Source of the DNA: Pseudomonadota bacterium
GTDB lineage: Bacteria > Pseudomonadota > Gammaproteobacteria > GCA-001735895
Reading direction: 5' to 3'
Length of the DNA stretch: 39,518 nucleotides
NCBI GenBank assembly: GCA_022563685.1
Contig: JADFMY010000015.1
Coordinates: 1-39,518 of the forward strand
This document shows, in pieces, positions 1 to 39,518 of the stretch. The position numbers and the translations under genes were made by a program. The notes under the pieces are model-generated. The model saw only the letters and a list, made by a program, of their open reading frames with translations. It was not told the origin of the DNA and searched no databases. Each line of letters starts with the position of its first letter. The first letter of the stretch is position 1.

Positions 1-174
1 GCGATCGGGAAATAATGTGGCCTGGGTTCGGCATGTGCCTTCAATGAAACCGCTCATTGGATAGCCCGTCAGTTGGAAAGTATGATTATACCCTCAAGCG
101 AGTTTTCACACACCCTGGGCACATAGCTGCCATTAGACTCGTGTCGCTATTATCCAGAGCGACAATTATTATCT

Positions 175-378
175 TTAATATGTAACCTGTCGGAATAAAA
201 TTCTGAGCAGGTTTTCATTTGGAGCCTGTTTATTGGCAATGTTTTGTAAATTGCGCAATTCCTGATCACTATACTGGGAGGGATGAGATAATTTATCGCT
301 TATGATTTGCTCAACGCCTGCAGCAAATATTAAAGCAGGATTGTTTGATGTCATTATGTGGTTTCTGATTCTTCTCAT
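175..378 (-). CDS. small hypothetical protein, 67 aa
   Basis: A short open frame starting at ATG (complement of 376-378), with an in-frame ATG eight codons later that could be the true start. The product is polar with no signal peptide, membrane segment or motif I recognise. The segment with alternating acidic and basic residues in the middle looks helical. No strong ribosome-binding site is visible upstream. It stands alone and divergent from the regulator that begins at 555. It could be a genuine small protein or a chance frame. Confidence 0.35.
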   Translation of the reverse strand: MRRIRNHIMTSNNPALIFAAGVEQIISDKLSHPSQYSDQELRNLQNIANKQAPNENLLRILFRQVTY

Positions 379-554
379 TTTGAGTATCTCGATTCGTTTA
401 TGTTGGGTAAAGCTTGGATCAAACCCGAATGTCAGACATGACGACGGCTTGAACTATTTATGAAGGTTTCATGAAGATTCACCATTTATGCGTCAAATTC
501 GGGATAATATTGTAGTAATATGCAGGGTATGTAAAAACAGGGACGATTCAGAAA

Positions 555-2147
555 TTGATATATCAATTCAATCAGATCACTCTTGATACCGCTCAATATC
601 GACTGTCTTTATCGGGAAATCCCGTTGCGGTTGAGCCGCAGGTATTTGATTTACTGGTCTATTTAGTTGAGCACAAAGATCGGGTAGTTACCCGAGGCGA
701 GCTACTAGAAAATCTGTGGAAAGGAAAAGTGGTGAGCGATTCGGCACTAGGTGCCAGACTGAAAGATGCACGAAAAGCTGTCGGTGATAGCGGAAAAAAG
801 CAGGAAGTAATCAAAACCATTCATGGCCGAGGATATCAGTTTATTTCTCCGATCAAAGAATCCAAACCGGGCAGTTTTTCGGAAAAAGTGTATTCGTCAA
901 ATCAGCAAGAGATATCGGCGGATCGCGTTCCCGCGGTTGCGGCCGGGCTGCCTGTACCGGCATTGACCGAGAAGCCCTCGATAGTCGTCCTTCCGTTCAT
1001 TTACCTCGGTACCGAATCGGATGACGAATACTTCGCGAATGGCCTCACCGAAGACATCATCGCCATTCTGTGTCGTTACCGGGATCTTTTTGTGATCGAT
1101 CACGAGTCCGCTTCAGCTTACCGTGATGGTATAACAGATACCGAACACTTCGCGAGTGAGCTCGGAGTTGAATATGTTACCAAGGGAAACATTCGCCGAT
1201 CGGGAGACCAGATTAGGATATCAGCCCAGTTAATCGAAGCCGTAACGGGTAAAACGATGTGGGCAGACCACCTGGACCGAAAATTCGATGAGCTTTTTAC
1301 GCTCGAGGACGAGGTTGCTGCAAAGGTCGCCTCGAGTCTGGTCAGTCACATAGAGAGTGAAAGCATCGCACGCGCAGCACGTAAACATCCGGATAACATG
1401 ACAGCTTTTGATTGTTTCATACGCGCACGACCAAAAATTCATAGTTACGACCCTGACCAGATTGCATCGGCCAGACCCCTTCTTGAGCAAGCCATTGAAC
1501 TCGACCCGGGCTACGCAGCTGCCTATGCGTATCTTGCCTTCTCATTTTGTATCGAGTCTGACTCCCCATGGGGTATATCGCGACATGAAGCAATAGAAAG
1601 TGCAGCTACCTATGCGCGCAAGGCAGTGTCCCTGGACGATTTCGATTCAGATGCGCATGCGGCAATGGGTGAGGCATATACGAAGCAGAGAAAATTTGAA
1701 CTGGCCGAGACTCACCTCGATCGTGCTATCGAATGCAACCCTAACGACTATAACGCCTTTTGCGTTAAAAGCTGGTTACTTAGCTTTACCGGGCGTGCGT
1801 CAGAGGTGATGGCGTGTGGAGCGAATGCCTTGCACCTCAATCCATTGGCGCCCGACTACTGCCTGCTGGCGATTATCGTCGCGCACTATACCGAGGGCAG
1901 GTATGACGCAGCGCTCGAAATGCTTTTGCGGATACAGGAACCGGATGAGAATTCCGAAGCCTGGCGAGCAGCCTGCCTGGCCCAGCTAGGACGCGATGCC
2001 GAGGCCCATGTTGCAGCTGCTAACGCAATCGAGATGGGCGGTGACTTTATCCAAGAGCCGGACTGGCTGGATATATGGACTTTCAAGAACCCGCAGGATC
2101 TGAATCATTTTATAGATGGCCTGAACAAATCAGGTGTGCTGCGTTAA
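555..2147 (+). CDS. winged-helix regulator with TolB-like domain and TPR repeats
   Basis: A 530-residue soluble regulator. Residues about 1-100 form an OmpR/CadC-type winged-helix DNA-binding domain, with the typical pattern of a linear-genome-like N-strand followed by RGELLENLWKG and the wing ending GRGYQF. Residues about 140-265 match the TolB-N/adenylate-cyclase-associated domain (SIVVLPF, then FANGLTEDI and a GNIRR strand). From about 285 to the end there are helical TPR-like repeats such as the AYAYLAFSF and AHAAMGEAY units. No transmembrane helix separates the halves, unlike CadC, so it should be cytoplasmic. The start is TTG at 555; this places the first beta-strand correctly, but the ribosome-binding site is weak. 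The TPR part probably senses a protein or small ligand, which cannot be identified. Its target genes are unknown. Confidence 0.85.
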   Translation: MIYQFNQITLDTAQYRLSLSGNPVAVEPQVFDLLVYLVEHKDRVVTRGELLENLWKGKVVSDSALGARLKDARKAVGDSGKKQEVIKTIHGRGYQFISPIKESKPGSFSEKVYSSNQQEISADRVPAVAAGLPVPALTEKPSIVVLPFIYLGTESDDEYFANGLTEDIIAILCRYRDLFVIDHESASAYRDGITDTEHFASELGVEYVTKGNIRRSGDQIRISAQLIEAVTGKTMWADHLDRKFDELFTLEDEVAAKVASSLVSHIESESIARAARKHPDNMTAFDCFIRARPKIHSYDPDQIASARPLLEQAIELDPGYAAAYAYLAFSFCIESDSPWGISRHEAIESAATYARKAVSLDDFDSDAHAAMGEAYTKQRKFELAETHLDRAIECNPNDYNAFCVKSWLLSFTGRASEVMACGANALHLNPLAPDYCLLAIIVAHYTEGRYDAALEMLLRIQEPDENSEAWRAACLAQLGRDAEAHVAAANAIEMGGDFIQEPDWLDIWTFKNPQDLNHFIDGLNKSGVLR

Positions 2148-2320
2148 TCGTCGAAGAAGATGGAGAAAAACTAAAAGTTTAAGTAAAGCTTATCGAAGAG
2201 CTAAGCAATAAAATTATCCATTGTCTCCTTAGGACACGAAGCGGGAGTCTAACCCAATTTCTTGAATGTCTGCTTTTGCGACTTTTATTAGCAGCAATTA
2301 AAAATCAGCTTTTTAAAATT

Positions 2321-2887
2321 TCACACTTTATCCAGAGGCTGGCGTTGCGAACTGTCACGGAGTTCCTTGAACTGCGATGGCGTCATACCAGTCACCTTTT
2401 TAAACTGCCGACTCAGGTGGGCCACGCTGCTATAACCGAGGCGGTCGGCGATTTCGGTCAGGGTCAATTCGTCGTAAACCAGTAATTCGCGTGTTTTTTC
2501 GATTTTCTGGTTGATGAAATAACATTCGATGGTGACGCCTTCGATGGTCGAAAACAGGTTACTGAGATGGGTATAGTCGTGAAAAAGATGCTGACTTAAA
2601 TAATCAGAAAGCCTGACCTTTTCCGGTGCCTGTTGCTGTTGCACCAGGGCGATCACATGCTTCTTAATATTCTCGATTAAGCGGGTTCTCTTATCGTTAA
2701 TCAATTCGAAACCGAGCGGTTCTATTTTCCGGCGAAATTGCTCCAGTTGTTCGGCATCGATACTGGTATCGCCGAATTCCACTTCGCCCAGGGTTACTGT
2801 CGATGCTTCCAGGTTAAGTGTATCCAGCACTTGTTGAATCGCCATTTTGCAGCGATCGCAGACCATATTTTTGACCAGTATTTTCAT
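2321..2887 (-). CDS. AraC-family regulator with N-terminal HMA-like CxxC domain
   Basis: A 188-residue protein. The first about 65 residues resemble a heavy-metal-associated fold, beginning MKILVKNMVCDRC with a CxxC pair at residues 10 and 13, the usual place for a metal-binding loop. Residues about 85-185 form a complete AraC-type double helix-turn-helix, ending in the diagnostic HLSRQFKKVTGMTPSQF stretch. It lies 49 bases downstream of the MoaD-like gene and probably belongs to the moeA-moaD transcript. This suggests a role linked to metal or cofactor status, but that is inference from position. HMA-AraC proteins of this size occur in other bacteria and few have been studied. It could control its own operon, the divergent AOR operon, or unrelated metal genes. 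Confidence 0.8.
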   Translation of the reverse strand: MKILVKNMVCDRCKMAIQQVLDTLNLEASTVTLGEVEFGDTSIDAEQLEQFRRKIEPLGFELINDKRTRLIENIKKHVIALVQQQQAPEKVRLSDYLSQHLFHDYTHLSNLFSTIEGVTIECYFINQKIEKTRELLVYDELTLTEIADRLGYSSVAHLSRQFKKVTGMTPSQFKELRDSSQRQPLDKV

Positions 2888-2936
2888 ACCAGATGCCTTT
2901 TTTCAGATTGTTTTTCCTGCTATTCTGAGCAGAGAT

Positions 2937-3191
2937 TTACCCACCCGTCACAGGCGGGAAAAAAGCGACTTCGTCACCATCGTTCACAGCCGTATCGCGT
3001 ACGCACATTTCCTGATTGATGGCTACCAGGAACTTACTGTCTCCTGAAAATTCACTGGCCCAGGGTTCGCCGCGCTCGATGAGCCGCTGGATGATGTCAT
3101 CCACTTTTTCAGTTTGCCGGCTAAATTCCATGTCTTCCAGTTTTACACACAGACTTTCGCTGAGTTTCGCGAAATAGCGGATTTTTATCAT
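2937..3191 (-). CDS. moaD: MoaD-like molybdopterin synthase sulfur carrier
   Basis: An 84-residue ubiquitin-fold sulfur carrier. It begins MIKIRYFAKL and ends FFPPVTGG, the C-terminal di-glycine that is adenylated and converted to thiocarboxylate in the MoaD/ThiS family. The start at 3191 is chosen because an AAGGA ribosome-binding site sits just upstream; a longer frame reaching 3209 adds only six residues. The gene follows moeA by 26 bases. No moaE lies in the window, so the synthase partner must be elsewhere. A second carrier of the same family lies in the AOR operon at 8436, so one of the two is likely dedicated to the general cofactor pathway and the other to the oxidoreductase. Confidence 0.85.
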   Translation of the reverse strand: MIKIRYFAKLSESLCVKLEDMEFSRQTEKVDDIIQRLIERGEPWASEFSGDSKFLVAINQEMCVRDTAVNDGDEVAFFPPVTGG

Positions 3192-3217
3192 GTCCTGTCC
3201 TTCATGCAATAGACCGG

Positions 3218-4483
3218 TCAGTTCCAGTCGAACAGTTGAATATCGACCAGGTCGCCGACAGCGACTCCATCGATATCTTCAGATAATACGATAAAACAAT
3301 TGGCCCTGCTCATCGAGGTGAGAATACCCGACCCCTGCTGCCCGGCTCTGCTCACCTGCCAGTTGCTATTCGCATCCCGCGAGGCTATTCCGCGCTGGAC
3401 TTCAAATCGCCCTGGTTTTTTTCGCAGCTTGTTTTGCGACACTGCTTTCAACAATGTTGGGCTTGAAGCCGTGGCGCCTGAGAGTTTTGCGATCGCAGGG
3501 ACCACAAACCGATCAAACGTGACCATAACCGCCACCGGATTTCCGGGCAGGCCCATGAACAGGCTGCCATCGATGGTGCCAAAGGTCAGAGGTCGGCCCG
3601 GCTTAATCGCAATTTTCCAGAATTCGATTTGCCCGATGTCCTCAAGCACGGATTTAATGTAATCCGCTTCGCCTACCGATACACCACCGGTCGAGATGAC
3701 CAGGTCGGCCACCGCGGCGGCATCGACCAGGGCCTGTCGGATTTTGTCTGGTTGATCTTCGATGACACCGAGGTCGAGTATTTCGACCGGCAACTGTGCC
3801 AACATGCCGTACAGCGTGTACCGATTACTGTCGTAAATCTGGCCTTTTTCTAGCGGCTTTCCGATTGAGACCAGCTCGTCGCCGGTCGAGAAAAAAGCGA
3901 CAATCGGTTTGCGCCAGACTTTTAGCGAACCGATTCCGAGCGATGCCAATACCCCCAGGTGCGCCGGGTTGATCCTGGAACCCTGTTGCAATACCAGTGC
4001 TCCCTGCTCGATATCTTCCCCGGCACTTCGCGTGTTTTCTCCAGCGCGATGCCCCGTTGCGATCCGAATCCTGCCATTTTCGAGTTGTTCAGCTTGTTCC
4101 TGCATGATCACCGTATCGGTGCCCTCGGGAATCAGCGCTCCGGTCATGATGCGCACGCATTGATTAGCGCCGCAGACCCGGTCGAAAGGAAGCCCCGCGT
4201 AGGCGACACCGATTTCTTCGAATTCATTGATACCCTGCGTCGGCAGGCTTGCGCCCGGCACGGCAAAACCGTCCATTGCCGAGTTGGTATGCCCCGGTAC
4301 GTCCATCGGTGACAAAACCGGCTTGCTACTGATACGGCCCAGGCATTCCTTTAAGGACAATTCTTCGTACTCGTCCAACGCTGTGATCGTGGCTTCGATG
4401 CGATCGAGCGCCTGCGCGACGCTGATTGATTCCGGGTCGATAGCATCCGCGCAGCTCGGTGAACTGGTGACGGTCGAATTCAT
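3218..4483 (-). CDS. moeA: molybdopterin molybdotransferase MoeA
   Basis: MoeA inserts molybdate or tungstate into adenylylated molybdopterin. The protein shows the family landmarks in order: VPGHTNSAMDGFAV, then AGENTRSAGEDIE, the TGDELV motif, the MoeA/MogA signature STGGVSVGEADY, and the LPGNPVAVMVTF segment near the C-terminus. At 421 residues it is close to the usual 400-420. An ATG at 4483 gives this normal length; the open frame continues upstream to 4558 without a convincing signal. It is the first gene of a minus-strand unit with the MoaD-like carrier and the AraC-type regulator. It is divergent from the tungsten AOR operon, which fits a tungsten-inserting variant, although metal preference cannot be read from the sequence. 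Confidence 0.93.
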   Translation of the reverse strand: MNSTVTSSPSCADAIDPESISVAQALDRIEATITALDEYEELSLKECLGRISSKPVLSPMDVPGHTNSAMDGFAVPGASLPTQGINEFEEIGVAYAGLPFDRVCGANQCVRIMTGALIPEGTDTVIMQEQAEQLENGRIRIATGHRAGENTRSAGEDIEQGALVLQQGSRINPAHLGVLASLGIGSLKVWRKPIVAFFSTGDELVSIGKPLEKGQIYDSNRYTLYGMLAQLPVEILDLGVIEDQPDKIRQALVDAAAVADLVISTGGVSVGEADYIKSVLEDIGQIEFWKIAIKPGRPLTFGTIDGSLFMGLPGNPVAVMVTFDRFVVPAIAKLSGATASSPTLLKAVSQNKLRKKPGRFEVQRGIASRDANSNWQVSRAGQQGSGILTSMSRANCFIVLSEDIDGVAVGDLVDIQLFDWN

Positions 4484-4648
4484 CTTGTTGACAGGCCAAT
4501 TGTTTCCATGCCGATATTGAGACACAGACAGGGTGAAAATGGTAGGGGCAGGGCGCAATTATCGTGATTTTTTGTCTTTGAGAGAGGTTTATCTCTGCAC
4601 TTGCTCAGAGGAACTGCTGCCAAATAAATAACTTACCAAAGTAGGGGG

Positions 4649-4677
4649 TTGCAATGGCATTTCCATTCATATTATGA
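4649..4677 (+). promoter_or_regulatory. candidate promoter with inverted repeat ahead of AOR operon
   Basis: A TTGCAA hexamer (4649-4654) is followed after 17 bases by TTATGA (4672-4677), a weak sigma70-like pair. Between them lies a perfect inverted repeat, AATGG-N5-CCATT (4653-4667), overlapping the -35 element, where a repressor could act. About 88 bases of leader separate this from the ferredoxin start. This is a visual match only; the -10 match is poor. Confidence 0.3.
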
Positions 4678-4765
4678 TGATTTTAATAAGGATTGCTCAG
4701 GAATAATAAACAGGGCATCCGGGGCTCTTGCGCAGGGGCTTAAATATAACAACCGGAGGATAAAA

Positions 4766-5245
4766 ATGCAAAAATCTCTTCATATCGACCCGGGTAAATG
4801 TACCGGCTGTCTACAGTGCGAGATGGCATGCTCTTACGATAACACTGGTACTTTCAACCCATCCCGATCCTATATCAAGGTATTCACATTTCACGACGAG
4901 GGTCGGTTCGCACCCTATACCTGCACCCAGTGTGATGAAGCCTGGTGCCAACGCGCCTGCCCAGTCGATGCGATCAGCGTCGATTTGGCAACAGGTGCCA
5001 AGATAATATCGGATGACAAGTGTGTCGGCTGTAAAGTATGTACCATCGCCTGTCCTTTCGGAACGGTGAATTACTCGCAGGAAACCGGCAAGGTAGTCAA
5101 ATGCGACCTCTGTGGCGGCGACCCGGAATGTGCGAAAGCCTGCCCCACCGGCGCAATCACCTATATCGATGCAGACTGGACTGGTTATGACAGAATGATG
5201 GCCTCGGCCGCGAAAAGTCTGCCATCCGCTGAAGCGACAGCCTGA
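4766..5245 (+). CDS. aorA: four-cluster ferredoxin subunit of aldehyde oxidoreductase
   Basis: A 159-residue polyferredoxin. Sixteen cysteines fall into four groups, roughly C12/15/18/22, C53/56/61/65, C86/89/92/96 and C113/116/122/126, enough for four [4Fe-4S] clusters in the DmsB/HycB style. The start at 4766 has a strong GGAGGA site seven bases upstream; the open frame extends further up but that part is not protein-like. It is followed after 17 bases by the tungsten AOR large subunit. In Aromatoleum AorABC a subunit of the same size wires the tungsten site to the FAD subunit, and this one most likely does the same. The symbol is by analogy of order and size. Confidence 0.88.
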   Translation: MQKSLHIDPGKCTGCLQCEMACSYDNTGTFNPSRSYIKVFTFHDEGRFAPYTCTQCDEAWCQRACPVDAISVDLATGAKIISDDKCVGCKVCTIACPFGTVNYSQETGKVVKCDLCGGDPECAKACPTGAITYIDADWTGYDRMMASAAKSLPSAEATA

Positions 5246-5262
5246 TACGGAGGAAACTAAAC

Positions 5263-7113
5263 ATGTCCTGGACTAGAAAAATTCTAAGGGTCAATCTGAC
5301 CAAAGGTAGCTGTACTCCCGAAGCGCTCAACATGGATTGGGCCAAAGAATACCTGGGCCAACGCGGCCTGGCGTCTAAATATTTAAGCGAAGAAGTCGAC
5401 CCGACCTGCGATGCACTCGGGCCGGACAATATATTCATCATGGCCACCGGACCACTCACCGGTACCATGGCCTCGACTGCGGGGCGTTACTCGGTTATTT
5501 GCAAAAGCCCGCTCACTGGCGCGATCGCCGCTTCTAATTCCGGTGGATTCTTCGGCCCTGAAATGAAGTTCGCCGGATGGGATATGATCATTTTTGAAGG
5601 CAAATCTAAAAAGCCAGTGTACCTGCTGGTTCAGGATGACAAGGTTGAATTGCGTTCCGCCGATAGCATCTGGGGTAAATCCGCCTGGGAAACCGACGAA
5701 ATATTGCACCAGACGCATCAGGATCCGCAGATACGCATTGCCTGTATCGGCCGTACCGCCGAGGCCGGTTGCCTGTATGCCGGGGTGATTAATGACAAAC
5801 ACCGCGCCGCCGGACGCTCTGGTGTCGGCACGGTAATGGCCTCGAAGAATTTAAAGGCGGTAGTGATTCGCGGCACCGGCGGTATCGGTAATTTGGAAGA
5901 TGCCGGCAAGTTCTTTGAAGCCGTCGATGCCGGCAAGCAAGTGCTGGCCGAGGGCGCGGTTACCGGTCAGGGTTTGCCTACATACGGCACCCAGGTATTA
6001 ATGAATATAATTAACGGTGTGGGGGGATTACCCGCACACAATATGCGTGATGTTGGCTTCGACCGCGCGGGCGACATTTCCGCTGAGGCGATGGCCGAGC
6101 CCAGGAAAAGCGATGGCAAACCAAACTTGACCACCAATGCTGGCTGTTTTGCCTGCACCATCGCCTGCGGACGAATCTCGACTGTCGACAAGACCCATTT
6201 TTCAGTTAAGGACAAACCCCAATACCACGGCGCTTCCGGTGGCCTCGAATATGAAGCCGCCTGGGCGCTCGGCGCCGATACCGGGGTCAGCGATCTGGAC
6301 GCGCTGACTTACGTCAATTTTCTGTGCAACGAAGACGGTTTCGATCCGATCACATTCGGTGCAACCGTGGCCGCGGCGATGGAAATGTTCGAAGACGGCG
6401 ATATCACCACTAAAGATACCGATGGTATCGAACTCAAGTTTGGTTCCGCAGAGGCGCTTGTGGCTATCACCGAATTGTTGGTCACCGGTGAGGGCTTCGC
6501 GAAAGATCTGGGTCAGGGATCGAAACGTCTGTGCGAAAAGTATAAGCGTCCCGAACTGTCGATGACTGTCAAGAGTCAGGAATTCCCAGCATACGATCCA
6601 CGCGGCATTCAGGGTATCGGTTTGAATTACGCCACGTCTAACCGCGGTGCCTGTCATTTACGTGGTTATACTGTCGCATCTGAAGTACTCGGCATTCCGG
6701 TCAAGACCGAGCAGGGAGATGCCGAAGGCAAGCCCGAGCTGGTCAAGGCATTTCAGGATGCTACCGCACTGGTCGACTCGGCAGGCCTGTGCCTTTTCAC
6801 CACCTTCGCCTGGGGTATGGACAACATCGCGCCGCAGATCGATGCCGCCTGCGAGGGCGACTGGAGTGTTGAAAATTGCCTCGAAGTAGGGGAACGCATC
6901 TGGAATATGGAGCGGTTGTTTAATAGGGCAGCCGGATTTACCGCCGACGATGATAAATTACCCAAACGCCTGCTTAACGAGGCTATTAAAGGTGGGCCGA
7001 CCGATGGTCAGGTCAGCCGCCTGGGTGAAATGTTGCCCAAGTATTACGAAATTCGTGGCTGGACGCCGAAGGGTGAAATTACCAAAGAAACACTTCAACG
7101 TCTTTCTCTGTAA
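5263..7113 (+). CDS. aorB: tungsten-containing aldehyde:ferredoxin oxidoreductase, large subunit
   Basis: A 616-residue AOR-family catalytic subunit, the normal family length, which oxidises aldehydes to carboxylates (or the reverse) at a tungsten bis-pyranopterin centre. The [4Fe-4S] ligands are visible as C295-x2-C298-x3-C302 (NAGCFACTIACGR) and C510 in the DSAGLC motif. The pterin-binding stretch TSNRGACHLRGY lies at about 459-470, and the N-terminal domain carries the AASNSGGFFG pattern. A GGAGG site precedes the ATG. It sits between the polyferredoxin and the FAD subunit, as in Aromatoleum aromaticum AorB. That family differs from the simple homodimeric archaeal AOR by coupling to NAD+. 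The natural aldehyde cannot be read from the sequence. Confidence 0.95.
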   Translation: MSWTRKILRVNLTKGSCTPEALNMDWAKEYLGQRGLASKYLSEEVDPTCDALGPDNIFIMATGPLTGTMASTAGRYSVICKSPLTGAIAASNSGGFFGPEMKFAGWDMIIFEGKSKKPVYLLVQDDKVELRSADSIWGKSAWETDEILHQTHQDPQIRIACIGRTAEAGCLYAGVINDKHRAAGRSGVGTVMASKNLKAVVIRGTGGIGNLEDAGKFFEAVDAGKQVLAEGAVTGQGLPTYGTQVLMNIINGVGGLPAHNMRDVGFDRAGDISAEAMAEPRKSDGKPNLTTNAGCFACTIACGRISTVDKTHFSVKDKPQYHGASGGLEYEAAWALGADTGVSDLDALTYVNFLCNEDGFDPITFGATVAAAMEMFEDGDITTKDTDGIELKFGSAEALVAITELLVTGEGFAKDLGQGSKRLCEKYKRPELSMTVKSQEFPAYDPRGIQGIGLNYATSNRGACHLRGYTVASEVLGIPVKTEQGDAEGKPELVKAFQDATALVDSAGLCLFTTFAWGMDNIAPQIDAACEGDWSVENCLEVGERIWNMERLFNRAAGFTADDDKLPKRLLNEAIKGGPTDGQVSRLGEMLPKYYEIRGWTPKGEITKETLQRLSL

Positions 7114-7118
7114 ACCGA

Positions 7119-7150
7119 TCGGCCCCTCCCGCGAGGCGGTGAGGGGCCGA
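7119..7150 (+). promoter_or_regulatory. intercistronic hairpin between AOR large and FAD subunits
   Basis: A perfect 10-bp inverted repeat (TCGGCCCCTC at 7119-7128 and GAGGGGCCGA at 7141-7150) with a 12-base loop starts five bases after the large-subunit stop codon. It has no run of T after it, so it does not look like a full terminator. It could stabilise the upstream message or lower expression of the FAD subunit. Confidence 0.6.
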
Positions 7151-7171
7151 CTCCACCAAGAGCGCTGAATT

Positions 7172-8425
7172 ATGCAACATATCATTATTGGTGCCGGTCC
7201 AGCGGGTGTGGTCGCCGCCGAGACACTGAGAAAATGCGATCCTGCCGCTTCAATCACGATCATCGGCGATGAGCCAGAACCCCCCTACTCGCGCATGGCG
7301 ATACCCTATTATTTGAGCGACAACATCGAAGAATCGGGTAATTACCTGCGTGACCCGGATGAGCATTACAGCAAGCAAAATATCGAACTGGTTCAGCAAA
7401 AAGTTGAAAAGATCGATACCGGCGCGAAGCAGATCAGCCTGGCCGATGGTAGCTCGCGTGCTTACGACAAGCTGTTGATCGCGACCGGATCAAGCCCGAT
7501 CAGTCCCCCGATTCCGGGGCTGGATTTACCGCAGGTGCACTCCTGCTGGACCTTGCAGGATGCGCGCGCCATTATCGAGTTGGCAAAGGCAGGCGCGAAC
7601 GTGGTATTGATCGGTGCCGGTTTTATCGGCAGTATCATACTCGAGGCGCTGGTTAAACGCGGGGTCAAATTGTCTGTGGTGGAAACAGGCAACCGCATGG
7701 TGCCACGCATGTTAAATGAAAAAGCCGGGGGCCTGCTCAAGCAATGGTGTGTGGATAAGGGCATCGATGTGCGCACGTCCTGCAGTGTTGAATCGATCAC
7801 CGCTGGCGATAGTGGCGAAGTACAGGTGAGCCTGAGCGATGGCAGCAAGCTTTCTGCGGCGCTGGTGATAACCGCCACCGGGGTCAAGCCCAACGTCGAC
7901 ATGCTCGACGGCTCCGGTATCAAGGTCGAGCAGGGTGTGCTGGTGAATAATTGCATGCAAACCAGTAATAGCGATGTTTATGCTGCGGGTGATGTCGCGC
8001 AGGGGATGGATTTTTCCACCGGCAACTTTGAAGTACAGGCCATTCAGCCGACCGCGACCGATCACGGCCGAATCGCCGCCTTGAATATGAGCGGAAATAC
8101 CACCGAACATCATGGAACGGTCAATATGAACATACTCGATACAATAGGCCTGGTCTCCTGCTCATTCGGGCTGTGGATGGGTGTCGATGGGGGCGAGCAG
8201 GCCGAGTTGTACAACGCCGATGAGTTTCAGTACATCAATCTACAGTTCGATGGGAATTACCTGGTCGGCGCTAGCAGCATCGGTAAAACCCAGCATATCG
8301 GCGTATTGCGCGGTTTGATCGAATCGAAAATTGATCTCGGTAAATGGAAAAACCGGCTGATGAAAGACCCCACCTGTATTATGGAAGCTTATATAGCCTC
8401 GACGCAGGAGCTTGGTTACAGCTAG
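7172..8425 (+). CDS. aorC: FAD-dependent NAD(P)H oxidoreductase subunit of AOR
   Basis: A 417-residue two-dinucleotide-domain flavoprotein. The N-terminus (IIIGAGPAGVVAAETL) is an FAD-binding Rossmann motif, and residues about 145-165 (VVLIGAGFIGSIILEAL) form the NAD(P)H-binding one. A second FAD motif, VYAAGDVAQ, sits near residue 270. The size, about 45 kDa, and position directly after the AOR large subunit match AorC of the Aromatoleum complex. There it passes electrons between the iron-sulfur subunit and NAD+. No redox-active CxxxxC disulfide is visible, so it is not a lipoamide or mercuric reductase type. The ribosome-binding site is weak and a hairpin precedes the gene, hinting at lower translation than the large subunit. 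Confidence 0.88.
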   Translation: MQHIIIGAGPAGVVAAETLRKCDPAASITIIGDEPEPPYSRMAIPYYLSDNIEESGNYLRDPDEHYSKQNIELVQQKVEKIDTGAKQISLADGSSRAYDKLLIATGSSPISPPIPGLDLPQVHSCWTLQDARAIIELAKAGANVVLIGAGFIGSIILEALVKRGVKLSVVETGNRMVPRMLNEKAGGLLKQWCVDKGIDVRTSCSVESITAGDSGEVQVSLSDGSKLSAALVITATGVKPNVDMLDGSGIKVEQGVLVNNCMQTSNSDVYAAGDVAQGMDFSTGNFEVQAIQPTATDHGRIAALNMSGNTTEHHGTVNMNILDTIGLVSCSFGLWMGVDGGEQAELYNADEFQYINLQFDGNYLVGASSIGKTQHIGVLRGLIESKIDLGKWKNRLMKDPTCIMEAYIASTQELGYS

Positions 8426-8435
8426 GCTTTGCTCC

Positions 8436-8687
8436 ATGAAGATGTATATCGAGTTTTATGCTTCGTTGATGAAGTATCTGCCGCCGGGGAAAGCCAGATT
8501 CCGGCGCGAAATTAAAGTCGAGGGCGGGTTATTACTCAATCGTTTGATTGCGCAGTACCAGATCTCCCCAGAACAAGCCCACCTGGTGCTGGTCAATGGC
8601 CGGTTTGTCAATGGCGAGGATCGCGAAACGAAAGTATTGCAAGATGACGATGTAGTATCTATCTGGCCGCCTGTTGCCGGTGGGTAG
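8436..8687 (+). CDS. MoaD/ThiS-like sulfur carrier in AOR operon
   Basis: An 83-residue ubiquitin-fold protein ending SIWPPVAGG, with the exposed di-glycine used for thiocarboxylate formation. It starts ten bases after the FAD subunit stop; ATG codons at 8436 and 8442 are both possible. Only weakly like the MoaD at 2937, it is probably a dedicated carrier for the pterin dithiolene of the tungsten cofactor, activated by the MoeB-like enzyme two genes downstream. MoaD-like genes are often found beside AOR genes, which supports this. A ThiS or other sulfur-transfer role is possible but no thiamine gene is nearby. Confidence 0.82.
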   Translation: MKMYIEFYASLMKYLPPGKARFRREIKVEGGLLLNRLIAQYQISPEQAHLVLVNGRFVNGEDRETKVLQDDDVVSIWPPVAGG

Positions 8688-9002
8688 ATGACGGATACCT
8701 CGGTAATCGAATACGAAATGGGTTACCGTGCTGACGAGTTCGGCAATGTGTTGAATGGTTCGTTTAGCGGTGAAAAATCGCCTTATCGCTGTGAGGGCAT
8801 TGCGCCAAATCACTGGCGTATCAGCCTGGCAGGCAAGACTATTTTGCTGGATATCCAGGTTTCGGAAAAACCACCACGGAAGCTGGGTCTGTTTGTACTC
8901 CCGGTATTACAGGTCCGTTTTCATATAAAGCATAGCGACGAGGATCAGCAAGCTCAATTTTTTGATCGCTTTTTCAAGTACTTCCACAAGGGTGGGGGAT
9001 GA
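8688..9002 (+). CDS. unrecognised 104-aa protein, candidate AOR accessory factor
   Basis: The ATG follows the stop codon of the MoaD-like gene with no spacer, and its own stop overlaps the next start as ATGA, so it is translationally locked into the AOR operon. The 104-residue product has no signal peptide or membrane helix. It reads as a compact alternating beta-strand protein: a motif NHWRISLAGKTILLDI, a segment LGLFVLPVLQVRFHI, and an aromatic tail FFDRFFKYFHKGGG. I recognise no family. The C-terminal glycine triplet is reminiscent of a ubiquitin-like tail but the rest does not match MoaD. A role in cofactor insertion or in holding the carrier and the adenylyltransferase together is inferred only from position. 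Confidence 0.8.
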   Translation: MTDTSVIEYEMGYRADEFGNVLNGSFSGEKSPYRCEGIAPNHWRISLAGKTILLDIQVSEKPPRKLGLFVLPVLQVRFHIKHSDEDQQAQFFDRFFKYFHKGGG

Positions 9003-9736
9003 ACGAGGAACAGAGCGATCGCTACAGCCGCCAGATTCGTTTGCCGCAAATAGGTGAGCAGGGGCAGCAAAAAATTCTCGACGCGAATGCGCTGATTATC
9101 GGCATGGGTGGCCTCGGGTCGCCAGCCGCTTTGTACCTGGCCGCCGCCGGAATCGGCAAGCTTGTGATCAGCGACTACGATGTGGTGGAAGAATCAAACC
9201 TGCAGCGCCAGATCATCCATACCCGTGCTTCGGTCGGGGAGCTTAAGACCGATTCGGCAAAACGCAGTATCGAGGCGCTCAATCCTGACTGCGAGGTCGA
9301 GCCGATTAATTACCAGATCGACGGTGACGAATTGAAGGCTATCATCGATAGTGTCGATATCGTGCTGGACTGTTGCGATAACTTCCCAACCCGTTTCGAA
9401 GTCAATCGCGCTTGCGTAGAAAGTACTACACCGCTGGTGTCTGGTGCGGCGATTAGGCTGGAAGGTCAGATCATGAATTACCAGCCGGGTGTTGGGAGTC
9501 CCTGCTACCAGTGCCTGTATACGCAGGTGTATGAGAATGCCGAAACCTGCGAGATGGAGGGTGTGTTGGGTCCGGTGGTCGGGGTCATTGGCACCCTGCA
9601 GGCTTTGCAGGCGCTCTTGATATTAACCGGTCTGGGAGAGCCATTGATCGGAAGATTATTATTACTCGACGCCGCGAATATGGAATGGCAAGCGGTGAAC
9701 CTGCCCAAAAATCCGGCCTGCCCGGTGTGCGGGTAG
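8999..9736 (+). CDS. MoeB/ThiF-family adenylyltransferase
   Basis: A 245-residue E1-like enzyme that activates the di-glycine end of a MoaD/ThiS-type carrier with ATP. The nucleotide-binding loop GMGGLGSPAALYLAAAGIG lies near residues 35-53, followed by the acidic ISDYDVVEESNLQRQ metal/ATP motif and the CCDNFPTRFEVN stretch. Zinc-binding cysteine pairs are visible as YQCLY with an upstream cysteine and as the terminal CPVCG. There is no C-terminal rhodanese domain. It is the last gene of the AOR operon and the obvious partner for the carrier at 8436. It may also serve the one at 2937. Whether it should be called moeB or an AOR-specific paralogue is unclear. Confidence 0.88.
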   Translation: MNEEQSDRYSRQIRLPQIGEQGQQKILDANALIIGMGGLGSPAALYLAAAGIGKLVISDYDVVEESNLQRQIIHTRASVGELKTDSAKRSIEALNPDCEVEPINYQIDGDELKAIIDSVDIVLDCCDNFPTRFEVNRACVESTTPLVSGAAIRLEGQIMNYQPGVGSPCYQCLYTQVYENAETCEMEGVLGPVVGVIGTLQALQALLILTGLGEPLIGRLLLLDAANMEWQAVNLPKNPACPVCG

Positions 9737-9877
9737 GGCCGAATTCATTCGACTGGTAACCTGTAGGGTCGATTTCAATCGACCAAAAGAGGAGATCATT
9801 TCCAGGCGCGGCGGAATTACATGCCTAACCAATTCTGTAGAATTATCGTTTTATCGGTCGAATGAATTCGACCCTAC
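9733..9877. repeat. palindromic repeat cluster, likely bidirectional terminator
   Basis: Three copies of a roughly 21-base element with consensus GTAGGG(T/C)CGA-N6-TCGAC lie at 9733-9753, 9763-9783 and, inverted, 9855-9877. The second and third copies can pair to form a long stem between two convergent genes. The first copy contains the TAG stop of the MoeB-like gene, and the third overlaps the last eight codons of mobB. A further half-length copy is at 19128-19147. The cluster probably ends transcription from both sides. Confidence 0.75.
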
Positions 9878-10411
9878 CTCATTTAGGGAACCTCCCAGGT
9901 AAATCTGTTGGTAAATAAATTCCGCAATACGCTTTGGATCATTGATATCCAGTACCGGAATCGTGGTTGGATGCGAAGGCGTGGCATCGCAGGCGATGGC
10001 AATGATGGCCGGGTCATCCGGGTAGAGATACGGTTTGCCCAGTGCCTTGCGATGCAATTCGATCTTGGCAAATTCGAGGTGCTTGTATCCTTCGACCAGC
10101 ACCAGGTCGGCCTTGGCCGGGTTCAGTGATTCGATAATCTGCTCCAGGGACGGTTCTTCTGCGGGCCCGTCAAATTCGCTGATCACCGCCATCCGGGTGT
10201 GAGTACAGATCACGGTTTGATCGGCACCCGCTTTGCGCAATTCGTAACTGTCTTTACCGGGTTGATCCAGATCGAAGTGGTGATGCGCATGCTTGATCAC
10301 CGCGACCTTTAATCCTCGCGATTTTAGTTGCGGGATAACGCCTGTGAGCAGGGTCGTTTTTCCGGTACCGCTGTAAGCGCTGAAACCAACCACTGGCAGG
10401 TTAGAAATCAT
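9851..10411 (-). CDS. mobB: molybdopterin-guanine dinucleotide biosynthesis adapter MobB
   Basis: A 186-residue P-loop protein. The Walker A motif is SGTGKTTLL at about residues 14-22, then KHAHHHFDLDQPGKDSY, which is diagnostic of MobB, and LVLVEGYKH as the Walker B-like segment. MobB binds GTP and assists MobA in forming the guanine dinucleotide form of the cofactor. Its start overlaps the mobA stop by four bases, so the two are translationally coupled. The last eight residues before the stop are encoded by a dispersed palindromic repeat, so the natural C-terminus may have been altered by the repeat. Confidence 0.92.
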   Translation of the reverse strand: MISNLPVVGFSAYSGTGKTTLLTGVIPQLKSRGLKVAVIKHAHHHFDLDQPGKDSYELRKAGADQTVICTHTRMAVISEFDGPAEEPSLEQIIESLNPAKADLVLVEGYKHLEFAKIELHRKALGKPYLYPDDPAIIAIACDATPSHPTTIPVLDINDPKRIAEFIYQQIYLGGSLNEVGSNSFDR

Positions 10412-11004
10412 CCCTTTACCTGTAACATTCGTTGGCGATCCTCGGGGGTGTTGATATTTTCAAACATAGCGCGTTGATCCGAAAAATCAACCAGCGCATA
10501 ATCATGCTGCGCGTACCAGCGGTCTATTTTACGATCACCACTTTGCAGAAATAGCGCCAGGCTGTCATGCAAGCTGGTATCGATCAGTGCGTAAACCGGT
10601 TGCAAACGCTCACCGTCATGCGCCACACAAATCGGTGCCCCGGTTTTGTCCTGTGTATCGACAAATCGCTCGATGAAATTTTCGGCAAGCAACGGGCTAT
10701 CGCAGGGCAGCGTCAGGATATAGTCGGTCTCAACCACGGTCATCGCACTGGCAAATCCGGCGAGCGGTCCCTGAAAATTCTCAAGCTCGTCGGCGACAAC
10801 CGGGTACCCGTATGATTGGTACCTGGACTGGTTGCGATTGGCATTGATGACAATATTGGGCACCTGCTTGCGTAAACTATCGATCAGAATTTCGATCAGT
10901 AATCGGCCTTCGAACTCGAGTAGCCCTTTATCCTTTCCCCCCATGCGCCGGCCCTGACCGCCGGCCAGGATAACTGCGGTGAGATCGCTACTTTTCATGC
11001 TCAT
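10408..11004 (-). CDS. mobA: molybdenum cofactor guanylyltransferase MobA
   Basis: A 198-residue nucleotidyltransferase that joins GMP from GTP to Mo- or W-molybdopterin. The N-terminal GTP-binding signature LAGGQGRRMGGKDKGL is at about residues 13-28, and the LTLPCDSPLL segment supplies the metal-binding aspartate near 100. Length is close to E. coli MobA (194). It overlaps the ABC ATPase gene upstream and mobB downstream by four bases each, so tupA-tupB-tupC-mobA-mobB appear to form one transcript. Archaeal-type AOR enzymes do not need the guanine nucleotide, so the product may instead serve formate dehydrogenase or other enzymes elsewhere in the genome. Confidence 0.93.
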   Translation of the reverse strand: MSMKSSDLTAVILAGGQGRRMGGKDKGLLEFEGRLLIEILIDSLRKQVPNIVINANRNQSRYQSYGYPVVADELENFQGPLAGFASAMTVVETDYILTLPCDSPLLAENFIERFVDTQDKTGAPICVAHDGERLQPVYALIDTSLHDSLALFLQSGDRKIDRWYAQHDYALVDFSDQRAMFENINTPEDRQRMLQVKG

Positions 11005-11717
11005 TTCGATCGAGTTTGCTGGTATGTTTTTAAATCTGCCACTTTGCCCGGCTCCACGTTGTCCGCTTGCAGCCTGTGCCTGACCAGTTTCAGTTCGCGA
11101 CCTTGCAAGCTACTGAAAAAATCGGGGGCGTGAGTCGCTATCACTATTGCCATGCCATTGCCCAAAAATTCCTCCAACATGCGCAGTGTTTTGCTGCGAC
11201 TGTCGGAATCAAGATTGGCGGTGGGTTCGTCGAGTAGCAATATTTGCGGGTTTCTCAGGCGTGTCCGCGAGAGTGCCACGCGCTGTTGCTGGCCACCCGA
11301 TAAACTCACAGCCTGTTGCATCGCCAGGGACTCAAGCCCAGCCCAGTGCAATACCTGGCTGACCGATTTGGCTTTATCGATAATGGCTGGATTGAGCTTC
11401 GCCGTGTACTCGAGATTGCGTTGCAGGGTTCCGGCCAGCATATAGGGTTGCTGGTGCAGGTACATGATCGATTGCAGCAAACGGGCGCGGCAAGCCCGCC
11501 AGGACCTGGTTTCAGCCTGATCGATCGAAATCCCGAAGCGGTTCGGCTTTTCAATTCCTGCCAGGATTCGTAACAGGGTAGTCTTTCCCGATCCATTTTC
11601 CCCGGTGATCAGCAGGCAATCACCGTCGTGGATAGAAATCGATACCTCGTCCAGCACTATATTTTTGCCGTATTGCTTGGAAATACTCTGGTAGTCGAAG
11701 TGGAAGCCGTCAATCAT
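11001..11717 (-). CDS. tupC: tungstate ABC transporter ATP-binding protein TupC
   Basis: A 238-residue ABC ATPase with Walker A GENGSGKT (residues 39-46), signature LSGGQQQRVALSR and Walker B ILLLDEPT, followed by an H-loop IATHAPDF. It is encoded directly after the permease with a four-base overlap and before mobA. In the TupABC family it drives high-affinity uptake of tungstate. There is no C-terminal TOBE/Mop domain of the ModC kind; the protein stops soon after the H-loop, as is usual for TupC. Confidence 0.9.
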   Translation of the reverse strand: MIDGFHFDYQSISKQYGKNIVLDEVSISIHDGDCLLITGENGSGKTTLLRILAGIEKPNRFGISIDQAETRSWRACRARLLQSIMYLHQQPYMLAGTLQRNLEYTAKLNPAIIDKAKSVSQVLHWAGLESLAMQQAVSLSGGQQQRVALSRTRLRNPQILLLDEPTANLDSDSRSKTLRMLEEFLGNGMAIVIATHAPDFFSSLQGRELKLVRHRLQADNVEPGKVADLKTYQQTRSK

Positions 11718-12415
11718 GGGTTAATACTGCCTTTACCCTGTACGTAGTGCAACAATGCATTCAGCATGAATGCCAGGAATAGCAATACCGCCCCGAGCGC
11801 TATGCCCTGAGCGAAATTCCCCTTGCTGGTTTCCAGTGCAATTGCAGTCGGGATATTGCGCGTGTAATGCGCGATATTGCCACCTAGCATCATCGAAGCG
11901 CCAACTTCAGAAATGATACGCCCGTAAGCGGCGAGTAACGCTGCCATCAAGCCGAAGCGGATTTCGTAAAGCACGGTCACAAAAGCATAACGGCGATTCG
12001 CACCGAGCGTCCGTGCGGTTTCCCAGGCGCGACGATCGGCCGCCTGGAATGACGAGTGTGTCATTGCGACCAGGATCGGCAGGCAGAGTAGAAACTGCCC
12101 GAGCATCATCGCAGTCTGGGTGAACAACAGGCGAAAGTCGCCAAGAGGACCCTGTCGCGATAACACGATAAAAAGGGTCAGGCCGATCACCACGGCTGGA
12201 ATTGACAGGAAAGTGCTAAACAGTGCAATGAGGAAGCGACGTCCAAAGAAATCGCCGTAGGCGAGCAAAAACGCAATGAGCAGGGCTGGTGGGATCGCGA
12301 ACAGGATCGCGAGCGAAGAAACCCGGAATGAAATACCGACAATTTCCCAGATCTCGGCGTTACCACTAAATAGTAGCCTGAAAGCTTCGAGCGTGCTGGC
12401 AAGCAATACTTCCAT
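11714..12415 (-). CDS. tupB: tungstate ABC transporter permease TupB
   Basis: A 233-residue inner-membrane permease with about five or six hydrophobic helices, for example ISFRVSSLAILFAIPPALLIAF and GLMAALLAAYGRIISEVGASM. The latter includes the EAA-type loop (GRIISEVGA) that contacts the ATPase. An AAGGAG site lies before the ATG. It lies between the binding protein and the ATPase, in the usual tupABC order. The sequence resembles TupB/WtpB-like permeases more than ModB, which is supported by the TupA type of its binding protein. Confidence 0.9.
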   Translation of the reverse strand: MEVLLASTLEAFRLLFSGNAEIWEIVGISFRVSSLAILFAIPPALLIAFLLAYGDFFGRRFLIALFSTFLSIPAVVIGLTLFIVLSRQGPLGDFRLLFTQTAMMLGQFLLCLPILVAMTHSSFQAADRRAWETARTLGANRRYAFVTVLYEIRFGLMAALLAAYGRIISEVGASMMLGGNIAHYTRNIPTAIALETSKGNFAQGIALGAVLLFLAFMLNALLHYVQGKGSINP

Positions 12416-12443
12416 TGATACTCCTTCTTAGGCGATAGAAATT

Positions 12444-13283
12444 TTAGGGTCCACCCTGTCCGGACAAGGGAATAAACAGTTGCTCACCCTGCACCTTGAA
12501 TTCCGCGATTAACTGTTGCCCCTTGCTCGAAGTAAGCCAGCGGATCAGGCTTTGGGCGCCTGAGTAATTGACATGGCTGTGGCGCCAGGGATTGACCGCG
12601 ATAATGCCGTAAGGATTAAAAAGTGGTTGGTCACCATGATATAACAGGGCCAGATTCGATTTCGACCGATAAGCCAGCCAGGTGCCTCTATCAGTCATTG
12701 TATAAGCACCCAGTTCATTGGCTATTTGAATCACTTTCCCCATGCCCTGGCCTACCTCCTTGTACCAGTCACCCTCGGGTGAATAGTCGATTCCCTTCCA
12801 TAAGGATAATTCTTTCTTGTGTGTACCGGAGTCGTCACCGCGCGAAATGAACGTGTTTTGAGACTTGCGGATCTTGTCCAGTGCTTCGAAAACCGATTGG
12901 CTGGAAGCTATCTTTGCCGGGTCGGTTGGTGGCCCGACCAGGACAAAATCGTTATACATCACGTCGAAACGCTCGACACCAAACCCGGAGTCGACGAATT
13001 TCTGTTCGGCGCTCCTGGCGTGGACCAGCACCACATCGACGTCACCATCCTTGCCCAGGCGCAGCGCCTTACCGGTCCCTACCGCTATGTAATGCACCCG
13101 GATGGAGCTGTCTTTTTCAAATTCGGGCAACAGGTAGTCGAGTAATCCTGAATTGGCTGTACTGGTCGTTGTCGCCAGCAGCAGCAGCGAGTCGTTGTCG
13201 TCATTTGCGCCGGAAGAGACGGGGAGCGCACTAAACAGGGCCGCGATAAAAATGGCTCGAATAAGGCGCCGGGTAATTAACAT
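12444..13283 (-). CDS. tupA: tungstate-binding periplasmic protein TupA
   Basis: A 279-residue secreted binding protein. An ATG at 13283 gives an N-terminal signal peptide with two arginines, a hydrophobic core and a SSGA-type cleavage site; a TTG at 13301 is the alternative start. The mature part begins with the TupA signature TTTSTANSGLLDYLLPEFE and continues with VGTGKALRLG, DVVLVHA and ISRGDDSGTHKKE, which are the oxyanion-binding segments of this family. TupA proteins are known for strong preference for tungstate over molybdate. It opens the tupABC-mobAB unit. Its presence beside a tungsten AOR is consistent with metal supply for that enzyme. Confidence 0.93.
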   Translation of the reverse strand: MLITRRLIRAIFIAALFSALPVSSGANDDNDSLLLLATTTSTANSGLLDYLLPEFEKDSSIRVHYIAVGTGKALRLGKDGDVDVVLVHARSAEQKFVDSGFGVERFDVMYNDFVLVGPPTDPAKIASSQSVFEALDKIRKSQNTFISRGDDSGTHKKELSLWKGIDYSPEGDWYKEVGQGMGKVIQIANELGAYTMTDRGTWLAYRSKSNLALLYHGDQPLFNPYGIIAVNPWRHSHVNYSGAQSLIRWLTSSKGQQLIAEFKVQGEQLFIPLSGQGGP

Positions 13284-13339
13284 AAGAGAAGGGCTCGACA
13301 AAAGAAATAAATTATATCAAGCTGATGCCCCACATACTA

Positions 13340-13353
13340 CGCTATACATAGTG
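13340..13353. promoter_or_regulatory. near-palindrome in the tupA-moaB divergent promoter region
   Basis: A 14-base imperfect palindrome, CGCTAT-AC-ATAGTG, lies about midway between the tupA and moaB starts. Slightly larger flanking arms (CCACA and TGTGG) extend the symmetry. Half-sites resemble the CGnTAT element seen in ModE operators, so an oxyanion-responsive regulator could bind here. This is a visual suggestion only. Confidence 0.3.
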
Positions 13354-13406
13354 TGGTTTTTGACCATTAGCAAGTAGCACCAAAGACGTTGGAGACCTGA
13401 TAAAGC

Positions 13407-13925
13407 ATGAGTGAAACTCGAGAATTCATTGCCTTAAACATTGCCGTGTTGACCGTATCAGACTCTCGTGACGAGTCTAACGACAAGTCTGGTGGACTTC
13501 TGGTGCAACAGCTAAGCGATTCAGGGCACAAGCTGGCAGAGAAATCCATGGTGCCGGACGACAAGTACCGTATTCGCGAGGTTATCTCACGGTGGATTGC
13601 AGACGAGTCAATCCAGGTTATCCTGACTACCGGTGGAACCGGCGTAACCGGCCGCGATGGTACGCCGGAGGCTGTCACACCGTTGCTGGATAAGATCATC
13701 GATGGATTTGGTGAAACGTTTCGTAGCCTGTCCTACCAGAGTATCGGAACCTCAACCCTGCAATCACGAGCGCTGGCCGGTGTCGCCAACGGCACCTATG
13801 TCTTTTGCATGCCGGGCTCCCCGGGCGCCTGCAAAGATGCCTGGACGAAATTGATTAGCGCGCAACTCGATTACCGTACGCGGCCGTGTAATTTGGTGGA
13901 GTTGATGCCGCGGTTGCGGGAGTGA
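13407..13925 (+). CDS. moaB: molybdopterin adenylyltransferase MoaB/MogA family
   Basis: A 172-residue protein of the MoaB/MogA fold that adenylylates molybdopterin before metal insertion by MoeA. It shows TVSDSRDESNDKSG near the start, the nucleotide-binding TTGGTGVTGRDGTPEA at about 70-85, and the FCMPGSPGACKDAW segment near 135. The length and sequence are closer to E. coli MoaB (170) than MogA (195). MoaB proteins take the MogA role in many organisms, including AOR-bearing ones. It has a GGAGA site ahead of the ATG and is divergent from tupA, with a shared 120-base regulatory region. It converges with fdhD, with a 10-base gap. Confidence 0.92.
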   Translation: MSETREFIALNIAVLTVSDSRDESNDKSGGLLVQQLSDSGHKLAEKSMVPDDKYRIREVISRWIADESIQVILTTGGTGVTGRDGTPEAVTPLLDKIIDGFGETFRSLSYQSIGTSTLQSRALAGVANGTYVFCMPGSPGACKDAWTKLISAQLDYRTRPCNLVELMPRLRE

Positions 13926-13935
13926 TGAGACACAT

Positions 13936-14820
13936 TTAACTACCCCGCCCTCTGGAAGAAGCAACACTCTTGACCTCAGGCACCGCATCGAACTCGATAA
14001 ACTCCCGTCCATGATACACCAGAAAATGGCGTCCCTTGGCGCGTGCGATTAAGGTCACCCCAACTTTTTCGGCGATATCGAGCCCCATGCGGGTGATTCC
14101 TGAGCGGGACAACAATACCGGGATGCCCATCAAGGCTATCTTGATCACCATCTCGGAGGTAAGACGGCCGGTGGTGTAAAACAGTTTATTGCTACCGCCC
14201 AAATCGTTTAACCACATGTACCCGGCAATCGCGTCGACCGCATTGTGCCGTCCGACGTCTTCGATGAATTGCTCTATACCCAGGTCTTCGCTGCATAGTG
14301 CACAGCCGTGCACCGCACCGGCATTTTTGTACACTTCATTGTATTCGTTGAGGGTGTTCAACAGGTGATAAATAGCCGACTGCCGCAGCACAGGCTGTTG
14401 CAGCGAGAGCTTGTCGATCTCCTCCATCAAGTTGCCGAATACTGTGCCCTGGCCGCAACCGGTAGTGACGGTTTTGTGGCTCAGCTTGGTATCGAGATTT
14501 TCGATCCCGGCGTAGGTGGTAATCGCCACCGATTCGGTTTCCCAGTCGACCTGTATAGCCTTGATCGCTTCGATGTCGTCGACCAGGCGTTGATTGCGCA
14601 ACCAGCCCAGTATCAAAAGCTCGGGATGGTTGCCGAGGGTCATTAAAGTGACAATTTCGCGTTTATCGAGATAAATGGTGAGCGCCCGCTCGACCGCAAT
14701 CGAGCCTTCGATGGCCTGGTTATATTCATTGTAGGAGGTGACGGCGGTGGTCGCTTCGAGGCCGGCGCTGGTCAATTCTGGCAGGCGTCGATTGGGTTTG
14801 CTGATTGCTGTCGACGACAT
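13936..14820 (-). CDS. fdhD: formate dehydrogenase accessory sulfurtransferase FdhD
   Basis: A 294-residue protein, close to the usual 270-290. FdhD moves sulfur from IscS to the bis-pyranopterin cofactor and is needed for active formate dehydrogenase. The sulfur-relay CxxC is present as HGCALC in the middle of the chain. Other family signatures are TTGCGQGT, the DVGRHNAVDAIAGY stretch and the nearby FYTTGRLTSEMV and PVLLSRSG segments. It follows moaA by 15 bases and probably shares its transcript. No formate dehydrogenase gene lies in the window, so its client is elsewhere, or it acts on the tungsten AOR cofactor; the latter is speculation. Confidence 0.93.
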   Translation of the reverse strand: MSSTAISKPNRRLPELTSAGLEATTAVTSYNEYNQAIEGSIAVERALTIYLDKREIVTLMTLGNHPELLILGWLRNQRLVDDIEAIKAIQVDWETESVAITTYAGIENLDTKLSHKTVTTGCGQGTVFGNLMEEIDKLSLQQPVLRQSAIYHLLNTLNEYNEVYKNAGAVHGCALCSEDLGIEQFIEDVGRHNAVDAIAGYMWLNDLGGSNKLFYTTGRLTSEMVIKIALMGIPVLLSRSGITRMGLDIAEKVGVTLIARAKGRHFLVYHGREFIEFDAVPEVKSVASSRGRGS

Positions 14821-14835
14821 ATCAGCTACTTGCTG

Positions 14836-15855
14836 CTAACCGCCAGTCATATTCATGTGACGCAGCAGGATGGTTTGCGAATTCAGGTTGAAGTCATGGC
14901 CTTTGGGCTTGATATCCATCGCATCGATGATGGCCTGATCCAGCGCTGCTCGATTCTCAGGGTTGGCACGAATGACATGGCGCAGATCGACCGAATGTTC
15001 CTGGCCCAGACACAACAGCAGGCGACCCTCCGCGGTGACACGAACGCGATTGCAGCTTTCGCAAAAGTTATGGCTGTGCGGTGAGATGAACCCTACCCGG
15101 GTATTTTCATGCTCGTTCAGACGAAAATAACGCGTCGGACCGGCTGTATGCATGGTACTCGGTACGAGATCGTAGTGCTGCTCCAGATCCTCTAATATCT
15201 GGTCGCTGGAATAATACGCCGCGGCACGTTCGTGGTGGGTGTTTTCACCCAGCGGCATTTCCTCGATGAAGCTGATATCGATGCCATGGTCGACGCAATA
15301 TTTAACCAGATCGAGAACTTCTTCATGGTTGTGGTTTTTCAACACCACCGCGTTGATTTTGATTTTTTTGAAATCGCAGGCGATAGCTGCATCGATTCCA
15401 TCCAGTGTCCGCTTCAAATCACCCACCCGCGTCATTTCGTGAAACAGCCCGGGGCGCAGGGTATCGAGGCTGACGTTGATACGGGTGACACCCGCTGACT
15501 TCAACTGTTTCGCGTATTTTTCTAGCTGGGTGCCGTTGGTGGTTAAGGTCAGATCCTTCAGGGCTTCGATTTCACCCAGCCGGTTGAATAACTGCATGAT
15601 ATTTCTGCGTACCAACGGTTCTCCACCGGTGATACGAATCTTGTCGACGCCCAGATCGATAAACGAGCGTGCGACAGTTTCCATTTCTTCGAGCGTTAAC
15701 AACTGCGTGCGGGGAACGAATGTCATTTTCTCCGGCATGCAGTAAACACAACGCAGGTCACAGCGGTCGGTCACCGACAGGCGCACATAGTTGATCGTAC
15801 GAGCGAAGCGATCGACGAGCCGGAGTTTCTCAGCAGAGCGAATTGAGCTGGACAT
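14836..15855 (-). CDS. moaA: GTP 3',8-cyclase MoaA
   Basis: A 339-residue radical SAM enzyme for the first step of pterin synthesis. The AdoMet cluster cysteines are C32, C36 and C39 (DRCDLRCVYCM). The C-terminal cluster cysteines sit in FCESCNRVRVTAEGRLLLCLG, and the chain ends in the MTGG di-glycine typical of MoaA. ITGGEPL is the conserved AdoMet-binding motif. Length matches the family. It is upstream of fdhD on the same strand and divergent from the amidase gene. The next enzyme, MoaC, is not in the window. I saw no Moco-type leader motif in the 126 bases upstream. Confidence 0.95.
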   Translation of the reverse strand: MSSSIRSAEKLRLVDRFARTINYVRLSVTDRCDLRCVYCMPEKMTFVPRTQLLTLEEMETVARSFIDLGVDKIRITGGEPLVRRNIMQLFNRLGEIEALKDLTLTTNGTQLEKYAKQLKSAGVTRINVSLDTLRPGLFHEMTRVGDLKRTLDGIDAAIACDFKKIKINAVVLKNHNHEEVLDLVKYCVDHGIDISFIEEMPLGENTHHERAAAYYSSDQILEDLEQHYDLVPSTMHTAGPTRYFRLNEHENTRVGFISPHSHNFCESCNRVRVTAEGRLLLCLGQEHSVDLRHVIRANPENRAALDQAIIDAMDIKPKGHDFNLNSQTILLRHMNMTGG

Positions 15856-15981
15856 AGACCAGGCATTCTAGCAAGTATTGAGCGGAATAGAAAAGCTATA
15901 AAGCAAAGGGTTATTAACGCGGGATTTGGTCTGTCGCAAGCTTGTGATAAAGTTTAGCCCCGACTGGTAAGAGATCCATCG

Positions 15982-16812
15982 ATGAAGACAACATTCAATG
16001 CAGCCTGTGTCCAGAACACCGCTACCCGAGATATCGAGGCCAATATCGATTGGGTTTGCGAGCGAATTGTCGAAGCGCACAGTGAGGGAGCCGATTTTAT
16101 CGCGCTGCCTGAAACGGTCGGTTTGATCGAACCCGTCAGTGAACAAATACCGGATCTGTGTTTCGAGCAGGAAAACGATGCCGGGCTGGCGGCCTTTCGC
16201 GCACAGGCAAGAGACCTCGAAGTGTCGATCCTGGTCGGGTCTCAGTTGATCAAAGTCCCCGATGGCAGAATCGTGAATCGCAGTTTCCTGCTCGACGACA
16301 AGGGGGAAATCAGCGCGCACTACGACAAATTGCACCTGTTCGATATCCAGCTTTCCAACGGTGAATTCTACCGCGAGTCCGACGTAATCGCGCCGGGCGA
16401 CAAGGCCGTGGTGGCGACGACCCCCTGGGGCAAGCTCGGCATGACGGTCTGCTACGATTTACGCTTCGCGGCCCTGTACCGGGCGCTCGCGCAAAATGGC
16501 GCACAATTTATTACCATACCCTCAGCCTTTACCCAGACCACCGGTAAGGCGCACTGGCATATGCTGGTTCGGGCCAGGGCGATCGAAACAGGCTGTTATA
16601 TCATCGCGCCCAATCAGTGTGGCCATCATGTCGACCGGCGTGCTTCCTGGGGGCACTCGTTGATCGTCGACCCCTGGGGCAAGGTACTCGCAGACGCTGG
16701 CGCCGAACCAGGTATCGTGTATGCCGAGATCGATCTATCCAGTGTCGAGCGCGCGCATCGTAAGATTCCCGCGCTGACGCATGACAGGGCATTCAGTATT
16801 GAATACTTCTAA
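15982..16812 (+). CDS. carbon-nitrogen hydrolase, Nit1/deaminated glutathione amidase type
   Basis: A 276-residue nitrilase-superfamily amidase. The catalytic triad is visible: Glu in ALPETVGL, Lys in HYDKLHLFDI and Cys in VCYDLRFAALYRAL. The CYDLRF wording and the YDKLHLFD segment are those of the Nit1/YbeM branch, which hydrolyses deaminated glutathione and thus repairs a metabolic side-product. No membrane or signal segments are present, so it is cytosolic. It stands alone on the plus strand between moaA (divergent) and the aminopeptidase gene, whose stop codon abuts its own. Assignment to the exact substrate rests on motif resemblance only. Confidence 0.87.
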   Translation: MKTTFNAACVQNTATRDIEANIDWVCERIVEAHSEGADFIALPETVGLIEPVSEQIPDLCFEQENDAGLAAFRAQARDLEVSILVGSQLIKVPDGRIVNRSFLLDDKGEISAHYDKLHLFDIQLSNGEFYRESDVIAPGDKAVVATTPWGKLGMTVCYDLRFAALYRALAQNGAQFITIPSAFTQTTGKAHWHMLVRARAIETGCYIIAPNQCGHHVDRRASWGHSLIVDPWGKVLADAGAEPGIVYAEIDLSSVERAHRKIPALTHDRAFSIEYF

Positions 16813-17898
16813 CTATCGCAGCGTGTTTTCCCGGCGGCAGAGATCATCGTCTATTGGGGCGGCGTCCATCCATAATGCCAGGCACTGCTCACGTTCTTCC
16901 CTGCTCAATTCGCCAATTTTTTCCACCGTGTCGAAAAATCGGTCGAAGTCATGATCGTGGGCTTCGATCATCGCCAGGAATGCCGGTACCAGCGAGTGGT
17001 AGGTCGAAACCGAGGCGAGCTTGGCATTATTTAAATCACCTGCAAACCAGTGAGTAAAGCCTCCCTGGAAATTCAACCTGTTTGCGATCGCGGCGTGGTT
17101 TACACGCGCGGTGCTGAATATCGCCTGTTTTTGTTCCCGCTTGATCGCCTCGGGCGCATCGCTTTGGTAGAGCTGCGCCAATCGCTCGCGGGTTCGCCCG
17201 ATAAGCGTCACAATTTGCCGGCGATACTCGATCCAACGATGAAATTGTTTCAGTTCGGTATCCTCGCTTCTGGACTTCAGCCATAACTCGGTGCCTGCCT
17301 GTTGTACCGCGGCTGCGAGAGATTCGTTGAACTGGGTATCGTTATCGACGTATACCCGCTGGTGGGTTAGTTCGTGAAACAGTAAACCCGCGAGCCGATA
17401 ATCGGGCCAGTCGATAAAGCTGCTCAACACCGGGTCGTCAAACCAGCCGAGCGTCGAATAGGCGGGCACCTTGCCGACATGGATATCGAAGTTTTGTTGC
17501 CTCAATCCGGCGATATAGTCGGCCAGCATTTCTTCATCGTAATAGCCGCGGTAACTCGCGCAGCCGATGACGGGATAACACCAGCTATGCAACTGGATAG
17601 AAAACTCAGGCGCAGCGAACAGGTTTTGCAGGGCGTATGGCCGGTCGAGCTGTACATATCGGGTGTAACTACCCGAGTCTGGAAGTGACAGGACATCGAT
17701 CGAAAATTGGCGAATTTCCTGCACTAATTGCAGGCGCTGTTTCAGGCCCGGATCGAGCGCGGGGTCTTCGAGCAGGTCGACAATATCGGCGCGCTTGCCC
17801 ATGATCGCGAGATGCCCCGTGGTCATGTGCCAGTAATAACCGAAGTCGGTACAGCCACTTAGCAGCAGTAAAACGACGAGAGAGAAAAATGCGCGCAT
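16813..17898 (-). CDS. predicted zinc aminopeptidase lipoprotein (COG4324 type)
   Basis: A 361-residue protein starting MRAFFSLVVLLLLSGC, a clear lipoprotein signal with the lipidated cysteine at residue 16. The start at 17898 is chosen for this reason; in-frame starts farther upstream would bury the signal. The zinc site is LFHELTHQRVY (HExxH) with a downstream FNESLAAAV glutamate, the pattern of the predicted aminopeptidase family. Following residues are helical. It would be anchored in the cell envelope facing the periplasm. It is divergent from the carboxypeptidase-like gene (80 bases apart), and both are peptidases, so a joint role in peptide turnover is possible but unproven. Confidence 0.85.
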   Translation of the reverse strand: MRAFFSLVVLLLLSGCTDFGYYWHMTTGHLAIMGKRADIVDLLEDPALDPGLKQRLQLVQEIRQFSIDVLSLPDSGSYTRYVQLDRPYALQNLFAAPEFSIQLHSWCYPVIGCASYRGYYDEEMLADYIAGLRQQNFDIHVGKVPAYSTLGWFDDPVLSSFIDWPDYRLAGLLFHELTHQRVYVDNDTQFNESLAAAVQQAGTELWLKSRSEDTELKQFHRWIEYRRQIVTLIGRTRERLAQLYQSDAPEAIKREQKQAIFSTARVNHAAIANRLNFQGGFTHWFAGDLNNAKLASVSTYHSLVPAFLAMIEAHDHDFDRFFDTVEKIGELSREEREQCLALWMDAAPIDDDLCRRENTLR

Positions 17899-17978
17899 CG
17901 GATAGATATGGTTCCCCAGAGTTTTCATTGTTGTCAACAAACAGTATTCTCCCACATTCTCCAAAGTTAGAAGAAAAT

Positions 17979-19106
17979 ATGATTATTTCCAGCCGGTTCG
18001 ATGGTGGTAATATCGAATGCCTCGATCAAAGCGATGTGCGAAGTGTCCAGTTGCGTATCCGTGCCGATCATCAGTCCGATTTTTACCAGTGGTTTTATTT
18101 TCGCGCCTCAAACGTCAGGGACCTGGCCTGTCGTTATGTCATCGGCAATGCTGCGGGTGCGGTCTACGCCAAAGGCTGGGAGGGTTATCGAGCGGTCGCG
18201 TCCTACGACCGTGAATACTGGTTTCGAGTCGACACCAGGTTCGACGGTGAACAACTCGTAATCGAACATACCAGCGCGCAAGATCAGATTTACTTCGCCT
18301 ATTTCGCTCCCTACTCGATGGAACGCCATGCCGACCTGGTGGCTTTCGCACAAAGTAGCGCGCAATGCCAGGTTGAAACGCTGGGTGAGACACTCGATGG
18401 TCAGGCGATCGATTGCCTGCGATTCGGTGAGCCTGCACCGGCAAAGAAAATCCTGTGGATGGTGGCACGCCAGCATCCGGGTGAAACCATGGCCGAATGG
18501 TGGATGGAGGGTCTGATCAATCGGCTCGTCGATGACAGCGACCCGGTCGTGCGGGCCCTGCTGCAAAAGGCTGTGCTCTATCTGGTACCGAATATGAACC
18601 CCGATGGTAGTCACCGGGGACACCTGCGCACCAACGCCGCTGGAATCAACCTGAATCGCGAATGGCATGCGCCGAGCCTGGATAAAAGCCCGGAAGTGTA
18701 TCGCGTACTCGAGAAAATTGAATCTACCGGGCTGGATTTCGGCCTGGACGTTCATGGTGACGAAGCCCTGCCTTATAACTTTCTCGCCGGTACCGAGGGA
18801 ATTCCGGGCTGGAATGAAAAGCGCCAGCAAAAACTCGATTGCTACAGGCGAACGCTGGCACACATCAATCCAGACTTTCAGCTTGAACACGGATATCCTG
18901 TCAACAAGGCAGGGCAGGCCAATATGAGTTATTTCTCGAACGCCCTCGCACAGCGCTTCAGCAGCCCGGTAATGACCCTCGAAATGCCGTTCAAGGATGC
19001 AACCGATACCCCCGATGAATTGCAGGGCTGGAGTCCGGAACGTTGCATGAAGCTGGCCGGCTCCTGTCTCGATGCGCTGCACCTGTGTTGGGATGAGTTA
19101 CTGTAG
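17979..19106 (+). CDS. M14-family cytosolic carboxypeptidase-like protein
   Basis: A 375-residue zinc carboxypeptidase. The N-terminal about 130 residues form a beta-rich domain (FYQWFYFRASN is typical) and the catalytic part carries RQHPGETMAEWWMEG as the HxxE zinc motif, VPNMNPDGSHRGHLR, INLNREW, DVHGDEALP with the third zinc histidine, and TLEMPF with the catalytic glutamate. This domain order is that of the CCP/Nna1 subfamily, which removes C-terminal acidic residues from tubulin in eukaryotes; bacterial homologues have poorly known substrates. No signal peptide is present. The ATG at 17979 is the start that agrees with the fold. Confidence 0.85.
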   Translation: MIISSRFDGGNIECLDQSDVRSVQLRIRADHQSDFYQWFYFRASNVRDLACRYVIGNAAGAVYAKGWEGYRAVASYDREYWFRVDTRFDGEQLVIEHTSAQDQIYFAYFAPYSMERHADLVAFAQSSAQCQVETLGETLDGQAIDCLRFGEPAPAKKILWMVARQHPGETMAEWWMEGLINRLVDDSDPVVRALLQKAVLYLVPNMNPDGSHRGHLRTNAAGINLNREWHAPSLDKSPEVYRVLEKIESTGLDFGLDVHGDEALPYNFLAGTEGIPGWNEKRQQKLDCYRRTLAHINPDFQLEHGYPVNKAGQANMSYFSNALAQRFSSPVMTLEMPFKDATDTPDELQGWSPERCMKLAGSCLDALHLCWDELL

Positions 19107-19127
19107 TCAATGCACCGTCAACTCGCA

Positions 19128-19147
19128 AGGTCGAATGAATTCGACCA
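19128..19147. repeat. single copy of the TCGA palindromic repeat
   Basis: A dyad with sequence AGGTCGAATGAATTCGACCA lies downstream of the carboxypeptidase stop codon and ahead of the dehydrogenase stop. It matches the elements around 9733-9877 and probably serves as a terminator for the convergent pair. Confidence 0.6.
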
Positions 19148-19162
19148 GTCATAAATGCCCAC

Positions 19163-20242
19163 TCAATCAGGGGAAGTACCTGACATTTTATCCGGCATTT
19201 CCACGCCCAGCTTTTCAGCCCAGGGCTTTAAATCCTGCATGATCGTCGGATATAACTCGACACCATTTTCGAGCTGATCCTGGCGTCGTTGCCAGGCGCG
19301 TTGGCCTGGAACTCGAACCGGGTCGTCGCCCGGTTTGCTGTGGCTGTTTTCGCACAGTGTTTTGATCGCCTGCGCCTGTTGCATGAAGTGCTCGACTGGG
19401 CCAAAGGCTGCCGGGTCGATCATTTGAATATAGACCGAGTTGGCTTCGCCGTCATCAACGATGCTGTCGTTGGCGCGGCCGTAACCACCGAGCGCCATGC
19501 TCAGTATTTCGGTCATCAGCGAGAGCGCATAACCCTTGTAGCCATGAGATTCGCCGCCGATGGGCAGGATGCTGCCAGGCGGGTCGGCGAAAAAGACCGA
19601 GGGGTCGTCGGTGATTTCTCCGTGCGAGTCCTTTAAAAACTTTCCCGGTAACCTGTTGCCTTCGCGATGCGCGCGGCTGACATAACCACCGGCGGTGATA
19701 CACATACTGATATCGAACAGGATCGGATACTCGGGCGCCGGTGCGACGAAAGCAATCGGATTGGCCGAGAATACCGGTTCGATACCACCGTGTGCGCACA
19801 CGGTGTTTTCATTCGGGGTCGAACAGGTAATCAATGCCAGGTAACCTGCCTCGACAATCCTCGGGCAGTAGGCGGCCAGACAAGCGATATGCTGGCTGCG
19901 CCGAATCGTCGCACAAACAATACCGCGCGATGCAACACGTTCGATACATTGCTCGATAGCCCGCGACACGACCCAGGGGCCAGGCAGAAAATTAGCATCC
20001 CAGTTGAACAGGTTAGCGCGATCAGCGAGCACCTCGGGTTCTCCGGACATTCTTGACTCGCCCCGTTGCAGCCAGTCCAGATTGCTCGCTACGCGATTCA
20101 TGCCGTGCGTGGTAAAACCGAGCAGGTCGGCTTCGAGAAAAACGCTCGCCATCACTTCGGCGCGCTCAGGGGCTAAACCGGTCGCCTCGAATAAAGCAGA
20201 GGAGAATTTTATCAGTGAACTATGCGAATAACGGTCAGACAT
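19163..20242 (-). CDS. Ldh family NAD(P)-dependent oxidoreductase (malate/L-lactate type)
   Basis: A 359-residue member of the Ldh_2 family (malate, lactate, ureidoglycolate or sulfolactate dehydrogenases), unrelated to the classical Rossmann-fold LDH. Family landmarks are the TTHGMNR segment carrying the catalytic histidine, RRSQHIACLAAYC, CSTPNENTVCAHGG, the SANPIAF motif and GESHGYKGYALSLMTEIL. Length is normal. Substrate cannot be decided from the sequence. It stands alone, convergent with the carboxypeptidase and divergent from the RNA helicase. Confidence 0.85.
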   Translation of the reverse strand: MSDRYSHSSLIKFSSALFEATGLAPERAEVMASVFLEADLLGFTTHGMNRVASNLDWLQRGESRMSGEPEVLADRANLFNWDANFLPGPWVVSRAIEQCIERVASRGIVCATIRRSQHIACLAAYCPRIVEAGYLALITCSTPNENTVCAHGGIEPVFSANPIAFVAPAPEYPILFDISMCITAGGYVSRAHREGNRLPGKFLKDSHGEITDDPSVFFADPPGSILPIGGESHGYKGYALSLMTEILSMALGGYGRANDSIVDDGEANSVYIQMIDPAAFGPVEHFMQQAQAIKTLCENSHSKPGDDPVRVPGQRAWQRRQDQLENGVELYPTIMQDLKPWAEKLGVEMPDKMSGTSPD

Positions 20243-20409
20243 GAATCGATTGTGCCCGGGCTTGAACTCGTATACTCATCATATCTTAACAACGCTACCA
20301 ATTAAAACATGCGCGCGCTGGCACAAACCGTTATACTGCGCGCCCTTTTTTCGCTGGGGCAGAATAGTTTGTTTTATCTGCCAGGCATATTTACTTTCAG
20401 GCCTCACCC

Positions 20410-22212
20410 ATGACAACCGACCCGGTCACCGAGTTTAACCAACTGGCGCTGACAAAACCTGTTCTTAAGGCACTCGACGATGTTGGTTATGAAACGCCTT
20501 CTCTGATCCAGGCGCAAACCATTCCATTATTACTCGAGGGCAGGGATGTCGTGGGTCAGGCGCAAACCGGAACCGGTAAAACCGCAGCTTTTGCGCTGCC
20601 GATATTATCGAGGCTGGATCTAAAGCAGAAACAACCGCAGGTGCTGGTGTTAACCCCGACGCGGGAACTGGCGATTCAGGTGGCCGAAGCATTCCAGAAG
20701 TATGCGGCGCACCTGAAGGGCTTCCACGTATTGCCTGTCTACGGAGGGCAGCCTTATAGCGGGCAAATCCGTGCACTGCAACGGGGTGTCCATGTGATCG
20801 TGGGAACCCCCGGGAGAGTGATGGATCACATGCGCCGGGGAAATCTGCTACTCGATAAGCTGGTCACGCTGGTGCTCGATGAAGCCGACGAAATGTTGCA
20901 TATGGGCTTTATCGACGATGTGGAATGGATACTCGAAAAAACCCCGCCCACGCGACAAATTACCCTGTTCTCCGCGACCATGCCGCAACCGATCCGCCGT
21001 ATCGCCACGCGCTATCTAAACAAGCCTGTAGAAATCACCATCCGCTTAAAAACCATGACGGCCGAGACCATCCGCCAGCGATTCTGGCCGGTGAGCGGTG
21101 TGCATAAACTCGATGCGCTGACCCGCATCCTCGAAGCCGAACCGTTCGACGCGATGCTGATTTTCGTGCGCACCAAAACCGCGACACTGGAACTGTCGGA
21201 AAAACTGGAAGCGCGCGGATATGCATCGACGCCATTGAATGGGGATATTCCGCAAAACCAGCGTGAGCGCGCGATTGCAAATTTCAAATGCGGGAAACTG
21301 GATATTTTAGTCGCCACCGACGTTGCCGCGCGCGGTCTCGACGTGGAGCGCATCAGTCATGTGGTGAATTACGATATCCCCCAGGATACGGAAGCCTACG
21401 TGCATCGTATAGGACGCACCGGTCGTGCTGGTCGCTCGGGTGAGGCAATACTGTTCGTCGCACCCCGCGAAAAACGCTTGCTGGGAGTCATCGAGAAAGC
21501 CACCGGCAAGAAAATCGAGTTCATGGAACTGCCGTCGACCGATTCGATCAACGAGCGGCGAATAGCCAGATTCAAGCAACGCATAACCGATACCCTGGCA
21601 GGCGAGCAGTCGGCACTGTTTAGTCAACTGGTCGAGCAATACCAGCAGGAGCACGATGTGACGGGACTCGAAATTGCCGCAGCGCTGGCGCAAATGTCAC
21701 AGGGCGATACGCCTTTTTTGTTACCGAGCAAACCGCTTCGAAGCGACGATAAAAGCTGGAAAAAAGAACAGGGTAGAAGTGAAGAAAAACCGCGCAGAGA
21801 GCGTGAGCGTTCAGGCAGGAAAGAGTCTTCACCCGAGCAGGGAATGAAGCGCTACCGCATTGAAGTGGGCCATAATCACGGGGTCATGCCCGGCAACATT
21901 GTTGGCGCTATCGCCAACGAGACTGGTATGGATAGCAAGCATATCGGCCGCATCAATATTTTTGAAGACCATAGCCTGGTCGACTTGCCCGAAGGGATGC
22001 CGAAGCAGATGTTCAATACCCTGAAAAAAGTCAGAATTTCAGGGCAGCCGCTACAAATTTCCAGGCAGGACGACCGGGGAAAAGATGAAAAATCCGCCGC
22101 GCCTGCGAAGCCTGCAAAACCAGAGGGACGGAAAAAGGTTAAGATCAAGAAACGCAACAAGGATAAGGGTAAACCGAAAAGACTGAAGAATAAGGAAAGC
22201 CAGGCTCGTTAG
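20410..22212 (+). CDS. deaD: DEAD-box ATP-dependent RNA helicase, DeaD/CsdA type
   Basis: A 600-residue helicase. Motifs in order: Walker A AQTGTGKT (51-58), PTRELAIQ, GTPGRVMDH, DEAD (157-160), SAT (188-190), then in the second RecA domain ATDVAARGLDVERISHVVNYD and HRIGRTGRAGRSG. After about residue 475 comes a DbpA-like RNA-binding domain (KRYRIEVGHNHGVMPGNIVGA), and the last 40 residues are a lysine-rich tail. This architecture and length match DeaD/CsdA, a helper of ribosome assembly and cold adaptation. A GC-rich repeat followed by T residues (around 20312-20350) lies upstream; it might be a terminator of readthrough. Confidence 0.93.
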   Translation: MTTDPVTEFNQLALTKPVLKALDDVGYETPSLIQAQTIPLLLEGRDVVGQAQTGTGKTAAFALPILSRLDLKQKQPQVLVLTPTRELAIQVAEAFQKYAAHLKGFHVLPVYGGQPYSGQIRALQRGVHVIVGTPGRVMDHMRRGNLLLDKLVTLVLDEADEMLHMGFIDDVEWILEKTPPTRQITLFSATMPQPIRRIATRYLNKPVEITIRLKTMTAETIRQRFWPVSGVHKLDALTRILEAEPFDAMLIFVRTKTATLELSEKLEARGYASTPLNGDIPQNQRERAIANFKCGKLDILVATDVAARGLDVERISHVVNYDIPQDTEAYVHRIGRTGRAGRSGEAILFVAPREKRLLGVIEKATGKKIEFMELPSTDSINERRIARFKQRITDTLAGEQSALFSQLVEQYQQEHDVTGLEIAAALAQMSQGDTPFLLPSKPLRSDDKSWKKEQGRSEEKPRRERERSGRKESSPEQGMKRYRIEVGHNHGVMPGNIVGAIANETGMDSKHIGRINIFEDHSLVDLPEGMPKQMFNTLKKVRISGQPLQISRQDDRGKDEKSAAPAKPAKPEGRKKVKIKKRNKDKGKPKRLKNKESQAR

Positions 22213-22262
22213 GTTGGAGCCATAATTTCGGTCACCACTTTTTATTCTCCGTTGTGCAGGGT

Positions 22263-22592
22263 TTACTTGTCTTCAGGCGCCTGGTCTCTTTCAAGTAAAC
22301 CATAGTCGCGTATTACTGACGCCACCCTGAGTCTGTAATTTTGGAATATTTCAGCACGGCCACGTTTTTGCGCAGACCGATGCTCGAAATTATTACGCCA
22401 CGCTTTAACCGCGTCTTCGTCGCGCCAAAACGACAGGGATAGAAACTTTTCAGGATTGCTGATACTTTGAAATCGCTCTAGCGATATCAATCCCTCGGTC
22501 TTCTCTACCAGCGGTTTCAATTCGGCGGCAATGGAAAAATAAGTGTTTTCTTCCCCCGCCTTCGGCTCTAACTCGAAAATAACGGCAATCAT
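22263..22592 (-). CDS. antibiotic biosynthesis monooxygenase (ABM) domain protein
   Basis: A 109-residue one-domain protein with the ABM ferredoxin-like fold: an opening strand MIAVIFELEP, the helix LKPLVEKTEGL, and the motif LSLSFWRDEDAVKAWRN, which is typical of the domain. A GGGGGA site precedes the ATG. Proteins of this sort are often heme-degrading or quinol-oxidising enzymes, or have no known activity; the sequence does not decide. It lies convergent with the helicase and divergent from the metal-chelate importer, with no clear link. Confidence 0.82.
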   Translation of the reverse strand: MIAVIFELEPKAGEENTYFSIAAELKPLVEKTEGLISLERFQSISNPEKFLSLSFWRDEDAVKAWRNNFEHRSAQKRGRAEIFQNYRLRVASVIRDYGLLERDQAPEDK

Positions 22593-22729
22593 TCTATCCC
22601 CCGGTTCTAGTTACTGGTATCGAATTTTAACCTTAGCGGCGGTAGAAATACTATCAGAGCTTTACTGCTAACCAACAATGGGTTAAATAGCTAAGTTCTG
22701 ATGTGCGGAGACCCGTAAAAGAAAAACCC

Positions 22730-23575
22730 ATGACCCCAGAATCTCGAATCATAACTGCGATTGGCGTGTTGTTCCTGCTGTTGCCGGCACTCCTGTGGGC
22801 AGACGCTAGCAAGCAGACCAGGCCGCAACGTATCGTGTCGATCGGCCTGTGTGCCGACCAGCTATTATTGATGCTGGCGGAGCGTTCGCAAATTGCCTCG
22901 CTGTCTTCGTTTGCGACCGATGTCAATATGTCTTACATGGCAGACGCGGTGGGTGATATCCCGCTCAACGATGCCTCGGTAGAAGCCGTCATTCCCTATG
23001 CGCCCGATCTCGTGGTGGGGAGCAATTTTGCAGCCTGGAATACGACACGATTTTTGCGCCACCTTGGGTACGACGTCAAACTGCTGGCGCCACCGACCAC
23101 AATCGAGGGAATTTATACCATGCTGCGCGAGTTTGGCCAGTGGACCGGCAATCAGGATCGAGCGCAGAACCTGATTCGCGAGATGAAGCAGGCCATCAGT
23201 GAGATTCAGTTAGCCAACGCGGACAAACCGAGAAAATCGGTCATCGTCTACTCGCCCAACGGTTACACCATCGGTGCTAATACGCTCGAAAATGAAATCC
23301 TGAATCTTGCCGGGTTTCGCAACCTCGCCGCAGAGATGGGCATCGACGGGTTCCAGAGAATTTCGCTGGAACGATTAATCGCGGCCAAACCCGATGTCCT
23401 CCATATCGATAACCATGTGTTCAACCGTGACTCGCTTGCGAGCGCCTATATCGGTCACCCGGTACTCGACCGTGCGGTGAAGCAAAAAGACCGGGTATTT
23501 ATCCCTGCGCGTTTACGCATTTGTGCCGGCCCTATGGTGACCGAGGCGATCGAATACATGGCACAAAGACGATGA
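22730..23575 (+). CDS. periplasmic binding protein of metal-chelate/cobalamin ABC importer
   Basis: A 281-residue type III substrate-binding protein (BtuF/FepB class). The start at 22730 gives a signal peptide ending LLWADA; a GTG nine codons upstream is the alternative. Body motifs are RIVSIGLCADQLLLMLA near the mature N-terminus, VEAVIPYAPDLVVGS, and the long connecting helix around TTIEGIYTMLREFGQWTG. Its stop overlaps the permease start as ATGA. Ligand class (cobalamin, heme, ferric chelate or other) cannot be read from sequence; there is no cobalamin riboswitch motif visible upstream. Confidence 0.85.
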   Translation: MTPESRIITAIGVLFLLLPALLWADASKQTRPQRIVSIGLCADQLLLMLAERSQIASLSSFATDVNMSYMADAVGDIPLNDASVEAVIPYAPDLVVGSNFAAWNTTRFLRHLGYDVKLLAPPTTIEGIYTMLREFGQWTGNQDRAQNLIREMKQAISEIQLANADKPRKSVIVYSPNGYTIGANTLENEILNLAGFRNLAAEMGIDGFQRISLERLIAAKPDVLHIDNHVFNRDSLASAYIGHPVLDRAVKQKDRVFIPARLRICAGPMVTEAIEYMAQRR

Positions 23576-24591
23576 ACCTCGCACCTTTACCTGGTAAAAC
23601 ACTTTCCAGCAAGGCCCTGTTGGGCGCTTTGATATTCGGCCTGTTCATCGTATTTATTGCAGCGTTGATGGTGGGTCCGGTCGAAATCAGCCTGTTCGAA
23701 GCGATGCGCCAGGGCTTGCAACAGGATGCATCGATCGAATACTTGATCCTGTTTGAAATCCGCCTGCCGCGCGCGCTGCTCGCGTTATTGATCGGTGCAA
23801 CGCTTGGCCTCGCTGGCGCCGCGTTGCAGGGTTTGTTGCGCAATCCGCTCGCCGAGCCCGGTATTATCGGCGTCTCCAGTTTCGCCGCGCTCGGCGCGGT
23901 CATCGTGTTTTACTATGGCCTCTCGGGCCTGGCCTGGTATGCCCTGCCGCTCGGTGGGTTGGTTGGGGCCCTGTTGTCGGTGGTGATTATTTTCATGCTG
24001 GTGGGTAAAAGCCGCTCGATCGTAACCCTGATTCTTGCCGGGGTCGCGATCAATGCGATTGGTGGTGCGCTGATAGCGTTAGTGCTCAATTTTGCCCCCA
24101 GCCCCTACGCGATGCAGGAAATCCTGTTCTGGCTGCTGGGCTCGGTGGCGAACCGCAGTAGTAACGAATTGCTCATCGCCTTGCCCTTCATCGCGCTGGG
24201 CTGGATCATGGTTTTATCCTCCGGACGATTCCTCAATGCGCTAACGCTGGGCGAGGAAACCGCATACTCGATGGGTTTCGATGTCAGCCGGTATCGCTGG
24301 ACCCTGGTGCTCGGTGTTGCCGTCAGCGTGGGCGCCGCGGTGTCGGTCGCGGGTAATATCGGATTTATCGGGCTCGTGGTGCCGCATTTGATCCGGCCCC
24401 TGGTCGGTTACGAACCCAGGCGATTGTTAGTCGCCAGTGCGCTCGGGGGCGCGATACTGTTGCTGGTGGCAGATATCGCGGTGCAGCTACTCTCCAGTGG
24501 CGGTGAAATAAAACTCGGGGTCATCACAGCGCTGGTCGGTGGGCCTTTCTTTTTATTCCTGATTTTAAAATCGAAGAATATGATGCTATGA
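23572..24591 (+). CDS. FecCD-family ABC importer permease
   Basis: A 339-residue permease with about nine or ten transmembrane helices. Characteristic stretches are EIRLPRALLALLIGATLGLAGAALQGLLRNPLAEPGIIGVSS near residues 60-105 and GFIGLVVPHLIRPLVG around 263-278, which are signatures of the BtuC/FecCD type. The true start is 23572, where ATG overlaps the binding-protein stop; the longer open frame upstream is not coding. Its stop overlaps the ATPase start as ATGA, giving a tightly coupled three-gene set. It would form a homodimer in the inner membrane. Confidence 0.92.
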   Translation: MNLAPLPGKTLSSKALLGALIFGLFIVFIAALMVGPVEISLFEAMRQGLQQDASIEYLILFEIRLPRALLALLIGATLGLAGAALQGLLRNPLAEPGIIGVSSFAALGAVIVFYYGLSGLAWYALPLGGLVGALLSVVIIFMLVGKSRSIVTLILAGVAINAIGGALIALVLNFAPSPYAMQEILFWLLGSVANRSSNELLIALPFIALGWIMVLSSGRFLNALTLGEETAYSMGFDVSRYRWTLVLGVAVSVGAAVSVAGNIGFIGLVVPHLIRPLVGYEPRRLLVASALGGAILLLVADIAVQLLSSGGEIKLGVITALVGGPFFLFLILKSKNMML

Positions 24592-25376
24592 GCCTGCTCA
24601 AGGCGACCAGGCTCGAATACCTGATCGGGGATCTGGCGATCCTCAAGGGTATCGATTTCGAAATCAACGAAGGCGAGCTGATTGGCCTGATCGGCCCCAA
24701 TGGCGCGGGCAAAAGTACACTGTTACGACTGCTCACCCAGGTCGAGCCGCCGAGCGCTGGCGAGGTTTTATTCGACGGTAAGCCGATGGACCAGCTCAGT
24801 CCCGAAGAACGCGCGCGCCGCATCGGCTACCTGGTGCAGGGCGCCAAAGCGCACTGGCCTTTCTCGGTAGAAAAGCTGGTCGGACTCGGCCGTATTCCGT
24901 ATCAAAAATGGTGGCAACAGGCATCGAACCAGGACCACGAAAAAGTTTTGCAGGCGATGCAAATGACCGAAACCCTGGCGTATCGAAATCGCGTCGTCAC
25001 CACGCTCTCCGGCGGCGAACACACGCTGGTGATGCTCGCACGCGTCATGGCCACTGAACCGCAATTGATCTTCGCCGACGAACCGGTCGCAGCACTCGAC
25101 CCCTACCATCAGCTACATGTGATGGAAATTCTGCGTAACCACGCTAGCGATCAAGGTGCCGCGGTCGTGGTACTGCACGACCTGAGCCTCGCCGCGCGGT
25201 TTTGTGACCGCCTGTATTTACTCAACCACGGTGAGCTGTATTGCAGCGGTAGTACCACCGAAGTCCTGAGCGCAGAAAATATTGCCACCGTCTACGGCGT
25301 CAAAAGCCGCATCGATTTCGATGAAGAAGGGATAAGCATCACACCGATATCCCGGCTGGGGGACCATCATCCTTAA
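24588..25376 (+). CDS. ATP-binding protein of metal-chelate/cobalamin ABC importer
   Basis: A 262-residue ABC ATPase of the FecE/BtuD class. Walker A is GPNGAGKS (36-43), the Q-loop falls in GYLVQGAKAHW, the signature is LSGGEHTLVMLARVMA and Walker B is LIFADEPVAALDP, with HDLSLAARFCD as the H-loop. The LSGGE is followed by HTLVMLA where QRVLLA is usual, an altered flank seen in a share of this class. It overlaps the permease gene at the start and, in convergent orientation, shares a four-base TTAA with the stop of the outer-membrane protein gene. Confidence 0.92.
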   Translation: MSLLKATRLEYLIGDLAILKGIDFEINEGELIGLIGPNGAGKSTLLRLLTQVEPPSAGEVLFDGKPMDQLSPEERARRIGYLVQGAKAHWPFSVEKLVGLGRIPYQKWWQQASNQDHEKVLQAMQMTETLAYRNRVVTTLSGGEHTLVMLARVMATEPQLIFADEPVAALDPYHQLHVMEILRNHASDQGAAVVVLHDLSLAARFCDRLYLLNHGELYCSGSTTEVLSAENIATVYGVKSRIDFDEEGISITPISRLGDHHP

Positions 25377-26629
25377 AAATACCAGGCCAATTGCATGAAA
25401 ACCGACTCATCGATACTCAACGGCATGCCAGTAATACCGGAATCGATACCGCCGAATTCAGAGCCCTGATCGCCTGTTGGGAAGTTGACGGCCACGAACA
25501 ACTGTAGATTCTGTTGCAGGTCGTGCAGGCTGAACAGTTGCAGCAAACGGGAGTCGTCGTCCAGGTTTACAAACAGGCTCGATGTGAGGAGCCATAGCGG
25601 TGTTAATTCAACTGTGGCCGATGCTGACACATAATCTTGTCCGAGGGTGAACAGTTCACCGCGTTGCAAACGCGCCAGTAATTCCGCATGCCTGGCTAAA
25701 TTAGCCGGGCTATAGTTACCATCCTCGATACCGAATCCATTGCGATGAAATTCGAGAACCCCGCTCATGTTTTTATTCCAGGCGACCCATGAGTAAGAGA
25801 CATTAATCACCCCACTCACAATATTGTCGCTGTTAACCTCGCTGACAACGATGTCGCTGCGCCAGATTGAACCGCCGACATTTGCTACCGCGCCCAGACC
25901 AAAGGTGCGATGATCAAAATGTTCAGCCAGTAGAAAATCGAATTCATAGTCGTCTGAGAAAACATGATATTTGACTGCACTCGATGCAACTCGGTGACTA
26001 ATGTCGCCGTTGTCATTCCGACGCCCTACCCAGACTGCCTGTAGATCATTACCGCTATCAAGCAAGTATTGGCCGTACAGCATGTCGTCGCCGGTTTTAT
26101 ATTCTTTATCGATAGCAGCGGGGTCAAACGGGTTAAAAAAATCCATCGGGTTGTAAATCATGCCATTCCCCCAGGAGACTGCCTGGCGTCCGGCTCTGAA
26201 AACGCTCTGGTCGGTGGTATAGCTTAAATGAAGCCGATCCAGCCGATGCGCGCTAATGGAATCTTCATCCTCGCTGATGATATGGGTTAAATCCATCAAG
26301 CGATTATTATCGTTCGTGATCAGTTGCGATGTTAATCCGAACCCCGGATTTTGTTGCTGCAGGGAAACGGAATCGCCACTTTTTATCAGGAGTTGATAAT
26401 CCGCGTGAAATGCCCAGGGGTTGTTAAAGGCCGAGAAATTCAATCGCAGTTCGGCATTGTTATCCCGGGCCGGGTCATCGGTAAGGGTCTGGAATAAACT
26501 GTCACTCGGGTAATTCGTTACTAAGGATTGATATTTTATGTGGCCTTTGTAATCGAAATTGGTAGCTGCTTTGGCTGGCACGGTTAATAGACAAATTAGA
26601 AGCCCTGAAGTGACGACTTTTAACATCAT
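25373..26629 (-). CDS. outer-membrane beta-barrel protein, Lol-like cluster
   Basis: A 418-residue protein with a signal peptide (MMLKVVTSGLLICLLTVPAKAA) and a chain rich in alternating hydrophobic beta-strands ending in aromatic WYF, the classic outer-membrane insertion signal. A segment QAVSWGNGMIYNPMDFFNPFDPA near residue 150 is conserved-looking and resembles porin-like families of DUF1302 type found near LolA-like proteins, though I cannot confirm membership. It is the last gene of the minus-strand cluster with LolA-like, permease and ATPase genes; a palindromic repeat (26644-26725) lies between it and the ATPase, 15 bases before the start. It could be the outer-membrane exit or acceptor of that system. 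Confidence 0.75.
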   Translation of the reverse strand: MMLKVVTSGLLICLLTVPAKAATNFDYKGHIKYQSLVTNYPSDSLFQTLTDDPARDNNAELRLNFSAFNNPWAFHADYQLLIKSGDSVSLQQQNPGFGLTSQLITNDNNRLMDLTHIISEDEDSISAHRLDRLHLSYTTDQSVFRAGRQAVSWGNGMIYNPMDFFNPFDPAAIDKEYKTGDDMLYGQYLLDSGNDLQAVWVGRRNDNGDISHRVASSAVKYHVFSDDYEFDFLLAEHFDHRTFGLGAVANVGGSIWRSDIVVSEVNSDNIVSGVINVSYSWVAWNKNMSGVLEFHRNGFGIEDGNYSPANLARHAELLARLQRGELFTLGQDYVSASATVELTPLWLLTSSLFVNLDDDSRLLQLFSLHDLQQNLQLFVAVNFPTGDQGSEFGGIDSGITGMPLSIDESVFMQLAWYF

Positions 26630-26643
26630 GTATTGCTTAGTCC

Positions 26644-26725
26644 CGTAGGTTGGGGTGAGGGACGAACCCCAACATAATGATTTGGATTAGTCATGTTGGG
26701 CTTCGCAAGCTCAGCCCAATCTACG
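26644..26725 (-). repeat. 82-bp palindromic repeat, copy 1 (reverse orientation)
   Basis: An imperfectly palindromic element. Read on the minus strand it starts CGTAGATTGGGC and ends CCAACCTACG. It contains the internal inverted pairs GGGCT/AGCCC and TTGGGGT/ACCCCAA. A near-identical left part is at 31307-31375 in the opposite orientation. The stop codon and last four codons of the LolD-like ATPase lie inside it. It may end or attenuate transcription between the ATPase and the beta-barrel gene. Confidence 0.8.
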
Positions 26726-27427
26726 GGTTACTATAGATTCCGGCACCTGCATTTCATCGCTGATAATTTTGCCATCCCGCATTTTGATCAATCGCTTCGC
26801 ATAGGACATCACGCGCTTGTCGTGGGTAGCGATGATAAAGGTAATATTGTGATGATGATTAAGCTCAGAAAACAGATTCATCAGCTGCGCCGACGTCACG
26901 CTATCCAGATTAGCCGTAGGTTCGTCTGCCAATACCAGTTTGGGTTGCGAGACGATCGCCCTGGCAACAGCGACGCGTTGTTGCTGTCCGCCAGAGAGAT
27001 GTGCGGGCCGGCGATTTTCCATGCCCTCAAGGCCGACTTCTTTTAAAATGTCGCGGGCTTTTTGCGCGCGTTCACTGGCGGCTACACCCTGTACCTGCAT
27101 GACAAACTCTACATTCTCCTGTGCGCTGAGTACCGAAATTAAATTATAGGCCTGAAACACGAAACCGATATGGTGCAATCGCATATCGGCCAGCGACCCT
27201 TTATCGAGCTGGTCGACACGTAGGCCATCCATCTGAATTTCACCGCTATCGGGCGTGTCCAGCCCGCCGATGGCATTCAACAGGGTAGTCTTACCGGAAC
27301 CGGAAGGACCCGACAGACAAACGAATTCGCCTTCTTCGATGGTGATGTTGACATTATCGATTCCAGTAATGATCTCGTCACCCTGTTTGAAGGTTTTGTA
27401 TAGCTGCTTGCAGCAAATCGTACTCAT
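26711..27427 (-). CDS. LolD/MacB-type ABC ATPase
   Basis: A 238-residue ATPase with Walker A GPSGSGKTTLLNAIGG, signature LSGGQQQRVAVARAI and Walker B LVLADEPTANLD, followed by FIIATHDKRV. These features place it in the LolD/FtsE/MacB subgroup, which works with FtsX-like permeases and acts as a mechanotransmission device. It lies directly after the second permease, 14 bases apart. The final residues RRLG and stop come from a dispersed repeat, so the C-terminus was probably modified when the repeat arrived. Confidence 0.88.
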   Translation of the reverse strand: MSTICCKQLYKTFKQGDEIITGIDNVNITIEEGEFVCLSGPSGSGKTTLLNAIGGLDTPDSGEIQMDGLRVDQLDKGSLADMRLHHIGFVFQAYNLISVLSAQENVEFVMQVQGVAASERAQKARDILKEVGLEGMENRRPAHLSGGQQQRVAVARAIVSQPKLVLADEPTANLDSVTSAQLMNLFSELNHHHNITFIIATHDKRVMSYAKRLIKMRDGKIISDEMQVPESIVTRRLG

Positions 27428-27441
27428 GATATTTATCAGGG

Positions 27442-28683
27442 TCAGGTTGTATTGATTGCCTGCACAGGATTTAGCTTCGCCGCACGCCAGGCGGGCAATA
27501 TACTGGCCAGAGTGCCTAGTATGAGAACGACACTATTGGCTAAAATGATATCGTGCAGCCTGAGCGATGGATAAAGCATGCTGCTTGCGCCCATCATCGC
27601 CAGGCCTTCGGCCACCACCGAAATATCCAGTCCGCTTTCAAGGGGCTTTATGGTTAAAATAGCCAGCACATTCCCGGCGGTTAAACCGATCGACAGTAGC
27701 AGTAATGACTCAAGCAAAATTTGATAGACAATCATGCTGGGGCGCATTCCCAGTGCCAGGATCAATCCGATTTCGCGAACGCGCTCAAAGATAGCCATTG
27801 CCAGCGTATTCACCAGGCCAAACGAGAGCGCCAGAAAAATGATGATGACCCACACCAGCACAAAGCCGTCCATCATATTGAGCATGTAGCCTAAGTAGGA
27901 ATCCAGTTCATACCAGGCCCTGATTTCCAGTGTTTCGGGTGTCGCCTGCCTGAGGTTTCGATACAGGGTGTCTATATCGCGATAGTCTTCATCGATGATG
28001 GCGATTTGCGAAACCAGGCCGTCTATCTTCAGCAAAGTCTGTAGCGTGCTGCGCGCGGCATATACATTAAACTCTTCCAGGCCCGGCATTTTGGCCTTAT
28101 AGATTCCCACCACCCTGAAACCGCGATCGGCGATATTATTGTCAGGGTCCTGGCTCATAATCACGACGCGTTTGCCGAGCCGGGTTTCGAGGCGTTCGGC
28201 GAGTTTTGCGCCTATGACAAGCCCCCGGTCGCTATCCGTTTCCAGGAATCGGCCCTCGACAATCTGATCGGCGATTCCGGTGATCGCATTTTCGGCCAGT
28301 GGATCGACACCCAGCAGGTTGATACCACGGCTTTCGCGTTCGCTCGAAATAATCGCCGGAACCTTGATACGGGTCGTCCAGTGTTTCGTCGCGGGGTCAT
28401 TCAGAGCATCGAGCAACTTGCCGCTCGGTTCGGCAATACTGTTAACCACACTTGGGTCGTCACGATATTCGGGGTGATAGATCTGGATATGCCCCGGTAA
28501 ATTCTGGATGCCCTGCTCGAGCATGTCATCGACCATGCCACGCATTAGCGCGGTCATGAAAATCATCGCCCAGACCCCTACGGTAATCGCGCCCAGCATG
28601 ATGAATGTGCGCCGAGGATTGCGCCACAGGTTACGCCACGACAGGATCAACATCGCCTTGAAGGGAAGATTAAACAGGCCCAT
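27442..28683 (-). CDS. FtsX/MacB-type permease, second of two
   Basis: A 413-residue inner-membrane protein of the LolC/LolE architecture: a first helix LNLWRN-RRTFIMLGAITVGVWAM near the N-terminus, a large periplasmic domain (about residues 50-270), and three C-terminal helices ending with a conserved ILPAWRAAKLNPVQAI tail. The start at 28683 is chosen, six bases after the stop of the preceding gene; the longer open frame is the shadow of that gene. It is related in sequence to the first permease, so they likely form a heterodimer like LolC/LolE. Confidence 0.88.
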   Translation of the reverse strand: MGLFNLPFKAMLILSWRNLWRNPRRTFIMLGAITVGVWAMIFMTALMRGMVDDMLEQGIQNLPGHIQIYHPEYRDDPSVVNSIAEPSGKLLDALNDPATKHWTTRIKVPAIISSERESRGINLLGVDPLAENAITGIADQIVEGRFLETDSDRGLVIGAKLAERLETRLGKRVVIMSQDPDNNIADRGFRVVGIYKAKMPGLEEFNVYAARSTLQTLLKIDGLVSQIAIIDEDYRDIDTLYRNLRQATPETLEIRAWYELDSYLGYMLNMMDGFVLVWVIIIFLALSFGLVNTLAMAIFERVREIGLILALGMRPSMIVYQILLESLLLLSIGLTAGNVLAILTIKPLESGLDISVVAEGLAMMGASSMLYPSLRLHDIILANSVVLILGTLASILPAWRAAKLNPVQAINTT

Positions 28684-28688
28684 GCTCT

Positions 28689-29921
28689 TTATGCCGCTCG
28701 CATGGCTTCGACGGGTAGCAACACGTACAGGCGCAGCGCCGGGTAAATGGCCGCGAGCAGGCAACCGATTGCGACGAAACCAGGACCCAACATCAGTGAA
28801 AGGATGGAAACACTCGGGTAAATTCGCTCCGGCAGGTTAAATTTGGCCGCCATTTCTTCCATGCCGGGGTAAGAAAAACCGGCGATGCTGAGATACCAGG
28901 TAATCACAAAGCCAACCAGCACACCTAGCGCAAGCCCGAGGCCAGCCATCATCGAGGTTTCCATCATCACCAGTCGAGACAGGTTGCCGGGCTTCAGGCC
29001 CAGGGCCATCATCACGCCGAACTCACGCGTGCGCTCCAGCACGGACATCAGTTGCGTGTTGAGGACGCTAAACGCCACCAGGATGATGAGCACCATATAC
29101 ATAAACCAGGCGCTGGTCATGTCTGCCTGTATCACCTGTTTCAGGCCCGGTTGCAATTGATCCCAATGCAGCACCACTAATTGATTCCGGTCGGCGAGTA
29201 AGGTCTGGATGCGCTGCTGCAATTCGTCGACCTGATCGATATGACGAGCACGAATGACGATACTGTGCCCCCTTTGTTGCATCGCAAACGCATCCTGGAA
29301 ATAGACGAGACTGACTTGCGCCATGCTGCGATCGAGTTCAGATACACCGGATTCAAAAATACCGACCACCTTGACCACGCCTGCGGCAAATGAGTCGTCG
29401 AAGCCACTGCCCAGGAAAGTGATTTCATCACCGAGCCCCACTTTCAGATTACGCGCCAGTACCGAGCCGATGACAATTTCTGCAGCACTGTCCTCCTGCA
29501 AATAACGACCCTGCTTTACCAGGCCCGGAATGGTCGATACCAAAGCCTCGAATTGCGGCTCGACGCCGAGAATTTGCAAACCATAAGTGCGTTCATCGCT
29601 GGAAACCAGGGCGAAACCGGCCGCACGAGCACCGATGCTCTGTAAGCCTGACTCAGTGCGTAATAGCTGTGCGGTGCTGGTGATATCATCCAGGGTATAA
29701 CGCATTTTCGGGTCATCCAGATAACCCTCGCGCTGAACCTGAATGTGACCCGTAAACGCCTGCAGGGTATTGTCGATCATCATGTCATAGCTGCCAAATT
29801 GCAGCGAGATGCTAAATATTAGCAGGGCGTTGGAAAAGATCATCGCGCCGACGGTCAGCCAGGTGCGGCGTTTATGCCGCCACAGATTACGCCAGGCCAA
29901 TCGCAGCACGATATTGCTCAT
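28689..29921 (-). CDS. FtsX/MacB-type permease, first of two
   Basis: A 410-residue permease with the same four-helix plan: NLWRHKRRTWLTVGAMIFSNALL at the start, a long periplasmic domain (about 45-270), and C-terminal helices around MYMVLIILVAFSVLNTQLMSVLERTREFG and the IYPALRL end. The ERTREFGVMMALG stretch is a typical FtsX-family signature. Its ATG overlaps the stop of the LolA-like gene by four bases. It resembles LolE/LolC but lacks evidence of direct lipoprotein sorting; the LolA-like partner makes that role likely. Confidence 0.88.
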   Translation of the reverse strand: MSNIVLRLAWRNLWRHKRRTWLTVGAMIFSNALLIFSISLQFGSYDMMIDNTLQAFTGHIQVQREGYLDDPKMRYTLDDITSTAQLLRTESGLQSIGARAAGFALVSSDERTYGLQILGVEPQFEALVSTIPGLVKQGRYLQEDSAAEIVIGSVLARNLKVGLGDEITFLGSGFDDSFAAGVVKVVGIFESGVSELDRSMAQVSLVYFQDAFAMQQRGHSIVIRARHIDQVDELQQRIQTLLADRNQLVVLHWDQLQPGLKQVIQADMTSAWFMYMVLIILVAFSVLNTQLMSVLERTREFGVMMALGLKPGNLSRLVMMETSMMAGLGLALGVLVGFVITWYLSIAGFSYPGMEEMAAKFNLPERIYPSVSILSLMLGPGFVAIGCLLAAIYPALRLYVLLPVEAMRAA

Positions 29922-30712
29922 GGGCGTGGGTTGCGCAAATTAGACAGGGTAAACAAGCTGTCGGATAAAGCCACGTCGAAGTCGATATTATCAACCAGCA
30001 TTTCGGTCCATTCCCCAGGCGCATCTGCCTTGCTCATGCGCATGCGCCGGGCAATGGTGCGACCATCCATCACCATAACTTCGAGGGTGCGCATTTCCTT
30101 GACCAGCACATCGTCCTGATCCCAGAATTCCTGTCGCATCATGACGAAATCGTCGCGAATCACCACGACTTCCTTGCCCCAGACCACCGCCGCATCTTCG
30201 TGTGGTATCGACTCGATGGTATAATAGCGATGGCCTTCCTTCTGCTCGGTGTGGATCAGACGATGATCGTACTGGTCGATAATATCGGTAGACTTGCTGA
30301 TGTCCCTGTTGGAAAAATCGCTGCCCATCCAGCTTTGTTTCATCATCGATGAAGGCACCTTGATGATGCGATTCACCTTGGGCGAGTAAGTCCACATATT
30401 CCGATCCCTGATCAGGGTGCTATTCCCGGCATCGCGTTTCGGTCCGGTGACGCGCACCAGCGAGACTTTATCGCCCTGGGTCCAGGCCTGAATCGACAGG
30501 GTGCGCTCCCAGTCGCTGCGATGCACCGTCATGGTCATGTCCGAATAAGAAGTCACCCCACGCCAGTGCTCCATCGCAGCGCGAATTAAATCTCTCGGAT
30601 CGAGTACATTATCGTCAACGGCAATTAGCTGAGCGGCAGAACCGGACAGGCAAAAAAACAACAGCCCAATCCGAATCAGCTTATTGCTGCATTTGAAATT
30701 CATAAACGCCAT
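29918..30712 (-). CDS. LolA-like outer-membrane lipoprotein-sorting protein
   Basis: A 264-residue protein with an N-terminal signal sequence (MNFKCSNKLIRIGLLFFCLSGSAAQ) and a body matching the LolA-like PF17131 class. Typical features are DLIRAAMEHWRGVTSYSDMTMTVHR, NMWTYSPKVNRIIKVPSSMMKQSWMGSDFSNRDI and the closing DVALSDSLFTLSNLRNP. Proteins of this class appear beside RND or FtsX-type permeases and are thought to carry lipids or lipoproteins across the periplasm. It is the first gene of the cluster and overlaps the first permease by four bases. Confidence 0.88.
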   Translation of the reverse strand: MAFMNFKCSNKLIRIGLLFFCLSGSAAQLIAVDDNVLDPRDLIRAAMEHWRGVTSYSDMTMTVHRSDWERTLSIQAWTQGDKVSLVRVTGPKRDAGNSTLIRDRNMWTYSPKVNRIIKVPSSMMKQSWMGSDFSNRDISKSTDIIDQYDHRLIHTEQKEGHRYYTIESIPHEDAAVVWGKEVVVIRDDFVMMRQEFWDQDDVLVKEMRTLEVMVMDGRTIARRMRMSKADAPGEWTEMLVDNIDFDVALSDSLFTLSNLRNPRP

Positions 30713-30908
30713 CCTCGGCTAAATATTGTCAGGTACATTCTACCCCACACCGTCAGGACGTAATCGACCCGATACGCGCTAAATTCAAAATCGAATTAAT
30801 GGTAACATACCTGTCCCTATGTCATTTTGAGCGGAGTTATTAGCGTCAGGCTCTCCGTATTGGCAGCGAGGTAGTTTATCTAGGGGAATACAAACCCAGG
30901 AGCAGACC

Positions 30909-31238
30909 ATGAGCAACAATATAAAAGACAACATCAAAAAAAAATCCACCTGGATACGCGGTTTATATATGCTGCTGTTTTCTTTTCTTTACACCATCGC
31001 TGTCGGGGTGCTGTTCGCCATGGTGTTATTCCAGTTTATCCTCAAACTCTTGACCGGCGACACCAACGAACGCCTGCGCAAACTGGGGCAAGGTATCGGT
31101 ACCTACATTTATCAAATTATCCAGTTCCTCAGCTTCAACAGCGAAGTCCACCCCTATCCCTTTGGCGCCTGGCCGAAAGGGGAGCCGAAAGCTTCCAAAA
31201 AGACAGAAATCGGTGATCCGAAAACAGATAAAGATTAA
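30909..31238 (+). CDS. DUF4389-family membrane protein
   Basis: A 109-residue protein with one or two membrane helices (GLYMLLFSFLYTIAVGVLFAMVLFQFIL), a conserved-looking stretch RLRKLGQGIGTYIYQIIQFLSFNSE and PYPFGAWPKGEP, which match the DUF4389 family. The tail is lysine-rich. An AGGAG site lies eight bases before the ATG. Function is not known for the family. It stands alone, divergent from the Lol-like cluster with a 196-base spacer. Confidence 0.8.
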   Translation: MSNNIKDNIKKKSTWIRGLYMLLFSFLYTIAVGVLFAMVLFQFILKLLTGDTNERLRKLGQGIGTYIYQIIQFLSFNSEVHPYPFGAWPKGEPKASKKTEIGDPKTDKD

Positions 31239-31306
31239 TAAAGCATCCTAACCCGTTATTACAGATCCCCTTCGCCACTCCGGCCTCCGAGCCGGAATCC
31301 ATAACC

Positions 31307-31508
31307 CGTAGGTTGGGCTGAGCCTGGGAAGCCCAACATGACTAATCCAAATCAATATGTTGGGGTTCGTCCCTCTCGGCAACTGCTCCTGCGTCGCCTA
31401 AAAGCGCCTACTGTTGGTGCTCTAATAAGTTACATGACCGCCATGGATGGTGGAAATGCAATTGGGTTGTAGGAACAACCCTTGCCCATGTAACGAACCC
31501 CAACCTAC
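31307..31508 (+). repeat. palindromic repeat copy 2, interrupted by another repeat
   Basis: The left part (31307-31375) is close to the element at 26644-26725 read on the other strand, and its right end (ACCCCAACCTAC) resumes at 31497. Between them lie about 121 bases, of which the last 62 are a copy of a second repeat family (see 32937). This can be read as a repeat inserted into a repeat. The remainder of the gap between 31239 and 31519 holds no gene I can support. Confidence 0.75.
31435..31496 (+). repeat. hairpin repeat family 2, copy 1
   Basis: A 62-base element with a first stem CCGCC/GGTGG and a second stem GGGTTGT-AGGA-ACAACCC (31464-31481). It is about 80% identical to the copy at 32939-33001. 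The second stem differs in bases but keeps pairing between copies. Confidence 0.7.
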
Positions 31509-31519
31509 TGTACTGTGGG

Positions 31520-31768
31520 TTATATACCTAGCAAATTTCTGGCTTCGAGCAACGCCTTGACGGAATCTAAGTGACTCCCGGACTTATGCAATTTTCCACC
31601 ATTCGCGCGTAGCTCTTTGACTTGGGACATAGCTTCCGTGCTGAGTGACGGCATTTTGGCCAACTCCGCGTCGATTGCTTTCATGTGTTTGGGACAACTG
31701 CCTGCAAACGCCGAGCCCGCGGCTAATACTGCACTTAGAGCGAATACACTGATACTGATGTTTTTCAT
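31520..31768 (-). CDS. small secreted hypothetical protein
   Basis: An 82-residue protein with a clear signal peptide (MKNISISVFALSAVLAAGSAFAG). The mature part is a single helical stretch, starting with GSCPKHMKAIDAELAKMPSLS, which has one cysteine. A GAGGG site seven bases ahead of 31768 fixes the start; an upstream TTG is not needed. Family not recognised; small periplasmic proteins of this shape are common. It could be metal-binding or stress-related but nothing in the sequence shows this. Confidence 0.75.
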   Translation of the reverse strand: MKNISISVFALSAVLAAGSAFAGSCPKHMKAIDAELAKMPSLSTEAMSQVKELRANGGKLHKSGSHLDSVKALLEARNLLGI

Positions 31769-31860
31769 AGCTTGACCCTCATAATCTAACAATTAGAGTA
31801 TTAAATAGCCTGCCACCGGTAAACTCTGGCCGGCGCAGTAATTCTCCTCCTAAATCCTTT

Positions 31861-32748
31861 TTACGTAAGATTTTCGTTGAAGAAATCGATGGTTCGTTGC
31901 CAGGCAAGTTCTGCCGCGACCTCATCATAACGGGCTGTGGTGTCGTTATGAAAACCGTGATTAACCTCTGGATACAGGTGCGAGGTATATTCTTTATTGT
32001 GCGCTTTTAATGCCTGCTCATAATCGGGCCAACCTTTATTAATCCGTTTGTCGAGTCCGGCGTAATGCAACAATAAAGGCGCCTTGATTTTGGCGACGTC
32101 TTCAGCGGCTGGCTGACGGCCGTAAAAAGGTACCGCGGCTGCAAGGTCCGGCAGGCGTACGGCCAGGGCGTTTGTCACGCCCCCACCGTAGCAGAAACCG
32201 ACCACACCGACCTTGCCGGTGGAATTGGCATCGGACCTGAGGTGCTCGTATGCAGCGACGAAGTCTTCCAGGAGCTTGCCTTTATCGAGTGTTTTTTGCA
32301 TCATCTTGCCCTCATCGTCGGTGCCGGGATAACCGCCCAGGGGGGTGAGCCCATCGGGCGCGAGTGCAACGAAACCAGCCACCGCCACACGGCGCGCGAC
32401 GTCTTCAATATAAGGATTAAGCCCGCGGTTTTCATGCACCACGACAACTCCGGGCCGTTTGCCGGGCGCACCCGCGGGGCGGGCGAGGTAAGCGCGGATT
32501 TTCCCATGACCCCGGGGCGAGTCATACTCGATAAATTCGGTCTTGATGCGTGGATCTTTATCGTCAACCTGGTTGGCGAGTGCGTAATTGGGCAACAGGC
32601 CTTCGACCAGTGCCGCCACGGTGACACCGCCGACGGCGAACTTCGCGGCCTTATCGAAGAATTCTCTGCGGCTGAGGCTGCTATGCACGTAGCGGTCATA
32701 CAGGTCGAGTAGTTCTTGATCGTAATCACTGGCTTTCTTGCGTTCCAT
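31861..32748 (-). CDS. dienelactone hydrolase family protein, Tat-exported
   Basis: A 295-residue alpha/beta hydrolase. The start at 32748 has an AGGAGG site, and the N-terminus carries [10 protein letters not shown] followed by a hydrophobic stretch, a twin-arginine export signal. The catalytic cysteine is in GFCYGGG, the aspartate lies near DKRINKG and the histidine in NHGFHND, the Cys-Asp-His triad of dienelactone hydrolases. [16 protein letters not shown] is also diagnostic. Periplasmic dienelactone-hydrolase-like enzymes have unknown substrates. The gene stands alone between repeat-rich spacers. Confidence 0.88.
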
Positions 32749-32938
32749 GATGATCCTCCTGGCGCCAAAACAGACATAGTCTGAATATGCAAGATTTTTC
32801 CCGAGGTAAAAAAATAACCCCTCTTTCCTGACAAATCCAGATGGAAATGGTTCAATAGATTCCGGATAACCCCTTCGGGCTTTCCGGAATGACGGGATCG
32901 TCATTTAATATATCGTCATTTCGGCCCCCGAGCCGGAA

Positions 32939-33001
32939 TGACCGCCAGGGACGGTGGAAATGCAGTATGGTAGTAGGAACTACCCCTGCCTATTTAACCG
33001 A
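32939..33001 (+). repeat. hairpin repeat family 2, copy 2
   Basis: It carries CCGCC-N6-GGTGG and GGTAGT-AGGA-ACTACC (32969-32984), aligned with the element at 31435-31496. The stem bases changed in pairs while the AGGA loop stayed, which suggests that the fold is selected. Confidence 0.7.
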
Positions 33002-33013
33002 ATATTCCTCAAT

Positions 33014-33042
33014 TTGCAATCAACCAGCCTTTCCCACACAAT
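33014..33042 (+). promoter_or_regulatory. promoter-like module, copy A
   Basis: TTGCAA at 33014-33019, a 17-base spacer and CACAAT at 33037-33042, the spacing of a sigma70 promoter. The module's conserved part runs on to GGAAAAT at 33057, forming a partial dyad with TTTCC. The DUF2157 start lies 36 bases beyond the -10-like hexamer. Copies B and C are at 35040 and 37202. Confidence 0.55.
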
Positions 33043-33077
33043 CGATGTGAGGAAAATAGTAAGTAGCAAGGGCTGGC

Positions 33078-34157
33078 ATGAAAACACCGAGCAAAACTAC
33101 CGCCCAGCAGCGCGCCGACCAGATACATGCTTTCAACCATGAGCTGGCCGAGCTGACGCGCGAGCAGGTGTTAAGCCTCAGCGCCGAACAACAGGCGGCT
33201 ATCGACGATTACCACCAGGGCCTGCTAAATCAATTCCGCAGCGACTTTGACATCGACCACAGCCAGCACGAAAAGCAACTCTCGCTCGGCATGCGCATCG
33301 CCTCGTTTCTCGGTGCGGTGGCACTGGCCGCCAGCGTGTTTTTTCTGTTTTATCAATTCTGGGGCAGGCTCGGCACGGCCAGCCAGGTCACCATCCTCAG
33401 CGGCGCCTCGATAATCAGCTTCCTCGCCACGGTCATAGTCGCCAGTAAGGATGCCTCGGGCTATTTCACCAAGCTCATCGGACTGGTGGCCTTCGCCTGT
33501 TTTGTACTCAACATCGCCATGTTCGGGCTGATATTCAACATCACCCCCACCGACAACGCGCTGCTGGCCTGGGCGGCGCTGGCCCTGTTGCTGGCCTATG
33601 CCTATGACGTCCGCCTGTTACAGGTCGCCGCCTTGCTCTGCATCATCGCCTATGTCTCGGCGCGGGTCGGCGCGTGGAGCGGCATGTACTGGATCCACTT
33701 TGGCGAAAGGCCGGAGAACTTTTTCCCCATTGCCCTACTGCTGTTCTTTATCCCGCAATGGATCAACCATGAGCGCTTCAGCGGCTTTGCCCTGTCTTAT
33801 CGGGTGTTCGGCATCGTCACCCTGTTACTGCCGATGCTGGTGCTCGCCCACTGGGGTTATGGCAGCTACCTGAACATCGACCCCGACCTCATCGAAGGCA
33901 GCTATCAACTGGCCGGGTTTATACTCAGTGGCGTTTTTATCTGGTATGGCATTCGCCGCGGCTGGGGCCATGTCGTCAATAGTGGCGTGACCTTCTTCGT
34001 TATCTTCATCTACACCAAATTCTTCGACTGGTGGTGGGAGGTGATGCCCAGGTACCTGTTCTTCCTGGTGCTCGGCCTGGTGGCGATACTCTGCCTGGTC
34101 ATACTCAAGCGCCTGCGCAAGGCAGAGCAACCGCTAGCGGAGGGAGCGCAGCCATGA
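33078..34157 (+). CDS. DUF2157-family multi-pass membrane protein
   Basis: A 359-residue protein. The first about 70 residues are soluble and helical, then ten or so membrane helices follow, such as IASFLGAVALAASVFFLFYQFW and YLFFLVLGLVAILCLVILKR. The N-terminal coiled part followed by many helices is the DUF2157 plan. Function is unknown. The ATG at 33078 lies downstream of the promoter-like module, and the stop overlaps the next start as ATGA, so the two are translationally coupled. Confidence 0.82.
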   Translation: MKTPSKTTAQQRADQIHAFNHELAELTREQVLSLSAEQQAAIDDYHQGLLNQFRSDFDIDHSQHEKQLSLGMRIASFLGAVALAASVFFLFYQFWGRLGTASQVTILSGASIISFLATVIVASKDASGYFTKLIGLVAFACFVLNIAMFGLIFNITPTDNALLAWAALALLLAYAYDVRLLQVAALLCIIAYVSARVGAWSGMYWIHFGERPENFFPIALLLFFIPQWINHERFSGFALSYRVFGIVTLLLPMLVLAHWGYGSYLNIDPDLIEGSYQLAGFILSGVFIWYGIRRGWGHVVNSGVTFFVIFIYTKFFDWWWEVMPRYLFFLVLGLVAILCLVILKRLRKAEQPLAEGAQP

Positions 34158-35020
34158 AGCTCGACTACAAAATATTCAAAGGCAAGATATTCATCGCCGG
34201 GCTCGCCATCATCATCGTCACCAACATCGTTGCGCTCGCCGGCGTGGCCTACAACCGCTCTGGCGAACCCGATGCCGTGGTCGAACTCACCGAACGCGAA
34301 CTGGGCTTGCCCTACCGCTATGGCATGAACAAGGAAAACACTGGCCTGGGCCTGCGAATCAACTGCCGCATAGAAGATGCGCAACGCTATTTCTACGGCA
34401 ACACCAACTGCTGGAGTAACCCGAGTTGGCTCAATAAAGAAAAACTGATCGAACTCGGCTTTCAACTCCAGCTCCAGGGAGATAAAACAGCAGGCCGCCT
34501 GGCCTTTGAAAAAGAATTGCCGCGCGAGGTCTTCCTCGTGCTGCAATACGACGGCGCCGCGCACCAGAGGGTAGTGAGCAGTGCAGAAGAAGAACTGGGC
34601 GAACAACAGGCACTGCTGGCCAACAACCCGGGGCAGGAAGAATTCGAAAAACGCGTAGAAGATGCAGCGAAGAAACTGAACAACGAACAACACCACAACA
34701 GCCGCCTGTTCGCGATAGATGCCGGACTGGACAGGGCCCGATTAAGAAACACCTATCCAGACACCAGCCAATACATCCTCATGCAGGCCCTGATCAGACC
34801 GACCTGGAGCCGCGATGAAAATGAAGAAGAATGGAAAGGCACAATCACCGGCCTGCTGATCGGCACCATCAACATCCCGCTCGAACACCGCGCACTATTC
34901 GAGCCACTGGAAGCAGCACAGCTACGCCGCAATCAAAACAGGCAAACACCGCGCTACACAGTGCGAGTCGCCTTCGGCAAGCGGGCTGAGCCGTGGGTGA
35001 TTACGGTGGGGAAGCTGTAG
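34154..35020 (+). CDS. DUF4824-like/GDYXXLXY-type membrane-anchored protein
   Basis: A 288-residue protein with one N-terminal membrane helix (GLAIIIVTNIVALAGVA) and a large extracytoplasmic part. The segment AVVELTERELGLPYRYGMNKENTGL is typical of DUF4824, a family often next to DUF2157 genes. A helical stretch with many Glu and Lys sits in the middle. It overlaps the DUF2157 stop by four bases; together they may form an unknown envelope complex. Part of its middle (34684-34717) has a decayed copy at 35827-35859. Confidence 0.75.
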   Translation: MKLDYKIFKGKIFIAGLAIIIVTNIVALAGVAYNRSGEPDAVVELTERELGLPYRYGMNKENTGLGLRINCRIEDAQRYFYGNTNCWSNPSWLNKEKLIELGFQLQLQGDKTAGRLAFEKELPREVFLVLQYDGAAHQRVVSSAEEELGEQQALLANNPGQEEFEKRVEDAAKKLNNEQHHNSRLFAIDAGLDRARLRNTYPDTSQYILMQALIRPTWSRDENEEEWKGTITGLLIGTINIPLEHRALFEPLEAAQLRRNQNRQTPRYTVRVAFGKRAEPWVITVGKL

Positions 35021-35039
35021 AATCCCGTCGTCAACTCAT

Positions 35040-35068
35040 TTGCAATCACCCAATGTTTCGCACACAAT
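35040..35068 (+). promoter_or_regulatory. promoter-like module, copy B
   Basis: TTGCAA at 35040-35045, 17 bases, then CACAAT at 35063-35068. It sits just after the DUF4824-like gene and 121 bases ahead of the MntA start. The dyad that follows in copies A and C is weaker here. Confidence 0.55.
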
Positions 35069-35189
35069 CAACGAGGAGCATAAATCCGTGCCGCCGTAAT
35101 CTCGGAAAAATCAATTATATAGAGGGCTCTGTATGCTCTCACGTAAGAGGATATTCGATATCACACGATTGATTAATAAGGAGGCGATA

Positions 35190-35480
35190 ATGAATCGCTC
35201 GGAAGTTGTTGAATTGCTGACTCGAAGCAAACCGGCGCTGGTCGCCCGTTATGGGGTGACGCGCCTGGCCCTGTTTGGCTCCACCGCGCGTGACGCTGCG
35301 CATAGCGACAGCGATATCGACATCCTGGTTGCCTTCGATGGGCCAGCCACATCGGAACGGTACTTCGGCGTCCAATTCTACCTTGAAGACCAGCTAGGCC
35401 GACCCGTTGATCTGGTGACTGACAAGGCCCTGCGTCCGGAACTACGTCCATATATAGAAAAGGAGGCGGTGCATGTCTGA
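35190..35480 (+). CDS. mntA: MntA-type nucleotidyltransferase antitoxin
   Basis: A 96-residue minimal nucleotidyltransferase. The GSTARD motif with GS at residues 30-31 and the DxD pair at 42 and 44 (SDSDIDILV) are those of MntA, which adds AMP units to HepT. The start at 35190 follows an AAGGAGG site; the longer open frame is not needed. Its stop overlaps the HepT start by eight bases, the usual arrangement of this toxin-antitoxin pair. Confidence 0.92.
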   Translation: MNRSEVVELLTRSKPALVARYGVTRLALFGSTARDAAHSDSDIDILVAFDGPATSERYFGVQFYLEDQLGRPVDLVTDKALRPELRPYIEKEAVHV

Positions 35481-35817
35481 TGCGATACAGCGCGAATGGC
35501 GATTTTATCTCGACGATATGGTCAGCTTTGCAGAGAAAGTTATCGCCTACACCCAAGCTCTGGATCAAGACGGTTTTATTAGCAGCGGTTTGAACTACGA
35601 CGCAACCCTGCGTAATCTGGAGCTGATTGGTGAAGCTGCTACCCATATTCCAAAAGATGTTCGTGAGGATAATCCACAAATACCCTGGCGACTCGTCATC
35701 GCCACCCGAAACCGACTGATCCATGGGTATTTAGGTATGGACAACGACACCCTGTGGAGCATTATTCGTGGCGATATACCCAGCCTGCTCTCGAATCTGC
35801 TAGCCATAAGAGAATAA
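35473..35817 (+). CDS. hepT: HepT-type RNase toxin
   Basis: A 114-residue HEPN-domain protein. The catalytic motif RX4HXY is present as R79-NRLI-H84-G-Y86. Upstream helices carry the LRNLELIGEAATHIP stretch typical of the family. HepT cuts RNA until MntA modifies the tyrosine of this motif. All key residues are intact in both partners, so the system should be functional. It may defend against phage or stabilise the accessory region. Confidence 0.92.
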   Translation: MSDAIQREWRFYLDDMVSFAEKVIAYTQALDQDGFISSGLNYDATLRNLELIGEAATHIPKDVREDNPQIPWRLVIATRNRLIHGYLGMDNDTLWSIIRGDIPSLLSNLLAIRE

Positions 35818-35826
35818 TTTTATGAC

Positions 35827-35859
35827 CGAACCCAACACAATAGCCGCCTGTTCGCGATA
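35827..35859 (+). pseudogene. short decayed fragment of the DUF4824-like gene
   Basis: About 33 bases, including an 18-base identical run (AGCCGCCTGTTCGCGATA), match 34684-34717 inside the DUF4824-like gene. The matching frame reads NSRLFAI followed by a stop and is shifted upstream. This looks like the edge of an old duplication. Confidence 0.55.
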
Positions 35860-36019
35860 TAAAAAGTGCGTGTTGCCTTACCAACAAGCTAACCATCGGT
35901 ATCGCATAGTCGAATCCTGAGCCGTCCCAACCATCACAATGTTATAATTGAAACGGATATAATATTTATCCCTGGCACAGATATAGGGAACCAAGCTTAA
36001 GTTAACCTTTCCAAATAGT

Positions 36020-36580
36020 ATGTTTTTTATTAACACCACAACCCGTTCAGGCTGGCTAATTTTAATGATGCTGATGACGGCCTGTAGCTCGTCCATCCCA
36101 GTTGAAATTCGGCAGACAGTGAATAATGCGCCCGGTGTGGCGCAGCTGCGTGACCAACCCGACAGCTATATTTCACAACCCATTCGTTGGGGCGGCATGA
36201 TCCTGGAAACAGAAAACAAACAAGATACAAGCTGGTTGACGATTATCGCCTTTCCACTGTCGGATAATGGCGAACCGCAGACTTCCGCACGCAGTCCAGG
36301 GCGATTTATAGCCCTGGTCAATGAATTTCTGGAACCTTTGGTATACAGTCGCGATCGCTTAATCACGGTAAAGGGTAGCTTCTTCAAAACTGAAACTCTA
36401 AAGATAGGGGAGTATCCGTATGTGTATCCTGTTATCGAGGTAGATCATTATTATTTATGGCCCAAAAAGCAGGCGCCGAGCTACGTCGACTATCCACCTT
36501 ATTGGGGATATGACCCCTGGTTTTATCCGGGCTATCCCTGGCCTCACCCGCACAGACACCTGTTCCCTGGACACCACTGA
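36020..36580 (+). CDS. Slp-family outer-membrane lipoprotein
   Basis: A 186-residue lipoprotein with the signal ending MLMTAC (lipidated Cys at residue 22) and the Slp family motif QPIRWGGMILETEN, followed by PGRFIALVNEFLEPLVYSRDRLITVKGSF and YPVIEVDHYYLW. The tail is rich in Pro, Tyr and Trp and may be extended. Slp is a stress- and starvation-induced lipoprotein in enteric bacteria; the job here is unknown. A second Slp gene follows after 12 bases. Confidence 0.88.
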   Translation: MFFINTTTRSGWLILMMLMTACSSSIPVEIRQTVNNAPGVAQLRDQPDSYISQPIRWGGMILETENKQDTSWLTIIAFPLSDNGEPQTSARSPGRFIALVNEFLEPLVYSRDRLITVKGSFFKTETLKIGEYPYVYPVIEVDHYYLWPKKQAPSYVDYPPYWGYDPWFYPGYPWPHPHRHLFPGHH

Positions 36581-36592
36581 TGTGAAAAACTG

Positions 36593-37078
36593 ATGTATAG
36601 GAAAATACTGTCCTTACTGTTCTTAATCAGCCTGTTGATGGGCTGTGCCAGCACCCCTGTTTTTGATACTACAGCAGTGGTGAAATCGTTGACGCCGCAG
36701 AGTGTCATTGCGGAGCCAGCAGACAGTCGAGGCAAAACCGCGCTATGGGGTGGAACCATACTGGATACTCGCAACCTGAAAGATTCAACTCGAATAGAAG
36801 TCCTGGCTTACCCGCTCGACTCGTCACAGAGACCGATACTGAGCAGTAAACCGTTGGGACGATTTATCATCCATCGGCAGGGCTACCTTGAACCTGCTAC
36901 TTACAGCGAGGGACGCCTGGTCAGCGTCATGGGCAGTGTCAGCGAAAGTCAGAGCGGTAAAGTCGGTGAGAGCGCCTATATCTACCCGGTTATCAATGCG
37001 CAGCAGTTACAATTATGGTCACCCGAAACCAGTCGAAGCAGAATCGGTTTTAGTTTCGGCCTGGGTATCAGATTGTAG
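36593..37078 (+). CDS. Slp-family outer-membrane lipoprotein, second copy
   Basis: A 161-residue lipoprotein with signal ending LLMGC (Cys at residue 18). Its body repeats the Slp plan: ALWGGTILDTRN, LGRFIIHRQGYLEPATYSEGRLVSVMGSV and YIYPVINAQQLQLW, parallel to the first copy. The pair looks like an old tandem duplication with divergent tails. Both probably sit on the inner face of the outer membrane. It ends with the short beta-like stretch FGLGIRL. Confidence 0.88.
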   Translation: MYRKILSLLFLISLLMGCASTPVFDTTAVVKSLTPQSVIAEPADSRGKTALWGGTILDTRNLKDSTRIEVLAYPLDSSQRPILSSKPLGRFIIHRQGYLEPATYSEGRLVSVMGSVSESQSGKVGESAYIYPVINAQQLQLWSPETSRSRIGFSFGLGIRL

Positions 37079-37474
37079 CTGTTTGTAAAATGCCCCGATG
37101 ACCCCCATCGTCGTTCCGGGCATAGCGAAGCGACGACCCGGAATCTATTAAAAACCTGGTACGGCCATAAACAGTAACCCCGATAAACCACGCCACCTCG
37201 TTTGCAATCACTCAATTTTTCCCACACAATCGAAGCGGGAAAATAAAAAACCAAAAAGGGCTGGTCATTGATTGATCAAACGCTACTAGAATCGGATACT
37301 CGAAAGGAAACCGAACAGAAGTTCACTATCTCTAGTTGGGGTACCCAGAGAAAAACTCATCAGATAATGGTTGAAAAAGTCTTAGGCAGACATATAATCG
37401 TTATTAACAACACCTCCCACGCCTCTCTACGATGCGCACCATGGGGGGTTATTTTTTTCTGGGGTAAGTGAAAA
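37079..37474. other. spacer of 396 bases with repeats
   Basis: Contains a dyad of the CCGGAAT family (37110-37145, with TCGTCG and CGACGA arms) and promoter-like module copy C at 37202. A 67-codon open frame from a TTG at 37268 has no recognisable content. No other gene is visible. Confidence 0.65.
37202..37230 (+). promoter_or_regulatory. promoter-like module, copy C
   Basis: TTGCAA at 37202-37207, 17 bases, then CACAAT at 37225-37230. It continues as a dyad TTTTCCC ... GGGAAAA around the -10-like hexamer. A GGGCTGG follows, as in copy A. Confidence 0.55.
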
Positions 37475-38242
37475 TTGAAATTTTCCCGATACATCGGAAT
37501 AGACTACTCGGGCGCACAAACGGCTGAGAGCAGACTAAGAGCGCTGCAGCTCTTTGCGGCCGACGCCATAGACACACCAGTGAAGATCAGTACCAGGGTA
37601 ACTGGGGCGAAGAACTGGACTCGTCAGGAAATAGCGCAATATTGCCGTGCTGCGATCGACTCGCGAAATCCAGTGATCATCGGGATTGACCATGGTTTTT
37701 CGTTTCCGCTGAGTTACATGAAACGCTATGGCATCACGTCGTGGGACAAATTTCTCGATGACTTCATGCGTCATTGGCCGACCGCCGATCCGCACACCTA
37801 TGTCGATTTCCTACGCGACGGCAATCCCAGAACTGGCACGCCAACTGAACTGCGCCTGTGCGAACAATGGACGTCAGGCGCCAAGAGCGTATTCCAATTT
37901 GACGTGCAGGGGCAGGTCGCGAAGTCCACTCACGCGGGTCTGCCGTGGTTGCTTTGGCTGCGAACGATGCCGGACGCTCGATCTCTGGTTCATTTTTGGC
38001 CGTTCGATGGTTTCGAAGTGCCGGAAGGCAAATCTGTCATCGCAGAGGTCTACCCATCTCTATTCCGCCGTCGATATCCCAAGGGTGGTCGCATTGCTGA
38101 CGAACACGATGCCTTTTCTGTTGCGGCCTGGATCCAGGAGATGGATCGTCGTGGAGCGCTGGAATCATACTTTTCACCGCCGCTCAGTATCCCGGAGCGA
38201 CAGACAGTGATGCTCGAGGGGTGGATTCTAGGTGTGTGGTAA
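37475..38242 (+). CDS. DUF429-like predicted RNase H-fold nuclease
   Basis: A 255-residue protein. The N-terminal strand RYIGIDYSGAQT carries the first acidic residue, IIGIDHGFSFP the second, and IAEVYPSLFRRRYP with the later DEHDAFSVAAW the remaining acidic cluster, as in DUF429/COG2410 predicted nucleases. The start is TTG at 37475, which matches the start of the fold. It may be driven from module copy C. Adjacent downstream is a decayed second nuclease gene, so this may be a remnant of a defence or DNA-processing locus. Confidence 0.75.
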   Translation: MKFSRYIGIDYSGAQTAESRLRALQLFAADAIDTPVKISTRVTGAKNWTRQEIAQYCRAAIDSRNPVIIGIDHGFSFPLSYMKRYGITSWDKFLDDFMRHWPTADPHTYVDFLRDGNPRTGTPTELRLCEQWTSGAKSVFQFDVQGQVAKSTHAGLPWLLWLRTMPDARSLVHFWPFDGFEVPEGKSVIAEVYPSLFRRRYPKGGRIADEHDAFSVAAWIQEMDRRGALESYFSPPLSIPERQTVMLEGWILGVW

Positions 38243-38290
38243 CAGAAACTTTCAAGGTCGATGCTGGCCAGAACAAGGAGAAAAAAGCGC

Positions 38291-38515
38291 ATGCCACTAT
38301 ATCGTGTGACCGATGGCGGCCTTGAATAAATAAGGCGGACCGACTTCGCTTGCGCCCAACTACGCGAGCGTCAGGACTTACAGTAATTTCTCCGGGACCA
38401 GATACAAGTGGTTGACAACGACCTCTATGTGATCAGTGAAGAATTTAGTAAATGGGGGAAGGTAAACGAAGAATCGACCTGTTCGCGGTCGACTGCAACG
38501 CCAATCTTGTTGTAC
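38291..38515 (+). pseudogene. broken NucS/PDDEXK-like endonuclease gene
   Basis: Read from ATG at 38291, the text gives MPLYRVTDGGLE, then TAA at 38327, further RERQDLQ, another TAA at 38384, then LYVISEEFSKWG and, after a +/-1 shift near 38450, KRRIDLFAVDCNANLVV. This order is the start of a known family of NucS-like PDDEXK nucleases, whose next motif, VELKR, is missing. Two stops, one frameshift and truncation show that it is not functional. Confidence 0.7.
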
Positions 38516-38658
38516 CCACTCAAACCACTAATTTGTGGTCAGCAAAAGAAGCGGCAGGTTATCGGCATGCCAGGTGGCTGGAATTCTGGGCTAAGGCATT
38601 CGGCATATCAATATCCGCGCTTATTTCCGTGCGAAAATTTCACCCTGATTCAGTATAC

Positions 38659-39518
38659 TCATGACTTTAAGCCCGTTTTATCTCCGACCAGGGTTGCAGG
38701 GCTCATGTCTGTCTGTTTCTGCATAACCTGTAGTTCATCGAGGGGGATATGGCAGGCGATCACATGGCCCTGCCCGGTAGATTGCCACGGAGGAGTTTCC
38801 CTGTCACATACCTCGCCTATGCGCCTCGAACAGCGCCGTTGAAACGGGCATCCAGATGGTGGTGGTGAGAGTTCAACGATATCTTCGGTTACCAGGTTGG
38901 GCTTAATGTCAGGATCAGGCTCCAGTACCGCACCAAGCAGCGCTTCCGTGTAGGGATGAGAAGGCAAGCTATAAACTTTTTCCGCAGGCCCTATTTCACA
39001 TAGCCTGCCCTGGTAAAGCACGGCCACCCGATCGGACACGGCGCGGACGACCGACAGGTCATGCGAAACGTAAATATAAGTCGTGTCCTGCTCCGCCTGA
39101 AGCTCGGTCAGCAACTCGAGAACAGCCGCCTGAACCGAGACATCAAGGGCGGAGGTCACCTCATCACACAAAACCAGATCCGGTTCAGCCGCGAATGCGC
39201 GTGCCACTGCGACCCGTTGCTTTTCACCGCCGGATAGCTGACTGGGCAAGCGACCGATATAATCCACACGTAGGCGAACGCGATTCAGTAGGGCTTCAAT
39301 ACGCTCACGCAATTCCTCCCCTTGAAGGCCAAAGTAAAGTTTCAGGGGTTGAGTCAAGATCTCGCCTACTGTCTGGCGCGGATTCAAGGATGAGTCTGGA
39401 TTTTGGAAAATGAGCTGTATTCTTCTCAAGGTGTCTTTTGCGCGATGATCGACAGAAACATTTAAGTTTTCAGTCGAGTCAAACTCAATTGAACCTTTCA
39501 ATGGCGCTTTCAAGCCAG
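38659..39518 (-). CDS. oligopeptide/dipeptide-type ABC ATPase, partial at window edge
   Basis: The 3' part of an ABC ATPase gene; its start lies beyond the window. Visible parts are the Q-loop region LIFQNPDSSLNPRQTVGEIL, signature LSGGEKQRVAVARAF, Walker B LVLCDEVTSALDVS, the H-loop YVSHDLSVVRAVSD, and the C-terminal oligopeptide-type extension with a cysteine pattern (GCPFQRRCSRRIGEVC ... HVIACH). This extension marks OppD/OppF/DppF-like proteins. The Walker A is outside the window. It may be a single or two-domain protein. Confidence 0.88.
   Translation of the reverse strand, partial: GLKAPLKGSIEFDSTENLNVSVDHRAKDTLRRIQLIFQNPDSSLNPRQTVGEILTQPLKLYFGLQGEELRERIEALLNRVRLRVDYIGRLPSQLSGGEKQRVAVARAFAAEPDLVLCDEVTSALDVSVQAAVLELLTELQAEQDTTYIYVSHDLSVVRAVSDRVAVLYQGRLCEIGPAEKVYSLPSHPYTEALLGAVLEPDPDIKPNLVTEDIVELSPPPSGCPFQRRCSRRIGEVCDRETPPWQSTGQGHVIACHIPLDELQVMQKQTDMSPATLVGDKTGLKS

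Follow-up and report, generated by a model that had tools for sequence, protein, structure and literature searches.

How does one promoter-spaced sequence come to stand three times, ahead of unrelated genes, within about 4.2 kb of DNA? The question is raised by a 39,518 nt stretch (the window) of contig JADFMY010000015.1, from a Pseudomonadota bacterium. A preliminary description of the window placed a module, TTGCAA-N17-CACAAT, at positions 33014, 35040 and 37202 (copies A, B and C), and proposed that it is either a mobile promoter or a cassette boundary of an undescribed accessory island.

Three copies of a 32 nt core lie on one strand

All three copies are exact and lie at the coordinates given, on the same strand. 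With up to one mismatch allowed, each of the three matches in the window is exact, whereas dinucleotide shuffles average 0.24 matches; none of 100 shuffles reached three, which places the copies above chance. The features of the region are listed below.

32858–32889, plus strand: dispersed GATTCCGG palindrome, upstream of A
33013–33044, plus strand: core of module copy A (TTGCAA-N17-CACAAT), starting 65 nt upstream of the start codon of DUF2157
33078–34157, plus strand: DUF2157 membrane protein (PF09925, 50.5 bits; 82% identity to the ortholog in the congener G011)
34154–35020, plus strand: DUF4824 protein (PF16106, E 3.8e-68)
35039–35070, plus strand: core of module copy B, 18 nt past the DUF4824 stop codon; it begins 151 nt ahead of the probable start of MntA (35190)
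35190–35480, plus strand: MntA-like antitoxin with GSX10DXD motif (PF01909; NF047752, 46.9 bits, under the cut-off of 60)
35473–35817, plus strand: HepT-like toxin with RX4HXY motif (PF01934, 85.2 bits; NF047751, 29.5 bits, under the cut-off of 60)
35827–35889, plus strand: DUF4824 remnant (35827–35859 copies 34684–34717; 35860–35889 weakly copies 34955–34982)
36020–36580, plus strand: Slp-family outer membrane lipoprotein 1 (PF03843)
36593–37078, plus strand: Slp-family outer membrane lipoprotein 2 (PF03843)
37114–37145, minus strand: palindrome of the GATTCCGG family, in opposite orientation, upstream of C
37201–37232, plus strand: core of module copy C, with likeness to A extending to about 37268
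37371–37398, plus strand: separate sigma-70-like match, TTGAAA-16-TATAAT (11/12; a consensus match only), ahead of the abiF RNA
37413–37449, plus strand: abiF RNA (RF03085, 45.9 bits against a gathering score of 37)
37475–38242, plus strand: DUF429-like protein (named in the preliminary description and by eye)

The payloads originally named for the modules (DUF2157/DUF4824, MntA-HepT and the DUF429-like gene) are correct but incomplete: two slp-family lipoprotein genes lie between MntA-HepT and C, and an abiF RNA follows C. The payload of B resembles the type VII toxin-antitoxin system MntA-HepT in its adjoining genes and in carrying GSX10DXD and RX4HXY, which PMC7641770 gives as the MntA and HepT motifs of that type. 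It differs in scoring under the NCBIfam equivalog cut-offs (46.9 and 29.5 bits against 60), and its function is putative. Behind C, the abiF RNA motif stands just upstream of a gene, as in the AbiF system; here, however, the next gene is DUF429-like and matches no Pfam family (NF011066 scores 26.8 bits, far under its cut-off), and the window holds one motif at the gathering score, against two in the C. difficile RNA described in PMC12373285.

The conserved unit exceeds the two hexamers. Across the 32 nt core, 25 positions are invariant in A, B and C, including 11 of the 17 in the spacer; pairwise identities are 26/32 (A-B), 27/32 (A-C) and 28/32 (B-C), and a CAATC repeat 22 bp apart is present at equal spacing in all three copies. 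In ungapped comparison, the 30 nt flanks are near random upstream (A-B 7/30, A-C 6/30, B-C 10/30) and, overall, downstream (9/30, 18/30 and 9/30, respectively). Longer likenesses exist between pairs: identity between B and C is 81% across 48 nt, and A and C have 64 nt in common, leader included. The latter continues beyond the core via GGAAAAT and, as first reported, takes in GGGCTGG, which is located at the start codon of DUF2157. The GGAAAAT dyad proposed in the same place is borne out as a likeness between A and C, but not as a hairpin common to all copies (RNA fold z-scores for A, B and C: −1.97, +0.47 and −0.45 on the plus strand; −2.41, +2.22 and −1.51 on the minus strand). An RNA element was ruled out, the hairpin of A being missing in B and in the related site of G011 described below.

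A DUF4824 remnant points to local duplication

Nine nucleotides behind HepT lies a fragment of the 3' part of DUF4824. Its first stretch (35827–35859) matches the window's own gene in 30 of 34 alignment columns, with a score of 49; 300 shuffles gave a mean of 24.1 and a maximum of 41, none scoring as well, and the score against the G011 gene is 34. The second, weaker stretch follows in colinear order, with 237 nt (a multiple of three) absent between the two; 6 of 1,000 shuffles were as good, or 16 of 1,000 with a longer search space. The remnant contains stop codons. A module-like trace ahead of slp (35900–35960) seemed possible by eye and was rejected; the best alignment is to the DUF4824 tail instead.

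With its position behind MntA-HepT, this fragment is a sign that duplication took place locally. Since B fronts MntA-HepT and the fragment lies behind HepT, the toxin-antitoxin pair appears to sit in the shell of a duplicated operon: a piece of the operon's last gene follows a copied front in operon order, and the A-B spacing (2026 nt) equals about one operon plus its leader. Between B and the DUF4824 tail, no trace of DUF2157 was found, and behind C no operon trace was found (101 of 300 shuffles were as good).

We lean, if only slightly, towards a reading in which the module serves the DUF2157-DUF4824 operon as its cis-control region and was multiplied locally, in an instance of promoter capture by duplication. 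Under this proposal, (i) copy A would be the original, native control region of the operon, (ii) copy B would be the front of a second, tandem operon copy, whose body was swapped for the MntA-HepT pair and of whose DUF4824 a piece would remain just behind HepT, and (iii) copy C would be a further duplicate of control region and leader, now before the abiF RNA and the DUF429-like gene. In this way, a native control region would have come to precede other genes, which were probably acquired. We infer both this order of events and the origin of C, which is a poorly explained further copy.

Promoter capture by tandem duplication has a precedent in Li and Bock 2019 (as described in PMC11111574), where a native promoter was likewise locally copied and came to lie ahead of an acquired gene. 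That case arose in laboratory evolution, whereas the duplicate here would be old, degraded and reconstructed from fragments. If the proposal is right, the region preserves, in partly decayed form, a natural record of a resident control region copied before other genes, in which a piece of the operon still marks the duplication event. It would illustrate, on a modest scale, a route already known, with no new class of element.

The module has promoter-like features

The promoter role proposed in the preliminary description survives in a qualified form: a promoter-like control region common to the copies is plausible, given the 17 nt spacing, the position ahead of an operon and a weaker site of the same spacing at the congener ortholog. 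The module would most likely be a sigma-70-type promoter that is weak and regulated and has further conserved contacts, the CAATC repeat among them. Spacing is 17 nt in A, B, C and the G011 site, the optimum of the sigma-70 range of 16–18. The −35 and −10 hexamers each match TTGACA and TATAAT at 4/6 positions, under the 9/12 threshold of our sigma-70 scan, which returned six sites in the window (shuffle mean 5.3) with none of A, B or C among them. The list of E. coli RpoD promoters in PMC3946193 includes TTGCAA-17-AATAAT and a CACAAT −10. In the case of C, 242 nt separate the core from the DUF429-like open reading frame, and that gap holds both the abiF RNA and the 11/12 match at 37371–37398, giving this payload a better promoter-like match of its own.

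In G011, the orthologous operon carries TTGCAT-N17-CAGAAT about 40 nt before the start. The site scores 16.2 bits with a matrix built from A, B and C only, a score reached at one of the 1,680,920 positions of 79 other loci. Because loci drawn from whole genomes contain other sites that score 18–25 with this matrix, it is position that makes the case for the G011 site. The operon upstream regions from the window and from G011, when aligned locally, pair best in a different, gapped way (matched by 2 of 1,000 shuffles), and the putative −10 leaves just a few nucleotides of leader.

Two broader ancestries were rejected. For a conserved DUF2157 promoter, sites up to 300 nt upstream in 79 other DUF2157 relatives score 4.2 at best, against 37.2 in G011 (L077, the 80th locus), with a matrix that included G011. 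For an ancestral slp promoter, no site exceeds 8.9 bits in 29 of 30 slp loci, those from relatives with the window's own left out, and for three slp pairs the upstream sequences align no better than shuffles do.

Searches beyond the window bear on a possible shared operator

The preliminary description called for a search for the module elsewhere; none was found besides A, B and C. With up to three mismatches, the extended pattern occurs in the draft genome (92% complete) only as these three copies and is absent from 56 relatives; the exact pattern is absent from the genome_contigs and viral_contigs collections; and a model search at E ≤1 returned only A, B and C in the own genome. Across 57 genomes, the model search (E ≤1, not all candidates scored) gave at least one match in 19. 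The best outside the own genome and G011, itself part of the model, lies in G013 before a methyltransferase-like gene (by eye; E 0.037), and sites before a prfC-like gene (by eye) in G146 and G262 score 12.5–14.8 with the A-B-C matrix; in our judgement, these sites are at chance level for that much sequence. When the pattern was relaxed to 16 bases and as many as two mismatches were tolerated, 82 sites appeared in 30 of 31 genus genomes against four for a reversed control, a count in which several sites are one stretch recurring across genomes and the control is unmatched in word content. Seven of the sites are in the own genome, the three modules among them. The genus may thus hold weaker relatives of the motif.

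These observations bear on a second explanation, which we consider possible yet unlikely: that the module is mainly the binding site of one regulator, with its CAATC repeats 22 bp apart, and that selection has kept the copies alike within a local envelope and defence regulon. The conservation of the core between mostly near-random flanks, the equally spaced CAATC pair and a spacer more invariant than sigma-70 needs would all fit, as would the relaxed-pattern excess, with its recurring stretches and unmatched control. Neither search of the own genome (extended pattern or model) gave a further site, however, and no candidate regulator was found. Moreover, the DUF4824 remnant, with its stop codons, is as conserved (30/34) as the core (26–28/32), so selection is not required to explain the likeness of the modules. 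A shared operator overlaps with duplication rather than ruling it out. In a combined version, to which we give rather little credence, a control region with a dedicated regulator would join the envelope operon, the toxin-antitoxin pair and the abiF-RNA/DUF429 pair in one local stress-and-defence regulon, which would have arisen by duplication of a single operon's control region, with genes exchanged in the duplicated shells.

Patch copying, mobility and cassettes fare less well

Independent, short templated copying of operon patches by illegitimate recombination, with no whole second operon ever present, is improbable. It would account for the survival of just short patches (32–64 nt) and for the missing operon trace behind C. 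Yet B and the DUF4824 piece flank one payload in operon order, for which a single duplication is the simpler account.

A mobile promoter or miniature element, inserting before different genes, would explain one block with sharp upstream edges before unrelated payloads; we regard it as very improbable. All copies found lie within 4.2 kb and in one orientation, none of the 15 inverted pairs in the window (arms of at least 14 nt) closely brackets a single module, and the DUF4824 piece behind HepT would be unexpected. By the refuting condition set in the preliminary description, absence elsewhere, the mobility suggested there fails as far as searched: the module is missing from the rest of the genome and the 56 relatives (up to three mismatches) and from the two collections (exact). 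The likeness to the mobile promoters that Matus-Garcia reportedly described in 2012, in 'Promoter propagation in prokaryotes', is that one promoter sequence stands before non-homologous genes; copies of those putative elements are said to be dispersed, whereas all copies found here lie in 4.2 kb.

Least probable is a cassette boundary, with the module as recombination site in a site-specific array, integron-like or otherwise: the alternation of modules and genes at similar spacing (2026 and 2162 nt) would suit it, but GTTRRRY/RYYYAAC, the core motif of integron recombination sites, was not seen in the module by inspection, the hairpin is missing in B, and the best integron integrase match (TIGR02249) in the 92% complete genome scores 108 bits against a cut-off of 265, weak matches of this kind also occurring in all 14 control genomes. 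With no integrase above the curated cut-off, an integron-like array was rejected, and the accessory island first suggested is not borne out. Among plasmid and phage records, four and one, respectively, gave partial matches, to a nucleotidyltransferase gene and to a DUF2157 homologue.

A conserved 32 nt module occurs three times in the window

The pattern TTGCAA-N17-CACAAT is found three times, at positions 33014, 35040 and 37202, exactly as the preliminary description had stated. Each copy precedes a different payload:

33013–33044, (+) strand: core of copy A, ahead of the DUF2157-DUF4824 operon
35039–35070, (+) strand: core of copy B, ahead of the MntA-HepT toxin-antitoxin pair
37201–37232, (+) strand: core of copy C, ahead of an abiF RNA and a DUF429-like gene

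Three sites are more than expected by chance (shuffle mean 0.24; none of 100 shuffles reaches three). The conserved unit is a 32 nt core in which 25 positions are invariant, 11 of them within the 17 nt spacer. Similarity between A and C extends as far as the DUF2157 start codon, and a hairpin is present in A and C and absent from B.

The surroundings of the copies contain two further repeats. Firstly, a 61 nt intergenic repeat (84% identity) lies at 31434–31494 and 32938–32998, with 14 nt separating its second copy from the A core. Secondly, members of a dispersed palindrome family, GATTCCGG (11 genomic sites when as many as two mismatches are allowed; control, zero), are located upstream of A (32858–32889) and upstream of C (37114–37145), in opposite orientations and bracketing A and B.

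Origin of the module copies

The module copies most likely arose when a resident control region, a putative promoter, was duplicated locally long ago. For transferred genes, promoter capture via spontaneous tandem duplication has been described (PMC11111574).

The remains of such a duplication may be visible around B. Positions 35827–35859, beginning 9 nt past the HepT stop codon, are a copy of DUF4824 positions 34684–34717 (30 of 34 columns; 0 of 300 shuffles reach the score). A second, weaker copy, of positions 34955–34982, comes next (6 of 1,000 shuffles); the 237 nt missing between the two stretches is a multiple of three. The DUF4824 fragment contains stop codons, and its alignment score is higher with the DUF4824 gene of the window than with the counterpart in G011, a genome of the same genus that carries an orthologous operon. 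MntA-HepT is flanked in operon order, with B in front and the piece of DUF4824 behind. The simplest account of B is a tandem copy of the operon, the body of which would later have been replaced by MntA-HepT.

The G011 operon also offers a candidate counterpart for the control region of A. Its DUF2157 ortholog is 82% identical to that of the window, and the sequence TTGCAT-N17-CAGAAT lies ~40 nt upstream of the operon start. Using a matrix built from A, B and C only, this site scores 16.2 bits, a value reached by one of 1,680,920 positions in 79 other loci; over the 32 positions, it is identical to A at 18, to B at 21 and to C at 22. By its position, the site is suggestive of a counterpart of A's control region. 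The argument is one of position because the top local alignment between the two upstream regions is a different, gapped one, and because scores above 16.2 also arise in loci chosen from whole genomes. Only 3 of 57 genomes, including that containing the window, hold DUF4824, making the comparison for A a thin one. A DUF2157 homologue is additionally found in a Pseudomonas phage record (OQ658363.1, L219; 70.8% DNA identity over 917 nt), where it directly adjoins the annotated attR.

Copy C shares both core and leader with A. No operon trace was found behind C (101 of 300 shuffles are as good), and C is the least explained of the three copies.

Distribution of the module across genomes

The preliminary description had proposed a mobile promoter, or the cassette boundary of an accessory island. 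The mobile-promoter claim was not borne out: dispersion, the defining feature of mobile promoters, was not seen at the stringency used. In the draft genome containing the window (2.99 Mb in 201 contigs; completeness 92%, contamination 6%), only A, B and C lie within three mismatches of an extended form of the pattern, and none of 56 relatives contains a site at this threshold. The same three copies are the only matches in this genome in a sequence-model search at E-values up to 1, in which part of the candidates were scored; among those scored, matches in 18 other genomes consist of the G011 site—itself included in the model—and weak ones from 0.037 up. The exact pattern was not found in genome_contigs or viral_contigs, collections that may lack the records closest to this genome. 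Relaxing the pattern to 16 bases and allowing as many as two mismatches gives 82 sites in 31 genomes of the genus, versus 4 for a reversed control that is not matched for word content; several of the 82 are one recurring stretch. An integron array was rejected, as no integrase in this draft genome passes the cut-off. Overall, we consider the module case to be of modest interest.

Promoter or regulator site

Judging by position and spacing, A is likely to be a promoter. The module hexamers are weak as sigma-70 elements, and A, B and C are absent from the six sites returned by a sigma-70 scan (shuffles give 5.3). Among listed RpoD promoters of E. coli (PMC3946193), one has TTGCAA with a 17 nt spacer and another has a CACAAT -10 element with a 15 nt spacer; therefore, the hexamers are not exotic. 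The module also carries a pair of CAATC motifs 22 bp apart. Together with spacer conservation beyond the hexamers, this pair allows for a putative regulator site.

The payload of copy C

The payload of C has a separate match to a promoter-like sequence, TTGAAA-16-TATAAT, and also includes an abiF RNA:

37413–37449: abiF RNA (RF03085), 45.9 bits
37475–38242: DUF429-like gene, 25 nt downstream of the abiF RNA, where an AbiF gene would stand

A survey of 369 genomes of the class gave 16 abiF matches over the cut-off, and open reading frames (ORFs) were listed, and named by eye, for the 13 with a locus. By this naming, an AbiF-like ORF is present in 7 of the 13 loci, and a clear ORF is lacking in 2 of the 13. 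The other loci hold, again by eye, an HTH antitoxin/type I restriction-like pair, a type I restriction-like ORF, a Fic-like ORF and the DUF429-like ORF of the window.
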